From assembly GCA_025736915.1 (NCBI GenBank), contig CP107049.1, positions 62,001 through 126,000 of the forward strand: a stretch of DNA of 64,000 bases, in the 5' to 3' direction. Below, in pieces: positions 1 through 64,000 of this stretch. A model generated the notes under the pieces. The model was given only the letters and a program-made list of their open reading frames with translations. It did not search any database and was not told the DNA's origin. The position numbers were made by a program, and so were the translations under genes. Each line of letters begins with the position of its first letter. Positions within the stretch are counted from its first letter, which is position 1. The stretch comes from Acinetobacter nosocomialis (GTDB lineage Bacteria; Pseudomonadota; Gammaproteobacteria; Pseudomonadales; Moraxellaceae).

Positions 1-1
1 A

Positions 2-1921
2 CTGCTTCCTTTCGCCGTTCAAGCAAATATAGATATTGGGCAACAGGGCACAAATGAACCTGTTCAAAAACTTAAAACTATTGTGGTTTCTGCTGCTTTA
101 AAAGAACAAGATGTAGATAAAGCACCCGCATCAATTAGTGTAATCACAAGTGAAGATATTGAACGTAGTGCAGCACTTAGCCTTGCCGACGTTTTACAAA
201 AACAAGCAGGGGTTTATAACTATAACAGTGGGCAAGATAAAATCGTTATAAGAGGAATGTTGAATACTTCGGGGAACTACACCTTAATTCTTTTAAATGG
301 TAAGCGTATGTCATCTAATGGCGCCATGTGGCGAGGCAATGACTTTGACTGGAGCGCAATTCCTTTAAATAGCATTGAGCGTGTTGAAGTGATTCGTGGG
401 CCTATGTCATCACTCTATGGCGCAGATGCGATGGGCGGTGTCATTAACATCATTACTAAAAAAGCAGAAGATGGACAATTACACGGTTCTATTTTTGGTC
501 AATATAACCGGGCTGACCGAGGCGATGGTAAAAACCAGTACCGTTATGGATTTAACCTATACGGTGGTTTAACCGATAACTTAAGTTTTACTCTGGCAGG
601 TGACGCCTATAACCGTGATGCGTGGTATAGAAAAGGCCAACCAGATCCTGATGGTGCATATTTTGTAGAAAAAGACACCAAGAATGTAAATGGTACTTTA
701 AGTTGGAACATTAATGATCAGCAAACTCTAGATCTAGATTTGGGTTATAACAACGATAAGCGCCCGCTTACACAAGATGCAGCGACATCCATTCAAGAAT
801 CTGAAATGAAGCGAACCAATGTAGGCATTGCTCACCGTGGTAAATGGGCTTGGGGTAAAACAGAAGCTTATATTGGTAAAGAAACAGCCAAAATTTATGA
901 CTATGACAGTGAGTACGATGCGCCGCAAAGCCGTCACTATAAACAAGAAAATTTAATTGGTCGTGCTTTTGCCAACTTTGACTGGCTCATGAATAACACG
1001 ACTGCTGGTTTCGATTATAAAGATCAGAAAATTACAGATGTTGTAAGTTATATCGGGACTGGAAAGAATCAGCAAAAGAGCTACGGCATTTTTGTGCAAA
1101 ACGATACCCATATTAATGATGCACTCATCCTAACATTAGGTGGTCGTTACGACGACTTTGATGACTTTGATGGTAAAACGACGGGTAAAGCCTATTTAGC
1201 ATATCAACTCGCTGAAGGAGTCATACTTAAAGGTGGCGTGGGACAAGCTTATAAAGTTCCGGCTCCTGCTCAGCTAGATATTAACTACTCGATGATTTCA
1301 TGTGGTGGCAGCTGTCATATTCGAGGTAATCCAAACCTAGCGCCAGAAGAAAGCACAAATTATGAAGCATCCTTAATTGTGACCCGTCCAAATTGGAACG
1401 CTGGTGTTACGGTTTTCCAAAATGATGTAAAGAACTTAATTGAAGCCATTACCTTAAGTGATGGTGACCCGCGTTTAGTAGGTGATTTTAGAAAAATCTG
1501 GACCAATGTGAGCCGCGCAGAACTCAAAGGTGTTGAGCTTACAGGTGGATATGATTTCACTGACAATTTAGGTGTTAAGGCAAACGCAACTTATCTAAAC
1601 GCGAAAAATAAAACTACAGGTAAAGACTTAACCGAACGACCAGAATGGCTTGCCAATGGCTCTATTTCCTGGGCACCAGTTCAAGACTTTCGTGTAAATG
1701 CAGGCGTGAGTTATGTAGGCAAACAAATGTACTCTGCAACTAAGGAGTTACCGGCCTATACCACTTACGATGTGACATTTACGTCACCACTTTCACCACG
1801 TTTAACACTGGACTACGGTGTAAAAAACCTGACCGATGTTGACTTGGAAGATAAAAACAAAACTTTTAATACCAAACTTTATGGCCGCAATTACTTTGTG
1901 AAAGCGACTTATAGTTTCTAA
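2..1921 (+). CDS. TonB-dependent outer-membrane receptor (5' partial)
   Basis: The reading frame is open from base 2, so the true start is left of the window. The first visible residues (LLPFAVQA then NIDIGQQG) look like the end of a Sec signal peptide. A TonB-box-like stretch (KTIVVSA) follows, then a plug domain (APASISVITSEDIER, ADVLQKQAGV, IERVEVIRGPMSSLYGADAMGGVINIITKK). The rest is a 22-strand-type barrel ending in an aromatic residue (VKATYSF), as usual for outer-membrane beta-barrels. The family imports ferric siderophores, haem or cobalamin with TonB-ExbBD energy. The plug and the loop motif RGNPNLAPEES are most like the CirA/FepA group. The substrate cannot be read from sequence. 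A putative extracellular loop carries a CGGSC cysteine pair. A Fur-family regulator follows 140 bp downstream. A GTG at base 83 could be mistaken for the start but lies after the signal peptide. Confidence 0.93.
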   Translation: MLPFAVQANIDIGQQGTNEPVQKLKTIVVSAALKEQDVDKAPASISVITSEDIERSAALSLADVLQKQAGVYNYNSGQDKIVIRGMLNTSGNYTLILLNGKRMSSNGAMWRGNDFDWSAIPLNSIERVEVIRGPMSSLYGADAMGGVINIITKKAEDGQLHGSIFGQYNRADRGDGKNQYRYGFNLYGGLTDNLSFTLAGDAYNRDAWYRKGQPDPDGAYFVEKDTKNVNGTLSWNINDQQTLDLDLGYNNDKRPLTQDAATSIQESEMKRTNVGIAHRGKWAWGKTEAYIGKETAKIYDYDSEYDAPQSRHYKQENLIGRAFANFDWLMNNTTAGFDYKDQKITDVVSYIGTGKNQQKSYGIFVQNDTHINDALILTLGGRYDDFDDFDGKTTGKAYLAYQLAEGVILKGGVGQAYKVPAPAQLDINYSMISCGGSCHIRGNPNLAPEESTNYEASLIVTRPNWNAGVTVFQNDVKNLIEAITLSDGDPRLVGDFRKIWTNVSRAELKGVELTGGYDFTDNLGVKANATYLNAKNKTTGKDLTERPEWLANGSISWAPVQDFRVNAGVSYVGKQMYSATKELPAYTTYDVTFTSPLSPRLTLDYGVKNLTDVDLEDKNKTFNTKLYGRNYFVKATYSF

Positions 1922-1933
1922 GTTAAATCTAGA

Positions 1934-1973
1934 CTCAAAGCTTATTCATAGGGGAATAGGCTTTGAGCTTTTT
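1934..1973 (+). terminator. Rho-independent terminator after the receptor gene
   Basis: A 14-bp stem (CTCAAAGCTTATTC against GAATAGGCTTTGAG, one G-U pair) with a short loop is followed by CTTTTT, 12 bp after the receptor stop codon. Confidence 0.85.
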
Positions 1974-2061
1974 AGTGAGTAAATATCCATAATTTTCAGG
2001 TAAATATAGACAAAATAATTTTTAAAACTTTCTATATTTCTAAACTTTAAGGTTAATTAAC

Positions 2062-2463
2062 ATGACGACAATATCAAAATCATTATTAAATGGACTACCG
2101 ATAAAAAAATCGAGAATACATGTTTTTGAAATTTTAAATGAGAACCCACATGGCTTAAGTGCAGATAGTATTTATGCACGACTTAAAAATGAATATAAAA
2201 TAACGCTAGGGACCATTTACCGAATTTTATCTGAATTTGAAAATCGTAAACTCGTCAAAAGAGTGTTTTTGGGAAAAAGTAAAAGTATTTATAAACTCAG
2301 AAAAGACAAAATGAGTTGTAATCTGATTTGCTTAAAAACAGCCGAAACTTCAAACTTTGAACATGAAAAAGTGAAGGAACTATTGCACGAAGTTATGGAT
2401 ATTATTTTTGCAAATACTGGAGCAGACATCAGCAGTGTAGAACTTAATCTCTATACTGAATAA
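2062..2463 (+). CDS. Fur-family transcriptional regulator, divergent metal-binding half
   Basis: 133 residues. The N-terminal half (about residues 12-75) has the Fur winged-helix pattern: SRIHVFEILNENPHGLSADSIYARL, then TLGTIYRILSEFENRKLVKRVF, which matches the recognition helix and wing of Fur/Zur/PerR proteins. The C-terminal dimerisation half is short. It lacks the histidine-rich HHHDH-type metal site and the paired CxxC zinc motifs of classical Fur; only two cysteines, in MSCNLIC, are present. It is therefore a Fur-fold regulator whose metal sensing is unclear. It lies 140 bp after the TonB-dependent receptor on the same strand, but a terminator separates the two. A role in controlling that receptor is inference. 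Start: ATG with a weak AAGG upstream. Confidence 0.82.
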   Translation: MTTISKSLLNGLPIKKSRIHVFEILNENPHGLSADSIYARLKNEYKITLGTIYRILSEFENRKLVKRVFLGKSKSIYKLRKDKMSCNLICLKTAETSNFEHEKVKELLHEVMDIIFANTGADISSVELNLYTE

Positions 2464-2489
2464 AAGCTCTTTTAGCTTTTCATATAAAA

Positions 2490-2519
2490 ATAAAGGACAG
2501 CTTCGTACTGTCCTTTATA
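2490..2519. terminator. Bidirectional terminator between convergent genes
   Basis: The inverted repeat ATAAAGGACAG / CTGTCCTTTAT has a 7-nt loop. It lies between the stops of the Fur-like gene (+) and the nucleotidase gene (-), and A and T runs on the two sides let it serve both strands. Confidence 0.8.
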
Positions 2520-2534
2520 CGTCATTAAATGAAA

Positions 2535-4316
2535 TTATTTGATGACTTTAATTCGGGTCGTAGCCGGAATAATTAACGGTGAATTTTTAGCAACATAGCT
2601 TTCAAAGGCATCAATATCTTGACCGCCACCAACACGGTTCTGACCATCCTTTAACACCGTAAAATTGTCACCGCCATCTGCCAAGAAGCTATTGACTGTT
2701 ACACGGTATACCTTGGTGTCAACCAATGGGGAGCCTGCAACCATAATATTGCTTGCTCTCGGTGAAACAGTTGTATTTGCTGAATATTGATAACTTAACT
2801 CTTTAGATGGCTGTAAAATTTTAGGAGAGTTTGCATTTCCACCAGTCCATTGCTGCTCAAGTACATCTCGAATTTGTTTACCGGTCAAACTTAGTGTCAC
2901 AATAGAGTTACCAAAAGGCTGAACTGCAAAAATATCACCAAAAGTGATTTGGTTACTGCTGTTAATCAAAAGGTCGGCACGCACACCGCCTGGGTTCATG
3001 AGTGTAAAGTCCGAACCCTGATCGCTTGCTTTAAGAGCAGAGGCTTGCTGTGCATCAGCAATCATATCGCCTAGTGGGCTTTCACCACTTTCGACTTGAG
3101 TACGGCTCACAACGGCAGTAGACGTTCCTACCACACGCCCAGAAATAGTAGTCACTGCTTGACGGTATTTGTCTAAAATCGCTTCGATACTTGGTGTCTT
3201 ACTAAATTTTTGATAAAGATCTGTAAGGTTTACAGTGGTGGTACCTGAAGTATAGGCCTCACTTTGAACCGGAACTTGTTTAGCATCTTTTTTAATGATG
3301 TCGCCGGTTTTACCATCTAGCTCAATCTTAATATCGGTAATCAGTGTGCCATATTGACCAGCTGAAGTCAGTAAGAATGGTTTAGCCGGATTTTTAGTTG
3401 CATAGTCACAAATATAAGATTGATGCGTGTGACCTGAAACAACAATATCAACTGCCGGATTTAAGCGATCTAAAATACCTAAAATAGGCCCACTTAAACC
3501 ATCACATGTTTTTTGATTAAGCTTAGTACTTGGTGCTGCACCTTCATGGACAACTACCACAAAAGCCTGAATGCCTTGTTTTTGTAGTTCAGGAATTAGG
3601 GCATTTACCGTATCTGCTTCATCACGAAATTCAACGTCTTTAATACCAGCCGCAGACACAATACTTGGAGTTGCTTTAAGCGTTAAACCAATAAATGCAA
3701 CCGGAATTCCGCCATAAGTTTTGACTTTATAGGCTGGAAAAATCGTTTTACTTGCATCGTTTTTCATTGCGACGTTAGCGGCAAGGAAATTAAATTTTGC
3801 GCCACTAAAGTTTTTATTAATTTGGCAGGGTGCTGTGCTTGTATATTGTTGACAGCCACCATTTTGCAAACGGCGTAACTCATCTGTACCGCGGTCAAAC
3901 TCATGGTTACCCACAGCATTAAAGTCAATTTGAATATCATTCATGACATCAATGGTAGGTTCATCTAAAAATAGTGAAGACGTGAGTGGGGAAGCGCTAA
4001 TTAAGTCACCCGCTGAAACAACAGCATTATTAGGGTTTTGAGCTCTAAGTTTCTTAATTGCGTCTGCAAAGTAACTCACACCTCCAACTGGAATACGTAC
4101 TGTCTGAGATGCGTCATTTGGGTTAGCTGCATCAACGTAGCGTTTAGGTGGTTCTAAATTTCCATGAAAGTCGTTAAAAGCTAAAATATCGACAGTCTGA
4201 TTACTTCGGGGTGTAGATGTAGTTGAATCACTGTCATTGTTATCATTACAACCGGCTAATAAAGCCATTGCCAGACATAAAGATGTTGTCTTAAATAATA
4301 TATTTAAAGTCGTCAT
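2535..4316 (-). CDS. Bifunctional metallophosphatase / 5'-nucleotidase lipoprotein
   Basis: 593 residues. It begins with a lipoprotein signal peptide and lipobox (LLAGC, Cys about residue 23). The N-terminal calcineurin-like metallophosphoesterase domain shows its metal-binding motifs in order: DILAFNDFHGN, GDLISASP, GNHEFDRG and SGHTHQSY. The C-terminal 5'-nucleotidase domain has NPGGVRADLL, FGNSIVTLSLTG and LADGGDNFTVL, the substrate-binding half of the UshA/YfkN family. Family members hydrolyse nucleotides or cyclic nucleotides in the periplasm to recover phosphate and nucleosides. Length and domain order are normal. It stands alone, convergent with the Fur-like gene, with its own upstream region shared with divergent ppk1. 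The precise substrate is not determinable. Confidence 0.9.
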   Translation of the reverse strand: MTTLNILFKTTSLCLAMALLAGCNDNNDSDSTTSTPRSNQTVDILAFNDFHGNLEPPKRYVDAANPNDASQTVRIPVGGVSYFADAIKKLRAQNPNNAVVSAGDLISASPLTSSLFLDEPTIDVMNDIQIDFNAVGNHEFDRGTDELRRLQNGGCQQYTSTAPCQINKNFSGAKFNFLAANVAMKNDASKTIFPAYKVKTYGGIPVAFIGLTLKATPSIVSAAGIKDVEFRDEADTVNALIPELQKQGIQAFVVVVHEGAAPSTKLNQKTCDGLSGPILGILDRLNPAVDIVVSGHTHQSYICDYATKNPAKPFLLTSAGQYGTLITDIKIELDGKTGDIIKKDAKQVPVQSEAYTSGTTTVNLTDLYQKFSKTPSIEAILDKYRQAVTTISGRVVGTSTAVVSRTQVESGESPLGDMIADAQQASALKASDQGSDFTLMNPGGVRADLLINSSNQITFGDIFAVQPFGNSIVTLSLTGKQIRDVLEQQWTGGNANSPKILQPSKELSYQYSANTTVSPRASNIMVAGSPLVDTKVYRVTVNSFLADGGDNFTVLKDGQNRVGGGQDIDAFESYVAKNSPLIIPATTRIKVIK

Positions 4317-4623
4317 TTTTTATCAATTGGTGAATTAAGATGCATAAAAAATACGCATACTGTGTGAATATTTGATGAAAATTAAATCTTAAGCAAAATC
4401 AGATGATCTTTAAAAAAATAATGCTAAGATGATGGTAGATAAGCAAGATCAAAAGGAAATAGATAAGGCACTAAAATAGATCGTAATTTTTAAGGTTTTC
4501 ATAAAAGATTCATGAATTTGCAATAAAACAGTTACAAAATGTCCGGTGAATAAAATCGGTTATACATTACTAAATTAATCTTTTTTATTCATGTTCACTT
4601 TTTATCAATTATAAGAGTCAAGA
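4317..4623. other. Divergent intergenic region between nucleotidase and ppk1
   Basis: This 307-bp AT-rich stretch must contain both promoters. I see no gene, no strong terminator and no recognisable Pho box. Confidence 0.5.
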
Positions 4624-6699
4624 ATGACATCATTACCAACTTTATCTAGCTCAAACCAGCATAATTTAGAGACGTATATTAATAGAGAACTCTCTTTATT
4701 AGAGTTTCATAAACGAGTGCTTGCTCAGGCCAAAGATATTGAACACCCATTACTTGAACGTTTAAATTTTTTAATCATTTTTTCGCGTAATCTGGATGAG
4801 TTTTTTGAGATCCGTGTGGCAAGTTTAATCCAGAAAATTAGCTTAATGAGTCAAGCAACTGGGCCAGAAGGTTTGCCATTAGCAGAAGTATTAAAGCAAA
4901 TTTCGAAAAATGCGCATGAAGCCGTTGAAGAGCAATATAACATTTTAAATTATACGTTGTTGCCACAGCTACAAGGTTATGGCGTTCACTTTATTCAGCA
5001 CGGCGATATATTAGAAAAGCATAAAGATTGGATTAAAGAGTACTTTTTTAAAGAAGTACAACCTGTAGTTACTCCAATTAGTTTAGACCCTGCGCATCCA
5101 TTTCCAAGATTGGTCAATAAAAGCCTTAATTTTATTGTGACTTTGGAAGGTAAAGACGCTTTCGGACGCCAAATTGATTTAGCTATTGTACCGGCACCGC
5201 GTTCGTTACCAAGACTTGTTAAAATTCCAGAACATATTTCTGGTGGTGCAGAGCATTACATTCTGCTCTCGGCTATTATTCATCAGCACATTTCCGATTT
5301 ATTCCCCGGCATGAAAGCGACAGGCTGCCACCAATTTCGCGTAACCCGAAATGCCGATTTAACCGTTTCTGAAGATGTAGAAGACTTAGCTGCAGCTTTA
5401 AAGGGTGAATTGTCTTCACGCCGTTTTGGCCAAGCGGTTCGTTTGGAAGTAGCAAAAAAATGTCCTGAAGAAATTGCTAACTATTTATTAGAACAATTTG
5501 ATTTAGATGCTGAACATCTTTATTACGTCGATGGTCCTGTCAACTTAGCCCGTTTTATTTCAAACTTTGATTTGCCAGATTTACGCTATAAACCGTATCA
5601 ACAAGTTTTACCAAAACTTCTCTATAGCAAAAAGCCAATTTTTGATGTGTTAAAAGCAGGCGATGTTTTACTTCATCATCCATTTGACTCTTTTGCACCT
5701 GTTATCAAGTTCCTTCGTGAGGCTGCACAAGATCCAAATGTCTTGGCAATTAAACAAACCTTATACCGTAGTGGCGCCAACTCGGAAATTGTTCAACTTT
5801 TGGCAGAAGCTGCGCGTAATGGAAAAGAAGTTACTGCGGTCATTGAGTTACGGGCACGTTTTGACGAAGAATCAAATATTGAAGTAGCCAACGTATTGCA
5901 AGAAGCGGGCGCGGTTGTGGTGTATGGCATTGTTGGCTATAAAACTCACGCTAAAATGATTTTGGTCGTTCGCCGTGAACAAGACAAAATGAAAAGATAT
6001 GTCCACTTAGGTACAGGCAACTATCATGCGGTGAATGCCAAAATTTATACCGATTTTGGCCTGCTTACCAGTGATGCTGAAATTTGTGAAGACGTACATA
6101 AGATTTTCCAAGAACTGACTGGTATGGGCAAAATGGCGAAGCTTAAAAAACTTTTTCATGCACCTTTTACCTTGCACTCTCAGTTGCTAGAGCTTATTGA
6201 GCAGGAAATTAAAAATCGTCTTGCTGGCAAGAAGGCACATATCATCATTAAAGTGAATGCACTCACTGAACCACAGCTCATTAGCGCACTTTATAAAGCT
6301 TCCCAAGCGGGTGTACAAATTGATTTAATTATTCGCTCAATTTGCTGTTTAAGACCACAAGTTGCAGGGTTGTCCGATAACATTCGAGTACGTTCAATTG
6401 TTGGACGCTATTTAGAACATACTCGGGTTTACTATTTTTATAATGATGGTGATACAAAAGTATTTTGCGCTAGTGCAGACTGGATGGAACGTAATTTGTT
6501 CTCTCGTATCGAAACCTGTTTCCCAATTGAAAGTAAAAAATTAAAGAAACAAGTGATTGAAGATGGGCTAAACAATTATCTAAAAGATAATCGTCAAGCG
6601 TGGGAGCTACAAGCCGATGGAACTTGGGTGCAATGTCAGCCTAAAGAGGGGCAAGAGCTTTATATTGCGCAGCAACACTTAATGAACTCAGCCGTGTAA
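4624..6699 (+). CDS. ppk1: Polyphosphate kinase 1
   Basis: 691 residues, close to the usual 690 of PPK1. It reversibly transfers the gamma-phosphate of ATP to inorganic polyphosphate, which supports stress survival and motility. The N domain opens with the typical [16 protein letters not shown], and the [13 protein letters not shown] segment of the family is present. The catalytic histidine that becomes phosphorylated is in [11 protein letters not shown] (His442, equivalent to E. coli His435). The second conserved histidine is in [10 protein letters not shown] (His599). GTGNYH and SADWMERNL follow the family pattern. It is monocistronic, divergent from the nucleotidase gene. No ppx lies next to it. 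Confidence 0.97.
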
Positions 6700-6922
6700 A
6701 ACATCCGTCGTAGAAGAATATACATCTGCTATGGCCTTTTAATCACCTTTAATTGATAAGGAGTTATTAAAATTTGGACAAAAAACACAATTATCGAACA
6801 ATATCTTGTACCAAGCTTATCTACAAACGTGACATTTTTAATTAGAATAAATTTTTAATTGCTTTATAAGATTTGATCAAGTGATTCATTTCACAAGATT
6901 AATCCTGACTGGAGAAAAATTT

Positions 6923-6997
6923 ATGCAATGGACAAAACCAGCTTTCACTGATTTACGTATTGGTTTTGAAGTAACAATGTACTTTGAAGCACGTTAA
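6923..6997 (+). CDS. pqqA: PqqA, PQQ precursor peptide
   Basis: This 24-residue peptide supplies the glutamate and tyrosine that are cross-linked to make pyrroloquinoline quinone. The conserved EVTMY core is present with Glu16 and Tyr20 at the canonical spacing, and the N-terminus MQWTKPAF is typical. A good Shine-Dalgarno (GGAG, eight bases before ATG) precedes it. It lies 75 bp upstream of pqqB, with a strong hairpin in between, and is the first gene of the operon. Confidence 0.97.
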
Positions 6998-7018
6998 TTA
7001 TTTCTATTCAAATCTGTC

Positions 7019-7047
7019 ATAAGCCCTAGTTTTGTTCTAGGGCTTAT
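7019..7047 (+). promoter_or_regulatory. Strong hairpin between pqqA and pqqB
   Basis: A perfect 11-bp stem (ATAAGCCCTAG / CTAGGGCTTAT) has a 7-nt loop. It lacks a clean T-run, so it looks like a partial terminator or RNA-stabilising structure rather than a full stop. Hairpins at this place in pqq operons are known to make pqqA transcript more abundant than the downstream genes. Confidence 0.75.
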
Positions 7048-7072
7048 GTCTTTCTAATAAGATATTAATTTT

Positions 7073-7984
7073 ATGTATATTTATATTTTAGGTTCAGCAG
7101 CTGGAGGCGGCTTCCCTCAGTGGAACTGTAATTGTCCTAATTGTCATGGTGTGCGTACAGGTACGATTAATGCCAAAGTACGTACTCAATCTTCAATTGC
7201 GATTTCAGAAAATGGCGTAGACTGGATTTTATTAAACGCATCACCAGATATCCGCCAGCAATTATTTGATTTTAAAGCAGCTCAACCTGCGCGTAAATTA
7301 CGTGACACGGGCATTACCAACGTTATTTTAATGGATAGCCAGCTTGACCATACCACTGGACTGTTAACTTTACGCGAAGGCTGTCCAATGAATGTGTGGT
7401 GTACTGAAATGGTCTATCAAGACCTGACCACAGGTTTTCCAGTCTTTAACATGTTGAAGCATTGGAATGGCGGTCTTCAATACAATGAAATTAATCCTAA
7501 ACAAGCTTTTAAAATTGATGGTTTCGAAAATTTAGAATTTTTACCTTTAATTATTCAAAGCGCTGCGCCGCCATATTCACCACATCGCCATGACCCGCAT
7601 GAAGGCGACAATATTGCTTTAATCATCAAAGATCATAAAACGCAAAAACAGTTGTTTTATGCGCCAGGGCTTGGAAAGATTGACGATCAAATCATGCAGA
7701 TTATGCAAAGTTCTGATTGTGTCATGATTGACGGTACACTTTGGACCGATGATGAAATGCAACAAACGGGTGTAGGTAAAAAAACTGGCCGTGAAATGGG
7801 GCATTTATATATTAGTGGTGAAGGTGGTTCACTGTCTTATTTGAACCAACTCAATACACCGAAAAAAGTGCTGATTCATATTAACAATACCAATCCGATT
7901 TTAAATGAAGACTCCGCTCAGTTTGCCGAACTAAAGGCAAATGGTGTAGAGGTTGCCTATGATGGCATGCAGATCGAACTCTAA
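7073..7984 (+). CDS. pqqB: PqqB, metallo-beta-lactamase-fold PQQ biosynthesis protein
   Basis: 303 residues, the family length. PqqB acts late in PQQ assembly as an iron-dependent hydroxylase of a Glu-Tyr-derived intermediate. The start [21 protein letters not shown] and the cysteine cluster CNCPNC are signatures. The fold motif [16 protein letters not shown] is the PqqB version of the metallo-beta-lactamase HxHxDH, and [16 protein letters not shown] follows later. pqqC starts 8 bp after the stop, so it is operonic with pqqA, C, D and E. Confidence 0.97.
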
Positions 7985-7992
7985 GGTGAAAC

Positions 7993-8747
7993 ATGACTCA
8001 AACACCTGAAGCTTTAACAACCGAACAATTTAAACAAGCCATTATTGATAAAGGTCAGTATTATCATATCTATCATCCATTTCATGTGATGATGTATGAA
8101 GGTAAAGCGACCCAGCAACAGATTCAGGCTTGGGTTGCAAACCGCTACTACTATCAGATCAATATTCCACTCAAAGATGCCGCGATCATGGCAAATTGTC
8201 CTGATCAACGTGTGCGTCAGGAATGGATTCAACGCATGATTGATCAGGATGGTGAATATCCTGACGGTGGTGGCCGAGAGGCTTGGCTACGTTTAGCTGA
8301 AGCTGTTGGTTTGAGCCGTGAACAGGTTATTTCCGAAGAATTAGTTTTACCTGGGGTACGCTTTGCCGTAGATGCCTATGTAAATTTCGCACGCCGTGCG
8401 TCATGGCGTGAGGCAGCAAGCAGCTCTTTAACTGAGCTATTTGCGCCTCAAATTCATCAGTCACGACTTGAGTCATGGCCACAGCATTACCCTTGGATTG
8501 ATGACAAGGGCTATGAATATTTCCGCTCTCGTTTAAGTCAAGCACGCCGTGATGTTGAACATGGTTTAACAATCACGCTTGATTCATTTACCACACATGA
8601 ACAACAACAAAGAATGCTGGAAATATTGCAATTTAAACTGGATATTTTATGGAGCATTTTAGATGCCTTAACATTGGCATATGTACACAATGAAGCACCG
8701 TATCATAGCGTGACCAAAGAACGGGTATGGCACAAAGGACTATTTAA

Positions 8748-8751
<4 letters not shown>
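7993..8751 (+). CDS. pqqC: PqqC, pyrroloquinoline-quinone synthase
   Basis: 252 residues. It catalyses the last step of PQQ synthesis, ring closure and eight-electron oxidation of AHQQ, without a metal cofactor. The all-helical TENA/PqqC fold shows conserved segments [37 protein letters not shown] and [11 protein letters not shown]. Its stop overlaps pqqD by 4 bp, indicating translational coupling. Confidence 0.97.
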
Positions 8752-10183
<1,432 letters not shown>

Positions 10184-10199
10184 CGGTGAGAACGTAAAT

Positions 10200-11252
10200 A
10201 TGAATCATGGCTCAGTTCCTGTTTTTGATGGTCATAACGATGCACTAACGCGCCTGTGGTTAAGCGATCATCGCAATCCTGTTCAAGCTTTTATTCATGA
10301 CCGTTTAGCGGGGCATCTCGATTTAAAACGCTGTCAAGAAGCAGGCTTTGTTGGCGGTATGTTTGCTATTTTCTTGCCACCTTTTGCCTATGTTCAGCAG
10401 CACCATCCTAATAAGCTTTTTGACCAAACTTCATCTGACTTCACACAACAGCAAATTAAACAAATTTGTCTGGAACAACTTGATTTAGCAAAACAACTGG
10501 CCGAATATTCTAATGATATTCAAATTTGCACAACTGTTCAGGATATTCAGCACTGTTTAGCAAAACAAAAGTTAGCCATTGTATTGCATATGGAAGGCGC
10601 TGAAGCACTACAGCACAATCCAGATTTACTCGATGTATTTTATGATGCAGGGCTTCGTAGCATCGGGCCGCTTTGGAATAGACCCAGTCGTTTTGGACAT
10701 GGTTTAAATGCTAAGTTTCCCCATTCACCCGACACGGGAGCCGGCCTTACACACGAGGGGAAAGCATTTATAAAACGCTGTGCTAATAAAAAAATGGTGA
10801 TTGATGTTTCCCATATGAATGAACGCGCTTTTTGGGATACCGCTAACATTCTTCAACAGCCCATTGTCGCGACTCATTCGAATGTCCATGCCTTATGTCC
10901 ACAGGCCAGAAATCTAACAGATGAGCAACTCAAAGCGATCAGAGACTCTAAAGGGATAGTTGGATTAAATTTTGATGTCGCATTTTTACGTAAAGATGGA
11001 CAGCGTGATGCAAACACATCCATTGATGTCATTTTAGAACATCTAGAATATTTAATAGACGAAATAGGGATAGATCATGTTGGTTTTGGTTCCGACTTTG
11101 ATGGAGCGCTCATTAGTCATGAAATTGAAGATGTAAGGGGACTACACCTACTCATCGAGAGAATGCAAAAAAGGCACTATTCGCATGAAATCATAGAAAA
11201 AATCTGTTTTTCTAACTGGTTGACTGTGCTTAATCGTATTTTAGGTGAATAA
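10200..11252 (+). CDS. M19 (membrane/renal-type) dipeptidase linked to the pqq operon
   Basis: 350 residues from ATG 10200, chosen because GGTGAG lies nine bases upstream. Earlier in-frame codons (TTG 10170, ATG 10176) overlap pqqE but add a non-conserved tail. Metal ligands of peptidase family M19 are visible: DGHNDAL (HxD), HMEGAEAL (bridging Glu), IDVSHMN and ATHSNVHAL (His), and GFGSDFDGA (Asp). Such enzymes cleave dipeptides. It lies immediately after pqqE. It may help trim peptides from PqqA or recycle the remnant, since no PqqF/PqqG-type protease is in this cluster. That role is inference. Confidence 0.9.
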   Translation: MNHGSVPVFDGHNDALTRLWLSDHRNPVQAFIHDRLAGHLDLKRCQEAGFVGGMFAIFLPPFAYVQQHHPNKLFDQTSSDFTQQQIKQICLEQLDLAKQLAEYSNDIQICTTVQDIQHCLAKQKLAIVLHMEGAEALQHNPDLLDVFYDAGLRSIGPLWNRPSRFGHGLNAKFPHSPDTGAGLTHEGKAFIKRCANKKMVIDVSHMNERAFWDTANILQQPIVATHSNVHALCPQARNLTDEQLKAIRDSKGIVGLNFDVAFLRKDGQRDANTSIDVILEHLEYLIDEIGIDHVGFGSDFDGALISHEIEDVRGLHLLIERMQKRHYSHEIIEKICFSNWLTVLNRILGE

Positions 11253-11254
11253 TC

Positions 11255-11299
11255 TATCGCTAAACTTATTGAAAATAGCGAATTATTTTACTTTTTTTA
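11255..11299 (+). terminator. Possible weak terminator of the pqq operon
   Basis: A 6-bp stem TCGCTA/TAGCGA has a 13-nt loop and is followed by an imperfect T-rich tract (TTATTTTACTTTTTTT). It begins directly after the dipeptidase stop. Confidence 0.45.
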
Positions 11300-11336
11300 T
11301 TGGCCGAAATGACTAGAAAAAGTACAACTGGTTTAA

Positions 11337-11366
11337 TTGTCAACCATTCGGTAAATTAACTAGAAT
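11337..11366 (+). promoter_or_regulatory. Sigma70-like promoter for candidate small RNA 1
   Basis: -35 TTGTCA at 11337-11342, an 18-bp spacer, and -10 TAGAAT at 11361-11366. The match is good and no ORF follows. Confidence 0.6.
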
Positions 11367-11372
11367 CACTAG

Positions 11373-11464
11373 TACTGAATGTAAGAACATTTGGTATTTC
11401 AGGTCTTTAGTGGTTTTCACTTGCGCCCATTTTTTCTTGAGAAGTAGAAATGGGCGTTTTTTAT
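11373..11464 (+). ncRNA. Candidate small RNA 1 (about 90 nt)
   Basis: The predicted transcript starts about seven bases after the TAGAAT box. It ends at a Rho-independent terminator (stem CGCCCATTT / AAATGGGCG, then TTTTTT). A small 5' hairpin AATGT-AAGA-ACATT lies at 11378-11391. No plausible coding frame exists. The unit promoter-structure-terminator without an ORF is the classical layout of a trans-acting sRNA. It has not been matched to a named family. Confidence 0.5.
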
Positions 11465-11531
11465 TGCTTATAAAAAATGAGAAGTTCATCACAGGATTTA
11501 CCAATTAACTGCAAATCATCTCTTTACTATC

Positions 11532-11560
11532 TTGACTAAAAGTTCAGCATTAAATACATT
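11532..11560 (+). promoter_or_regulatory. Sigma70-like promoter for candidate small RNA 2
   Basis: -35 TTGACT at 11532-11537, a 17-bp spacer, and -10 TACATT at 11555-11560. Confidence 0.55.
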
Positions 11561-11566
11561 TAAGTT

Positions 11567-11668
11567 GTATTCAAAGATAAATAAGATTGCTTCAAGCAAT
11601 TAATAATACTGCTTAATCCTGAAATACAGTAGAAAGCCTATTCTTTTTTTAGAATAGGCTTTTTGCTT
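11567..11668 (+). ncRNA. Candidate small RNA 2 (about 100 nt)
   Basis: It begins just after the TACATT box. It contains the hairpin ATTGC-TTCAA-GCAAT at 11586-11600 and ends in a strong terminator, a 12-bp stem AAAGCCTATTCT / AGAATAGGCTTT followed by a T-run. No coding frame with a ribosome-binding site was seen. It lies 100 bp after candidate small RNA 1 but does not resemble it in sequence. Confidence 0.5.
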
Positions 11669-11829
11669 TGTATCAAAATTTATTTTTGAAACTATTACAC
11701 TCATCAATTAACATAAAAATTAAATACCTTACAAAAGCGGCTCAAATCAAAGCCCTTAAATAACAAAGAATGTGCTATTAATTTAAGCTGATTTATAAAA
11801 AGTTTCTCCGTCGATTGAAGAGGTGTAAA

Positions 11830-12006
11830 ATGTTAAAATCAATTTTAGTACTAGGAACAGGTATTGCAATTGGCATGTGCATGTACAAGAAAAAGCAGAA
11901 AAATAGTAAGAGCTTTAGCACAGGTAGTGACACTGACTCATTAATTAATAAAGATAATAACAAAGTTAAAGATGATGGCTCACTCGATAATGCTGTACAA
12001 GTTTAG
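11830..12006 (+). CDS. Small single-span membrane protein, unknown function
   Basis: 58 residues starting at ATG 11830 (MLKSILVLGTGIAIG), with AAGAGG six bases upstream; an in-frame TTG at 11815 is less likely. One hydrophobic segment (about residues 2-17) is followed by a basic patch YKKKQKNSK, so the C-terminus should face the cytoplasm. The tail is polar with many Asp and Ser residues. I recognise no domain. It is a single gene between the small RNA candidates and the next small ORF. Confidence 0.6.
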   Translation: MLKSILVLGTGIAIGMCMYKKKQKNSKSFSTGSDTDSLINKDNNKVKDDGSLDNAVQV

Positions 12007-12256
12007 AACTTCATAAGGGTTCATCAGTGAACCCTTCTAATATTATTGAATAAAATTAACTTTATCTAAAATAAAAATAAGACTAATAAGTTAATTTAAA
12101 AATAAGTTTCATGTTATATAAAATTTTATTATTCATTTAATTATTTGAGACATATTTAATAAAACAAAAAGAACACTTTAAATGTTAAATTTTACACATT
12201 GTAGCAAAACAAACTCTATTATTTTTTATGTTAAGAATAAGAAAATGGAGACTAAA

Positions 12257-12493
12257 ATGTCTAAACGTCATATTTTAAAAGAAGTTAATGCGAAAAGTAT
12301 GTGCGGTATGGAAATTGTAGTAGAACAAATTTTCGAAAATACATTTGAAAAAAATTTGGCTTCAAGTGAAATACAACAAAACTGGTTACCTCTTTCTAAG
12401 ATTGTGATTTCAGACAAAGTCATCAATTTAGATCAAGACAATAGCTTTGCTCATCCTAGAACAGGTAAAGTCTTTAAGGTATTAAACTCTTAA
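12257..12493 (+). CDS. Small soluble protein of unknown function
   Basis: 78 residues from ATG 12257 (MSKRHILKEVNAK), placed by GGAG six bases upstream; longer in-frame starts exist back to 12182 but lack a ribosome-binding site. There is no signal peptide or membrane segment. The pattern NWLPLSKIVISDKVINLDQ near the end looks like a small beta-rich domain. No family recognised. It is followed by a terminator shared with adeB. Confidence 0.6.
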   Translation: MSKRHILKEVNAKSMCGMEIVVEQIFENTFEKNLASSEIQQNWLPLSKIVISDKVINLDQDNSFAHPRTGKVFKVLNS

Positions 12494-12526
12494 ATAATTT
12501 GGCTTTAGATGAATATAAAAGAAATG

Positions 12527-12560
12527 ATTGAGGCGAAACAACAAAGGGTTCCGCCTCAAT
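12527..12560. terminator. Terminator between the small ORF and adeB
   Basis: A 9-bp perfect stem ATTGAGGCG / CGCCTCAAT lies between the convergent stops of the 78-residue ORF (+) and adeB (-). T-rich sequence lies beyond it on the minus strand. Confidence 0.7.
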
Positions 12561-12565
12561 GAGTT

Positions 12566-15500
12566 TTATAGGTTATTTTTCTTCTTTAAAAATACTTTTT
12601 CGGCTGCTCCCAGTACAAAAATAAAGAAGACCGGTACGAAAAATATAGCCAGAATTGTCGCAGAAATCATACCTCCAAACACGCCAGTCCCTAACGCATG
12701 CTGGGTTTCAGAACTTGCACCACTTGCAATTACCAGCGGAATCACACCAAAAGTAAAGGCAAGAGAAGTCATTAAAATTGGGCGTAAACGTAACTTCGCT
12801 GCCGCAACTGCTGCTTCAATTAAGCTCATACCTTCTTCTTTGAGCATTTTTGCGAACTCAACAATTAAGATCGCATTTTTTGCAGATAAACCAATAATGG
12901 TAATCAGACCAATTTTGAAGAAAATATCGTTTGGTATTCCTCTTAGCATAATCGCTAAAATAGCACCGAAAATACCCAAAGGAACAACCAACATAACTGA
13001 AAGCGGAATTGACCAACTTTCATAAAGTGCAGCTAACACTAAAAACACGACCAACATCGATAAAGCAATAAGAAATGCCATTTGCGATTCAGACTGTTTT
13101 TCCTGCAAAGAAATACCCGTCCATTCATAGCCAATGCCTTGAGGAAGCTTAGCAATCAATTTTTCCATTTCTCGCATTGCATCGCCTGAAGAAACTCCAA
13201 TATTAGGAACGCCAGAAATACTTAATGAAGGGCGGCCATTATAGCGATTATATTGCTGCGGTAACTTGTTCCACTGCGGAGTGACCACCTCAGATAAAGA
13301 CACCAGTTGTCCATTTGCACCAGCAACTTTCAAGCTTAAAATATCTTTTAAATGCATACGTGATTGTGCATTAGCTTGAACAATGACTTGTTGCATACGA
13401 CCCTGATTTGGGAAGTCATTGATATACATAGACCCCATAGAAGTCGAAATAATATCTGAAACAGAAGCAAAGCTTACACCTAAGGTATTTAATTTCTCAC
13501 GGTCTATTTTCAAGCTAATATTGTCACCTTGTGGCAAACCTTCAGGGTAAACCATATAAAACTTTTTGTTTTGAGCCGCCATTTCCATCAGTTTTGTTTG
13601 TGCTGCGATTAAAGCTGGCATTCCTAAATTTGCTTTATCTTGTAAGCGCAAACTAAAACCCGAAGATGTACCTAATTCATCAATAGCTGGAGGAAGTACT
13701 GACATCGTTGTACCTTCCTTACTTTTCGCCATTTCTGCATTGACGAAATTGGTATAGTCGGTCGTAGATTTATTACGTTCACCAAAATCTTTTAAGGTTG
13801 TAAAAGCGAGCGCAACGTTTTGACCAGCACCACTAAATCCCCAACCCATAATTGAAATATTGCTTGTTACATCGGACTGTTCATTTAAATGATCTTCAAA
13901 TTCTTTAACAATTTTTTGAGTGCGTTCAGCAGTTGCATCTGAAGGCAATTGGAACGAAGTTAAAAACCAGCCCTGATCTTCTTCAGGCATAAAAGCGGTT
14001 GGCCAATATCTCATACCAGCAAAAGTTAAACCTGTAATCACCACAAAAATGATGAGAGTCGGAATTGTATGCTTAACAACTTTTAGCAGAATAACTTCAT
14101 ACTTTTTTGTGACCTTATCAAAGCTTCGATCAAACCATGCGGAAAAACCTTTCTTTTGATGGTGAGCATCAATTGGTTTTAACAAGGTTGCACAAAGTGC
14201 GGGAGTGAGGGTTAAAGCTAAAAATGCCGAGAATAAAATTGAAACCGACATGGTAATCGTAAACTGACGATAGATAATACCAACAGAACCACTTGCCAAA
14301 GCCATAGGTAGAAATACAGCCGCCAACACTAAGGTAATACCAATAATCGGGCTGGTAATCTCTGTCATGGCCTTAGAAGTCGCTTCTTTGGGCGATAAGC
14401 CTTCCGTTGCCATAATCCGTTCAACATTCTCCACCACCACAATCGCGTCATCGACAATAATCCCGATTGCAAGCACCATACCGAACATGGTCAGCACATT
14501 AATTGAGTAACCTGTCAAAAGCATGATGGTAAAGGTGCCGAGCAGGGCAATTGGCGCTACAATCGCAGGGATTAAGGTGTAGCGAACATTATGAAGAAAT
14601 ACATACATCACAATAAAAACCAGCGCCATGGCTTCAAGTAATGTATGAACTACTTTTTCTATAGAGATTTTAACAAAAGGCGCAGTATCATAAGGAATAC
14701 TAAATTGCATACCTTCAGGCAGGTTTGGTTTTAATTCATCAAGTTTCTGTTTTACTGCATCAGCTGTTTTTACTGCATTTGCACCAGGACTAAGCTGAAT
14801 TGCCGCAGCCGTCGCAGGCTTACCATTTTCTAAAATTGCGAAGTTATATGATTGTGCGCCCATTTCTACATCGGCTACATCAGATAACTTAATATGAGCA
14901 CCGCTAATATTGCTCTTTAAACTAATGTTTTTAAACTGTTCAACTGTTTCGAGTTGACCTTGGGCAGATAAAGGCACTGTTATTAGCTGCCCGTTGACCA
15001 AAGGGCGGTCACCAAGCCGACCTGGTGCGATATCAATGTTATTGCTGCGAATCGCATTGTTTACATCACTAATTGAGAGTCCATAAGAAACCAATTTATT
15101 TGGGTCCACCCAAATCCGCATTGCTTTTTCAGCACCAAAGGATTGAATCTTGCCAACACCCTCAACACGTTTAAGCTCTTCGACCACATTGCGGACCAAG
15201 TAATCACTTAAATCGACTTCTGAATAACGATGATTAGGTGAGTTTAAACCGACCAGCATTAAAAAGCCCGAGGATGATGCTTCGACTGCTAAACCTTGTT
15301 GACGAACAACTTGCGGTAAGCGGGCTTCAACCGCTTTAATCTTATTCTGTACGTCAACTTGAGCCATATCGACATCAGTGCCAGGTTTAAACGTTGCAGT
15401 AATTTCAGCGGTTCCTGACGAATCAGTTGTAGCACTATAGTAGAGTAAGTTTTTTACTCCCGACATTTCCCGTTCAATGAGAGTAATAACGCTATCATTA

Positions 15501-15673
15501 ATCGTTTTGGGAGTAGCGCCAGGATAGCTTGCCGTAATGTTAACCTGAGGCGGTGCAACACTTGGAAAGCGTGCAATAGGCAACTTTGGAATACTCAGTA
15601 CACCAAATAAAATAATAAAAATCGCAATTACCCATGCAAAAACAGGGCGGCGAATAAAGAATTGAGACATCAT
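12566..15673 (-). CDS. adeB: AdeB, RND multidrug efflux permease
   Basis: 1035 residues, the AdeB length. This is the inner-membrane proton-driven pump of the AdeAB system, expelling aminoglycosides, tetracyclines, tigecycline and others. The N-terminus MSQFFIRRPVFAWVIAIFI and the porter-domain pattern are of the HAE1-RND family. The proton-relay aspartate pair is in transmembrane segment 4 (GIIVDDAIVVVEN). The second half repeats the fold (IGLSAKNAILIVEFA). The first ATG overlaps the adeA stop (ATGA), and the second ATG three bases on is equally usable. No outer-membrane gene adeC follows, so another channel such as AdeK is probably used (inference). Confidence 0.97.
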   Translation of the reverse strand: MMSQFFIRRPVFAWVIAIFIILFGVLSIPKLPIARFPSVAPPQVNITASYPGATPKTINDSVITLIEREMSGVKNLLYYSATTDSSGTAEITATFKPGTDVDMAQVDVQNKIKAVEARLPQVVRQQGLAVEASSSGFLMLVGLNSPNHRYSEVDLSDYLVRNVVEELKRVEGVGKIQSFGAEKAMRIWVDPNKLVSYGLSISDVNNAIRSNNIDIAPGRLGDRPLVNGQLITVPLSAQGQLETVEQFKNISLKSNISGAHIKLSDVADVEMGAQSYNFAILENGKPATAAAIQLSPGANAVKTADAVKQKLDELKPNLPEGMQFSIPYDTAPFVKISIEKVVHTLLEAMALVFIVMYVFLHNVRYTLIPAIVAPIALLGTFTIMLLTGYSINVLTMFGMVLAIGIIVDDAIVVVENVERIMATEGLSPKEATSKAMTEITSPIIGITLVLAAVFLPMALASGSVGIIYRQFTITMSVSILFSAFLALTLTPALCATLLKPIDAHHQKKGFSAWFDRSFDKVTKKYEVILLKVVKHTIPTLIIFVVITGLTFAGMRYWPTAFMPEEDQGWFLTSFQLPSDATAERTQKIVKEFEDHLNEQSDVTSNISIMGWGFSGAGQNVALAFTTLKDFGERNKSTTDYTNFVNAEMAKSKEGTTMSVLPPAIDELGTSSGFSLRLQDKANLGMPALIAAQTKLMEMAAQNKKFYMVYPEGLPQGDNISLKIDREKLNTLGVSFASVSDIISTSMGSMYINDFPNQGRMQQVIVQANAQSRMHLKDILSLKVAGANGQLVSLSEVVTPQWNKLPQQYNRYNGRPSLSISGVPNIGVSSGDAMREMEKLIAKLPQGIGYEWTGISLQEKQSESQMAFLIALSMLVVFLVLAALYESWSIPLSVMLVVPLGIFGAILAIMLRGIPNDIFFKIGLITIIGLSAKNAILIVEFAKMLKEEGMSLIEAAVAAAKLRLRPILMTSLAFTFGVIPLVIASGASSETQHALGTGVFGGMISATILAIFFVPVFFIFVLGAAEKVFLKKKNNL

Positions 15674-16836
15674 TTAGCATCTCCTTGCTTCACCGTATTT
15701 GCTGCCGAAGGGGCTTTCCATGCTGAAATCGCTAGCTTTTGGTTTGGCTGAATACGCTCAATCCCTTCAACGACAACTTTATCTCCAGCTTTCAAGCCTT
15801 TATTGATGAGATAAAATTGTTGATATTGTTGGCCCAGCTCTACAGGACGTAGATCTGCACCACCTTTGGCATTTACAACATAAACTTGTGGGTCGCCGTT
15901 CATATTGCGCTGAATAGCTTGTTCTGGAACAAGTAAAGCCTGAGGAACAGATGCGCGTTCAATGTTGACGCGCACATACATGCCCGGTAGTAATTTTCTT
16001 TCAGGATTGGTCACTTCAATACGGATGGTGACATCACCCGTTTCAGGGTCAACATTAATATCTTCAAAAAGCATTTTTGCCGACACGTTATAAGGTTGTC
16101 CCAAACTATTTAAAATTTGCACACCTTTTTGATTGTTGGCAGATAACTCGCCACTTTGTAAAGCTTCCTTTAAACGCTCATATTCACCAATAGATTGTTT
16201 TACATCGACATAAACACGGTCAATTTGTTGAATGGTAGCCATTGTATTGCTATCAGCTTGGCTGACTAGAGCACCTTCGGTCACAAACGATTTACCAATA
16301 CGGCCTGAAATTGGTGCTCGTACTGTGGCGTACTGTAAATTTAGATTTTGACGAGCCAGCAAAGCTTTCATTTGGGCAACATCTGCAATCGCTTGTCGAT
16401 ATTGCGACTCGGCATTACTTACTTCTTGCTTACTAATTGCGTTGCTTGGTAAGAGTTGTTGATAGCGTTCAAGTTGTACTTTTAAACGATTAACTTCTGC
16501 TTCTGCTTTATTTAGGCCTGCTCGATTACTATTTACATCAGCTTCAAAAATTTCCGAGTTTATTTTATATAAAGGTTGTCCTGCCTTGACTTCACTACCT
16601 TGGGTGAACAGAACTTTTTCAACAATACCACCTACCTGAGGACGAATTTCGGCTGTACGGAAAGCCTGAACACGTGCAGGTAGATTTTCACTAAAGTTCA
16701 CAGACTGGGGCTGAATTGCTAAAACGGTGACTTTAGCTTCTTGCGCTTGTGTTTGATCTGTTGCTTGTTCTTTACCACAACCATGCAAAACAAGACTAAT
16801 TGAGAATATGAATGGAACTAAAAAATGCTTCTGCAC
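15670..16836 (-). CDS. adeA: AdeA, periplasmic adaptor of the AdeAB pump
   Basis: 388 residues starting at GTG 16836, which gives MQKHFLVPFIFSISLVLHGC, a lipoprotein signal with lipobox LHGC. AGGTG lies eight bases upstream. The reading frame continues 38 codons further upstream, but that part overlaps the regulatory repeat between adeA and adeR and should not be included. Adaptor features: ENLPARVQAFRTAEIRPQVGG, lipoyl half-motifs, the coiled-coil hairpin (about residues 90-150) and RVNIERASVPQALLVPEQAI. It joins AdeB to the outer-membrane channel. adeB overlaps its stop by 4 bp. Confidence 0.95.
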   Translation of the reverse strand: MQKHFLVPFIFSISLVLHGCGKEQATDQTQAQEAKVTVLAIQPQSVNFSENLPARVQAFRTAEIRPQVGGIVEKVLFTQGSEVKAGQPLYKINSEIFEADVNSNRAGLNKAEAEVNRLKVQLERYQQLLPSNAISKQEVSNAESQYRQAIADVAQMKALLARQNLNLQYATVRAPISGRIGKSFVTEGALVSQADSNTMATIQQIDRVYVDVKQSIGEYERLKEALQSGELSANNQKGVQILNSLGQPYNVSAKMLFEDINVDPETGDVTIRIEVTNPERKLLPGMYVRVNIERASVPQALLVPEQAIQRNMNGDPQVYVVNAKGGADLRPVELGQQYQQFYLINKGLKAGDKVVVEGIERIQPNQKLAISAWKAPSAANTVKQGDAK

Positions 16837-16906
16837 TTTTGTAACACCTAATGGACTTCTAGATGCTGGCATTATTTTTGATGTGTGTGTAACTAAAATC
16901 ACTAAT

Positions 16907-16924
16907 ATGTGGAAAAAGTGTGGA
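16907..16924. promoter_or_regulatory. AdeR-box-like direct repeat
   Basis: Two direct copies of TGTGGA start 11 bp apart (16908 and 16919, in ATGTGGA and AGTGTGGA). They lie in the 143-bp region between divergent adeA and adeR. In A. baumannii a 10-bp direct repeat of the AAGTGTGGA type at this place is the AdeR binding site. Confidence 0.65.
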
Positions 16925-16979
16925 GACTTAAGAAAAAATGCGCGTATCATAAATCAAATTTTTATCGCGTTTTATTGCT

Positions 16980-17711
16980 ATGTTTGAGTCAAGCTTTACG
17001 TTTAATTGTCAGGATAAACTTATTCTTGTGGTAGAAGATGACTATGATATTGGCGATATAATTGAGCATTATTTAAAACGTGAAGGCATGCGTGTTGTAC
17101 GTGCCATGAATGGTAAACAGGCCATTGAAATACATGCAACTCAACCTATTGATTTGGTCATACTTGATATAAAAATGCCCGAATTAAGTGGATGGGAAGT
17201 TCTAAATAAAATTCGGCAAAAAGCAGCCACACCTGTAATTATGTTGACTGCTTTAGATCAAGAAATTGATAAAGTCATGGCTCTAAGAATTGGGGCAGAT
17301 GACTTTGTTGTAAAACCATTTAATCCCAATGAAGTGGTTGCACGCGTACAAGCAGTATTACGGCGCACCCAACAAAATCAGCAAATGTCTAACCGAAATC
17401 TGATTTATAAAAATATTGAAGTAAATACCGAAATACATACTGCCTATATATATTTAGATAACAAGCAACAAGCGCTTAATTTGACCCTAACTGAATACAA
17501 AATTTTGCTGTTGATGCTACCTCATCCACATAAAGTTTTTACCCGCTCGGAACTGATGAATCATTGCTTACCAGATCGGGATGCTCTTGAACGTACTGTT
17601 GATAGCCATGTCAGTAAGCTACGAAAGAAAATGGAAGAGCTAGGTTTAGAGAACATGCTGATTAATGTTCGTGGAGTAGGCTACCGTTTGGATAATCCGC
17701 ATGAAAAATAA
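16980..17711 (+). CDS. adeR: AdeR, response regulator of adeAB
   Basis: 243 residues, OmpR/PhoB class. The receiver domain has the acidic pair Asp20-Asp21 and the phospho-acceptor Asp63 (IDLVILDIKMP). The C-terminal winged helix is seen in LTLTEYKILLLML, HKVFTRSELM and VDSHVSKLRKKM...INVRGVGYRL. Positions whose substitution raises adeAB expression in A. baumannii (Asp20, Pro116) carry the wild-type residue. It binds the direct repeat in front of adeA. The adeS start lies inside its last codons (11-bp overlap). Confidence 0.96.
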   Translation: MFESSFTFNCQDKLILVVEDDYDIGDIIEHYLKREGMRVVRAMNGKQAIEIHATQPIDLVILDIKMPELSGWEVLNKIRQKAATPVIMLTALDQEIDKVMALRIGADDFVVKPFNPNEVVARVQAVLRRTQQNQQMSNRNLIYKNIEVNTEIHTAYIYLDNKQQALNLTLTEYKILLLMLPHPHKVFTRSELMNHCLPDRDALERTVDSHVSKLRKKMEELGLENMLINVRGVGYRLDNPHEK

Positions 17712-18786
17712 AACCGGCATTAGTAAACAACTGATTATTGCACTTAGCTTTACCAGTCTAATTGTTACGTTGAGTTCGCTCATATTAGGTTATGGTACTT
17801 ATTATGTTGCGATCGAAGTCGGTCTTATTTCTCTTGAAAAATTAAAAGAGAGCGATGAGTTTTTTCACTACTTAGACGGCATATGGCTGTTCGCCGTACT
17901 TCTATTTGGTACGGCATTTTCCATTATTTTAGGAATTAAGCTTGCTCAACGTTTTATTGTGCCAATTAACCTACTAGCAGATGCAGCAAAAAAAATTAGT
18001 CAGGGTGATTTAACTGCACGTGTAGAAAGCTCTATGCATCATACTTCTGAAATTGCTGAACTCATGCATAATTTTAATGATATGGCACAAAAGCTTGAAA
18101 CTTCTGTACAGAACGCTCATGTCTGGAATGCTGCGATTGCCCATGAGTTACGAACACCTGTCACCATTTTACAAGGACGGCTACAGGGTATTATCGATGG
18201 TGTTTTTAAACCAGATCCGGTTTTATTTAAAAATTTACTGAGTCAAGTTGAAGGCTTATCCAACCTTGTGGAAGACTTACGCACTTTAAGCCTTTTTGAA
18301 AACCAACAACTCAGACTTAATATTGAAACGATAAATTTTAATGAGACTGCCTATAAAGTCGTGCACATGTTTCAAGAAAAACTTCAAACTGCTCAACTTA
18401 AAGTAGCTTTCAATATTCAAGCGCCGGAAGTGAAATGTGATCACAGACGAATAGAACAAGTTTTAATTGCTTTACTTGATAATGCTACGCGATACGCAAA
18501 TCCGGGTAACTTACAAATTTCAACCCAATGTGATCAACCGTATTGGGTTTTAGAAATAGAAGATGAAGGCCCAGGCATTTCAGCTGAGCATCATAAAGAA
18601 TTATTTAATCCTTTTTTTCGGCTTGAGCAGTCAAGAAATAAAGAATTAGGTGGAACTGGTTTAGGGCTTTCGGTTGTACAAGCGCTAGTGATTGCACATA
18701 AAGGAAGGGTAGATTACATCAACGAGAACTCACATAGCATTTTTAAAATCAGCATACCTCAACAAGAGTCAAATGAAGTAACTTAA
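17701..18786 (+). CDS. adeS: AdeS, sensor histidine kinase of adeAB
   Basis: 361 residues. It has two membrane segments (about residues 10-32 and 61-80) with a short periplasmic part, a HAMP domain (RFIVPINLLADAAKKISQGDLTARV), and a DHp domain with the phosphorylated histidine in AAIAHELRTP (His148). The ATPase domain has ALLDNATRYA (N box), EDEGPGIS (G1), FFRLEQSRN (F) and GGTGLGLSVV (G2). Gly30 and the Thr after ELR, sites of activating changes in A. baumannii, are unaltered. It is translationally coupled to adeR. Confidence 0.95.
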   Translation: MKNKTGISKQLIIALSFTSLIVTLSSLILGYGTYYVAIEVGLISLEKLKESDEFFHYLDGIWLFAVLLFGTAFSIILGIKLAQRFIVPINLLADAAKKISQGDLTARVESSMHHTSEIAELMHNFNDMAQKLETSVQNAHVWNAAIAHELRTPVTILQGRLQGIIDGVFKPDPVLFKNLLSQVEGLSNLVEDLRTLSLFENQQLRLNIETINFNETAYKVVHMFQEKLQTAQLKVAFNIQAPEVKCDHRRIEQVLIALLDNATRYANPGNLQISTQCDQPYWVLEIEDEGPGISAEHHKELFNPFFRLEQSRNKELGGTGLGLSVVQALVIAHKGRVDYINENSHSIFKISIPQQESNEVT

Positions 18787-18880
18787 CGTTTTGATTAACA
18801 GAATTTGCATATATTGACTCGTGATTAATCTGAAAATGCGTTAAGTTATTTATAAATTTTGAAGTAAATACTGATTTTTT

Positions 18881-19468
18881 ATGATAATTGAGATAGAAAC
18901 CCATCCACTACAACCATTTTTACCTGAAAATGCCCGTTTACTAATGCTAGGGAGTTTTCCACCACCTCGTAATAAATGGAAGATGGATTTTTATTATCCA
19001 AATTTTCAAAATGACATGTGGAGAATTTTTGGCTTAATCTTCTTCCAAGATAAAACCTATTTCTTAAGTGAAAATCAAAAAACATTTAATGAAGAACGTA
19101 TCCGAGAGTTTTTAACTGAAACAGGTATTGCTATTTTCGATACGGCTTATCAAATTAAACGCCTCAAGGGTAATGCTTCCGATAAATTTCTGGAAATTGT
19201 GACTCCCACAGACTTGACGGCTCTGCTTCAGCAAATTCCTTTGTGCCAGACAATTATGACGACAGGCGACAAAGCCACTGATACCTTAATTTCAGTTTTA
19301 CCTGAAAATACGGAAAAACCTTTAATTGGGACATCGACATCAACTTACTTTGCAGACCGCAATATTGATTTATATCGGTTACCATCTTCTTCTAGAGCAT
19401 ATCCTTTAGCACTTGAGAAGAAAGCAGAAGCCTATCAAAAATTCTTTAATGAAATTGGATTCTTGTAA
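18881..19468 (+). CDS. Uracil-DNA glycosylase family protein
   Basis: 195 residues. It is recognisable as UDG superfamily by motif 1-like RLLMLGSFPPPRNKWKMDFYYP near the N-terminus and motif 2-like RLPSSSRAYP near the C-terminus. A DTAYQIKRLKGNASDK segment lies in between. Members remove uracil or related damaged bases, but this branch is distant from Ung and Mug, so the base specificity is unknown. The gene stands alone and converges on the phospholipase gene with only 9 bp between stops. The ribosome-binding site is weak. Confidence 0.8.
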   Translation: MIIEIETHPLQPFLPENARLLMLGSFPPPRNKWKMDFYYPNFQNDMWRIFGLIFFQDKTYFLSENQKTFNEERIREFLTETGIAIFDTAYQIKRLKGNASDKFLEIVTPTDLTALLQQIPLCQTIMTTGDKATDTLISVLPENTEKPLIGTSTSTYFADRNIDLYRLPSSSRAYPLALEKKAEAYQKFFNEIGFL

Positions 19469-19477
19469 TATTCAAAA

Positions 19478-21037
19478 TTACATCATCCATTCAATAGGCA
19501 GATAAGAAACAGCTTTAATCATTGTTCTTTGAAAGCGACTAGTTCCCGGGTCTTTATCATATTCAATAACTTGCCCATTTGACTGATAATCTAGCCAGAT
19601 AATTTGCCCTTGGCTATTTAGTTTTAGTTGATAGGCTACTTGCGGCAAATGCCGATCTAACATAACGGAAATTTGGGTTTGTAATTGGTTAGACTCAATC
19701 ACTAAGCCAACTTCAGTATTTAAGTAAGTAGAGCGGGGGTCGAAGTTAAAAGAACCAATAAATACTTTGCCGTCTACATCAAAAAATTTAGCATGCAAAC
19801 TTGATTTGTTTTTACCTTTTGCTGGTATAACACTACCCGTTACAATTTCGTACCATGTTCTACGTCGCCGTTCTAACACAGGTTTAAACTCGTAAAGCTC
19901 AATGCCATTTTTAAGCATTTCTACGCGGTATTGGCTATAAAAAGCATGTACGATCGCAACATCGTTCGCAGCAAAAGAGTTGGTTAAAGCACGAACTTTG
20001 ATTCCTTGAACTCGCAGTTGCTTTAAATAATAAGTACCCTGTTGTGTTGGTACAAAATAAGCCGAAGCGAGTTCTAAGTGCTGCTTAGGTTTACCCATAA
20101 TAGACATGACTTGCCCATAAAGCATTTCATGTTCAGTTGCAGTACCCAAAATCTTCTTGGGCGAGTCTGCTACAAAGTGTGCTTTAGACCACTGAATAGG
20201 GTTATGCTCTAAAAGCTCTTTTAAATAGCTCTGCGCATCATAAAGCTTATCTTCAGTGAGGCTATGGTCTTCATGGTGTAATTGTTCATAATGCTCTCTT
20301 AAAGCTTTTAAATGATGCTCAGCACAAGTTCCAATAATGTCAGTTGCATTTACACTTAAGGTACTTTCCCAAAAATCGGCAAATACAGCTTGGGCATGCC
20401 TTACGGCGTCTCCATAGAACAAAATATCCATATCTGTAAATTGAAACTTACTGCTTGCTTCAAAGTATTCACTACTAATATTTCTACCGCCTGTTACTGC
20501 AATCGAAGCATCTGCAATAATGAGCTTGTTATGCATGCGGTGATTTACTTTTTTGAACCGAAAAATATAGTCAAAAATGCGTAGATATCGAAACTTATAA
20601 GGATTAAATAATCTAATTTCAAAATTGGTATGCTGTGAGAGAGTTCTTAATATGCCATCAAGTTTTATGCCGTTTTGATCATCAATTAACAGTCGAACTT
20701 TTATTCCTCGATCTGCTGCCTTAAGCAATTCATGCAAAATGAGGTTACCCACAAAATCATTGGTCCAAATATAATATTGTAGATCTATCGTTTCCTTGGC
20801 ATTTCTAATTAAATAGATACGTGAGGCAATACTCATAAATGCATCATCAAGGGCTACAAAGGCGGTAAGACCCTGACGCGTTTTTTCTTCTGCTGCATCA
20901 TCATTCAACCAGTTATTTGTCTTTATCACTATATCTTTCTCATTAGGATCGTATCTATCTGTATAAGAAGGTAAATCAGTAAAACCCCAAGCACTTAAGG
21001 CCATATTACTATACTGTTGATATAGCTGATTGATCAT
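19478..21037 (-). CDS. Phospholipase D / cardiolipin synthase-like protein
   Basis: 519 residues with two HKD motifs. The first is HNKLIIADASIAVTGGRN (about residue 170) and the second is HAKFFDVDGKVFIGSFNFDPRS (about residue 410); both have the full HxKxxxxD. IDLQYYIWTNDFVG and RGIKVRLLIDDQNG are typical of the ClsC/YmdC branch. The family transfers phosphatidyl groups (cardiolipin synthesis) or hydrolyses phospholipids. There is no signal peptide or transmembrane segment, so it is probably peripheral at the inner membrane. Acinetobacter has several PLDs, some linked to virulence. Confidence 0.9.
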   Translation of the reverse strand: MINQLYQQYSNMALSAWGFTDLPSYTDRYDPNEKDIVIKTNNWLNDDAAEEKTRQGLTAFVALDDAFMSIASRIYLIRNAKETIDLQYYIWTNDFVGNLILHELLKAADRGIKVRLLIDDQNGIKLDGILRTLSQHTNFEIRLFNPYKFRYLRIFDYIFRFKKVNHRMHNKLIIADASIAVTGGRNISSEYFEASSKFQFTDMDILFYGDAVRHAQAVFADFWESTLSVNATDIIGTCAEHHLKALREHYEQLHHEDHSLTEDKLYDAQSYLKELLEHNPIQWSKAHFVADSPKKILGTATEHEMLYGQVMSIMGKPKQHLELASAYFVPTQQGTYYLKQLRVQGIKVRALTNSFAANDVAIVHAFYSQYRVEMLKNGIELYEFKPVLERRRRTWYEIVTGSVIPAKGKNKSSLHAKFFDVDGKVFIGSFNFDPRSTYLNTEVGLVIESNQLQTQISVMLDRHLPQVAYQLKLNSQGQIIWLDYQSNGQVIEYDKDPGTSRFQRTMIKAVSYLPIEWMM

Positions 21038-21471
21038 GTAAGCATTTAATTCGCATCCAAGTTAGAGCTATCTGAGCATTCTTATATTCAATTTATATGT
21101 CAAAAATCACAATAACTGTATGATTTTGTTGTACTCTAAAAAACCATAAAATTAAAATTTATATAAAACAATGTATTAAATGATATTTTTAAAACATCAC
21201 AAGAGGTCTATTCAATGATCATTTTGCCAATGTGAGCTGCATTTTACTGCAAGAAATTATTTCGATAATTTAGGAGTTTTAGCGATAAAATAGTGTCGTA
21301 ATTCTCATTATTTTTATAAGTTGTGCTTTAATAAATAATCGAGCTGCACAAATTCACATTACTTACAATGAGGTCACTAACAACTACATTAAAACACATG
21401 ATTTCTATCATACTTCCTTAAAAAGCTGAGTAAGCAACCTCCCAAGAATAGGAAGGAAAAGGAGATAGGAA
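21038..21471. other. Intergenic region without a gene
   Basis: This 434-bp AT-rich stretch lies between the divergent phospholipase gene and the unknown 155-residue gene. I see promoters neither strong nor absent, and no ORF or repeat. Confidence 0.4.
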
Positions 21472-21939
21472 ATGCCACAATATTTAATGATTGCTGAAAA
21501 GGTACATAAGAAAATTGAAGAACAAGATCTTTTCTCGGATAGTCCCACGGAACACCTGAATAACTTAATAGGCGTAATCCGTAAAGAAATTAAAGACACT
21601 AAATTTAAGCTTAAATATAACTTTATCGACTTCGAAGAATATCTGACAAAACCACTAGATGAATGCGCCGTTAAGATTGATATTAGTCTAATGCCTAGTC
21701 ATAAAAATAAGGATGAATATATTTTATGGTTAGCAGGATTTATAGAAAAAATGACTACAGGTGGGGAGACACAACTTCCGCCTATTTCAAAATTTATTCC
21801 TCCAGATTTTAAATTTAATAGTGAGTTTGATAACTTTAAAAGTTCATCAGTGACGGCACAGACAAGTGATGATGGTGAACTCATCATCAACTACTTTAAA
21901 TCAGAAGCTTTTATAAAAATGATAAAAGAAGAAAAATAA
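21472..21939 (+). CDS. Unknown protein, copy 1 of a duplicated family
   Basis: 155 residues with no signal peptide or membrane segment. It opens MPQYLMIAEKVHKKIEEQ and has a core pattern: LNNLIGVIRKEIKDTKFKLKYNFIDF, then KIDISLMPSHKNKDEYILWLAGFIEKMT. The same core recurs in the gene at 22726. Its C-terminal 50 residues (PPISKFIPPDF onward) are not in the other copy. Shine-Dalgarno AAGGAGATAG directly precedes the ATG, and the same leader is used by the second copy. I recognise no domain. Confidence 0.7.
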   Translation: MPQYLMIAEKVHKKIEEQDLFSDSPTEHLNNLIGVIRKEIKDTKFKLKYNFIDFEEYLTKPLDECAVKIDISLMPSHKNKDEYILWLAGFIEKMTTGGETQLPPISKFIPPDFKFNSEFDNFKSSSVTAQTSDDGELIINYFKSEAFIKMIKEEK

Positions 21940-21987
21940 CTTAAAGAATATAGAAGTGTTTCCACCACACTTCTATGTATCGCTGTC

Positions 21988-22023
21988 AAAATTCAGCGAC
22001 CGCCTTCTGGGGCGGTTTTTTTT
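21988..22023 (+). terminator. Rho-independent terminator
   Basis: The stem ACCGCC / GGCGGT has a short TTCTGG loop and a T8 run. A second small hairpin (GAAGTGT / ACACTTC) lies just before it. It ends the transcript of the 155-residue gene. Confidence 0.9.
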
Positions 22024-22316
22024 GACCTTAACAATCTATGTTGATATGGATCTATTCACATAAGTTTTCACTGTGTACATAATTCGCTTGTTCCCTATAA
22101 AAACAGATACAGAAATCAATGTTAGTTTTTAATTATCTTCATTCATGAAGGAGATATAGAAATTTTAAAATACATTCTTTTCAATTGAACCCGAGCTTTT
22201 CTCGTATTTTTCAAAAAAGATAGGGTAAAAGGCTCTCTTGTAGACAGTTTAGTCTAGATGTATTCTGAACCTATAAAGAACTTTCATATGTGTTGGTTTT
22301 TTAAAAGGAGGTGTCT

Positions 22317-22451
22317 ATGCTCCATAATTTTAGACAGTTTTTCTGTATGCACATCTGGGAATACGACTTTGATATTTCACATGATGAAGTTAGAGAGTGC
22401 AGGAAATGTGGGAAAATTCATAAGATGAAGAATTCCCATAAAATGACTTAA
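22317..22451 (+). CDS. 44-residue zinc-ribbon-like peptide
   Basis: It starts at ATG 22317 after a near-ideal Shine-Dalgarno (AAAGGAGG, six bases before). The peptide carries Cys10-x-His12-x-Trp14 and Cys28-x-x-Cys31-Gly-Lys. This is a four-ligand metal-binding arrangement (CxH ... CxxC) resembling small phage-type zinc-ribbon proteins. The tail is basic (KIHKMKNSHK), which suggests nucleic-acid contact. It lies between two copies of an unknown duplicated gene and is followed by a 12-bp hairpin. The function is unknown. Confidence 0.65.
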   Translation: MLHNFRQFFCMHIWEYDFDISHDEVRECRKCGKIHKMKNSHKMT

Positions 22452-22493
22452 GATTAAAGTATTATACTTTTAATCATATTAAGTAAATTAAAG

Positions 22494-22526
22494 ATAAGCT
22501 CAATAATTTAAAAGTATTGAGCTTAT
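22494..22526. terminator. Hairpin after the zinc-ribbon ORF
   Basis: A perfect 12-bp stem ATAAGCTCAATA / TATTGAGCTTAT has a 9-nt loop and a poor T-run. A similar GATAAGCTCA / TGAGCTTATC stem occurs at 42382-42423. Confidence 0.55.
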
Positions 22527-22725
22527 TTATGATTCATATAAAACCTATTAATTTACTTGGAATATAAATTAAAGTAGATCACAATTTAAAATAATAAATG
22601 GTTTCAACTTACATAATTTTGTATTAAATTTAAAAATAAATAACATTTTAATAAAAACTAAAAACTTATTTTTATAACTTTGATTTTATACTCATATTTT
22701 ATAAGAAATTAATAAGGAGATAGAA

Positions 22726-23091
22726 ATGCCAAAATACTTACTATTAGCAGAAAAAATTTCTAAAAATATTAAACAAGATCACACGAACAATCATCTGAAA
22801 AACTTAAATAATTTAATTATAGAAATAAAAAAAGCTATTATGGGTACTGAGTTGAAGTTTTTATATAATTTTTTTGATTTCGGAGGTGCTCTTCTTAACT
22901 TTCAAGAGGAACTACCTTTTAAGTTTGATATTAGTTTGCTTCCCAACTATAAAAGTGAGGAAGATTTTATTTTATGGTTAGCAGATTTCATTGATCGAAT
23001 CACTATCGATACAAGTAAAGGAGATTACACAATAAAAAAGAGGTTAGCCATTCCCAGCTCTATTGTTGAAAAACTGATATGCAGACCTTAA
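22726..23091 (+). CDS. Unknown protein, copy 2 of a duplicated family
   Basis: 121 residues, similar to the 155-residue protein at 21472: MPKYLLLAEKISKNI, KNLNNLIIEIKKAI, FLYNFFDF, FDISLLPNYKSEEDFILWLADFIDRIT. It is shorter, with a different C-terminus (TIKKRLAIPSSIVEKLICRP). The same AAGGAGATAG leader precedes the ATG. There is no signal peptide or known domain. Divergence between the copies is considerable, so the duplication is old. Confidence 0.65.
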   Translation: MPKYLLLAEKISKNIKQDHTNNHLKNLNNLIIEIKKAIMGTELKFLYNFFDFGGALLNFQEELPFKFDISLLPNYKSEEDFILWLADFIDRITIDTSKGDYTIKKRLAIPSSIVEKLICRP

Positions 23092-23122
23092 CCATATAGC
23101 TATTTCTAATAAATAAAAATAT

Positions 23123-23157
23123 AAAAAGAACTGCCTTACTTATCGGCAGTTCTTTTT
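23123..23157. terminator. Bidirectional terminator
   Basis: The stem AAAAAGAACTGCC / GGCAGTTCTTTTT has a 9-nt loop. It lies between the convergent unknown gene (+) and catalase-like gene (-). Confidence 0.9.
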
Positions 23158-23183
23158 ATATTTAAGTGATGACTACTTGATTT

Positions 23184-24344
23184 CTAAGGTTCTTGTCGAG
23201 GTGCAGAGTTCATGTCATGTCTGACTTTACTTATATTTTCATAAATAACTTTACGCATTCTATTTATTGCACCTAAAGGTTTATGTTCAGGTAAAGCATG
23301 CCAAGGCGTAAAGGAAAGATTTTCACAAAATTGATTTTGTTCAGGCGTATCAAAGTTTTGCTTTGGAATACGAATAGTCGCAACTTGATAAAAAGGTGCT
23401 TCTTTTTCTTTCCATTCTGTCATTGCATCTTCAACTTGCATTTGAGTTGAAGTTCTTGGTTGTATTAAAAATTCCATACAAACCTCTTGCTTCTGCAAGC
23501 TATCTTTTAAAGCCTCTCTTAAAAAATTATGGTTTGGATGATCAGGTAGAGCTGTAGACACCGCTGAGCAATTTCTTACAGAGTACTTAACAGCTTGACG
23601 GTCACTACCCAAACCGAGTTGATAGGGCACCATTGACCAGTAGCGTGCATATAAAGGATTAGAAATTTTAGAATTACGCGCTCCTACGGCATTCATTGTT
23701 CCCTTAATCCCTAAAGCAAACGGAATATGAAACTTTCTAAGAGTACTTTTACTATTAATATCGTGTATAAAAGAAAGATATCTTTGCCCATCATTCACAA
23801 AAAAGACTGGGTGATTGATCATAATAAAATCTTGGGTTGTGGCTTCTTTTTCACTTTCTAAAATTTTCTCGCCGGGTACACCTAAGACTTTTATAGCCAT
23901 GCCACGGGCATCTTTTTCAATATCCGCTTGAGAGGCATCCTTGGATGCATTCGAAAAGCGAATCCACGCCTCATAGCTTTTATCGGGAACAAATACACCT
24001 TTTGCGAGTTGAGTTGGAATATTTTTAAGTACATGAAACTCGGTACGAACACAGCCATGTGCTTTCGGATGTGCATCTCTTAAGGCTTGGCCTGATGAGT
24101 ATTCTTTTCGGATAGATTCTTCAATAACTGTCGATATTTGTTGTGCTGTCAGCTTTTCATTTGGCTGAAGTTTTTCACCCAAATACGTGTCTGGCTCTGG
24201 GTAAGATTTTGCAATACTAGAAGAAATAACAGTAGGTTTAGTATTCTTATAAAATGCGTTATCGTTGCAACCACTTAATAATGATAGCGCTGGAGTAAAA
24301 ATAAGTAATACTCTAAAGTGCCTTAATTGAGAAAAATTTGGCAT
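23184..24344 (-). CDS. Catalase-family lipoprotein
   Basis: 386 residues. It has a lipoprotein signal with lipobox LLSGC (Cys26). The mature part is a distant catalase-fold haem protein of the short, y4iL-like group. The distal histidine is His96 in HGCVRTEFHVL. Other conserved parts are IRFSNAS, DARGMAIKVLGV, DFIMINHPVFFVND and ARYWSMVPYQLG. The C-terminal LSFTPWHALPEHKPLGAINRMRKVIY is shared with this family and lipoxygenase-linked catalases. It should sit in the periplasmic face of a membrane. Whether it acts on peroxide or lipid hydroperoxides is unknown. Confidence 0.82.
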   Translation of the reverse strand: MPNFSQLRHFRVLLIFTPALSLLSGCNDNAFYKNTKPTVISSSIAKSYPEPDTYLGEKLQPNEKLTAQQISTVIEESIRKEYSSGQALRDAHPKAHGCVRTEFHVLKNIPTQLAKGVFVPDKSYEAWIRFSNASKDASQADIEKDARGMAIKVLGVPGEKILESEKEATTQDFIMINHPVFFVNDGQRYLSFIHDINSKSTLRKFHIPFALGIKGTMNAVGARNSKISNPLYARYWSMVPYQLGLGSDRQAVKYSVRNCSAVSTALPDHPNHNFLREALKDSLQKQEVCMEFLIQPRTSTQMQVEDAMTEWKEKEAPFYQVATIRIPKQNFDTPEQNQFCENLSFTPWHALPEHKPLGAINRMRKVIYENISKVRHDMNSAPRQEP

Positions 24345-24527
24345 TCATTGCTCCTTATTGCAAAGTCCACTTTAGAATTAAAATAATGTGTTATTTTCAT
24401 ATTATTTTAAAGACAATAAGAATTATCTACTGTTAATAGATTAAACTCAATTGTTACTTATCTGAACAATATAAATAAAATTATTATTTAATATAAAACT
24501 TCTTAAAACCATTAAGAGCAATATGAC

Positions 24528-26399
24528 ATGATAAATAATTCAGAAAATGTACAAAATAATTCTACTGTTTCACCTTATCCAATTACTCAAAATATACTTA
24601 TTGATCGGTTCAGCCCAAGCTATTGGAGAATAGATGGCCCACAAAGCATGTCTTTTGCTATTACCAATTATGGCAATGGTTTTGAAGCATCTTTCCGCTC
24701 ACGCATGACCACAGACTTAGCTGGTATTAGTTGGGACTCTTACGACTCTAAAGATCATAAATTACTAGCTTATGAAACCAAGTATAGCTATTCGGGTGTG
24801 GTTTGGGACTTTGACATTGAGCTGTCACCCTCTATGCCTGTTTTAAATAATGAGTCATTAACCCCAACTTTAACGGTTTACTATAACGATAATGGGGTAG
24901 ATAAAATTGCGTATATTGTTTTGTTCAACTATGCGAATACTCCATCTTCAAGATCTGCCCATATTCATATTAACTGGGATACAGTCAAAGCAGGCTTCTC
25001 GGCCACAGATAGCTTTCCGGTGACCAATATTCAGCGAATTTCATTTTCAGCGTTTACAAGTAGCTATAACGCACACTCATCATTACCTTTAAGTCAGGCG
25101 GAAGATGGTTATATTCGAATTACCAATTCAGTCGTCACAGGGGCAAATGCCCAGTTAAATCTAAGCCGAGTGGTTGTACCTCAGCATAATTATGGTTTAT
25201 GTACCAGCTATGACGACCATTACGATCTGAATCCACAACGAATCGTCGATAACATGGCTGCTTTGGGATATCACGGTTTTATTAACCATTATTGTGGCAT
25301 GTCACACTATCCTGAAATGATCTGGAGAAGTGATATTAATAGATTCCAGATTCCAGACACATTAGTGACCGGACAAGATGTTGTTAACCCATGTACCCGT
25401 AAATGGCATGAGAAATATGCCCAAGCTCTGCATAATGCAAATATGCAACCCGTTTTTGGGGTAAGTTTTGAAATGTATTCGCTAGGCGCAAATGAGTTTT
25501 GGGCACAGCGTGACTGGAATAGTAATTTGGGTAAAACAGGCTACCAGCCTCCAAGTTATTTCTTCAGTTTAAGTGATCAAAATGCTTTGGCATACTTACA
25601 TAAAGTTTTTATTGAGTTTGCAGATACCATGGTGACGGGTGGATGTGATGTCAACATGCAAATTGGTGAGCCTTGGTGGTGGTATAACACTGATACTAAT
25701 TTACCATGTGTCTATGATTATCCAACCAAGTTAGCTTTTAATGCAGATACAGGTTTATATGCACCAGACTTAGGAACAATCTATGAGGCGATGAATAAAA
25801 CAGGAACACCGTATGATGAATTTAAAACATGGTTAAGAAATAAGTTAGGGCAGACCTGCCAAGATATCCGAACAGCGATTAAAGCAAAATATGCAAATGC
25901 CCAAGTGTGTCCATTAATCTTTTTCCCATCTATTCGTTCTCCAATACAAACCCTAGCAACTTATATCAACTATCCAAGTGAGCATTATTCATACCCTCAT
26001 TTTGATTACATTATGACTGAAGCCTATGATTGGCTTTTAGAAGCAAAACTAGATTTAGCCCATCAAGCTGTTTCACAAATACCAACTCAAGATTTAAATT
26101 ATCCTGCAAATAAAGTCGCTTATTTATCTGGTTTTGTACCCGATGCATCTATTGCTTATATCTATGGGTTTGATAAAAACAAGCCTTATCGAACGCCAAT
26201 CTGGCAACGGATTTTTGGGGATATGAAAAACAACTTATCGCTTGGTCTAATGAAGCAATTTATCTGGGCATACCCGCAAGTAATGTTTGATTCCATAACA
26301 ATTGATACGACTCAAGCACCAGACGGGTTCTTTGTTGAAAATACTCTCTATACACCTATTAGCGATAACACACCATATCCACCGGATATTTACCTATAA
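24528..26399 (+). CDS. Orphan protein resembling phage tail / TIM-barrel domain proteins
   Basis: 623 residues with no signal peptide or membrane segment. The first 220 residues are rich in Ser, Asn and aromatic residues and look like a beta-sandwich. From about residue 225 (NYGLCTSYDDHYDLNPQRIVDNMAALGYHGFINHYCG) the pattern suits a (beta/alpha)8 barrel. Recurring features are QPVFGVSFEMYS, VNMQIGEPWWWY, YIMTEAYDW and FIWAYPQVMFDS. Acidic residues in QIGEPWW and MTEAYDW could be catalytic. The barrel resembles the TIM-barrel-like domain of gene-transfer-agent and phage tail proteins, but no phage genes are near. The function is unknown. Confidence 0.6.
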   Translation: MINNSENVQNNSTVSPYPITQNILIDRFSPSYWRIDGPQSMSFAITNYGNGFEASFRSRMTTDLAGISWDSYDSKDHKLLAYETKYSYSGVVWDFDIELSPSMPVLNNESLTPTLTVYYNDNGVDKIAYIVLFNYANTPSSRSAHIHINWDTVKAGFSATDSFPVTNIQRISFSAFTSSYNAHSSLPLSQAEDGYIRITNSVVTGANAQLNLSRVVVPQHNYGLCTSYDDHYDLNPQRIVDNMAALGYHGFINHYCGMSHYPEMIWRSDINRFQIPDTLVTGQDVVNPCTRKWHEKYAQALHNANMQPVFGVSFEMYSLGANEFWAQRDWNSNLGKTGYQPPSYFFSLSDQNALAYLHKVFIEFADTMVTGGCDVNMQIGEPWWWYNTDTNLPCVYDYPTKLAFNADTGLYAPDLGTIYEAMNKTGTPYDEFKTWLRNKLGQTCQDIRTAIKAKYANAQVCPLIFFPSIRSPIQTLATYINYPSEHYSYPHFDYIMTEAYDWLLEAKLDLAHQAVSQIPTQDLNYPANKVAYLSGFVPDASIAYIYGFDKNKPYRTPIWQRIFGDMKNNLSLGLMKQFIWAYPQVMFDSITIDTTQAPDGFFVENTLYTPISDNTPYPPDIYL

Positions 26400-26437
26400 G
26401 TAAAAATAAGCTGGTTATAAGTTAATGATTTGATAAG

Positions 26438-26470
26438 AAACCTCTTCAAGTAAGGGGTTTTCTTGTTTTT
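26438..26470 (+). terminator. Rho-independent terminator
   Basis: The stem AAACCTCTT / AAGGGGTTT (one G-U) has a 5-nt loop and a T-rich tail, 40 bp after the orphan gene. Confidence 0.7.
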
Positions 26471-26608
26471 TAAATGTAGGCTTGCCTAGACGTACTTGAC
26501 TGGCTATGCTGTGATGGATTGTCATGAAAGCCAATTTAATTTAAGCAAAATTAAGCTCTTGTATTACAGATATATAATCTATTTTGCTCGACTATAAATA
26601 CCGAATGA

Positions 26609-27736
<1,128 letters not shown>

Positions 27737-27743
27737 ATGAAAT

Positions 27744-27779
27744 AAAAAAAGGGCTGTTGTGATTCAGCCCTTTTTTTAC
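27744..27779. terminator. Rho-independent terminator after frmA
   Basis: The stem AAAGGGCTG / CAGCCCTTT with an 8-nt loop has A and T runs at both sides, so it works for both converging genes. Confidence 0.93.
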
Positions 27780-27797
27780 GCTTCATAGTTTTATATT

Positions 27798-28769
27798 TCA
27801 AATAGCATTGCCACACATGTCAGTTGTACCCTGAGGGTAGTTGAACTGTAGAGCATTACGGTCTGTAATTAGTTCACTCGACAACTCTTGGCCGAATAAT
27901 TGATTAGAATATATTCCTATACTACTTGAGACAGAAAAACGTATATTCTCAAGTGGAGCAGGCAAAGTAGATTGATACCCCTGATCAACACCATTTATAA
28001 TAAAGCCAACCTGCTTAGTGTTCTGATTAATATATATACCTAATCTTTGGTATCCATTTGAATTGTTTGTCATATTTTGACCCTTATGGTATGGATTGTC
28101 AGGGCCGCTGTCATCACTAAGTCGGTAGGCTACATAATAGTGTAATCTAGCTGGATTCTCACCAAAATCTGGGTCATACCCCCCCATATCAAACCAATAG
28201 TTGGATCTAATTGTATAACCATTATTTGTTATCCCACTAAATCCGATGCCAGAGTGGTAATAACTAGAATTTCCAAGTGATGAGCTCCCAAGAGTTGATG
28301 TTGGAATTTTAAGTTCCATTTCAAATGCAACAATACCCGTGTGAGGTATCATTAAATCACCAATTTCATTAATCGAATTCGGACTATCTATTTTACTTGT
28401 AGCTACATAATCTACGTAGCTATACTCACTTTGTAACCTAGGTTCCACTTTAAAACCAAATTTTTGGCCATTTATCGATGGGAATATTTTCTTAGGAAAA
28501 TCAGGGTATTCATTATTCCATACATCGAAATCTTCTTGAGTTACGTCAAAATTATATTTGCAGACTGGGGCAGAATTAAGGGAGTTAGTTTGAGCCAGCA
28601 GCATTTGAGTTGTCAATTTTTTATTCTTTGTAGTTGATGAAATGCTTTTAGATGCGACTTTTTGGTTGGATTCATTACGCGATGTTGTATTGGTATTATC
28701 AGAAGATACTTCATACATGGCCCAGCATAATGTAATTGCACTAACTGCAACGATACCTATTTTTTTCAT
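27798..28769 (-). CDS. Secreted protein of unknown function (DUF4882-like)
   Basis: 323 residues. The N-terminal hydrophobic segment MKKIGIVAVSAITLCWAMY is a Sec signal or anchor, followed by a Ser/Thr/Asn/Lys-rich linker to about residue 65. The main domain starts CKYNFDVTQEDFDVWNNEYP and ends with NYPQGTTDMCGN, so a disulphide may tie the ends. Gly/Asn/Tyr-rich beta content (SSYYHSGIGFSG, YQRLGIYINQNTKQVGFIINGVDQG) suggests a jelly-roll lectin-like fold. From memory this matches Acinetobacter DUF4882 proteins; I cannot confirm that here. It lies just downstream of the fimbrial operon on the same strand. Confidence 0.6.
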   Translation of the reverse strand: MKKIGIVAVSAITLCWAMYEVSSDNTNTTSRNESNQKVASKSISSTTKNKKLTTQMLLAQTNSLNSAPVCKYNFDVTQEDFDVWNNEYPDFPKKIFPSINGQKFGFKVEPRLQSEYSYVDYVATSKIDSPNSINEIGDLMIPHTGIVAFEMELKIPTSTLGSSSLGNSSYYHSGIGFSGITNNGYTIRSNYWFDMGGYDPDFGENPARLHYYVAYRLSDDSGPDNPYHKGQNMTNNSNGYQRLGIYINQNTKQVGFIINGVDQGYQSTLPAPLENIRFSVSSSIGIYSNQLFGQELSSELITDRNALQFNYPQGTTDMCGNAI

Positions 28770-28866
28770 AGATGTTCCTATAAAGTTAAGTATTAAATTT
28801 TTAGAAAGTAGTGATAAAGTAAAATTTATTATTAATATTTAATTGATTGAAATTATTAGGTTTATA

Positions 28867-28900
28867 AACTATTGAATATGATTAATCATATTCAATAGTT
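28867..28900 (-). terminator. Fimbrial operon terminator formed over the adhesin stop codon
   Basis: A perfect 15-bp stem (AACTATTGAATATGA / TCATATTCAATAGTT) has a 4-nt TTAA loop containing most of the stop codon at 28882-28884. The last adhesin codons therefore form one arm. Downstream on the minus strand the sequence is T/A-rich. Confidence 0.7.
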
Positions 28901-29892
28901 ACAGTTGCCATAGCACGAACTTTACCAGGTGTAACATTCGTTGCTGTTTGATAGTAGCGAGCAGTCATAGGTACGTTATATTGAAGTGTCTGATTAGAAG
29001 ACAATGTACCTAAAGCAAGCTTGTCGCCTTTTTTGATAACCTGATTTTTATTTTGATAGTTCCATAGTAACTGTACGCCAACACCATTTGCTTTTTCAGA
29101 AGCAGCTGCAGTATTTGCTAAAACCTGATTGTTTATTCCATCTTGCGTAAAGTCATAAGTTAAACTAATAAGGTTTTTCTCTTCATAACCAGTAGGGTTG
29201 ATACCACCATTACATAGAATGTTCATATCAAAAGTTTGTTCACCTTGAGTTGAACCTACTCCCTTGAAGCCAGCTTTAGTAACTGTTGGTAGTTGTACAA
29301 CCTTGTTAATGTTACCTTGAATTTCACACGAAGACGAAGCAATCGTAATCGCGTTGGCATTAACAGTACTTGTTAAGAAAGGTTTATCTGGAAAACCTCG
29401 GACATAATAGCTACTGTATCTACCAGGTACTAAAGTCCCAGAACCTGTTTGTGATGCAATTTTAATGATTTCCACCACAAAATAACCCGACGCTAAAAAA
29501 CGTCTACCAGATATTCCACCGCGTTGATAAGGGTAATAACCAGAAAAGTTCGCATTATTTTCTGCTTCACGGTACAGGCGAATACCAATACCCGGAATAT
29601 TCGTGGTATAGATGCTATTGCCTAAAGAGCTTAATGGATAAGCTTGCGTTAATTCAGCAATTACTGAATCCGTATAATCACAATACCAAGCTTCTGTACC
29701 GTTACTACTAATAGGAAAAGTCGCTTTTCTTAAAACTGCACCGACTGGGTCGCTAGGGCGCACAACGACACGACCCACCGCCATAAGAACATCATTGGGC
29801 TTATAGTTAACTATCGTACAGGCTGCATTAGCTTCACCATACACACCAAAGCCAGCGGTAAATAGAGCACCCGTTAATAATATTCTTTTCAT
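28882..29892 (-). CDS. Fimbrial tip adhesin
   Basis: 336 residues with a signal peptide (MKRILLTGALFTAGFGVYGEANA). It has two domains: an N-terminal receptor-binding half with cysteines (ACTIVNYKPND, AWYCDYTD) and a C-terminal pilin domain (ASSSCEIQGNINKVVQLPTVTKAGF through to VRAMATVTIEYD). The latter has the disulphide and donor-strand-compatible groove of type 1 fimbrial proteins. This FimH/PapG-like layout and its place last in the operon indicate the tip subunit. Its start overlaps the usher stop by 4 bp. The receptor is unknown. Confidence 0.85.
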   Translation of the reverse strand: MKRILLTGALFTAGFGVYGEANAACTIVNYKPNDVLMAVGRVVVRPSDPVGAVLRKATFPISSNGTEAWYCDYTDSVIAELTQAYPLSSLGNSIYTTNIPGIGIRLYREAENNANFSGYYPYQRGGISGRRFLASGYFVVEIIKIASQTGSGTLVPGRYSSYYVRGFPDKPFLTSTVNANAITIASSSCEIQGNINKVVQLPTVTKAGFKGVGSTQGEQTFDMNILCNGGINPTGYEEKNLISLTYDFTQDGINNQVLANTAAASEKANGVGVQLLWNYQNKNQVIKKGDKLALGTLSSNQTLQYNVPMTARYYQTATNVTPGKVRAMATVTIEYD

Positions 29893-32447
29893 TTGCAGAC
29901 AGCCTCCGTCATTACCACGCTTTGTTGCTTATTTTGTAGCTGGTTACTTACATTGTACTCAACCGAACAACGCTCATTGCTTTCATCACCCCATTTTACA
30001 TAGAGACTGTCTTGAGCTTGCGGGGTACGTAAGTAAATCATACTACCTTGTGCAACAATACCTACAGCTTCGTCTTTTTGGTTAAAGACTTGTGCAGCAA
30101 ACGGTAGACTGTTGCCGTCTACAGTTTTACTTTTAATATAAACTGCATAACCAGTTTTAGTTGCAAAGTCTACTTTAGCAATTGCGCCAGCAAATGGAGC
30201 AATACGTTGACTCGTTTCTTCAAGTTCTACTTTGCTAGACATTTCTTGAGGGTCAAGCGTAATGTCATTAAGACGGTATGGAGTAACATAAGGAACTACC
30301 GCATAACCTGCTTTGTTTACACTTAGACCAACCGTATTATTTACTTTTGCTCCAGCTGCATCAGGTGCATGTACAAGTACCATTGTCTGACCTTGTTCAG
30401 GGCCAAATAAGACACCTTCTGAGTGAGCAACAATACTACCGCTTAAGCTCACCATTGCTTGCTGATAAGAGTCAGCTACGCTATAAGAACCACCAACAGT
30501 TGTATAGTTAGTACGATAACGACCATTTACGTTAAATGATGGGTTTGTATAGTCTTGATGCGACATTGACGCACCATAACTAAAGCGATCACCCACCATA
30601 CCACTTGCACCCACTGTACGACTATCTTCAGATGCAGTAATGTTGACATTGACTGAGTTCTTCTTGAAGTTCATTGGGAAAGACAATGTCATTAAGTACT
30701 GAGTATCACGTGATTGAGTGTTTGAACCATATTCAATTTGACGGTTAATCGCAGACAAGCCATAAGTTAAACCATGGTAATTGTTGCTATAACCAATTTG
30801 ATACTGTTTAGTCGTTTCGCTACGGTTCCAATAATCAACCCATGAACCTACCATGTAGAAGTTACCCCAACCCTCAGGAAGGCCTTGGTTTAAGGTAATT
30901 TGGAATTCACTACGTTGACGACCAGCAGAATAGGTATTTATGCCTTTATCTTCTAAATCACGAATAAGAAGAGCATCACGCAATCTATAGAAGTTTTCAG
31001 TTGAATAGCGATAAGCAGCAAGTGTTAAGTTCGTATTGGTTGGAGTAATTAATTTACTATAACTTAAACGGAAACTTTGCCCTGACTGGGAAGCTTGTTT
31101 TTCAAAGTCAGCTTCAGAGTGGGTAACGTCAAATGCAATTGCACCAATAGGTGTTGCAAAAGCGGCACCTAGCAATAAGGCTGTATAATTTTCAGAAGCC
31201 TGAATTCCGGTATAACCTGTTAAATAGTTGTTAATACCTTGTTGATATTTACCCTGAACCACCCACGGATTAAGATCAATATCACGATCACGGAATTGAC
31301 CTACAGTTAAAGAATAACGGTTCATACCAGGACGTAACATCTGTACAACAGATGCATAAGGCACGGCAAATTTTTGAATCTCACCATTTGCTTCAATAAC
31401 AGTAACTTCAATCTCACCACCAAAACCAGTAGGGTATAGGTCGTTAATTTCAAAGTTACCCGGTGCCACTGTTGTTTGATAAATAAGTTGACCTTGTTGG
31501 CGAACTTCAATTTTTGCATTGGTTTTAGCATTACCACGAATACGTGGAGCATAGCCAAGCATGCTATTTGGCAACATTCGATCATCACTTGAGAAATCGA
31601 TACCACGATAGCCATAAGAGTCAAATACTTCGCCGTTGGTAAAGCTATCCCCAAGTGTTAACACACCACGATATTTTGGAAATGCTCGCTGTAGGTAAGT
31701 ACTTGTTTCTTCGTAACTTGATTTAGACTGATTTTCAGCAGGTGTATCTTGCCACTGCCACTGACCATTGTGACGTAATTGCCAGCCACCTAAATTTAGT
31801 CCGGCAGTGATTCCCATAAATGCATTTGACGTTTCACTTCTGTCATTAGAATGAGTAAACGTCTTATAAGCACTACCACTATAAGATAAAAAGCCTGCAT
31901 TAATACCACGATCCCATACACTTGGATCGACATAACCTTGTGCATTTTTTTGTAATGCGACTTGAGGAATTGAAATATCTACACGTAAGCGAGAGTTATC
32001 AAACTCATAAAATGCGTTTTCTACCCATTCTTCAATTTTGTAGCAAGTATTATTTTCTTTTTGAAGGGGAGCATGCTTAGTCAAAATCTCTTGTTTTACG
32101 CCGTATTCAAGAAGATTCATTCCCGTAAAGCAAGTCACCGCATTTTGCGTTGGATCTACAGCTTTAAAGACCATACGGCGTTTACCAAACCATTGACCAT
32201 TTACATATACGTCAACGTTGTATTCGCCAGGTAAAACAGGGTTGCCATATTTAAAGCGAGAAATATCAACTTTTTTTGCATCGCCAATTAAAAAAGCAGA
32301 ATCAAACTCAGCTTCCACAGGAGCACTCGCAGCTGTTTCTTCAGCGTGCACGAATACAGGCATTGTCATTGTAACAACACCAGAAGCCAAGTAATAACAA
32401 ATATGGCGTTTTAATAATTTATAAGATTCTTGCCGTTTTTTTGGCAT
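29889..32447 (-). CDS. Fimbrial outer-membrane usher
   Basis: 852 residues, FimD/PapC family. A signal region ends near HAEETAA. The N-terminal chaperone-binding domain follows (EFDSAFLIGDAKKVDISRFKYGNPVLPGEYNVDVYVNGQW). The 24-strand pore has the conserved TNGEVFDSYGYRGIDFSSDDRMLPNSMLGYAPRIRG. A plug region follows (QLIYQTTVAPGNFEINDLYPTGFGG), then C-terminal domains ending in disulphide-bearing ERCSVEYN...EAVCK. It catalyses subunit polymerisation and secretes the pilus. The chaperone gene is 60 bp upstream. Confidence 0.95.
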   Translation of the reverse strand: MPKKRQESYKLLKRHICYYLASGVVTMTMPVFVHAEETAASAPVEAEFDSAFLIGDAKKVDISRFKYGNPVLPGEYNVDVYVNGQWFGKRRMVFKAVDPTQNAVTCFTGMNLLEYGVKQEILTKHAPLQKENNTCYKIEEWVENAFYEFDNSRLRVDISIPQVALQKNAQGYVDPSVWDRGINAGFLSYSGSAYKTFTHSNDRSETSNAFMGITAGLNLGGWQLRHNGQWQWQDTPAENQSKSSYEETSTYLQRAFPKYRGVLTLGDSFTNGEVFDSYGYRGIDFSSDDRMLPNSMLGYAPRIRGNAKTNAKIEVRQQGQLIYQTTVAPGNFEINDLYPTGFGGEIEVTVIEANGEIQKFAVPYASVVQMLRPGMNRYSLTVGQFRDRDIDLNPWVVQGKYQQGINNYLTGYTGIQASENYTALLLGAAFATPIGAIAFDVTHSEADFEKQASQSGQSFRLSYSKLITPTNTNLTLAAYRYSTENFYRLRDALLIRDLEDKGINTYSAGRQRSEFQITLNQGLPEGWGNFYMVGSWVDYWNRSETTKQYQIGYSNNYHGLTYGLSAINRQIEYGSNTQSRDTQYLMTLSFPMNFKKNSVNVNITASEDSRTVGASGMVGDRFSYGASMSHQDYTNPSFNVNGRYRTNYTTVGGSYSVADSYQQAMVSLSGSIVAHSEGVLFGPEQGQTMVLVHAPDAAGAKVNNTVGLSVNKAGYAVVPYVTPYRLNDITLDPQEMSSKVELEETSQRIAPFAGAIAKVDFATKTGYAVYIKSKTVDGNSLPFAAQVFNQKDEAVGIVAQGSMIYLRTPQAQDSLYVKWGDESNERCSVEYNVSNQLQNKQQSVVMTEAVCK

Positions 32448-32506
32448 AGCTAAGTCCGCCTACTCACATAATAGGTGCTTAAAATTTATTAAAAATATAA
32501 ATCTGA

Positions 32507-33241
32507 TTATTGAAGTTTTATTGAGTGTTCGACTCGACCACCGTAGTCATTCACATTAATAAAACTCATATCCTGAAGATTGCCGTTCTTAAGCTGAACA
32601 GATGCATCAGAAAAAGGCTTAACCATGAGCCCTTCAGGTAATAAATCAACTTTTTTATCACCCACTTTCTGAAAAACAGAAGTCATCGTGATATGAAAAG
32701 GTGTTGGATTTTTTACCGTTAAGTTTTGACCAGATTTAACCCATTGAAGCTTATCTGCTGCTAAGTTCGCGTCATCTTTAATCGAAGCTGGACGATAGAA
32801 GAATTTAATACGTGAGCGAATGGCTAATTGCAGAAAATTATCAGGTGTCGTATCTGAACTTTTTGAAGTTGGTCTTGGAGGAATATCCAAAACGTTTAAC
32901 CACAAAACAGTTTCTTGCTTCTGATTTAACTGAGAAGCAGTGGGTAAAGCAGTGATACGGAAAGTCTGACTTTTTGTTGCTTCAACACGAGAAATTGGAG
33001 GAGCAATCATAAAAGGAACTTTTGATTGATCCGGAGTACTTTTTGGGTCGCCTTCATCAATCCAAGCTTGGACAAGAGCTGGTTTTGAACCGTTATTGCT
33101 AACTTGTAGCGTAACTTCGCGAGCATCCGAAGGATAAATCACACGAGTGCCATGAATTACAATTTCTGCATGAGAGGCAGGTGCGGCTACCGCTGAAGCA
33201 AATGCCAAACCTAACAAAAAATTATAACTGTTCAATTTCAT
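32507..33241 (-). CDS. Periplasmic fimbrial chaperone (PapD-like)
   Basis: 244 residues from ATG 33241 (MKLNSYNFLLGLAFASAVAAPASHA, a clean signal peptide). A six-codon longer form starting at TTG 33259 is possible but unlikely. The two-Ig-domain chaperone family shows HGTRVIYPSDAREVTLQVSNNGSKPALVQAWID. The G1 strand pattern LWLNVLDIPPR and AIRSRIKFFYRP contain the residues that anchor subunit C-termini. It folds fimbrial subunits by donating a strand and delivers them to the usher next to it. Confidence 0.94.
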   Translation of the reverse strand: MKLNSYNFLLGLAFASAVAAPASHAEIVIHGTRVIYPSDAREVTLQVSNNGSKPALVQAWIDEGDPKSTPDQSKVPFMIAPPISRVEATKSQTFRITALPTASQLNQKQETVLWLNVLDIPPRPTSKSSDTTPDNFLQLAIRSRIKFFYRPASIKDDANLAADKLQWVKSGQNLTVKNPTPFHITMTSVFQKVGDKKVDLLPEGLMVKPFSDASVQLKNGNLQDMSFINVNDYGGRVEHSIKLQ

Positions 33242-33282
33242 TTCAGGAGTCTCAACCAAGGAAGTTCGGGAAAGCGTTACAC

Positions 33283-33317
33283 AAAAATAGGGTCTCTATA
33301 GGAATATAGAAACCCTA
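33283..33317 (-). terminator. Intra-operon terminator after the major pilin gene
   Basis: A 13-bp near-perfect stem (TAGGGTTTCTATA / TATAGAGACCCTA on the minus strand) has a 4-nt loop. A T5 run follows on the minus strand. It lies 12 bp after the pilin stop and 40 bp before the chaperone start. Partial read-through would give much more pilin than assembly machinery. Confidence 0.8.
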
Positions 33318-33328
33318 CCATCCATCAA

Positions 33329-33862
33329 TTATTGATAGATAATTGTGTATTGAACAGAAGTGTTCACTTTACCAGCAGTAGAAGCGCCAGTTGCATAGTA
33401 TTCAGCATAGTAGTTAAGGTCTGCACTACCAGCTTTAGCAACGTCAACCCACTGAGAGTTTGCTTGAGCGCCATTTGCACCAGCAGCAAGAACTGGGATT
33501 ACTTGGTTGTTGCTACCTAAAAGTTGAACGTTAACGTTTTTAGCACCAGTAGCGTCTTGGTTAAGTAAACGACCAGTATTGAAGTCAACCGTTGCACCTG
33601 GTTCGAAGTAAGTCGCAACTTTACCTTCTGAACAGTTAGCTAATTTGATTTGGAAAGGAGTACGGCCAGCAACGTTACCAGCAGCAGCTAAAGTTTGTTT
33701 AGAAACAGTTGGAAGAGTAACTGTGAAGTCTTTACCAGCAGGTGTAACGATGTCACAAGTTTTGTCTGTTACTAAACCATTAATTGTAATTGTACCATCA
33801 GCAGCTTGAGCGTTCGCAATCCCTACAACTGAAAGAGCAGCGATCAAAGCAAGTTTTTTCAT
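33329..33862 (-). CDS. Major fimbrial subunit (type 1 pilin)
   Basis: 177 residues with signal peptide MKKLALIAALSVVGIANAQA. The mature pilin begins ADGTITINGLVTDKTCDIVTP and has the two conserved cysteines (TCDI, LANCSEG). The C-terminal QYTIIYQ has the penultimate aromatic pattern recognised by the chaperone. The composition is Ala/Gly/Thr-rich, as expected for a polymerised shaft protein. It is first in the operon with chaperone, usher and adhesin. Its GC content and codon use look more optimised than its neighbours (GCA, GTA and ACC codons, few rare codons), consistent with high expression. Confidence 0.94.
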   Translation of the reverse strand: MKKLALIAALSVVGIANAQAADGTITINGLVTDKTCDIVTPAGKDFTVTLPTVSKQTLAAAGNVAGRTPFQIKLANCSEGKVATYFEPGATVDFNTGRLLNQDATGAKNVNVQLLGSNNQVIPVLAAGANGAQANSQWVDVAKAGSADLNYYAEYYATGASTAGKVNTSVQYTIIYQ

Positions 33863-34219
33863 AGTGTTTTCTCAAAAGTCTGGATAAAAGTTTAATCTGT
33901 TACTTTTCCAGAAGTTGGCATCTTGAAAAGTAATGCGGCGATACTAACACTTTTTAAACAAAATGCAAACTTCATCACACTATTTTTACATAATAAGAAA
34001 AATTTTTGATCATTTGATTTATAATAATGAATGCTATTTTTAATATAAGTTGCTGTTTTTAATATAAAAATTAAATAATATCTGGCTATAAAAACAACTG
34101 TAAAAGAAGCAATACAATTAAGGGAAATTATTTTAAGGAAAATTTAATGAAGTGATTATATAGAACTATTTATCTTTGTGTTTGAAAAAACGTGAATAAT
34201 TTAACATTTTTTTGGAGAA

Positions 34220-34276
34220 AAGAGCGAATTTTTAATTTCGGCTAGATTGCCGTATGAAAATCGGAAATTCGCTCTT
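34220..34276. repeat. Isolated 12-bp perfect inverted repeat with internal hairpin
   Basis: The arms AAGAGCGAATTT (34220-34231) and AAATTCGCTCTT (34265-34276) enclose a 33-bp core. The core contains its own CGGC-TAGATT-GCCG hairpin (34239-34252). There is no T-run and no ORF. It lies between the pilin gene start (33862) and the small pilin-like gene (ends 34327). It may be a structured RNA, a protein site or a remnant element. Confidence 0.6.
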
Positions 34277-34326
34277 GAGCTATACCTATCTATTAAAGAT
34301 AAATAAGAGTTAGTTGATGTGAGCTA

Positions 34327-34617
34327 TCAATGATAGTTAACGAGAACAACCTTTTTATTAGCACTTATGGTTTCGATACTCGTATCCATTTTTTCAGTAT
34401 GTCTTGCTAAGTTGAAAACATTATCTTTGCTTAAATATTGAGTATCAATAGTCGTATTCAGAGTATTGATTTGAGCACACTCTTTTTCAACATTTATTGT
34501 AGAACAAGTATCTTCAACAATATTTCCTTTAATCATTATTGTGTTATTCGCATAACAAAATAGTGGGGAAGTGGAAAGTACCGCCAAAACTACAATTTTA
34601 AATATATTATTTTTCAT
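34327..34617 (-). CDS. Small secreted pilin-like protein
   Basis: 96 residues with signal peptide MKNNIFKIVVLAVLSTSPLFCYA. The mature part starts NNTIMIKGNIVEDTCSTINVEKECAQIN. This resembles the N-terminal strand and first cysteine of type 1 pilins (compare INGLVTDKTCDI in the major pilin nearby). The rest is too short for a complete pilin fold. It could be a degenerate or mini pilin, or an unrelated small periplasmic protein. It lies 465 bp upstream of the fimbrial operon on the same strand, with no ORF in between. Confidence 0.6.
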   Translation of the reverse strand: MKNNIFKIVVLAVLSTSPLFCYANNTIMIKGNIVEDTCSTINVEKECAQINTLNTTIDTQYLSKDNVFNLARHTEKMDTSIETISANKKVVLVNYH

Positions 34618-35291
34618 TTTATATATACCTATTTATTAAATAGTTAATATAAGAGATACAATATTTTTTATTTAAAAACAATATGCAAATTCATTTTAAT
34701 AAAAAATAAATAAATAACATGTGACCTATATCTCATTAATTATTTTATTTATATAAATAGTTATTGCTTTACAGGTATTTTATTAGAAATGACAACCAAA
34801 TCACATTTTTACACAAATAATGAATCTTGGTTACTATAAAATTAAATTACTGATAATAAATGCTTTAATTAAAATATTCTTAATTTTTATAAAAATAAAG
34901 GGGTGAATCGAAATAATTTAACAATTAATATTATTTAATATAACAATATATGGTTGTCATAAGTTAATTATATAATTATAATTTCAGCTCGAAGTTTTTT
35001 GATAATTATATAAATTAAAATAAAAGGCTTTAATTAATAAAAATAATATTGAATACATTTTAAACAATAACTAAAGCTAGTTAGTATTATTAAATAAATT
35101 GTCATTGTATAGTGTTAAGCTGTAATGCTGCCTAAGGTCATACAGTTTGATTCTTAAATAAGTACATTAAGTGAAATTAAGACAAGATTAGTGCAATGAG
35201 ATTTACAAAAAGAAAAATTATTTAGTTGTCAATAAAATTTTTATTTAATTGTGTTATAATAAAAGTCTATATACTTTACAAGAACTTATAA
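34618..35291. other. Long AT-rich intergenic region
   Basis: 674 bp of very AT-rich sequence with no usable reading frame. A consensus -10 box TATAAT at 35255-35260 probably serves the gene at 35292. Nothing else was recognised. Such AT-rich DNA is a likely target for H-NS-type silencing (inference). Confidence 0.45.
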
Positions 35292-35666
35292 ATGAAACGC
35301 ATACTAATTAGCTTGATTGGTCTATCATTATTTAACTTAGCTCAAGCGCAGGATTATCCAAATTATGAGGATGAAAAGAAATATCTGCAAATGTTAGAAA
35401 AAGTTTATCCACGGTTATCGGTGATTGTACATGGAAAACTGATACTAAATAGTGTAGAAAACGATATAAAAAGTCTTTCAGAAAAAGACAAAAGATATGT
35501 TTGTGATATGGCAAATGCAGCTATAACTGTTGATAAGATAGTTATAAATACACCAGTTCATGAATATTATTTTGAATCAACAAACTATCTGCAAAATTTC
35601 ATTACAACTGATTCAGCAAAAATTCTTAAAGCAGAATTACAACTAACAGGATATAACTGTGTTTAA
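35292..35666 (+). CDS. Small secreted protein of unknown function
   Basis: 124 residues with signal peptide MKRILISLIGLSLFNLAQA and a mature start QDYPNYEDEKKYLQML. Two cysteines (YVCDMANA and final YNCV) may form a disulphide in the periplasm. The mature domain appears alpha-helical. I recognise no family. It stands alone between two large non-coding regions, with a TATAAT box 32 bp upstream. Confidence 0.6.
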   Translation: MKRILISLIGLSLFNLAQAQDYPNYEDEKKYLQMLEKVYPRLSVIVHGKLILNSVENDIKSLSEKDKRYVCDMANAAITVDKIVINTPVHEYYFESTNYLQNFITTDSAKILKAELQLTGYNCV

Positions 35667-35698
35667 ATTTAAGTTTCAATTTTAAGTGAAAGCATTGT

Positions 35699-35723
35699 AT
35701 GACTAGATTCCCATCTAGTCATG
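35699..35723 (+). terminator. Hairpin after the secreted protein gene
   Basis: A 10-bp stem ATGACTAGAT / ATCTAGTCAT has a 4-nt loop and no strong T-run, about 33 bp after the stop. Confidence 0.45.
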
Positions 35724-36499
35724 CAATATATTTGACGTTGTTGTAGAGTTACCACCAAAACTCAAAGCTAACTTGAAGCAACAGAAGCAAGCGTACAATG
35801 AGAAGGACTTTTAAAATCAAAGATCTAAGTGTAAATCATACAATAGTTCGCATAATGTATATTATGTTAAATAAGATATGTAGAAACCTACCTATATATG
35901 ACTTTGGCTACTCTGCGTTGCTGCTGCGCCGTTTATTCTTTACAGCGGTCAATTATTAAGCTTGTGTCTCTGTCTGCTGAGCCTTCACGCTCTTAATTAC
36001 TTTGGCATAGCCCTATTTCTAGTTTTAGCCAGAATAATTCTCTCGGCAGCCTTCTACAAAATGTAATTACACTTTTATATTTGCCCTAGCGAGCTGAGTT
36101 ACTCACTACATCCTAAATTTAAGACTTGCATTTGTGGTTACTGGCTACATAGAGATTATTTTGCTAAATTGCCTTTTGGTTCTTAAAGTTATTAATTTGC
36201 TTAGGCTAAATTGCAATACACAAAAAATTTTCTATCTTGTTGAAATTTATATAAATATTTTTAAAACCCTCTTTACATGCTCTTAAAAACTGATATAGTA
36301 CGTGTGTGCAGCTATTCTTTAAATTTAGCCTGCTGGTAGATCTCAAATTATATAAACCATAGCTAAATCACAAAAAAATAAGATCCAACTCAAAGCTGTC
36401 TTTTGACCTTTTCTTTTTAAATTTTTATTGAGGTGTCATATCTAATCTAAGCCAGATTCATAAAATAATTTTTATAATTTAAATAATGGATAATTAAAT
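35724..36499. other. Non-coding stretch, possible gene remnant
   Basis: About 780 bp without a reading frame of 60 codons in either direction. The part 35900-36200 is less AT-rich than its flanks and contains stretches that could be decayed coding sequence, but I cannot identify an ancestor. Confidence 0.35.
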
Positions 36500-37495
36500 A
36501 TGGATCGTTTAAAAGTTATTTTATTGATTACAAGTACCTGTTTAACCACAACTCTTTATGCCAAGCAACAAGTCGTCTGTGTGTTTGACCCTATTGGTAA
36601 GTCTGGAGATGCTTTTGCTTTAGCAAAGGATTATGCACTTGAAGCCAAAAATTGGGGAGCTGATCTATCTTTAAAAGCATATGTTGATGAACGTGTTGCG
36701 GCTGAAGACTTAAAAGTTGGAAAATGTGATGGCGCTATTATTAGTGGTTTACGTGGGCGTCAATTTAATAAATATACAGGGTCTTTAGATGCTGTTGGCG
36801 CATTAACAAATATGAAAACGGCAATTAATGCCTATAAGCTGTTGTCCTCACCGATGGCCGCAAAAAACATGGTGGTAGGCCCTTACGAAATTGCAGGTTT
36901 AGGGACAATTGGCCCTGCTTATTTATTTGTTAATGATAGAAGTATAAATACTCTCGCTAAAGCTGCCGGCAAGAAAATTGGAGTATTTAAATATGATGAA
37001 GCTCAACCAAAGCTTGTACAACAGGTTGGCGGTCAGGCTGTATCGGTAGACGTGACAAACGCTGGCGCAAAGTTTAATAACCATGAAATTGATATTGTAC
37101 CCGCTCCTATTGTGGCGTTTAAACCTTTTGAGCTACACAAAGGTCTAGGTGAGAAAGGCGCTATCGTTCGTTTTCCTCTAACTCAAATTTCAGCAAACTT
37201 CATTATTCGTAAAGACCAATTTCCAGCAGGTTTTGGGCAAAAGTCACGGACTTGGGTAGCCAGCCAACTAAACAGAACGTTTGGCGTTATTGCTAAATAT
37301 GAAAGTGATATTCCTTCAAAATACTGGATGGATATTCCTAAAAATGAACAATTAAACTATATGAAAATGATGCGCGAGGCACGTATACAGCTAACCAAAG
37401 CAGGTATTTATGACCCTAAAATGATGAACTTTTTGAAAAAAGTGAGATGTAAAGAAAACCCAAGTAATTTTGAATGTGCATTAAATGATGAATAA
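36500..37495 (+). CDS. Putative solute-binding protein (TRAP/DctP-like), orphan
   Basis: 331 residues with signal peptide MDRLKVILLITSTCLTTTLYA. The fold resembles extracytoplasmic solute receptors: VCVFDPIGKSGDAFALAKDYALEAKNWGADLSLKAYVDERVAAEDLKVGKCDGAIISG opens a two-lobed binding protein, and later VAFKPFELHKGLGEKGAIVRFPL. The cysteine pair near the C-terminus (KVRCKENPSNFECALND) may form a disulphide. No membrane components of a TRAP or ABC transporter are adjacent. The ligand is unknown. Confidence 0.75.
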   Translation: MDRLKVILLITSTCLTTTLYAKQQVVCVFDPIGKSGDAFALAKDYALEAKNWGADLSLKAYVDERVAAEDLKVGKCDGAIISGLRGRQFNKYTGSLDAVGALTNMKTAINAYKLLSSPMAAKNMVVGPYEIAGLGTIGPAYLFVNDRSINTLAKAAGKKIGVFKYDEAQPKLVQQVGGQAVSVDVTNAGAKFNNHEIDIVPAPIVAFKPFELHKGLGEKGAIVRFPLTQISANFIIRKDQFPAGFGQKSRTWVASQLNRTFGVIAKYESDIPSKYWMDIPKNEQLNYMKMMREARIQLTKAGIYDPKMMNFLKKVRCKENPSNFECALNDE

Positions 37496-37541
37496 ATTAA
37501 GCAAACTTCTTCTTTCATCATTAACTTAAACCAATTTTCTT

Positions 37542-37570
37542 ACACGGATGTTATTGGAATATCCGTGTTT
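37542..37570 (+). terminator. Terminator after the solute-binding protein gene
   Basis: The stem ACACGGAT / ATCCGTGT has an 11-nt loop and is followed by TTTATTT. Confidence 0.7.
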
Positions 37571-37654
37571 ATTTAATTAAGTAATTTATATATTGATTTT
37601 AAATTTCAACAGATAGAAAATCACTCACAATTATAAATAACTATAAGAGTTCTC

Positions 37655-38539
37655 ATGCTTCCTAATAAGAAAAAGAATATAGCCCTTTGCTACATTCTTC
37701 CTTTGATTTTAGTTGTTGGCTTCTATGCCTTTTTCCGTGTATCTATTCTTCCTTATATTTATACCAAGCAAGCACAGCATCAACTTTTAATAGCAGATAA
37801 TCAAACAACTGAGATTTATTGGAAAGAACCAGCCCTCTTAGCCGATAAAAAGTATCCAGCAATTATCTTTTTACATGGCATTCAGAAAGATAAACAAGGT
37901 GCTATAGCCTTTGTACGCTCAGGCTTGTTAAATGAATATAGTAAAAAGAACTTTTTTAGTTTTGCTGTATCTATGAGTGGATATGGTAAGTCATCTGGAA
38001 AATCAGACTTTTGTGGTAAAGCTTCACAAAATAATCTTGTACAAGCCATTAATTTTGCCCGATCACAGCCACATGTTGACCCAAACAAAGTTGCTGTAGT
38101 TGGTATTAGCTGTGGTGCTTCCATAGCAAATGTTGTGGCAAATTCTGGAAAGATAAATGCTTTGATTTTGGTATCGGGATTTTATGATTTTAAAGGTATG
38201 TATGCCGAGTGGAGTTCTAATACTAGAACACTACCTTCAAATGTTATGAATGAAATAAATGAATCTATTGCTACTGAAAAGAATATAGAAACCGCATCCG
38301 CTGTTAGATCATCGCTACCAATTTCATCTCATTATCCTCCTACTCTTATATTAGTTGGTACCAAAGACCCAATTATTGACCCCAAGCAAAGTATTCAGTT
38401 ACATCAATTACTTGATAGTAAAGATATTCCAAACACCTTAGAACTTATACAAGATGCAAAACATCCTGTGCCTGCTAATGTCTGGAAAACTAAAAGTGAT
38501 TCATTTTTAGAAAAAACTTTGAATATAAAAATTAAATGA
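37655..38539 (+). CDS. Alpha/beta hydrolase with N-terminal membrane anchor
   Basis: 294 residues. A hydrophobic segment (about residues 10-30, LCYILPLILVVGFYAFFRV) anchors it or serves as a signal. The hydrolase domain has the oxyanion region FLHGIQKDKQG and the nucleophile elbow GISCG (Ser152). A late acid/His pair is seen in VGTKDPIIDPKQS (Asp) and DAKHPVPANVW (His), a complete triad. It is similar to dienelactone hydrolase/prolyl-oligopeptidase-type esterases. The substrate is unknown. It stands alone with its own upstream region. Confidence 0.8.
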   Translation: MLPNKKKNIALCYILPLILVVGFYAFFRVSILPYIYTKQAQHQLLIADNQTTEIYWKEPALLADKKYPAIIFLHGIQKDKQGAIAFVRSGLLNEYSKKNFFSFAVSMSGYGKSSGKSDFCGKASQNNLVQAINFARSQPHVDPNKVAVVGISCGASIANVVANSGKINALILVSGFYDFKGMYAEWSSNTRTLPSNVMNEINESIATEKNIETASAVRSSLPISSHYPPTLILVGTKDPIIDPKQSIQLHQLLDSKDIPNTLELIQDAKHPVPANVWKTKSDSFLEKTLNIKIK

Positions 38540-38574
38540 TAAATGGGTTGCTCTGTAGATACTTATATCAGCCC

Positions 38575-39093
38575 TCAATCAAGCCTTTTATAATAAATAG
38601 CTGTACCGTCATAGCTGCCATTTGAACTTAATGCAAAACTTGGAATTACACCTACACGAACAAATCCAATTTTGCTATATAAAAGTTCGGACACATCGCC
38701 TTCACGGGTATCTAAGACAATTAAGCGCAGACCTTTTTCTTTTGAAAAATTTTCTAGTTCATTCATTAGTAGTGTTGCTATTCCTTGTTTTCTTGCCGAT
38801 GTAAGCACCATGAGTTTTTCAACTTCGGCTCTATGAACACCGTTCTTTTTACTCACTAAGGATAATTGAACACTACCTACAATTTTCCCTTGTTGAATAG
38901 CAATCCATAGACGGCTATTACCTTGTGCTAATTTATGGTTGACCTCACGCCAATAATCTAAGACTTCGTTCTTTTCTATAGGAGCTAAGAAACCTATTGA
39001 AGCTCCGCTATTTATAGAATCTTCTAACAATAACGATAAGCCTTCTTCATAATCGCCTATTCCTTTTATTTCTAAAATTTCAATATCTTTCAT
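38575..39093 (-). CDS. GNAT family N-acetyltransferase
   Basis: 172 residues from ATG 39093 (MKDIEILEIKGIGDYEEGL), preferred because GAGAAA lies just upstream; a 19-residue longer form is possible. Acetyl-CoA-binding motif A is VEKLMVLTSARKQGIATLLMNELENFSKEKG, with the Q/RxxGxA signature. LWIAIQQGKIVGSVQLSLV forms the central strands, and GFVRVGVIPSFALSSNGSYDGTAIYYKRL closes it. The substrate is unknown. It is divergent from the two-gene unit that follows. Confidence 0.88.
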   Translation of the reverse strand: MKDIEILEIKGIGDYEEGLSLLLEDSINSGASIGFLAPIEKNEVLDYWREVNHKLAQGNSRLWIAIQQGKIVGSVQLSLVSKKNGVHRAEVEKLMVLTSARKQGIATLLMNELENFSKEKGLRLIVLDTREGDVSELLYSKIGFVRVGVIPSFALSSNGSYDGTAIYYKRLD

Positions 39094-39194
39094 ATTTTTT
39101 CTCAAAGTTAATAGTTGTAAATCTTCATTGTTGAACCACAAACTAAGCACTGCTTATTTTTAATTAGATTTTTACTAATTCATCCCCATTAAGT

Positions 39195-39216
39195 CTTTTA
39201 TGATCTCTCATAAAAG
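39195..39216. promoter_or_regulatory. Palindromic operator candidate
   Basis: A perfect 9-bp inverted repeat CTTTTATGA / TCATAAAAG has a 4-bp centre. It lies in the divergent region between the GNAT gene and the unknown-metallopeptidase pair, and it overlaps the ATG of the longest form of the unknown gene. It is a likely autoregulatory site for the Xre-type protein downstream. Confidence 0.5.
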
Positions 39217-39301
39217 TAACACAACTCCATATAAATGTCTTTTTTTTAACATCAAAAGATGTTATAAAAAAGACATTCGCTATCTTTTGGATTTTGCTTT
39301 T

Positions 39302-40015
39302 ATGAATTTGGATATGTTTAATAATGAATCTTTAAAGGATTCAGAACCCACACCTTGTGACTTCTTCAGTGGTGAAGATGCTATAGCAAAAGCTAAAGAA
39401 CTGGGTCTACCTGATCCTCATATAGTTATACAAGCAATTATGGTTGGTGATTCTGAATTTAGAACCAATACAATATACAACAGATCAAGATTTATCGCTC
39501 GTTGGGGAAAGATTGGAGAACAGCTCGCTTTACTTCTTAGAAAATCAGATCCAGCTTGGGTTTATCATAATGAAAGCCAGCCAAGACTAGAAAATATTGA
39601 TAAGAAAATTCAGATTATTTTCATGAGTGGTAACTTAGCCCTTGGGCATCCAGAACTTGTACTATCAGCTCTTTGTGAAAAGGGTTATATGACTTTGAAG
39701 AATATTAAAGAAAATCAATCTAGTTATGATGATGCATCAAAATTAAGAACTTGGATTCTTTATTTTCCTTCTACATCTCATCCAGCCTACACAGCAACCG
39801 ATATACCAACAATTCCTTTTGAAATCGCATACCCTACAAGTTTTGTACAAACTCCTGATAAGACAAAAATTGACATATTACCAAGCAATCACACTTGCAG
39901 AATTGCATTTGAGATAGATAATACTCATCCAGTCGACAATGATCCTAAAAAGCCAATATTGGAACCATCTAACGAGATTAAACCAGATGATTTTGATATT
40001 CAGCTTGTAGTCTAA
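39302..40015 (+). CDS. Unknown protein paired with an Xre-ImmA/IrrE metallopeptidase
   Basis: 237 residues from ATG 39302 (MNLDMFNNESLKD); ATG 39314 is also possible. The frame extends back to ATG 39200, but that start sits in a palindrome without a Shine-Dalgarno and would add a poorly structured basic tail. Visible motifs: GEDAIAKAKELGLPDPHIVIQAIMVGDSEFRTNTIYNRSRF, QIIFMSGNLALGHPELVLSALCEKGYMTL. There is no signal peptide or membrane segment. The stop is 12 bp before the next gene. I recognise no domain. As the first gene of a pair with an Xre-peptidase it could be the effector or toxin (inference). Confidence 0.65.
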   Translation: MNLDMFNNESLKDSEPTPCDFFSGEDAIAKAKELGLPDPHIVIQAIMVGDSEFRTNTIYNRSRFIARWGKIGEQLALLLRKSDPAWVYHNESQPRLENIDKKIQIIFMSGNLALGHPELVLSALCEKGYMTLKNIKENQSSYDDASKLRTWILYFPSTSHPAYTATDIPTIPFEIAYPTSFVQTPDKTKIDILPSNHTCRIAFEIDNTHPVDNDPKKPILEPSNEIKPDDFDIQLVV

Positions 40016-40027
40016 CTTGAGGTTAAC

Positions 40028-41137
40028 GTGTTTAGTAAAGATCGTTTAAGAATTGCTAAAGATTTAAGAGGTCTTAGCAATACTGATTTTGCAGAAAAAC
40101 TAGGCTGCTCGCTTTCTAAAGTGAAGCAGCTTTTAGATGCAGATAAGGAAATCAGTGAAAATGATCAAACCGAAATCTGTAGAGTATTAAATGTGCCAAT
40201 GTCATTTTTTATAGAAAATGATATTCAACCTCATGATACAGAACAAATTTTTTATAGATCCGTTGCTAGAATCAAGGCTCAACATAGAAAAGCCAATGAA
40301 GCCTATACACTTCTAGCAAAGAATATTAATACCTACTTACTCAAGAAGGTTAAATTACCCCAATTTTCTCGTCCAGTTCTGGATGTTACCGAGATACAGG
40401 ATCAGCATTATCGTTATGTTGATCATATTGCAATTGAATTAAGAGCGTTATGGGGATTGGGGCTTCAACCAATTAACAATATTGTGTCACTCTGTGAACT
40501 TAAAGGCATCCGTATTTTTAGACTTCCAAATGAAGTTAAAGAAATTGATGCTCTGTCTTATTTCGACGATGAAAGTGGTTCTCCTTTTATATTCGTCAAT
40601 AATTTTAAATCGGCAGAACGTTCGCGTTTTGATTGTGCACATGAGCTTGGTCATATCATTATGCATACTCATAATCGAAAGGTTCGCGAGGAAAAAGATA
40701 ATAAGCTCTTAGAAATTGAAGCAGATCAATTTGCATCAGAGTTCTTAATGCCCGCAGAAGCGTTTTTTGCAACTTCTCCACGTTATCTATCAATTGATAA
40801 CATGATTGAATATAAAAAAATCTGGAGAACATCATTAAAAGCAGTAAATTATAAAGCTCATAAACTAGGCTTGATCAGCGACTGGGTTAATCGAAGCAAT
40901 CTAATGAAGATCAACTCTCTTGGATATCATATTGAAGAACCAGAAGAAACTCACCGTGATGAAAGTATGATGCTTCCAAAGATTATTTCATTATTAGTTT
41001 CACAACCTTCTTTTGATAAAAATAAAATGTTAGATGAAATAGGAATTTCTGAAGATGATTTCAATCAGCTAACATTTGATGCACTTGCTAAAGTAGATAT
41101 ACCGAAAAAGAAAACAAAATTATATCTTGTTGATTAA
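40028..41137 (+). CDS. Xre-family HTH protein fused to ImmA/IrrE metallopeptidase
   Basis: 369 residues from GTG 40028, with TTGAGG five bases upstream. Residues 1-60 form a helix-turn-helix (RIAKDLRGLSNTDFAEKLGCSLSKVKQLL). The middle is a linker. The zinc peptidase signature HELGH is His205-Glu206-His209 (DCAHELGHIIMH), followed by EIEADQFASEFLMP, which gives the third ligand. This is COG2856. Such fusions act as antitoxins in toxin-antitoxin-like pairs, as stress regulators (IrrE/PprI) or in mobile-element control (ImmA). The pairing and the operator upstream favour a self-regulating two-gene module; the trigger is unknown. Confidence 0.85.
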   Translation: MFSKDRLRIAKDLRGLSNTDFAEKLGCSLSKVKQLLDADKEISENDQTEICRVLNVPMSFFIENDIQPHDTEQIFYRSVARIKAQHRKANEAYTLLAKNINTYLLKKVKLPQFSRPVLDVTEIQDQHYRYVDHIAIELRALWGLGLQPINNIVSLCELKGIRIFRLPNEVKEIDALSYFDDESGSPFIFVNNFKSAERSRFDCAHELGHIIMHTHNRKVREEKDNKLLEIEADQFASEFLMPAEAFFATSPRYLSIDNMIEYKKIWRTSLKAVNYKAHKLGLISDWVNRSNLMKINSLGYHIEEPEETHRDESMMLPKIISLLVSQPSFDKNKMLDEIGISEDDFNQLTFDALAKVDIPKKKTKLYLVD

Positions 41138-41144
41138 TTATATT

Positions 41145-41170
41145 AAGGTGTCAATAAAGACACCTTTTTT
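41145..41170. terminator. Bidirectional terminator
   Basis: The stem AAGGTGTC / GACACCTT has a 6-nt loop and T6, between the peptidase gene (+) and the TetR gene (-). Confidence 0.88.
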
Positions 41171-41174
41171 ATTT

Positions 41175-41720
41175 CTAAATCCCCCTCAAAAACACCTCCA
41201 ACACCCTTTCATCAACTTCATCCGAGCTTAAACGCTGAATGATTGCACCATCAATCATATATAGAAAGAGTTTGGCATCGGTAAAGGACGCGTCAGAGTT
41301 AAGTGCTCTAAGCTGGCTATATATTTCATTGGTGAGCCATGTTCTATATCTCACGGCGGTTGTGTACGCGTTTGGGTAGTTATTTTTCGTTTCAAAAATG
41401 GCTTTAAATAACAAGTAATACAGCCCGTCTATATCTGCGTGTAAGTCATAGAGCTTTTTGAGTTTATCGGCTGCGCTGGTGTATTCATCGTATTCGACCA
41501 TAGAGACTACTTTTTCTTGTAGTCGTTCTTTTTGTACGACTAGGCAAATATCAATAAAGCGTTCTTTAGAGTGAAAATAGCGATAAAACGTCATTTTGGT
41601 TATTTCGGACTCGCTCGTAAGTCTGTCGATACCGACCAAATGAAACCCGTGGTAATGGAACAGCTCAATTGCTTTATTTACGACGTTAAAAGCACGTGTT
41701 GGGAGAGTTAAATTTTGCAT
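41175..41720 (-). CDS. TetR family transcriptional regulator
   Basis: 181 residues from ATG 41720 (MQNLTLPTRAFNVVNKAIELFHYHGF). A 38-residue longer frame exists but lacks support and would overlap the divergent ORF. The N-terminal DNA-binding domain is FHYHGFHLVGIDRLTSESEITKMTFYRYFHSKERFIDICL. The C-terminal ligand domain is helical (YYLLFKAIFETKNNYPNAYTTAVRYRTWLTNEIYSQL). It probably represses itself and the divergent small ORF at 41789, with 68 bp between the starts. The ligand is unknown. Confidence 0.88.
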   Translation of the reverse strand: MQNLTLPTRAFNVVNKAIELFHYHGFHLVGIDRLTSESEITKMTFYRYFHSKERFIDICLVVQKERLQEKVVSMVEYDEYTSAADKLKKLYDLHADIDGLYYLLFKAIFETKNNYPNAYTTAVRYRTWLTNEIYSQLRALNSDASFTDAKLFLYMIDGAIIQRLSSDEVDERVLEVFLRGI

Positions 41721-41788
41721 ATTTTTACCGTTATAAATTAAATTTTTGTTGTATATAAATGAGATAAAACCCTTCCACTTTTCTAAAG

Positions 41789-42046
41789 ATGAAAAAAAGG
41801 CATAGCAAAGCCGTAAAGACTGTGCCGAGCACATCTCAAGTTTTAGTTGTTGATGAAGTTTTAAGTAATAACGAGCTAAAGCCTGAAAAGCCTTACGGCG
41901 ATCAAGCGGCGTTAAATGTTTTAAGCTGTGTTGTTATAGCTTTTGGCAAAGGTTGCCAAGAAATACTGGATACGCAAAGCCAACTCCTTATATATGGAGT
42001 TCTGCCAGAGCATAAGATTTATGGTGGCAGAACGGAAGAGGGTTAG
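41789..42046 (+). CDS. Small unknown ORF upstream of the structured RNA block
   Basis: 85 residues, divergent from the TetR gene. The basic N-terminus MKKRHSKAVKTVPSTSQ is followed by LKPEKPYGDQAALNVLSCVVIAFGKGC and a short acidic end. The ribosome-binding site is weak. Its stop codon lies inside the first paired segment of the structured RNA block. An overlapping frame (41943-42152) ends RLVSTPAHPRVSLSRPTATGGNW, which recalls phage Icd-like proteins. Which frame is translated cannot be decided here. Confidence 0.4.
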   Translation: MKKRHSKAVKTVPSTSQVLVVDEVLSNNELKPEKPYGDQAALNVLSCVVIAFGKGCQEILDTQSQLLIYGVLPEHKIYGGRTEEG

Positions 42047-42212
42047 CAGACTGGTTTCGACTCCAGCACACCCGAGGGTGTCCCTCTCCCGTCCTACCGC
42101 TACGGGAGGGAACTGGGAGTGCGCGCACAAAACTATTCCTCAGAAGAAATAATCCTGATGCGGTCGAAACAAACGGTCTGCTAAAACCGACTGGCGATGT
42201 AGGCCAGCCCGC
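42041..42212 (+). ncRNA. Structured GC-rich block resembling a phage C4/Icd immunity module
   Basis: Two segments near the start, GGTTAGCAGAC (42041-42051) and GTTTCGAC (42054-42061), are perfectly or nearly complementary to GTCGAAAC (42163-42170) and GTCTGCTAA (42176-42184). Between them are hairpins CACCC-GA-GGGTG (42069-42080) and CTCCCGT / ACGGGAG (42086-42108). A further hairpin CTGGC / GGCCAG lies at 42191-42207. Short a/b segments matched by a'/b' next to compact hairpins is the design of the P1/P7 C4 antisense RNA, and C4-like RNAs are reported in Acinetobacter. The family assignment is by resemblance only. Confidence 0.45.
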
Positions 42213-42381
42213 AAATGGTAATCTTCAATATTTGAGGTGTCAATGTGAAATTGGCTAGAAAATATTTAAATAATTATTATTTTTCATTTAATTACATAAT
42301 TAAGGATATTCTTAAGTAATATTTACAATCTGCTTTTATATCATTAAGTTAAAGTTTAAAATTTCAAAAACTTAAGGGCTA

Positions 42382-42423
42382 GATAAGCTCAAAAACTGTT
42401 TTTACAACATTCCTGAGCTTATC
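42382..42423. terminator. Hairpin downstream of hipB
   Basis: The 10-bp stem GATAAGCTCA / TGAGCTTATC has a 22-nt loop. It lies between the RNA block (+) and the hipB-like gene stop (-). The 240 bp between the RNA block and hipB hold nothing else. Confidence 0.4.
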
Positions 42424-42446
42424 CTTATAAATATTCAATTAAGTAC

Positions 42447-42755
42447 CTACTCGCTTGGCTTTATAATTTTACTCACAATATGTTCATGTGTAGGCACAAG
42501 CCCTGCTTTTAAACCAAGTGGCTTAAATACTTTATCTAACACAGACTGAGTCAACTTACCTTTATCTTGCTCAATGTCAGTTAAAGTCCGACGGCTTATA
42601 CCTACCAAAGTTGCATATTGTTCTTGCGACAAACCCAACACATTTTTGCGTAAATACGAAAGTAGTTGTCCTAGCGTAATTTCACTCAACAAATATTGTT
42701 TATATAAATCGATAAGAACTTGCTGACGGTCTTGGGTTTGATTTTTTATATTCAT
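42447..42755 (-). CDS. HipB-like Xre antitoxin
   Basis: 102 residues from ATG 42755 (MNIKNQTQDRQQ), which overlaps the hipA stop as ATGA; GGGAA lies five bases upstream. A start four codons earlier is possible. The helix-turn-helix is LSYLRKNVLGLSQEQYATLVGISRRTLTDIEQDKGKLTQSVLDKVFKPLGL. The C-terminal tail THEHIVSKIIKPSE may carry the toxin contact. It binds DNA, represses the operon and neutralises the HipA kinase. Unlike classical hipBA, it is the second gene. Confidence 0.85.
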   Translation of the reverse strand: MNIKNQTQDRQQVLIDLYKQYLLSEITLGQLLSYLRKNVLGLSQEQYATLVGISRRTLTDIEQDKGKLTQSVLDKVFKPLGLKAGLVPTHEHIVSKIIKPSE

Positions 42756-44083
42756 AGCAGTTCCCATCTTTTTAATTTAGCTTCTATGTAATCAAATGAT
42801 AGCGCAGGCATTTCAATAATTTGTTTCGGAACACCTTTGTCAACTAATCTTTGCTTTAAGCCAAGTAGATTATTTGCCAGAGTCTTTAATGTTGCTAGCG
42901 ATACGGCAGGATCACACCAAGTAGCAAGTTTTTGAGTAATTTTCGCCCAACGGTATTCACCACCTTCCTCGTATGGACTTCCCCAAGTCGTCGATCTGGT
43001 CACAACTTCCGGATCGGCTTTCATAGGTGCAAAGTCATAAATAGGCGAAAGATAAATTTTTCCAGATTTTTTTAGGAATGAGGTATTACGACCGTGGTTA
43101 TCTGAATTACCAAAAATGATATTGAGTAAATCTCGTTGTAACCACTCACAAACAAATTGTGAAGCATCAAAATCTGAATCAATGCTTGTGAGTAACCTAC
43201 ATAGCTCTTCAATAACTTCAAAATGATTAAGATGACTACCTGAAGACTTATTGAGTACCGAATACACAGATTCTAGACCATGACGATGCCAACTTTGATC
43301 ACGCCATTCTGTGTCAAACCTTGGTAGCCACAAAGATGGATATTTTGTACCTTCAATGAGTTGCATTTGCGTTGTTTCTATCGTATTGAAACCTAACTCA
43401 TTGAGTATTTGATAGTAGTAATATTCAGCTCTGAGAATGTCACAATCAATCTCGCTGCGTTTATTTCGCGGAAATTTAACTAGATAATGCTGATCTGGCT
43501 GATCAAATTGTTCTTGGTAGGTATCAATCCAAACTTGTTGCTCTGGTGAAACACGAATAAGTAACTTGGGAGCTTCACCGCCTGCACCAGTTGCACCACC
43601 ACTAATAGCTCCCATTTGTTGAGCATATTCCAGAAAATCAATATTACGCTCAGCCACATCTTCCTTAGAAAAATAACGTAAGTGCAAGGTTGATTCTGGG
43701 TTTAGAGGAGGCAATGCTTCCTTAATTCGTAAATTACCAACGGGTGCCATTCCCCCTTTTTCTAACAGAATACTTTCTTGCTCTGCATGGGTTAAACGTT
43801 GTAAATCTAGATAGTTCACCCAATAACGGCGTGCGGCTCCAGATGGAACAATGTCATCTAAAAAGCCAAACCATGTATTCGATTCATGTTTTATAAGAAT
43901 TTGTACAGGAAGCGATAAACTACAGGCGTGCTCATCTCGTCTGTCTGAATATTGAATGGCATAATCCAATTCATATTCGAGTTCACTGGCACTAGCCGAA
44001 CCCAGCTTAGGCTCTAACAGTTTTAACTCTGCTATATCTATCCAGTTTTTATTTAGTAAAGCTTGTATTGTTAATTTTTTCAT
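42752..44083 (-). CDS. HipA-family serine/threonine kinase toxin
   Basis: 443 residues. The N-terminal subdomain is RDEHACSLSLPVQILIKHESNTWFGFLDDIVPSGAARRYW. GGATGAGGEAPKLLI forms the nucleotide-binding loop. YLVKFPRNKRSEIDCDILRAEYYYYQIL contains the lysine and helix that bind ATP. The catalytic loop IIFGNSDNHGRNTSFL has the Asp and Asn, and IYLSPIYDFAPMKAD is the Mg-binding DFG-like part. E. coli HipA phosphorylates glutamyl-tRNA synthetase and induces persistence. The target of this one is unknown. It is the first gene of the pair. Confidence 0.9.
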   Translation of the reverse strand: MKKLTIQALLNKNWIDIAELKLLEPKLGSASASELEYELDYAIQYSDRRDEHACSLSLPVQILIKHESNTWFGFLDDIVPSGAARRYWVNYLDLQRLTHAEQESILLEKGGMAPVGNLRIKEALPPLNPESTLHLRYFSKEDVAERNIDFLEYAQQMGAISGGATGAGGEAPKLLIRVSPEQQVWIDTYQEQFDQPDQHYLVKFPRNKRSEIDCDILRAEYYYYQILNELGFNTIETTQMQLIEGTKYPSLWLPRFDTEWRDQSWHRHGLESVYSVLNKSSGSHLNHFEVIEELCRLLTSIDSDFDASQFVCEWLQRDLLNIIFGNSDNHGRNTSFLKKSGKIYLSPIYDFAPMKADPEVVTRSTTWGSPYEEGGEYRWAKITQKLATWCDPAVSLATLKTLANNLLGLKQRLVDKGVPKQIIEMPALSFDYIEAKLKRWELL

Positions 44084-44139
44084 TCGTGTAAATGAGCAAT
44101 TATTTTCTCAAAAATACTATAAAAAAGAATTTTTGTGAA

Positions 44140-44196
44140 TATATTTGCGCAATTTGATTTATTTTAGATAAATTTGAGCAAATTTTTGCGCATTCA
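44140..44196. promoter_or_regulatory. Inverted/direct repeat operator candidate upstream of hipA
   Basis: Several half-sites of the form TTGCGCA or TTGCTCA (in either orientation) lie here: TTGCGCAA near 44142, then GAGCAAATTTTTGCGCAT at 44176-44193. The 23-bp stretch 44174-44196 recurs exactly at 44967-44989. The position upstream of hipA is where the HipB-type regulator would be expected to bind. Confidence 0.5.
44174..44196. repeat. 23-bp direct repeat, copy 1
   Basis: It is identical to 44967-44989. Together the two copies bracket the HD-domain gene. The core is GAGCAAATTTTTGCGCAT. Confidence 0.8.
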
Positions 44197-44375
44197 AATT
44201 TTTAGATAGCAATAACTTATTTATTCTTTTTCATACGTTGAATATCACGTTGCAGAGGCTCTCCAAACAAACCAGAGTATTCACAACAAAGCAGCTATTC
44301 AGTATAAAATTATGACCTAAGCGACCATCTTACCCATTAGGCCGCGTCATATACTTAAAGTGATAAGAGCAAAAA

Positions 44376-44816
44376 ATGACTCAAAATCAAGTTGAACTCG
44401 CAGAGACATTGTCTAAAGAATCTCATCAAGCTCAAAAGTATGGCCCTCATGATTACTTTGAGTACCATATTAAAGGTGTCGTCAATTCACTAATTGAGCA
44501 TCAATTTTCAGAAATCTACATTATTACCGCCCTTCTCCACGATAGTGTTGAAGACACGCCTCTTACGCTAGACAAAATCGAAAGTTTATTTGGAAAAGAA
44601 ATCCGCGATGCCGTCGATGCATTAACTAAACGAGAAGATGAAACACGCGAAGAATATTTACTCCGTTGTGGTTTAAATCCAATTGCTCGAGTGGTGAAAC
44701 TTCATGATGCAGCCTTTAATGCGCATAACTCACATAAAGACAATAATCACTCACGTGTCGATTATTACCTTCAAACCATGTTAGCTGTTTCAACGGCGCA
44801 AGATAGGTTGGGCTAA
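44376..44816 (+). CDS. HD-domain protein, small alarmone hydrolase-like
   Basis: 146 residues. The metal-binding set of the RelA/SpoT hydrolase/Mesh1 family is visible: His31 (FEYHIKG), His55-Asp56 with Glu59-Asp60 in ALLHDSVEDT, and a late Asp in VVKLHDAAFN. FGKEIRDAVDALTKREDE is also characteristic. Such proteins remove the pyrophosphate of (p)ppGpp or act on NADPH or related nucleotides. The usual RKxxGEPYxxHP start is altered to QKYGPHDYFEYHI. It stands alone between two copies of a 23-bp repeat and next to hipAB, so it is a plausible accessory stress gene. Confidence 0.8.
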   Translation: MTQNQVELAETLSKESHQAQKYGPHDYFEYHIKGVVNSLIEHQFSEIYIITALLHDSVEDTPLTLDKIESLFGKEIRDAVDALTKREDETREEYLLRCGLNPIARVVKLHDAAFNAHNSHKDNNHSRVDYYLQTMLAVSTAQDRLG

Positions 44817-44966
44817 AGGGTCAAATTCGCTAGCTTTATTAAATCCCAAACGAGTTATCTTGATTTTGTAACGCAATCAAAATCACTATTAAAAAGTCTC
44901 TTGCTCTAGCCGACATTCACCGTTTTGCGCATATATTTGCTCAATCCTATCTAATATTCTTAAGAA

Positions 44967-44989
44967 TTGAGCAAATTTTTGCGCATTCA
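44967..44989. repeat. 23-bp direct repeat, copy 2
   Basis: It is identical to 44174-44196. It forms the right arm of a nearly perfect inverted repeat with TGCGCATATATTTGCTCAAT just to its left (18 of 20 positions match its complement). It lies between convergent genes, so a promoter operator is not expected here. Confidence 0.8.
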
Positions 44990-45015
44990 TGACCTACGGC
45001 GAAGCTATATAAGGG

Positions 45016-46179
45016 TTAAATACGCCCAACTTCTAAGTATGGAATCAGGTTTTTATCAAAATTTGGTCTTGGATCGCCCTCATAACTAATAAAACCATGC
45101 ATACCCGTTAAACGCTCACCTTTATAAAACTGATTTAACTGATAACGCGGGTCTTTATGGGAAAGCGTAAAACTCACCACACCAACGCCTTGTCGTTTTG
45201 ACTGGTTATAGGCATCTTCGAGCATTTTATGATGCAAAGCTAAATCTTCAGGATGGCACATAAGCGTATGCAATACATGGTACTGAATAGAGTCACCCAG
45301 TTTAGGCAAACGCATGCCTTTAGTAATTGGGGTTAGCAAGTTATAAACGGGTCTAAGCACAGCTATGGCCGAACTATAATTTAAAATCTTGGTTTGCTTA
45401 ATACTGTGCTGATCCCATAAACCAAACATGCCCACCAGTTTTTCGCCCTTAAAGTAAAGTGAAAAGTCAGATAGTTTCATCCCTGAAAAGTACTGATGAC
45501 CTTGAGCAAGTTCTTCAAAGTTATAGGCAGGTATAAAGTTGTAAAACTCGGCCATATCGGTAATAAACTGATTCATGGCTGGTACATGTTGGGCTTCAGC
45601 TATACAGGTACGAATCTCTTGAATATCACTTTGCTGAGAAGTCTGCTTTAGAAAAGCCGTGATTTTTCGTTTTGCGCCTGTACTCGTCAGGCTGAGTGTC
45701 TCTATAAGTCCTTCATCATAATAATCGGGCATTCCCGTTTTACCCGTTTGTATAGCGGCACGTGCGGCATGGTTATCATCAAAAATAATCATTTGGCTAA
45801 AGTTCGGTGCGTGCATGGTCTGTTTTACATGCTTGGCTAATACCTTCACTAGTGATTTACCCCGATAGTTATGATCTACGCGCAAGTCACCAGCATATCG
45901 CAAGTTTTGAACACTCCGATCGACATAACAAGGACGATAACCATTGCTATAACAAGCGAGCTTCTTTTGACTCTCGGTGTCTTCAATTACAACATGCAAT
46001 TTATGCCGATAGACAATGTCAGACGCTTTAAAATAACTCGGTTCACGCTGAAAACTAATTTGTATGCCTTTGGTGGTCATGGGCACCGCAATTAAGTCTC
46101 GTAAAGCCTCATCATCTGCCAAAGTTGCTTCACGGGTAATCAGGGTATTTTCTGCGAGTGGTGTATTTGTTTTATTCAT
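45016..46179 (-). CDS. Tandem-GNAT acyltransferase, last gene of the GH3-export operon
   Basis: 387 residues, about twice a GNAT domain. The first half has a motif-A-like DLRVDHNYRGKSLVKVLAKHV after ITREATLADDEALRDLI. The second half (FYNFIPAYNFEELAQG, FSLYFKGEKLVGMFGLWDQHS, FTLSHKDPRYQLNQFYKGERL) looks like a diverged second copy. It is a probable acyl-CoA-dependent transferase. The start overlaps the TolC-like gene stop by 8 bp. As the last gene of the operon it would modify or tailor the exported product (inference). Confidence 0.75.
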   Translation of the reverse strand: MNKTNTPLAENTLITREATLADDEALRDLIAVPMTTKGIQISFQREPSYFKASDIVYRHKLHVVIEDTESQKKLACYSNGYRPCYVDRSVQNLRYAGDLRVDHNYRGKSLVKVLAKHVKQTMHAPNFSQMIIFDDNHAARAAIQTGKTGMPDYYDEGLIETLSLTSTGAKRKITAFLKQTSQQSDIQEIRTCIAEAQHVPAMNQFITDMAEFYNFIPAYNFEELAQGHQYFSGMKLSDFSLYFKGEKLVGMFGLWDQHSIKQTKILNYSSAIAVLRPVYNLLTPITKGMRLPKLGDSIQYHVLHTLMCHPEDLALHHKMLEDAYNQSKRQGVGVVSFTLSHKDPRYQLNQFYKGERLTGMHGFISYEGDPRPNFDKNLIPYLEVGRI

Positions 46180-47500
46180 TATTCACCTGTTGTACGGTCT
46201 GCATAGGAACCAAACTGTTTAAACGTCCCATTTGGTCGAGTAACTGATAGACAAACACTACTTCGTCTTGGTCATTTACGGTTTTTTGGGTTTGTACATC
46301 GAGTAGCTTCTGCTCGGTATTAAGCAAATCAAAAGTGGTTTTGGTGCCGACATCAAACTCTTTACGTGTATAGACAAAGGCAATAGACGCTGCCTCTATG
46401 GCATTTGCCAATGCGTCTTTATTTTGTCGGATGGTTTGAAGCTGTGCATAGGTGGTACGGGTACGTTTATTTAAGTCCAGTTCAAGACTTCGTATTTTCT
46501 GATGAGCCAAATCGATATCAGCCTGCGCTTTTTTGACATTGGCGCGATTTAAGCCATCGTCATAGAGCGGTACATTGAGCTGTAACCCGACCATATAGTT
46601 GTTACTTTCAGAACCAATATAACTCGCTTCATCCTGTTTTCCAGCACGGCTGGTCAGCATAACTGTTGGCCAGAGTTCCCGTTTAGTTAAAGCATATTGT
46701 TTCTCTGCGGCTTGCATTTCATATTTAGCGCGCATTAAAGCTGGATGATTTTTGGTTTGAGCCAAAATTTCATCTAACCCATTAGGAATAGCAGGTAGTT
46801 TCTTAATTGCAGCAAGGTTTTCAGGTGTTGTACCGGTTACTTGATAAAACTGTGCTTCGCTTACGGTCAAATTAGACTGCGCCTGTGTAATATCGGCTTG
46901 ACCTTGTGCAACTTGTGCCAAAACCTGAGCCAAGTCTGCACGAGTAATCATGCCGACATCAAAACGGCGCTTTGACTCATATAAAGACCGTTGCAGGTTC
47001 GCCATAGTCTTTTGTCTGAGTTCTAAAATGGCTTTCTTTTTTAATACGTCGGTATAGACCATGACCGTATTTAAAATGGTTTCCGAGCGTTGATCTGACA
47101 AGCCTTGGTGTTGGGCAGAAAGCTGACTTTCGGCAATGTCTACCCCCAAGCGATGTCGCCCAGAGGTATAAATCGGATAGTCTGCCTGCAATTGCAAACT
47201 TCGGCCTTTACGGTTTCCTTCAGTTGGAAACATGACTTTTGGTGGCGTATCTATTCTTTCATAGTCAAGCTGCCCAACTAAATTGACTTTGAGTCCATCA
47301 CGCTGTTTAGCCTGTTCAAGCATAGCGGTAGACTGGTTTACGCTTAAACGGCTGACTTCAAGCTGACTTTCATGTCTTAAACTAGCAGACAAAGCCTCGT
47401 CTAAAGTCATGGCATGTGTATTCGACACAACCAACACGCCTAAATACAAGGCGTGTCGAAGTGTTAAAAATCGAGTATTAAATAACTTCATCCCTTTCAT
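46172..47500 (-). CDS. TolC-family outer-membrane channel
   Basis: 442 residues with a signal peptide (about residues 1-30, ending NTHAMTLDEALSASL). It has the duplicated TolC-fold repeats: NHPALMRAKYEMQAAEKQYALTKRELWPTVMLTSRAG and GLQLNVPLYDDGLNRANVKKAQADIDLAHQKI. Long coiled coils follow, then VGTKTTFDLLNTEQKLLDVQTQKT, the second-repeat signature. It would complete a tripartite exporter with the EmrA/EmrB pair of the same operon. It overlaps the GH3 gene by 4 bp. Confidence 0.93.
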   Translation of the reverse strand: MKGMKLFNTRFLTLRHALYLGVLVVSNTHAMTLDEALSASLRHESQLEVSRLSVNQSTAMLEQAKQRDGLKVNLVGQLDYERIDTPPKVMFPTEGNRKGRSLQLQADYPIYTSGRHRLGVDIAESQLSAQHQGLSDQRSETILNTVMVYTDVLKKKAILELRQKTMANLQRSLYESKRRFDVGMITRADLAQVLAQVAQGQADITQAQSNLTVSEAQFYQVTGTTPENLAAIKKLPAIPNGLDEILAQTKNHPALMRAKYEMQAAEKQYALTKRELWPTVMLTSRAGKQDEASYIGSESNNYMVGLQLNVPLYDDGLNRANVKKAQADIDLAHQKIRSLELDLNKRTRTTYAQLQTIRQNKDALANAIEAASIAFVYTRKEFDVGTKTTFDLLNTEQKLLDVQTQKTVNDQDEVVFVYQLLDQMGRLNSLVPMQTVQQVNNE

Positions 47501-49083
47501 AGTTGTTCCAAACTATTGAGGGTGACTTTTTTAAGTGGCTCAGGTTTGATATTGCCTTCGATAATCCCATCAAACATGACCAGTTGCTTATACGCATTCC
47601 AGCCGTTATTGGCTTGTCGAATTTGAGGCTGGTCGAGCTGCCCCAAGTTTCGTGCAAGTTCATAATGGAAGTTTTGGCGTAAAATACTGTCGATATATTC
47701 ATTGCTAATACTGTGATGAATTTCACCTTCAAAAAGCACGCAATAAAATGGTTTAACCTGTTGTTGGGTATCAATCGCCAGTAAGGAAATCGCTTTCGAT
47801 TCCGTTTCATTTAGCTGTGACAACAACTGTTGAGCGGTTTCAGGTGCAAGTTTCTCACCAACCAGATCTACACCAAAACGGCGACCTTGGAACTCAAAAC
47901 ACGGGATTTGCTCTAAAAAACCAGTGACTCGTAAACAGTCATCTAGACAGTAACGAAGCAATCCGTTACCAGAAGTAATGAGTGGGCTCACCACATCACC
48001 TTGTTTAAGCTGCCATGAAGGAACGATTTGGCCTTGTTTCTCACCCTCTAAGTATTCAAACTCATAGAAATGACTTTGGTAGGCCAATGGGTATTGGTTG
48101 TTATAGGGAATGGTCACTACACCTTCCGTTGCCCATAACCCTTTGCCTTCAAACTGAACACTGGGTAATTTCTCTTTTAATTTTTCTGCCCAAGCTTTTG
48201 AACCTGCGGTATCCCAACTCGACACTAAACTTAACTTTGGCCAAAGTTTTTTAAAGTCGATCTGTGCGCCGTTTGAACTTGCAATTAATGCTTGAGCACT
48301 TTCAGGGCTATGCGGTGCGGTCACTTCTTTTAGTGAAGCCTGACGATTGCCCCATTTACCGCTGTTAAGCACCTCTATCACGTCTTGTTGTAGTAACTCC
48401 AAACGCTCAAGCAATTGCAGCGCAAAAGTTGGACTCCATACCGAAATCATGGCTAAATTACGGTTTGCGACCAAATAACAAATGGTGGCAAACAGTGCAT
48501 CGTCCGCATTGGCTGCAAAGGCAACGTTACTTGGAACGGCTTGGGTAAACTTAGACAGTATGCGTTTACCTACGCCAAGTAGCGCACTGTCATCATTTAA
48601 GTTTTTATCTTTTAAAACTTCACGCTGACTTTCAGGCAACCATGACACTGACCAGTAATGTGTACCCGAACTCAACTGTGGGCATTTACGGTATAAGCTT
48701 GCCATCCACGGCGCAATCGCATGGTCAAGCTCATCTAAAAACAGCTTGGTATATGGAATAAACTTGATTTGTTCACTCGAACCACTTGTCGGCTGAAAAC
48801 GAACCAACTTACTACTAGAGAGTGAAAGCTTTTGTTCACGGTAACGCTGAATGTCTTCTCGCCATGCGCTATAGCGAGTCGCAGGAAAGGCTTTTACAAA
48901 CTGCTCATAGTTTTGAACCTTTTTATCTTTGGCAAAGGTAGAAGTCTGTAATATCGAATGCAAAATTTGACGTTGTGTGGTTTCTAAAGCATTAAACTGT
49001 TTTTGGAAATTACGGTCAGATGCATCACACCATTTTTTTAAAATAAGATGCGAGCCAAGCGTTAGCCATTCATTAGTTTTCAT
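47497..49083 (-). CDS. GH3-family acyl-acid amido synthetase
   Basis: 528 residues, ANL adenylating superfamily, GH3 branch (the plant enzymes that conjugate auxin or jasmonate to amino acids). Signatures: the ATP loop FQPTSGSSEQIKFIPYT, GLWATEGVVTIPYN, LLRYCLDDCLRVTGFLEQIPCFEFQGRR and VDLVGEKLAPE. The enzyme activates a carboxylic acid as acyl-AMP and passes it to an amine, giving an amide. Bacterial members are little studied. It is sandwiched with 4-bp overlaps between a GNAT-like gene and a TolC-like gene, which implies a biosynthetic role. The substrates are unknown. Confidence 0.87.
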   Translation of the reverse strand: MKTNEWLTLGSHLILKKWCDASDRNFQKQFNALETTQRQILHSILQTSTFAKDKKVQNYEQFVKAFPATRYSAWREDIQRYREQKLSLSSSKLVRFQPTSGSSEQIKFIPYTKLFLDELDHAIAPWMASLYRKCPQLSSGTHYWSVSWLPESQREVLKDKNLNDDSALLGVGKRILSKFTQAVPSNVAFAANADDALFATICYLVANRNLAMISVWSPTFALQLLERLELLQQDVIEVLNSGKWGNRQASLKEVTAPHSPESAQALIASSNGAQIDFKKLWPKLSLVSSWDTAGSKAWAEKLKEKLPSVQFEGKGLWATEGVVTIPYNNQYPLAYQSHFYEFEYLEGEKQGQIVPSWQLKQGDVVSPLITSGNGLLRYCLDDCLRVTGFLEQIPCFEFQGRRFGVDLVGEKLAPETAQQLLSQLNETESKAISLLAIDTQQQVKPFYCVLFEGEIHHSISNEYIDSILRQNFHYELARNLGQLDQPQIRQANNGWNAYKQLVMFDGIIEGNIKPEPLKKVTLNSLEQL

Positions 49084-49901
49084 TGGATGGCCTCTCTACG
49101 TTTTGTTTTATGGGTTACACAAGCTTCAAACTTTCCTTTACTGGTTGGCTTAGTCATGAGCTTAACTGGGAAACGGGCAATATCTTTCCAGCCCAGACGA
49201 CCTATACACGGCAGTTCTGTACCTGCTTTCCAAGTTGGATTTTTTTGTTCAAAGAAATGAATGTTAGGATTCTTTTCTCGCATTTCGGCGGTAATGGGTG
49301 CAACTTCGCCTTTTAGTGGCTGATAGTCATCACCAAAGTTAAGTAAGCCTGCTTCACGGTCGTAATATTCACCAAAGAATTTCTCACAGTAGTGCTCAAC
49401 CACTTCCGAAAGGTGTTGGTTTTCATCTTTAATGTTTGGGTAGTACACATAGTAATTATTGGCAAGTAATAGATAGGTCTTATAGCCCTTAGAAATGAGT
49501 AACCAATAGAGTTCGTTAAAAGGATATTTGATGCGAAGCTTAATCATGAGTTTGAGCATGGTACTTTGTAAGCTACGCGTGCCCCAGAACTTCTTCAAAA
49601 TAACCGTATCACCGCTAAAGAGCACGGTGTAGTCTTTACCGTTTAAGTAGAAGTGCTGAACCACTACAGTCGAGAAACCGACAATCTCATCTGTCTCAGA
49701 GTCAAAAATTAAGATCGCACCGCTTTTATTTTTAAAATCGTCTACAAAAATAGAAAATCTGGTATTTTCATAATACTGTTCGTAAATGGAATACATCACT
49801 TTTAGTCGATCAGTATCAATTTGCTCTCTTTCAAAATATTGCCCATAAGTTGTGTTTTTCAGGTTCAATTTTGAAATCAGTTTATATGTTGTATTAATCA
49901 T
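49080..49901 (-). CDS. GNAT-like protein of the GH3-export operon
   Basis: 273 residues. The pattern of an N-acyltransferase is visible though diverged: GAILIFDSETDEIVGFSTVVVQHFYLNGKDYTVLFSGDTVILKKFWGTRSLQSTMLKLMIKL fits GNAT strands beta2-beta5, with the cofactor loop KKFWGTRSLQS. The rest (YDREAGLLNFGDDYQP, NPNIHFFEQKNPTWKAGTELPCIGRLGW) is specific to this family. There is no signal peptide. It overlaps the GH3 gene by 4 bp, so coupling is likely. It could acylate an amine precursor; no more can be said. Confidence 0.65.
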   Translation of the reverse strand: MINTTYKLISKLNLKNTTYGQYFEREQIDTDRLKVMYSIYEQYYENTRFSIFVDDFKNKSGAILIFDSETDEIVGFSTVVVQHFYLNGKDYTVLFSGDTVILKKFWGTRSLQSTMLKLMIKLRIKYPFNELYWLLISKGYKTYLLLANNYYVYYPNIKDENQHLSEVVEHYCEKFFGEYYDREAGLLNFGDDYQPLKGEVAPITAEMREKNPNIHFFEQKNPTWKAGTELPCIGRLGWKDIARFPVKLMTKPTSKGKFEACVTHKTKRREAIQ

Positions 49902-49907
49902 AATACT

Positions 49908-50024
49908 TTAATCTCCCACATCCAGATCTGTGAGTTCCGCTCGCTCGTACGACGATGTTAGAAACTCGTATAAATGTTCTTTTTCTAAGAAGGGATACGT
50001 TTTGATATGCCCTATTGTTTTCAT
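49908..50024 (-). CDS. Candidate 38-codon small ORF between emrB and the GNAT-like gene
   Basis: It reads MKTIGHIKTYPFLEKEHL, then YEFLTSSYERAELTDLDVGD. It fills almost the whole 155-bp gap in an otherwise tightly packed operon and ends 6 bp before the next start. Its last codons contain the GGGAG that is the ribosome-binding site of the next gene, so it could couple translation. The peptide is acidic at its end and has no signal sequence. The Shine-Dalgarno is weak. It may be a leader, a precursor or chance. Confidence 0.4.
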   Translation of the reverse strand: MKTIGHIKTYPFLEKEHLYEFLTSSYERAELTDLDVGD

Positions 50025-50056
50025 TCTTTAAAAAGCTGTCTTTTACTGCTAAAAAT

Positions 50057-51604
50057 TTACATATTCATTTTCTTCCCCCTGTCCATAAAGATGGTTAAAA
50101 AGGCGGTCACAAACATGATGATTGCGAGCATGCGTAATAAATCATTAAAACTCGATGTCAGTGCCTGAAAATGAATGTCGCGGTAAATCACACTCAGCGC
50201 GATTTGCTGGGCATTTGCACCGACTTCTTGATATTGCGCCGTGAGCTGATCAAGCCTTTCTGTAAATATCCAGTTTTGCGGTGTCATCGCCTGATTAATT
50301 TGGGTGACATGCATGGCGGTCAGCCAGTCTAAGGATGAGTTAATAAGCGCCAGTCCAACCGCGCCGCCAATATTGCGCATGAGGTTATAAATACCGCTGG
50401 CATCGGCCACTTTACTGAGTGGCAAAGTGCTCATCGCCAAATGCGACACCACAATCAGGCAGATCATAAGACCAATACCACGGTAAATTTGCGGCCAGAA
50501 CATAAAGTCATAATCGCTGTGAATGCTGAGATGCGAGTTGAGCCATACACCAAAGCCAGCCAGAACCATTCCGACAAATACGGTTTTGCGGGTATCGAAG
50601 TTAGGAATAAGCCACGCAAGGAACGGCGCAAAACAGAACATGACAATACCTGTCACCATCATGACATGACCAATTTGGCTACTGTTCATTTCACGGACTT
50701 GCCCAAGAAACACGGGAATCATGTAACCCAAGCCATACAGCGCCATACCGATCACAAACGTTGTGATGGCACTTAAGGTAAAGTTTTTATTTTTAAATAC
50801 CGATAAATCGAGCAAAGGCTTAGGCTGGGTAAAACTTCGAGAGAAGAAAATCATGCCGCCTATCAGGCAGACCATAAAAGCAATACGAACGCCTGTGTCT
50901 GCAAGCCAGTCATGACGCGCGCCTTCATCGAGGAAATATTCAAGCCCACCCAAAAACATCGCCATACCGACCAGACTAAACCAGTCCATGCTTTTAATAA
51001 GTGAATAATTGGCACGGTCGATATTTGGGCCTGAGTAAATGACCGTGGCAATGATAATGCCCGGAATAATATTGATCAGGAACATCCAGTGCCATGAGAA
51101 GTTATTGGTGAGCCAACCTCCAATGGTGGGGCCAATCGCAGGCCCTAAAGTACTGATCATGCCAAACATGACCAAAGGCAATGAACGTTTTGGTTCGGGG
51201 AACAGTAAATACAACGCCGTCATGGAGGTCGGAATCATACCGCCGCCCATAAAGCCTTGAATGCCACGGAACACCAGTAAACTTTCCAAGTTCCACGACA
51301 AAGCACAAAGTAATGAACTCACCGTAAAACCAATTGCACACATGGTGTAATACACCCGTGTCGAAAGCACCCGCGAGACAATACTCGACATTGGAATTGC
51401 AATAATTTCGGCAATTAAATAAACCGTTTGTACCCAAGTGACTTCATAACGACTTGCACTCATGCCAGCTTGAACTTCGTTTAGAGAACTCGCCACAATC
51501 TGAATATCAAGAATCGCCATGAAGTTGCCAAAAATCATGGCAGCAAAAATTGCCCATGCAGTTTTTGCAGGAAACCTCCACTCGGCTTCAACATGCTTAT
51601 TCAT
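50057..51604 (-). CDS. emrB: EmrB-type MFS exporter (DHA2, 14 membrane segments)
   Basis: 515 residues. The DHA2 drug:proton antiporter family shows LDIQIVASSLNEVQAGMSASRYEVTWVQTVYLIAEIIAIP in the first segments. The motif-C-like GMISTLGPAIGPTIGGWL and the Gly-rich GFMGGGMIPTSMTALYLLF are present. It moves compounds from the cytoplasm or inner leaflet, coupled to protons, through EmrA to a TolC channel. EmrAB in A. baumannii has been linked to colistin tolerance. The start lies 24 bp after the EmrA stop. A dedicated TolC-like gene is in the same operon. Confidence 0.93.
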   Translation of the reverse strand: MNKHVEAEWRFPAKTAWAIFAAMIFGNFMAILDIQIVASSLNEVQAGMSASRYEVTWVQTVYLIAEIIAIPMSSIVSRVLSTRVYYTMCAIGFTVSSLLCALSWNLESLLVFRGIQGFMGGGMIPTSMTALYLLFPEPKRSLPLVMFGMISTLGPAIGPTIGGWLTNNFSWHWMFLINIIPGIIIATVIYSGPNIDRANYSLIKSMDWFSLVGMAMFLGGLEYFLDEGARHDWLADTGVRIAFMVCLIGGMIFFSRSFTQPKPLLDLSVFKNKNFTLSAITTFVIGMALYGLGYMIPVFLGQVREMNSSQIGHVMMVTGIVMFCFAPFLAWLIPNFDTRKTVFVGMVLAGFGVWLNSHLSIHSDYDFMFWPQIYRGIGLMICLIVVSHLAMSTLPLSKVADASGIYNLMRNIGGAVGLALINSSLDWLTAMHVTQINQAMTPQNWIFTERLDQLTAQYQEVGANAQQIALSVIYRDIHFQALTSSFNDLLRMLAIIMFVTAFLTIFMDRGKKMNM

Positions 51605-51628
51605 TTTCTTATTACCTAAAATTTTTTA

Positions 51629-52696
51629 TTAAGTTCTTAGGTCAACGGTGGCACTCACCGACATTCCAGGTTTTATCAAATCAATATGCGGGCTTGAATC
51701 TATGGCAATACGTACAGGTATACGCTGTACAACTTTGTTAAAGTTGCCAGTGGCATTGTCTGGTGGCATCAGTGAGAAAGTTGCGCCTGAAGCTGGTGAA
51801 AAACTCTCAATTTTTCCGGTATAGGTGAGGCTCGGATAAGCATCAAGTTTTAACTTCACCTTCTGACCAACATGCATTTTTTCAATTTGGGTTTCTTTGA
51901 AGTTGGCTTGTACATACAAACTATTTTCAGGAATGATTGCCATCAAACGAGTTTGCGGAGAAACACGTGAACCTTTTTGAATTGCAAGGCTACCGATCTT
52001 ACCGCTCACAGGACTCACCACTTTTGAAGAAGCCAGATCGACCTGATACAGGTTTAAATTTGCATTGGCACTTTGGATATCTGCTAAAAGCTGCGCTCGA
52101 CTCGCTTGTAAACTCCCCAACTGGGCTTCTGCTGCATTTACGGCGGCTTGCGCTTTGCTGAGCTGTGCTTGAGCTGTTAAATATTGAGACTGAACACCCT
52201 CAAAGTTTTGTCGGGTAATCACGCCATCTTTTAATAAGTCTTGATAACGCTCAAACTCTTTTCTTAAGCGAGTTAAATCGGCTTGTGCTGCCACTACACC
52301 ACTATTTGCTTCTGTAATTGATGACTTAGCAGACTTTTCATTTTGTTGTTGTACACCGAGTGCGGCTTCTTTTAAGCTGACCACAGAACGGGCTTGATCA
52401 TAACGAGCTTGATAATCGCGGTGATCTAATACCGCTAAAGTTTCCCCTTTTTTTACCACCTGATTATCATTAATTAATAACTCCATCACTTCGCCTGAAA
52501 TCTTTGGCATAACCCAAGTTACATCGGCTTGCACATAAGCATTATCAGTAGATTGATAAAATCGGTATACAAAAAAATAATATACGATACCAGCAACTAA
52601 AAATAACAACAGGACACTAAAAACACCCCATGTTATTTTCTTTCGACTTTGGAAATTAGTATCAGTTTCTAGCTGAGCTACGTTATCCATATTCAT
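51629..52696 (-). CDS. emrA: EmrA-type periplasmic adaptor (HlyD family)
   Basis: 355 residues. A single membrane anchor near residues 20-45 (WGVFSVLLLFLVAGIVYYFFVY) is followed by the family motif YQSTDNAYVQADVTWVMPKISGEVMELLI, a lipoyl half-domain. A long coiled-coil hairpin spans about residues 95-210, and a second lipoyl half follows (VVSPVSGKIGSLAIQKGSRVSP). The beta-barrel part is YVQANFKETQIEKM. It is the first gene of the operon. AGCGGA precedes the ATG. Its promoter must lie in the 676-bp AT-rich region upstream. Confidence 0.93.
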   Translation of the reverse strand: MNMDNVAQLETDTNFQSRKKITWGVFSVLLLFLVAGIVYYFFVYRFYQSTDNAYVQADVTWVMPKISGEVMELLINDNQVVKKGETLAVLDHRDYQARYDQARSVVSLKEAALGVQQQNEKSAKSSITEANSGVVAAQADLTRLRKEFERYQDLLKDGVITRQNFEGVQSQYLTAQAQLSKAQAAVNAAEAQLGSLQASRAQLLADIQSANANLNLYQVDLASSKVVSPVSGKIGSLAIQKGSRVSPQTRLMAIIPENSLYVQANFKETQIEKMHVGQKVKLKLDAYPSLTYTGKIESFSPASGATFSLMPPDNATGNFNKVVQRIPVRIAIDSSPHIDLIKPGMSVSATVDLRT

Positions 52697-53372
52697 TCCG
52701 CTTATTTGTAATATTCGATTTTTTATTTAAGCCAATAAAATTATTGGTTTCTTATTTACGTAACTTTTCACTTGGTTTTATTCAATGAATCGTGACAGCG
52801 TAAAATTTGGTGCAAATTATGGTTCTGAAGTGAATTAAATATCATTGACCTCTTTGCCATATATTTTTTCTATTTATGTCAATAAATCATGTTATATAAA
52901 CTATATTTAAAAAATATTTAATTCTAATTACGATAGATTTCTCTTAATAAATCGATTTAAAAATCAAACATAAATATTTGTTAATTAAAAAATTACTAAA
53001 ATTATTTATATTTTATTAAAACCTCCAAATCGGGTAATTTATTGCAGAAATGTTAACAATAAGTTTTATTGTGTAATATTTAAGTATTATTAATTAAAAT
53101 AACATGCAATTTAAAAATGAGTTAACAATCAAAATTCTCATACTTATACACATAGAATATATATAATTTATAAATATTATATTTTTTAAAAACAACAATA
53201 AGAAATCTAACAAAATCATTAAAGATGATAAACGGTAATTTTTAATAATTAAGTCACTCTACCGAGTAAAATGACTTAAATTTTTCCAGATAAAATAAAA
53301 GCAGAAAACAATCTCAAAGCCATTATTTAAAAGCAAAAACAAACCTTTAAAAATAGTAGTTTAAGTGATTTT
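52697..53372. other. Long AT-rich upstream region of the GH3-export operon
   Basis: 676 bp of very AT-rich DNA with no ORF. A TTGACA box on the minus strand (52877-52882) has no good -10 at the right distance. I found no convincing operator. Both the emrA promoter and the 3' end of the amidase transcript fall here. Confidence 0.4.
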
Positions 53373-54833
53373 TTATTGATTTAAACCTTTGAAAATTTTT
53401 TCTAAAGTTATACCAATAGCAAGTATTTCACTGTCTTGATGAGCTAAGCCATCTATTTCTAAACCCACTGGCAGTTTTGATTTCGTACCCATTCCAATGG
53501 GTAAACTCATTCCAGGTATTCCTATATTACTGCCGGGGTCTGTATTTCGCATGAGGGTCTGGAAAGTTTCAATTGAATAGACTTCTTCATTTGCTAGTGG
53601 TGCCACAATTGGTGATGTTGGGAATAATAAAGCATGTAAATTATGCGCTTTAAATGTGTTTTGATAGAGTTCAAGCAATTGTGGCCGAGCTTCACTAATC
53701 GCTTTTTCATACAAAGGTAAAACAGGAACAAGTTGACCATTCGGATCTAGAGTTAACTCAGGAAGAATATTCAGTTTAAAAATTGCCTGTACATCTGGAC
53801 TTGAAATCTGATCAACTACAGTCTCTATAGTCAAATTTACATGATGATCTTTCAAATATTGAATCAGGTCATATTTGCCTTCATATATAGCCACAGGAAA
53901 TGAAATAGCTTGATTGAGTTGTTCTAAATTTGGCATATCGACAGAAATAATTTCGACTCCTGCACTTTTTAAAAGCTCAAGCGCAATATGAGCCTGTTCA
54001 TGAACGTCTTCGTCTAAATGATTCCAAAAGTATGAATTGATACCGAGCCGAATTTGATGAGGATCTAATGGTTCTTTTCTTGGTTCTTGAGTAATAAGCT
54101 CATCAATTAAAATAACATCAGATACGGTATGTGCAATAGGTCCAGCGGTATCTCGAGTATGTGAAATTGGGGTAATACCTTCTTGTGAATATCGTCCTAC
54201 TGTAGGACGAAAACCCACACAACCATTTAAGGCACTTGGCAGTCGAATAGAAGCACCTGTGTCTGTACCCATAGCAATCAGAACCATACCCGCTGCAACA
54301 GCTACCGCACTACCCGAAGAAGACCCACCAGCAATGTGTAACGGGTTTACTGCATTTCGTGTACCCACAACACCTTCTATATGCATGGCAGTATTATAAC
54401 CTGTTACTCCAAAGGCTAATTCGTGCATATTGGCTTTACCAATAATGATTGCACCTTGATCAATGAGTTTTTGAATAACGGGCGCAGAAGTTTGAGTTCT
54501 AAATTGAGCTAAAGCTGGCGTACCTGCACTATTTGGAAAACCTGCAACATGAATATTATCTTTAACCGCAATTAAAATACCCATCAAAGCTGGACACGGT
54601 TTTCCACTCAGTAGATATTTATCCCAATATTGAGCTTGTTGAATTGCTGAAGCCTTATCTGTGCTAATAAATGCATTTAAAGATTGCTGTTTTTCAATAG
54701 TATCGAAGTAATGATGCACAAGCTCTTCACAAGATACTTTTCTTTCATGAATGAGTTTAGTAAGGATATCTACTGAAGCATTTGATAGATCAAGTGATTC
54801 GATCCAATTATTTTTTTCATTTGTATTTAACAT
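53373..54833 (-). CDS. Amidase-signature enzyme, indoleacetamide hydrolase-like
   Basis: 486 residues. The amidase-signature triad is Lys in GILIAVKDNIHVAG (about residue 92) and the Ser-cisSer pair in HIAGGSSSGSAVAVAAG (about residues 168-180). GTDTGASIRLPSALNGCVGFRP follows. The C-terminal SNIGIPGMSLPIGMG and LPVGLEIDG are typical of the indoleacetamide/mandelamide hydrolase branch. It hydrolyses a carboxamide to the acid and ammonia. It lies upstream of the GH3-export operon on the same strand, but 676 bp away, and downstream of the LuxR gene. The substrate is not determinable. Confidence 0.85.
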   Translation of the reverse strand: MLNTNEKNNWIESLDLSNASVDILTKLIHERKVSCEELVHHYFDTIEKQQSLNAFISTDKASAIQQAQYWDKYLLSGKPCPALMGILIAVKDNIHVAGFPNSAGTPALAQFRTQTSAPVIQKLIDQGAIIIGKANMHELAFGVTGYNTAMHIEGVVGTRNAVNPLHIAGGSSSGSAVAVAAGMVLIAMGTDTGASIRLPSALNGCVGFRPTVGRYSQEGITPISHTRDTAGPIAHTVSDVILIDELITQEPRKEPLDPHQIRLGINSYFWNHLDEDVHEQAHIALELLKSAGVEIISVDMPNLEQLNQAISFPVAIYEGKYDLIQYLKDHHVNLTIETVVDQISSPDVQAIFKLNILPELTLDPNGQLVPVLPLYEKAISEARPQLLELYQNTFKAHNLHALLFPTSPIVAPLANEEVYSIETFQTLMRNTDPGSNIGIPGMSLPIGMGTKSKLPVGLEIDGLAHQDSEILAIGITLEKIFKGLNQ

Positions 54834-54925
54834 AGTAATTTTTAATCCATTTAAGTTGTAATTTTAGAAACTTAGTACAAATTGCTCATTCATTCGCATC
54901 CTCAAAATTGAGGATTGCTTAAACT

Positions 54926-55645
54926 TTAATATCGAATGAGCAAGGCCATTTCAGTGCGATTATTGCAACCGATTTTTCTCATAGAATTGTTCAAATGAGT
55001 TCTTAATGTAGTAAAGCTAATATCCAGTAAATTGGCCACATCTTTATCACTTAAACCTTTAGATACCAAGCGAACCACTTCTTGTTCACGCGAAGTCAAA
55101 CCGTATTGGCTTGATAAATCAGTGGGTAAGGCTTGAGTAAAATAAGGTTCAAGCAGATTTAATATTCTTTTTTCACGCTCACCAAACATGTCAGCGTCTT
55201 TTGCACGCCAAATACGTAAATCGCCAATATCTATACCATTTCGGACAAAATAAATATTTATGCCGTGATACAAACCATAGGCTCTTAAAAACTCATTGTA
55301 ATAGGGTGTTTTTTTCAGGTCTGCGAGAGGCATGACTTCATTTACAAAGGTTGATTTTTGACGTTTGCGAAGCTGTGCCGTAATCGGATCATCAAATTGC
55401 CAAACACACTCATAGTCCTTCATGGCTTTTGGGTCGATTTTCCATATAACGCCTTCTCTCGATAAGTTATTGGTTGAGTCCCAAATGTAAGATGCAGCGA
55501 AATCAGCCCGCAATAAAATGGCAATATCTGCAAGGATATTTTCACGTAAATTATATTGCCCTTTTCCTGAGCCAAGTTTCCATAATATTTCGGAGAACAA
55601 TGTAAACTCAGATGGACTGAAATCCTTTTCTAAAAGTGCAGTCAT
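54926..55645 (-). CDS. LuxR-family transcriptional regulator with GAF-like sensor
   Basis: 239 residues. The N-terminal half (about 1-170) looks like a GAF/autoinducer-type sensing domain (ILADIAILLRADFAASYIWDS, WRAKDADMFGEREKRILNLLEPYF). The C-terminal LuxR helix-turn-helix is YGLTSREQEVVRLVSKGLSDKDVANLLDISFTTLRTHLNNSMRKIGCNNRTEMALLIR. It lies 92 bp upstream of the amidase gene, same strand, so it is a likely regulator of the amidase and possibly of the GH3-export operon (inference). Confidence 0.87.
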   Translation of the reverse strand: MTALLEKDFSPSEFTLFSEILWKLGSGKGQYNLRENILADIAILLRADFAASYIWDSTNNLSREGVIWKIDPKAMKDYECVWQFDDPITAQLRKRQKSTFVNEVMPLADLKKTPYYNEFLRAYGLYHGINIYFVRNGIDIGDLRIWRAKDADMFGEREKRILNLLEPYFTQALPTDLSSQYGLTSREQEVVRLVSKGLSDKDVANLLDISFTTLRTHLNNSMRKIGCNNRTEMALLIRY

Positions 55646-56266
55646 AGTCTGCCTATTTAACGAAATCTATCGAATTTTGAGAGGATCGGTTAAGTGTTTC
55701 CTTTGAGCTTAATACCAATCTCATCCTTTTCTATAACACATCTATTTTTTGATTTGGTAGGTATGAGATGTTGTAATTTTCATGTAAATAGTCATCTAGA
55801 CATTACATGTGTTGGGGTCATTTTTTTACTAATATTTGAGATGAATTACAAAAGCATAAAAATATTAATTTTTAGTTGATAGGCTCATCATATAAAAAAC
55901 TTTCCGTAGAGAGCTTTTAAAATGCGAAGGCAACTCTCGCTATCTCAACTAAACTATTAATTTCCGCTTAATAAATGATAGCGATCCATTGCTCGTAGTT
56001 GCCACTTTTTCTGTCCACAGAATTAAGGGCTGAGCCATGTTTTATTCCTGGTCTAGGCGATGTGTCTCGAGACAAATTTCCTTAAGCATAAAAACATTAC
56101 AGGCGGTAGTTTTTCAGATCTATTCAGAGTGATTGCACATTCGGCTTTAACCTTCCAAATTTGTGCCTTGATTCGATTTATATAAACCTTTAGTCGTTAC
56201 CGGCAAACAATTAACAATAATATATAATATAATTACAAATTCCATATCAGTATTAAATTTAAGTAT
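55646..56266. other. Intergenic region without a recognised gene
   Basis: 621 bp between the divergent LuxR gene and the membrane-protein gene. Short frames here lack ribosome-binding sites and domain resemblance. A patch at 55900-56150 is less AT-rich and could be a decayed gene. Confidence 0.35.
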
Positions 56267-57112
56267 ATGAATACAAATGTTATATTTGCTTGGCCTGTTT
56301 TAACTACAGTATTTACAACCTTTCTTTATTGGAACGGCTATTGGTATTACGTGGGATATACAGAATTTTATAATTATAAAATTAGTGTCTTTGATTTACC
56401 TCTATCAGTAATACTTATCGAAGGTATGACACAGAATATTCATCATGTTCTAACTTTACTATCAACTCTTATAGTAATCTCTTTTATTAATAGTGTTAAC
56501 AAAGAACAATGGCGATATGTATTAGGAGCATTTATTGCTATAACATTGAGTGTGATAATGTTCTTTATTTATATAGTTAGACAATTTTTTAATATCTTAG
56601 GGCCATTTCCTTTTCTAATTGATTTAAAAATTAAAGTTAAAAAGTTTCTTCACTATCTAAAAACTAAGCTTCGTAAACCTACAAGATTTCTACTTTTAGC
56701 CGCTACAAAAGTTAAGAGATTTCAACAAAAAAATAAGCTAACTGAACTAGATATCCGTAATAGCTCATTTACATCAACCAATCCACCGGCTCATAGTTTT
56801 ATTTTCGCTGTTTATTTACATTATTTTCTTTTACTTTTTCTTGTAATAGGCGTTTATTTAATTTTTAAAGCAGCTGCTGCAAATGGCACTACAGGCCAAC
56901 AACAAGCAGCAGAAGATTTTAAGAATTTCAATAAAATGGCTAAAGTATCCTTAAACAGTTCATTTATGGACGAAGGATTCCGAAATACTGGAGTTTGTTT
57001 TAAAGGTTATTGTCTTATTACCGATAAATATAAAAATGTACAAAGCTATGAAATGAAAACAGTTAAGGTTGTAAATAAAGTGCCTGAAGACAAAATTAAA
57101 AAAGCGCCATAG
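56267..57112 (+). CDS. Membrane protein of unknown function
   Basis: 281 residues with about four membrane segments. One is near the N-terminus (VIFAWPVLTTVFTTFLYWNGYWYYV). Two lie around residues 60-110 (LTLLSTLIVISFI, VLGAFIAITLSVIMFFIYIV). One lies at about 180-200 (YLHYFLLLFLVIGVYLIF). A basic cytoplasmic loop (KIKVKKFLHYLKTKLRKPTRF) lies between. The C-terminal tail (residues 205-281) is soluble and contains a CFKGYC cysteine pair. No family recognised. The stop is followed by a short GC-containing hairpin and TTTTTT. Confidence 0.6.
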   Translation: MNTNVIFAWPVLTTVFTTFLYWNGYWYYVGYTEFYNYKISVFDLPLSVILIEGMTQNIHHVLTLLSTLIVISFINSVNKEQWRYVLGAFIAITLSVIMFFIYIVRQFFNILGPFPFLIDLKIKVKKFLHYLKTKLRKPTRFLLLAATKVKRFQQKNKLTELDIRNSSFTSTNPPAHSFIFAVYLHYFLLLFLVIGVYLIFKAAAANGTTGQQQAAEDFKNFNKMAKVSLNSSFMDEGFRNTGVCFKGYCLITDKYKNVQSYEMKTVKVVNKVPEDKIKKAP

Positions 57113-57126
57113 GGTGCTTTTTTAAT
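57103..57126 (+). terminator. Terminator overlapping the end of the membrane-protein gene
   Basis: The stem AAGCGCC / GGGTGCTT has a 3-nt loop and is followed by T6. It includes the stop codon. Confidence 0.6.
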
Positions 57127-57303
57127 TTAAGATATTATTTTATTCACATAGTATATAAGAATACTAACAACCTCTTGAAACAGAGAGCCTACCTCCATTA
57201 AAAATTATACCCATACCTGTAATAACCATTAGGCTTGACCATACTGTTTTTCTTTTATTAAATGAAGAGTAATTTAATAAAAGAATTTAATTAGAGATAT
57301 AAC

Positions 57304-58698
57304 TTAAGCCTCAGTCGCTAAATACCAGTTTTTCCAAGAACTGGTTCCTCTCGTTTCAATCGGCACGGTTGGAATGAGTTTTTCTTTTAATATTTCAGTT
57401 TGTTCAACCGCTTTTGCAAGTCTCGCTTTGACTGAATGAATACATTCACGGTCACCAAATTCACAGCGGTCTAAAGTTGTACCACCACAAGGCCCATTAG
57501 CTAAACCTTTTGGACACGTTTCAGGGCAAATATATAAAGTATCGCTTAGCCGACACTGACCACAGCTTTCACAGCCCACTAAGCTGTGTTTACTCAAAAC
57601 TTCGGTTTTAAGTAAGACTTTGGCGACCAAAGTATTTTCCCAAAAAGACGCTTTAAAAATAAACCGTCCAATACCTTTAGCAATTTTTGATCCAAACATT
57701 GCTTCATGCATAACATGTAGCTGGCGATATTTAATTAATTGTTTAGACGTTGGCTGACGCGAAAACCGAGCAATTTCAGGCGAAAACTCTTTGCCTGTAG
57801 TGACTTGCCAAAGTGAATTCCAAAGCTCTTCTAAAGCTTTAAGCTCCAGATGTCTGTATTGCTCGACGTAGCTTTCAAGCAGCATTTGCTCCTCTGGCTT
57901 ATGACAAGCAGATAAGTGAATTCCTGCATACCCTAAGTGTTTACATATCAAAATCTGTAAAGCACAGCGCAAATAAACACGGTCTGTATGCCCTGCCTGT
58001 TTTTCCTCTGCCAAGACTTTTAGCATGTGTGGAGTAATCACAATACCCGCAACTTTATGCTTTACCATGTAGTTAGCACGGCCTAAAGTCAGTGGCATGA
58101 CGCAAGCCAGTATTTGCTGCGAATAATTGTTCTTGGTTAAAAATGATTTGGCTTGTTTTAAGGCTTCAATGTCATAGCCCAATTGGGTAATGATAAAGTC
58201 AGCGCCTGCTTTAATTTTCTTATGTAGTTTTAAATACTGTGCATCACGCTCAGCTTCGACATATTTAAATGGGTTAAAAGCAACCCCAATACGGAACCCG
58301 CCATGTTGCTTGGCAGCCATTACGGCGTTTACCGACTCTAGGTATCTACTACGAGGCTGCCCATCTCGACCATTATGGTGTTCTTTGAGTTTATCGCCTG
58401 TAAGCAATAACAAGTTTTGAATATTGGCTGTTTGAGCTTGTTCTAAAAATTGCTCAAAGTCTTGTATGTCTCGGGCCTTACCTGAAAAGTGTAAGACTTT
58501 ATCGATTGAGTCTGGGTAACTTTTGCTGGCTTCAAGCGGCGCAATATCATGATCTGAATGTACTCGATCTGCCAATGTCATTGCAGCCGGATATCCTGCA
58601 AACTCATGTTTCACAGGATAAATTTCATGCAGTGAAGTGAGATATTCCACCAACACAAAAAACTGGTTTTGCTGGAAGCAGGGAGAAACGTGTGACAT
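57304..58698 (-). CDS. MetF-like protein with C-terminal MetV-like zinc domain
   Basis: 464 residues from ATG 58698 (MSHVSPCFQQNQFFVLVEYL); a longer form starting at TTG 58716 is unlikely. The first 290 residues follow the methylenetetrahydrofolate reductase barrel: AAMTLADRVHSDHDIAPLEASK, LLLLTGDKLKEHH, FRIGVAFNPFKYVEAERDAQYLKLHKKIKAGADFIITQLGYD. The C-terminal part has a cysteine cluster (GCESCGQCRLSDTLYICPETCPKGLANGPCGG ... DRCEFGDRECIH) like the MetV/MTHFR_C domain found with MetF in acetogens. It may be a variant one-carbon enzyme. The gene stands alone. Confidence 0.78.
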   Translation of the reverse strand: MSHVSPCFQQNQFFVLVEYLTSLHEIYPVKHEFAGYPAAMTLADRVHSDHDIAPLEASKSYPDSIDKVLHFSGKARDIQDFEQFLEQAQTANIQNLLLLTGDKLKEHHNGRDGQPRSRYLESVNAVMAAKQHGGFRIGVAFNPFKYVEAERDAQYLKLHKKIKAGADFIITQLGYDIEALKQAKSFLTKNNYSQQILACVMPLTLGRANYMVKHKVAGIVITPHMLKVLAEEKQAGHTDRVYLRCALQILICKHLGYAGIHLSACHKPEEQMLLESYVEQYRHLELKALEELWNSLWQVTTGKEFSPEIARFSRQPTSKQLIKYRQLHVMHEAMFGSKIAKGIGRFIFKASFWENTLVAKVLLKTEVLSKHSLVGCESCGQCRLSDTLYICPETCPKGLANGPCGGTTLDRCEFGDRECIHSVKARLAKAVEQTEILKEKLIPTVPIETRGTSSWKNWYLATEA

Positions 58699-58770
58699 AG
58701 GCAAAGTGCTAATCAAAACATGACATCAATCATAAGCGCGGCATTATAAATCAAAGTGCATCAAGATGCG

Positions 58771-59538
58771 CTAGTCAGAAAGCTCATTGTTTTGCTTATC
58801 TTCACCCTCTTTATTCCTGGGTAATTCGAGTGAGCGAGGAAATATAAAATCGAAAGAATCGAGTGCATAGCGGTAAAGCTGAGCTGGTCGTTTGCCTACA
58901 ATTTTACTTTGATTGGTTTCTTCAACTGCACCCGCTTCTATCATACGGCGTCTAAACGCTTTTTTATCTAAGGATTGCCCAAGAATAATTTCATAAATGG
59001 TTTGCAGCTCAGTCAGCGTAAATAACTCGGGCATAAGACTGGCTGGTAATGCGGTATAACGAGTTTTATTGGTGAGACGCTCTAAAGCTAAGCTGAGCAA
59101 TTCATTATGATCAAACGCCAATGCTAAGTCTTGTGCTTTTGTTACAGGCACCCATTCACTGTACTCAGCCAAAGTTTGATGTTGATAAGCATTAAAATCA
59201 ATTAATGCAAAATACAAAATCGTCACGGCCCAACCACGTGGGTCACGTTTAGCATTGCCCACAGAGGCAACTTGTTCCAAGTAAGGCGAAGCGATTCCTG
59301 TTTTTTCGACCAGTTTACGATAAGCCGTAGCCATCAAGTCTTGATCATGCTTTAAATCGGCAAAACCACCCGGTAAAGCCCATTGGCCTTTGGCTGGAAA
59401 GTTGGGGCGCTTAATGAGTAATACCTGCAACTGACCATTAAATACCGAGAAAATAGCCATATCGACCGTGAGTAAAGGTGCGTCATAATCTCGGCGATCA
59501 TAACTGGCAAGGAATTCTTGTTCAGTTTGAATAGTCAC
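58771..59538 (-). CDS. nrtR: NrtR-type regulator: inactive Nudix domain plus winged helix
   Basis: 255 residues from GTG 59538, with GAGAGG six bases upstream; a 14-codon longer start lacks support. The N-terminal Nudix domain has LTVDMAIFSVFNGQLQVLLIKRPNFPAKGQWALPGGFADLKHDQDL. The catalytic box is degraded (RKLVEKTGI where REL and EExG are usual), so hydrolysis is unlikely. The C-terminal winged helix is LFTLTELQTIYEIILGQSLDKKAFRRRMIEAGAVEET with GKRPAQLYRY, typical of NrtR. NrtR represses NAD biosynthesis genes and is released by ADP-ribose. It is the last gene of the prs-nadV-nrtR operon and so would regulate itself. Confidence 0.88.
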   Translation of the reverse strand: MTIQTEQEFLASYDRRDYDAPLLTVDMAIFSVFNGQLQVLLIKRPNFPAKGQWALPGGFADLKHDQDLMATAYRKLVEKTGIASPYLEQVASVGNAKRDPRGWAVTILYFALIDFNAYQHQTLAEYSEWVPVTKAQDLALAFDHNELLSLALERLTNKTRYTALPASLMPELFTLTELQTIYEIILGQSLDKKAFRRRMIEAGAVEETNQSKIVGKRPAQLYRYALDSFDFIFPRSLELPRNKEGEDKQNNELSD

Positions 59539-59598
59539 GTTCAGCCTCTCAATAAAAATGATGAGCCGATACTCATGCAACAGCTCATCTAAACTCAG

Positions 59599-61092
59599 TT
59601 ATGCGATGGATAAACGCTCGCGAATTTGATCCAAAGTACACTCATATTGAAGTTTACCATTTTCAAAGACTGTTTTAAGTGCTCCGCCTTGTTCTTGTTC
59701 GGCTGTTTGCTCATCAAACAAGATAAAACCATTTTCACTTTCTTCGATGCGTAAAAGACCTTTCGCAGATTTTTTCACACCTGAGTCTGTAATTGGGTCT
59801 TTAAACAGCTCGCGTCCTACACCATTTACTTGCCCCCAAGTCGCTTTCACGGCAAATCCAAAAGTATCGCGAGTTAAGTAGTTATAGGTAAAACTGCCTA
59901 TACCAAACACCAAGTTGTTTGAAGCAAAACCTTTGGCTTCTAACCCTTCTAAAATACGCTGTGCACGGTCTAGGGTAATTGAGTCACCGTAAATTAAACC
60001 GACACGTTCATTAAGCACTTTATAGCCTTGGTCTGTGGTTGTACCGCCAAACACTTCCCATAAACATTCGACCGCACCTTTGTAGGCTGGGCTGCCGACT
60101 TCGGCGTCTGGGTCGCCGCAAATAATTTTAACTGGGTCACCAGAGTCTGGACGGAAAACCAATTTAGCTAAACCTAAAGCATTCGGTTGTCTTGCCAGAA
60201 TTTCAGGTTTTAAAGCCACCGTAAATTCTGTAATCACTCGCCAAAAGTCCCAAGTATCAGACACAATACTGACAACACCCGACGGATAAAGCTCACAAAT
60301 TAAACGCTTAAATGTTTCTAGCTCACTGTCTTCAGTACCCATACACATCACACTATGTTCGGTCGCTGGTACAGATACCCCAATCACACCTGTGGCATTG
60401 TAATATTCTTCTGCGTAGTCAATTGAAGCAACAGAGTCTGTTCCAATAAAACTGGTTAAGTGGCCTACACCAGATTGCGCCGCATCATAAATTCCGCTCA
60501 TGCCACGGCTACTAAAATCGTGTCCTTGCACAGGTACAAAATCGAGTGGTGCGCCAGTTTTTAAAGCATATTGAGTTAATAAGCGTTTGTACTCATAGGC
60601 AATTGTGGCCGTAGTACAGCTTTTCCAAAGCTCAGCACTTAATACAGTTTCAATATAGTTAGTTAACCAAAAGAAACGTGGGTCAGTGTTAATCACGGTG
60701 AGCACAGGTACACGCATATTGACGCGGCTGCCTTCTGGCAAGGCTTTAATGCGTAATGGTAAATATCCCAAGTCGTGTAACGCTTCAATGTGATCAACCG
60801 GTACTGCGCCTTCACCTAGTGAACTATCCATACGGCGTTTATATGTAGCCACTACTTTGTCTTTAGGTTGTTTAAAAAAGCCTTCATTCCATGTATCGAT
60901 TAAAAAATGTTTAATAAAACCCTGAAGACCAAAGAACACAACTTTATCGTCGAAGTCAGGCAACATTTTAGCGAGTCGAGATGAACGCGGCGTAAAGTTT
61001 GCGTACACGTACTCTGTACCTGTCGGATACTGACGTCTGTGATCGGCTTTATAAAAATCGATAGCGTTTAATGGATTAAGTTTAATAGTCAT
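59599..61092 (-). CDS. nadV: Nicotinamide phosphoribosyltransferase
   Basis: 497 residues, the NadV/NAMPT length. It joins nicotinamide to PRPP to give NMN in the one-step NAD salvage route. Signatures: FYKADHRRQYPTGTEYVYANFTPR at the start, DFVPVQGHDFSSRGMSG and SFIGTDSVASIDYAEEYY in the catalytic core, GVSVPATEHSVMCMG and VSIVSDTWDFWRVI, and VFRPDSGDPVKII at the PRPP site. It lies 11 bp downstream of the PRPP synthetase-like gene, which supplies its co-substrate. Confidence 0.95.
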   Translation of the reverse strand: MTIKLNPLNAIDFYKADHRRQYPTGTEYVYANFTPRSSRLAKMLPDFDDKVVFFGLQGFIKHFLIDTWNEGFFKQPKDKVVATYKRRMDSSLGEGAVPVDHIEALHDLGYLPLRIKALPEGSRVNMRVPVLTVINTDPRFFWLTNYIETVLSAELWKSCTTATIAYEYKRLLTQYALKTGAPLDFVPVQGHDFSSRGMSGIYDAAQSGVGHLTSFIGTDSVASIDYAEEYYNATGVIGVSVPATEHSVMCMGTEDSELETFKRLICELYPSGVVSIVSDTWDFWRVITEFTVALKPEILARQPNALGLAKLVFRPDSGDPVKIICGDPDAEVGSPAYKGAVECLWEVFGGTTTDQGYKVLNERVGLIYGDSITLDRAQRILEGLEAKGFASNNLVFGIGSFTYNYLTRDTFGFAVKATWGQVNGVGRELFKDPITDSGVKKSAKGLLRIEESENGFILFDEQTAEQEQGGALKTVFENGKLQYECTLDQIRERLSIA

Positions 61093-61103
61093 CTTTGTTC
61101 TCT

Positions 61104-61988
61104 TTATTTTGCTGCAAAAGCAATTACTGAAATTTTGTCTGATGGTTGTTGTGGAAAGCTGTCCGAGGTAAACATTTGGTCAAGCAGTCCATCAAAAACC
61201 TCTATTCCTTTACTGAAAATACCGTGGGTCACATATAGAACGACCTTATGGCAATTGAGACGACGGAGTTCTTTGGCAATACCAATAAAGGTTGCACCGC
61301 CGTCACAAATATCATCGGTAATGACCGCTGTTAGGCCTGATAAATCAGTCGCATGTACATGCGTACCTAAAATTTTGCCAGTCACTGGATCACGTTTTTT
61401 ATCACACTGAACAATAGTGATGGGTTGTTTGCGCTCAAGATTAAAAGCATCTGCAACCATTTGTGTACGTGCTTTCGCACCTTTGTCTGGGCAAATCAGT
61501 ACTGTTTTTTCATCTTTTAACAGTGTGCTTAGCGCTTCACTCTTTTTGATGATGTCGACTGAACTCACATTTACCACTTCGCTAAAAGAAGTATTGGCAG
61601 TGAGCAAAGCTGTTGTTACTTCACTATGGCAGTCCCAAACAGTGATTTTGCCTTGTTTGCCCGCTTTTTTGTCTGAGTTGATGTTAAGTAACTTGGTCAT
61701 CACATCGAGTGAAAATGCTTGGCCGACTGCACAAATACGGTCCTGACGTGCATATGGAAAATATGGAATTTCTAAGTCAACGGTTAAGCCTTGAGTCAGC
61801 AATATATTTTCAAGTAGTAAATAGTCCATCACATCGTGACTTGAGGTCATTTGCGCGCGGACCAATACGTTGCCAGATAATGAACCTAACGTTGTTTCAT
61901 CAATTTGAACATGACGCTCGCCACCAGAAAACTGCGTGAATTTCACTGGAATTTCATTTCTTGCCGCATCTAAAAGCTGGATAGCCAT
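61104..61988 (-). CDS. prs: Ribose-phosphate pyrophosphokinase-like protein (NAD-salvage paralogue)
   Basis: 294 residues, shorter than housekeeping Prs (about 315). It makes PRPP from ribose-5-phosphate and ATP. DVMDYLLLENILLTQGLTVDLEIPYFPYARQD has the family motif YARQDR, PDKGAKARTQMVA is the second motif, and AVITDDICDGGATFIGIAKEL is the PRPP-binding loop. It is first in the operon with nadV, where it provides local PRPP for nicotinamide salvage. GAGG lies upstream of the ATG. This is a dedicated paralogue, not the primary prs. Confidence 0.9.
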   Translation of the reverse strand: MAIQLLDAARNEIPVKFTQFSGGERHVQIDETTLGSLSGNVLVRAQMTSSHDVMDYLLLENILLTQGLTVDLEIPYFPYARQDRICAVGQAFSLDVMTKLLNINSDKKAGKQGKITVWDCHSEVTTALLTANTSFSEVVNVSSVDIIKKSEALSTLLKDEKTVLICPDKGAKARTQMVADAFNLERKQPITIVQCDKKRDPVTGKILGTHVHATDLSGLTAVITDDICDGGATFIGIAKELRRLNCHKVVLYVTHGIFSKGIEVFDGLLDQMFTSDSFPQQPSDKISVIAFAAK

Positions 61989-62021
61989 ATCATCCTCTTT
62001 TTGCCTGATGACCTTCGATGA

Positions 62022-62050
62022 ATATATAGTGGCATAAAGCCACCATATAT
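62022..62050. promoter_or_regulatory. Palindromic NrtR operator candidate
   Basis: The arms ATATATAGTGGC and GCCACCATATAT are separated by ATAAA, with one mismatch in 12 bp. They are centred 48 bp upstream of the first gene of the prs-nadV-nrtR operon, overlapping where its promoter should lie (TTGAAA on the minus strand directly upstream). NrtR sites are palindromes of this size. Confidence 0.72.
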
Positions 62051-62351
62051 TTCAAGTCTATTTTTCAAACTTTTTTCAAAGCCCTTTAAGACATAAAATT
62101 TGCAGTTTTAGAGCATTTAGAGATTTGTTATTTAAGAAAAGTTATTCTTCAAACAATTGAAATAAAAAATTAATTTACGAAAAGCATGACGAGTAGAACT
62201 ATTATTAAAAGTAGCGGATACAACTTTGCCCGCCATAAATCAGGTAGTTTTGAGATAAATTTTTCAATAAAAAAAGGAAACCTTTTAGGTCTCCTCATAT
62301 TCTACACAGATTGGTTAACCCGAATCAGAGTCTTGTTAATATGCTTCTGGA

Positions 62352-62948
62352 TTAGATTGCCAAATGTCGATCAAGGTTCTGTAAAGCAAAGCTGATTACT
62401 GTCGCTAACTCTTCTTGCGAATATCCATCTCTTGCTTGAACAGATAGCCCATGGAGAACAAGCGCGTAATATTGCCCTAAAGTTTTGGGATCTGCATCTG
62501 CGACCAATTGACCATCTGATTTTGCTTGAACAAATCGTTCGACTAGACTTTGGCCTCGTGCAATACGCTGTGCTTTCATCCATTCCAAAACAGCTTGGTT
62601 TTCTTCACCTAGCACACTCGCTGCTGACACCACCATGCACCCATAGGAATGGTTGGTTTGCGTGTAAAGCGCTAGTGCATCTTGAAATAATTGTTTTATT
62701 GCATCCTTAATATTTTTTTGCTTTAAAGCATTTTGCGCGAAATTACCTTCGTTCTTTTCATAGTGATTTACAGCCTCTCTAAACAAAGCCTCTTTTGAGC
62801 CAAACGCTTTATAAATTCGAGCGGAAGCAATCCCTAAAACTTCAACTAAATCTGACATTGATGTGCCTTCATAGCCGTGAAGCCAGAAGAAATCTCTCGC
62901 TTTTACGAGGGCTTCTTCTCGATCAAACTCTCTTGGTCTGCCAGCCAT
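62352..62948 (-). CDS. TetR family transcriptional regulator
   Basis: 198 residues. The N-terminal domain MAGRPREFDREEALVKARDFFWLHGYEGTSMSDLVEVLGIASARIYKAFGSKEALFREAV is a complete TetR helix-turn-helix. The C-terminal domain (YGCMVVSAASVLGEENQAVLEWMKAQRIARGQSLVERFVQAKSDGQL) is of the AcuR/YdeS-like TetR_C type. It is divergent from the isomerase-like gene at 63129, with 180 bp between the starts containing a perfect palindrome, so it probably represses that gene and itself. Confidence 0.92.
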   Translation of the reverse strand: MAGRPREFDREEALVKARDFFWLHGYEGTSMSDLVEVLGIASARIYKAFGSKEALFREAVNHYEKNEGNFAQNALKQKNIKDAIKQLFQDALALYTQTNHSYGCMVVSAASVLGEENQAVLEWMKAQRIARGQSLVERFVQAKSDGQLVADADPKTLGQYYALVLHGLSVQARDGYSQEELATVISFALQNLDRHLAI

Positions 62949-63098
62949 AATGACCCTTTATCAAACTTAGTAAGTATTTTCATTATTATTCGAAAAAAAT
63001 ATTTTCACAAATAAATCAATAAGATTTATTCAAAATAGTCCTGTTTTGTTTTGATTTTCAAATAAAAAGTTGTTTTTCTCAAAAATTAAGCCTATTGT

Positions 63099-63112
63099 TT
63101 GTCGATCGACAA
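63099..63112. promoter_or_regulatory. TetR-type operator candidate
   Basis: The perfect 14-bp palindrome TTGTCGATCGACAA lies 16 bp upstream of the isomerase-like start codon, in the divergent region shared with the TetR gene. Confidence 0.7.
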
Positions 63113-63128
63113 CTAATTAGGTTTTATT

Positions 63129-64000
63129 ATGAAAACCATCAAAGGCCCTAGTATTCATCTTGCTCAATTTAGTGATGATATTTTCCCTTTTAACCGTCTA
63201 GAAGATATTGCTGCTTGGGTAGCAAACCAAGGCTTTGAAGCGGTACAACTTCCTGCTTGGGAGAAGCGTTTATTTGATGTCAATTTGGCAGCAGAAAGCC
63301 AAGATTATTGTGATGAAATATTAGGTACTTTAAGCAATCATGGCTTAAAAATTAGTGAGTTAACGACTCATATTTTTGGACAGTTAATGGCTGTACACCC
63401 TGCTTATGACTCAATGTGCGATAACTTTGCCCCATCTCATTTACATGGCAATTCAGCAGTTAGAACCGAGTGGGCAAAACAACAAATGCTCGCTTCAATT
63501 CAAGCATCTGCCCGTTTAGGTCTTAAAGACATGGGGACATTTTCAGGCTCTTTGGCGTGGCCTTATGTATTTCCATTTCCTCAAAGACCGTCAGGGCTTA
63601 TAGAAACGGCGTTTGATGAATTGGCACTTCGCTGGCTTCCTATTTTGAATGCTTGTGATGAACAAGACATCAACCTTTGCTATGAAATTCACCCCGGTGA
63701 AGATTTGCATGACGGCATTACATTTGAAATGTTTTTAGAGCGAACTCATAACCACCCACGTTGCCATATTCTTTTTGACCCAAGCCATTTTGTTTTGCAG
63801 CAACTGAACTATCTGGAATATATCGATATCTATAAAGATTTCATTCACATGTTTCATGTTAAAGATGCCGAATTTAATCCAACAGGTCGCCAAGGAATGT
63901 ATAGCGGCTATCAAAACTGGGGAAATCGAGCGGCTCGATTCCGTTCTACGGGTGATGGTCAAGTTGATTTTAAAGCGATTTTTTCAAAGTTAGCGCATTA
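63129..64000 (+). CDS. Sugar phosphate isomerase/epimerase-like TIM-barrel protein (3' partial)
   Basis: It starts at ATG 63129 (MKTIKGPSIHLAQFSDDIFP) and is open to the right edge (290 residues visible). It follows the AP-endonuclease-2/xylose-isomerase-like barrel: WVANQGFEAVQLPAWE, HGLKISELTTHIFGQLMAVHP, the metal-binding Glu in LCYEIHPGEDLHDG, HILFDPSHFVLQQ and FIHMFHVKDAEFNPTGRQG, which contribute Asp/His ligands. Such enzymes isomerise or epimerise sugars or inositol derivatives. It is divergent from a TetR gene, so it is probably inducible. The substrate and the rest of the operon are outside the window. Confidence 0.85.
   Translation, partial: MKTIKGPSIHLAQFSDDIFPFNRLEDIAAWVANQGFEAVQLPAWEKRLFDVNLAAESQDYCDEILGTLSNHGLKISELTTHIFGQLMAVHPAYDSMCDNFAPSHLHGNSAVRTEWAKQQMLASIQASARLGLKDMGTFSGSLAWPYVFPFPQRPSGLIETAFDELALRWLPILNACDEQDINLCYEIHPGEDLHDGITFEMFLERTHNHPRCHILFDPSHFVLQQLNYLEYIDIYKDFIHMFHVKDAEFNPTGRQGMYSGYQNWGNRAARFRSTGDGQVDFKAIFSKLAH

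Follow-up and report, generated by a model that had tools for sequence, protein, structure and literature searches.

A three-enzyme GNAT-GH3-GNAT module with an adjoining EmrAB-TolC-type pump in Acinetobacter may make and export a fatty-acyl amide

Research on the N-myristoyltransferase (NMT) fold has mainly concerned eukaryotes, in which the enzyme modifies proteins and serves as a drug target, and in the NMT mechanism the terminal carboxylate acts as the catalytic base. Amide formation by a bacterial GH3-like enzyme has been described for OlsH of Singulisphaera acidiphila, which makes N-acyl-ornithine according to the retrieved part of PMC12493201; the definitions of the three GH3 nucleotide-binding motifs used below are taken from the same source, whose main text, as retrieved, makes no mention of Acinetobacter, GNAT, efflux, transporter or myristoyl. 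The AmfAB pump (A1S_1772/1773) of Acinetobacter baumannii is encoded by an operon stated to have no gene for an outer-membrane component; its overproduction is toxic, RND-deficient cells contain more of it, and its deletion lowers NPN uptake and leaves antibiotic MICs without a pump-specific change (PMC10812440). A text search of PMC10812440 for GH3 returned nothing. A1S_1769, a 'tolC like subunit', is upregulated when outer-membrane lipoprotein maturation is depleted, and a table in the same paper (PMC11784087) lists it in the Bae regulon; that table is the only source of the Bae label, and the retrieved parts of PMC4498774 and PMC4101873 mention neither A1S_1769 nor its cluster, which is also not mentioned in the retrieved part of PMC9162365. 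In other sources available in part, A1S_1773 has a value of 2.04 in a bile-salt expression table (PMC5423435), A1S_1772 and A1S_1773 are up in a leuO mutant (PMC8543017), and an interaction network contains a 'GH3 auxin-responsive promoter' gene together with an efflux pump gene, without discussion there (PMC5997985).

We analyzed a 64,000-nucleotide stretch of the Acinetobacter nosocomialis genome (contig CP107049.1, positions 62,001 to 126,000; hereafter the window), in which six genes lie on the minus strand in the order emrA-emrB-GNAT1-GH3-TolC-GNAT2. The original prediction was correct in coordinates, strand and order, and the four genes that it described as overlapping by 4-8 bp do so through three overlaps, of 4 bp (GNAT1/GH3), 4 bp (GH3/TolC) and 8 bp (TolC/GNAT2). 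The TolC gene is placed between two enzyme genes and overlaps one of them at either end. Spacing is wider at the start of the operon, with 24 bp between emrA and emrB and 155 bp between emrB and GNAT1 (49902..50056), and a consensus scan of the latter gap revealed no promoter-like or terminator-like site on the minus strand. This gap holds a 38-codon ORF (49906-50020), which was considered as a peptide substrate and rejected because, among the scanned loci, it was seen only in the window and in two close relatives of it (L058 and L059), the gap being poorly conserved. The 676-bp A+T-rich region upstream of emrA (52697..53372, minus strand) likely bears the promoter, judging from a reading of its sequence; promoter-like matches in the scanned region were not above chance in the consensus scan.

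With respect to the pump, the emrB-like MFS exporter (50057..51604; 515 aa) scored 373 bits against TIGR00711, above the cut-off of 230.2. The emrA-like periplasmic adaptor, encoded by the first gene (51629..52696; 355 aa), exceeded the cut-off of Pfam HlyD_3 (67.5 versus 22.2 bits), and the TolC-family outer-membrane channel (46172..47500; 442 aa) exceeded that of Pfam OEP (159.1 versus 22 bits). However, both fell below the NCBIfam cut-offs of their best-matching subfamily models (272.5 versus 390.8 bits for EmrA with TIGR00998; 202.3 versus 225.15 bits for TolC with TIGR01844), and we therefore class the exporter as EmrAB-TolC-type rather than as EmrAB-TolC itself. When the genes were mapped onto published locus tags, the putative orthologues were A1S_1773 (AmfA) for emrA, A1S_1772 (AmfB) for emrB, A1S_1770 for GH3, A1S_1769 for TolC and A1S_1768 for GNAT2. 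By this mapping, the EmrAB of the operon is probably the published AmfAB, and the tolC-like A1S_1769 appears to be the gene for its outer-membrane partner. The expectation that no pathway with this gene set had been described held for the set within a single open-access library, where no listing led to the GNAT1-GH3-GNAT2 triad, but not for EmrAB alone, which has been published as AmfAB if the tag mapping is right.

The GH3-like adenylating amide synthetase (47497..49083, minus strand; 528 aa) scored 116.6 bits against PF03321 and 61 bits against GH3_M (PF23571), both above cut-offs of 23.6, and its best PDB matches in a profile search were plant GH3 structures. The GH3_C model matched over positions 17-112 of 119 (E 0.0021), at 19.1 bits versus a cut-off of 23.6. 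Counterparts of the three nucleotide motifs (TSGSS...K, GLWATE and G..RY..DD) are invariant in 14/14 relatives, an alignment composed entirely of sequences from outside the divergent far group. In motif I (T99-K107, TSGSSEQIK; 48763..48789), the fixed residues are T99, S100, G101, S102 and K107; the motif II equivalent (G315-E320; 48124..48141) is invariant throughout as GLWATE and differs from the plant YGSSE; and in the motif III equivalent (G374-D383; 47935..47964), they are G374, R377, Y378 and D382.

Structure prediction of the two GNAT-like proteins, as had been proposed, gave a GNAT fold for GNAT1 (49080..49901, minus strand; 273 aa) and an NMT-like tandem GNAT fold for GNAT2 (45016..46179, minus strand; 387 aa; pLDDT 92.6). 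GNAT1 had no Pfam match at E 0.1, and its strictly conserved stretches are LISKG[YF]KTYLLL and GTELPC. The canonical GNAT CoA loop reads [Q/R]xxGx[G/A]. GNAT1 lacks it and has instead W106-G107-x-R109, in which W and G are present in 74/74 sequences and R, where G/A is expected, in 65/74. Because of this absence, we use the label 'GNAT fold' for GNAT1 and do not treat it as a proven acyl-CoA enzyme. The retrieved part of PMC10727445 deals with 7q3a (MAB_4324).

The reading of GNAT2 as a generic acetyltransferase pair gave way to that of a predicted NMT-like acyltransferase. Its Pfam matches were all sub-threshold (best Acetyltransf_1, 19.4 versus 20.7), with none to NMT, and a profile search found no NMT chain at E 1; because of these failed sequence tests, we do not class GNAT2 as a true NMT and retain only that it may work like one. 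The protein ends in EVGRI (residues 383-387; 45019..45033, minus strand), and this C terminus falls at the same profile position in 74 of the 78 stop-terminated ORFs from 80 loci, whereas the ends of GNAT1 and GH3 are spread across ∼30 positions. Among the 50 alignment rows listed for GNAT2, 44 extend as far as its final residue. A fixed C terminus is as expected if the terminal carboxylate serves as the base.

We then asked how far the six genes travel together. A gene for GH3 was found in 56/149 Acinetobacter genomes, at 57 places, of which 40 have all six genes in the kept order and 12 have GNAT1-GH3-GNAT2 without EmrAB or TolC being found. In the laboratory species A. baylyi, the type strain (L109) has all six. 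The original prediction was to fail if GH3, the GNATs and TolC were scattered and rarely near emrAB in related genomes; the opposite was seen at most GH3 places of the genus (40/57). Beyond this survey, the best 80 of 355 GNAT1 relatives in named genomes were kept, chosen by GNAT1 alone and with many from the same Acinetobacter genomes, and GH3 and GNAT2 accompanied GNAT1 in 80/80 of them, as they did in 9/14 far loci. Exporters near the triad in these best 80 of 355 loci, detected within the fetched stretch by similarity to our own representatives (E 1e-20), were EmrB with TolC in 36/80 and an RND pump in 14/80, the RND call denoting similarity to family F5, of which the two members run against Pfam matched RND. 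In one of these loci (L153), the RND genes are oppositely oriented. Radical-SAM, Rieske or desaturase genes lie alongside the triad in far clusters.

One locus (L112) has the enzymes and flanking families of L110, with which it pairs in the GH3 tree (SH-aLRT 100), but no EmrA, EmrB or TolC; EmrA/EmrB and TolC occupy two separate places in the operon, yet are missing together. In L190, the EmrAB beside the triad shares 31-37% identity with the window pair, compared with ∼26-35% for other EmrAB paralogues, at somewhat higher bit scores; its placement in the tree, apart from Acinetobacter, favors a separate pairing rather than orthology. Because the triad is kept together, the exporters differ and L112 lacks EmrA, EmrB and TolC, the inherited unit is the GNAT1-GH3-GNAT2 module, and EmrAB and TolC are accessory. 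The idea of a product-making set with its own pump is supported by the genus survey and by the different pumps that adjoin these enzymes elsewhere, with the correction that EmrAB and TolC are an add-on.

On balance, we favor the view that the triad probably synthesizes a fatty-acyl amide, whether an N-acyl amino acid or a bigger amide with two acyl groups, and that the EmrAB-TolC-type pump would export it. We infer an exported acyl amide because the GH3 nucleotide motifs are kept, OlsH provides a precedent, also for the earlier suggestion of an N-acyl amino acid, and GNAT2 has a predicted NMT-like fold. GH3 would act like plant GH3s and OlsH, activating a carboxylic acid (the probable substrate is a fatty or acyl acid) to acyl-AMP and joining it to an amine; GNAT2 would act in the manner of NMT, with a thioester as the donor and an amine as the acceptor of a long acyl chain and with its own C-terminal carboxylate as the base; GNAT1 may carry out a further acyl transfer; and EmrA, EmrB and TolC would form a tripartite pump that moves the amphiphilic product across both membranes.

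An unlikely, but the best surviving, alternative is that the product of the module is an amino lipid of the membrane or envelope that the cell retains, comparable with the ornithine lipids of OlsH, the pump handling side products or carrying lipids to the outer membrane. The N-acyl-ornithine made by OlsH, the many triads without a nearby pump gene, the lowered NPN uptake after AmfAB deletion and the response of A1S_1769 to depleted lipoprotein maturation are consistent with this; however, the six genes include no OlsI-type alpha/beta hydrolase (no Pfam match at E 0.1 in these or in the two upstream genes), TolC overlaps enzyme genes on both sides, and the triad is paired with pumps of two superfamilies. 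Improbable in our estimation is a detoxification operon, in which GH3 and the two acyltransferases conjugate external toxic acids or amines and the pump expels the conjugates. The bile-salt value of A1S_1773, the Bae listing of A1S_1769 and the raised A1S_1772 and A1S_1773 in the leuO mutant point that way, but a fixed-order trio of enzymes and far clusters with radical-SAM, Rieske and desaturase genes resemble biosynthesis, and AmfAB deletion caused no pump-specific antibiotic MIC change.

Auxin conjugation, part of the original prediction, proved weak and is very improbable. A neighboring amidase, which exceeds the cut-off of an indoleacetamide hydrolase model (561.6 versus 532), would make indole-3-acetate, to which GH3 would link an amino acid as in plants, in keeping with its plant PDB matches; however, the amidase lies 676 bp upstream and occurs in 7/56 fetched loci (L058-L060, L063, L064, L067 and L068), all close relatives, and the scheme has no role for the GNATs. 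The amidase and a LuxR regulator, seen only in close relatives, were rejected as members of the system. Scarcely credible, and already disfavored by the genus order and the 80-locus survey, is a general EmrAB drug pump beside unrelated metabolic genes by chance: EmrA relatives are common (nine matches in its own genome), but the order is kept at 40/57 Acinetobacter loci, TolC lies inside the enzyme block, and EmrA, EmrB and TolC are jointly missing in L112.

Extending the acyl-amide reading, we propose tentatively, with doubt outweighing confidence, that GNAT1-GH3-GNAT2 represents a family of lipid-amide pathways not yet described in Proteobacteria, its doubly acylated amide being the joint product of a GH3 ligase and a bacterial NMT analogue that relies on a C-terminal carboxylate. 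Lineages would have added different pumps (EmrAB-TolC, RND), and distant members would also use B12 radical-SAM, Rieske and desaturase enzymes; in the Acinetobacter calcoaceticus-baumannii group, the product would be the natural AmfAB cargo. If so, both the natural cargo and the lacking outer-membrane partner would be accounted for in a pump that is so far an orphan in a major group of hospital pathogens, a new lipid-amide pathway would extend across several groups of Proteobacteria, and bacteria would possess an NMT-like catalyst.

Compared with known systems, the exporter resembles EmrAB-TolC of Escherichia coli in combining an adaptor, an EmrB-subfamily MFS pump and a TolC-family channel, but the Acinetobacter set is embedded in an enzyme operon, and its EmrA and TolC score below the NCBIfam cut-offs. 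AmfAB would correspond to emrA-emrB of the window operon, although an outer-membrane gene is denied to it (PMC10812440), whereas the window has TolC as the third gene after emrB. OlsH shares with our GH3 a bacterial GH3-like character, nearly the same length (526 aa), the three nucleotide motifs and, as a putative likeness, ATP-using acyl amide formation, but its partner is OlsI, an alpha/beta hydrolase (PMC12493201, retrieved part). Finally, GNAT2 matches in predicted fold the NMT of animals, fungi and protozoa, from which it differs in its 10-13% identity without a sequence match and in an acceptor that is likely a small molecule.

All six genes lie on the minus strand where the original prediction had placed them, in the order emrA (51629-52696), emrB (50057-51604), GNAT1 (49080-49901), GH3 (47497-49083), TolC (46172-47500), and the tandem GNAT gene, GNAT2 (45016-46179). 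The four predicted to overlap by 4-8 bp are GNAT1, GH3, TolC, and GNAT2, which are tied together by three overlaps (4, 4, and 8 bp); emrB is separated from GNAT1 by 155 bp, in which a consensus scan detected no promoter- or terminator-like site on the minus strand. Pfam/NCBIfam models support the EmrB and GH3 assignments and identify TolC as an outer-membrane efflux protein. GNAT2 has sub-threshold Pfam matches only, and GNAT1 has none. Residues 133-149 and 227-232 of GNAT1 contain the near-invariant motifs LISKG[YF]KTYLLL and GTELPC, the cysteine being invariant. A Pfam-supported NAD-salvage-like block (MTHFR, an NrtR-type NUDIX regulator, NAPRTase/NAMPT, and a phosphoribosyltransferase) occupies 57304-61988 on the same strand.

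GH3 was present in 56 of 149 Acinetobacter genomes, at 57 places (one two-copy genome counted twice, split matches joined), and we mapped the surroundings of the other 56 by tblastn with the window proteins (E 1e-5, >30% of query). This genus-wide run of the synteny check that the original prediction called for recovered the ordered six-gene set at 40 of 57 places, window included; at L037, where a contig end leaves room for four genes, those four are present. Twelve places (L041-L052) hold only the triad GNAT1-GH3-GNAT2, with GH3 about 49-54% identical and no EmrA, EmrB, or TolC match at the same thresholds, and the remaining four (L053-L056) are broken, rearranged, or reduced. The predicted linkage of the enzyme genes with a pump was thus borne out at the 40 places and not at the 12, and the two distributions indicate that the enzyme triad is the core, joined by the pump in one Acinetobacter clade. 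Some six-gene loci carry interrupted genes: GNAT1 in L031/L144 and GNAT2 in L058/L079, each in a single genome, are split by ∼1.1 and ∼0.8 kb of extra DNA, respectively, possibly insertion sequences, and one GH3 contains an internal stop. Acinetobacter sp. KCTC 92772 carries two diverged complete six-gene operons (L027/L096 and L036/L111). By eye, in an ORF listing, the triads of L044 and L051 are flanked by genes resembling clpB and rlmL.

A GNAT1-profile scan of named genomes yielded 355 relatives, of which we kept the best 80, including many Acinetobacter records already in the 149-genome survey. These loci, picked by GNAT1 alone, take in Alkanindiges, Agitococcus, Fluviicoccus, Alcanivorax, and Aquabacterium, and all 80 contain GH3 and GNAT2. 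Among the named records recovered, in a search that excludes those most similar to the window, the nearest to it is from A. seifertii. Among the same best 80, EmrB and TolC occur at 36, an RND pump gene at 14, an RND-type adaptor without a pump gene at 2, and none of these exporters at 28, four of which (L113, L123, L138, and L151) end at contig ends. Both RND representatives tested matched Pfam ACR_tran; representatives of RND-linked or companion families included HlyD-type adaptors and an AraC-type regulator by Pfam, and two of three small acyltransferase-like companions tested had PapA- or condensation-like matches below cut-off. One small protein family (F6) lies beside the RND-linked triads of L134, L136, L139, L141, L142, L147, L152, L153, and L154; its PapA-like similarity is weak (under the Pfam threshold for L152 and without any match for L141). 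L139, a Pedobacter-labelled MAG contig with a Moraxellaceae-type triad and RND pump, is likely mis-binned.

Of 369 Gammaproteobacteria genomes in a wider census, 9 carry GNAT1, as do 7 of 398 genomes across the phylum (the window's own counted in each). Fourteen far loci taken from it contain the triad (nine, with GNAT2 oppositely oriented in L181), GNAT1 and GH3 (two), or GNAT1 alone (L182; L186, which abuts a contig end; and L194, whose match is weak). L189 has an RND pump; in L190, EmrAB lies on the downstream side of GNAT2. The GH3 tree places seven far loci in a divergent group, in or near which single representatives matched B12-binding plus radical-SAM, Rieske, fatty-acid desaturase, and P450 models and an RnfD/FG-GAP/UnbV combination by Pfam. 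The distant loci L182-L188, L191, and L192 lie inside larger clusters, likely of a different natural-product pathway.

On both flanks, the same gene families (F35-F41 and F42-F44) occur in L110 (A. sedimenti) and in L112 (a Moraxellaceae MAG). All six genes are present in L110; L112 carries GNAT1-GH3-GNAT2, with EmrA, EmrB, and TolC unmatched (tblastn, E 1e-4, a quarter of the query). TolC is separated from emrAB and enclosed by two enzyme genes; its absence from L112 along with EmrA and EmrB ties it to EmrAB and shows that the enzymes can stand without the pump. The GH3 tree, of 61 rows (quick method, SH-aLRT without bootstrap, far group long-branched), pairs L110 with L112 at SH-aLRT 100 and joins them to the other EmrAB loci at 99, a placement that favors a single loss in L112 over two gains. 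Exporter state requires 6 changes over the 56 rows with known state, and 11 against a shuffled mean of 30.6 when cut rows form a separate group. Overall, these sequence comparisons favor L112 as a natural knock-out of the pump by one loss.

The six-gene set is best read as a module that would make an acylated amide and export it by a dedicated route; weighing against this reading are the lack of a known product, the pump-less loci, and the weak GNAT1 assignment. Rival readings are a membrane lipid retained in the cell and a detoxification route. Least likely is the auxin-like conjugation originally suggested, because the amidase that passes the indoleacetamide hydrolase model (53373-54833, minus strand, upstream of emrA) occurs at only 7 of the 56 genus loci fetched, each a close relative. 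It is accompanied, likewise in close relatives only, by a LuxR-type regulator (54926-55645, minus strand); an amide hydrolase adjoining an amide synthase may merit attention. Consistent with the original statement that no pathway with this set is described, we found no description of it in the open-access literature (one library).

The pump A1S_1772/1773 has been published as AmfAB. PMC10812440 reports no pump-specific drug phenotype, a growth delay at pH 4.6, toxicity on overproduction, and greater abundance in RND-deficient cells; in RND-minus cells the Amf phenotypes are negated, and AdeK is proposed as the channel. A1S_1772 is given elsewhere as MFS and A1S_1773 as an "RND family drug transporter" (PMC7667040), a label that we read as the adaptor. 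A1S_1769, a "tolC like subunit" placed under the Bae regulon, rises by 2.66 and 2.52 log2 on lgt and lnt depletion, respectively (PMC11784087), and is not named in the accessible parts of the BaeSR papers PMC4498774 and PMC4101873. About 25 kb from the operon is a second MFS and adaptor pair (L165 5695-12773; G000:C1:133695-140773), probably AmfCD, adjoining genes that by eye resemble tyrosinase and multicopper oxidase. Because the tag order 1773, 1772, two intervening tags, and 1769 matches emrA, emrB, GNAT1, GH3, and TolC, we infer that the AmfAB operon is the window operon, outer-membrane gene included. Thus, whereas AmfAB is described in PMC10812440 as an operon without an outer-membrane gene, the window operon contains the TolC gene.
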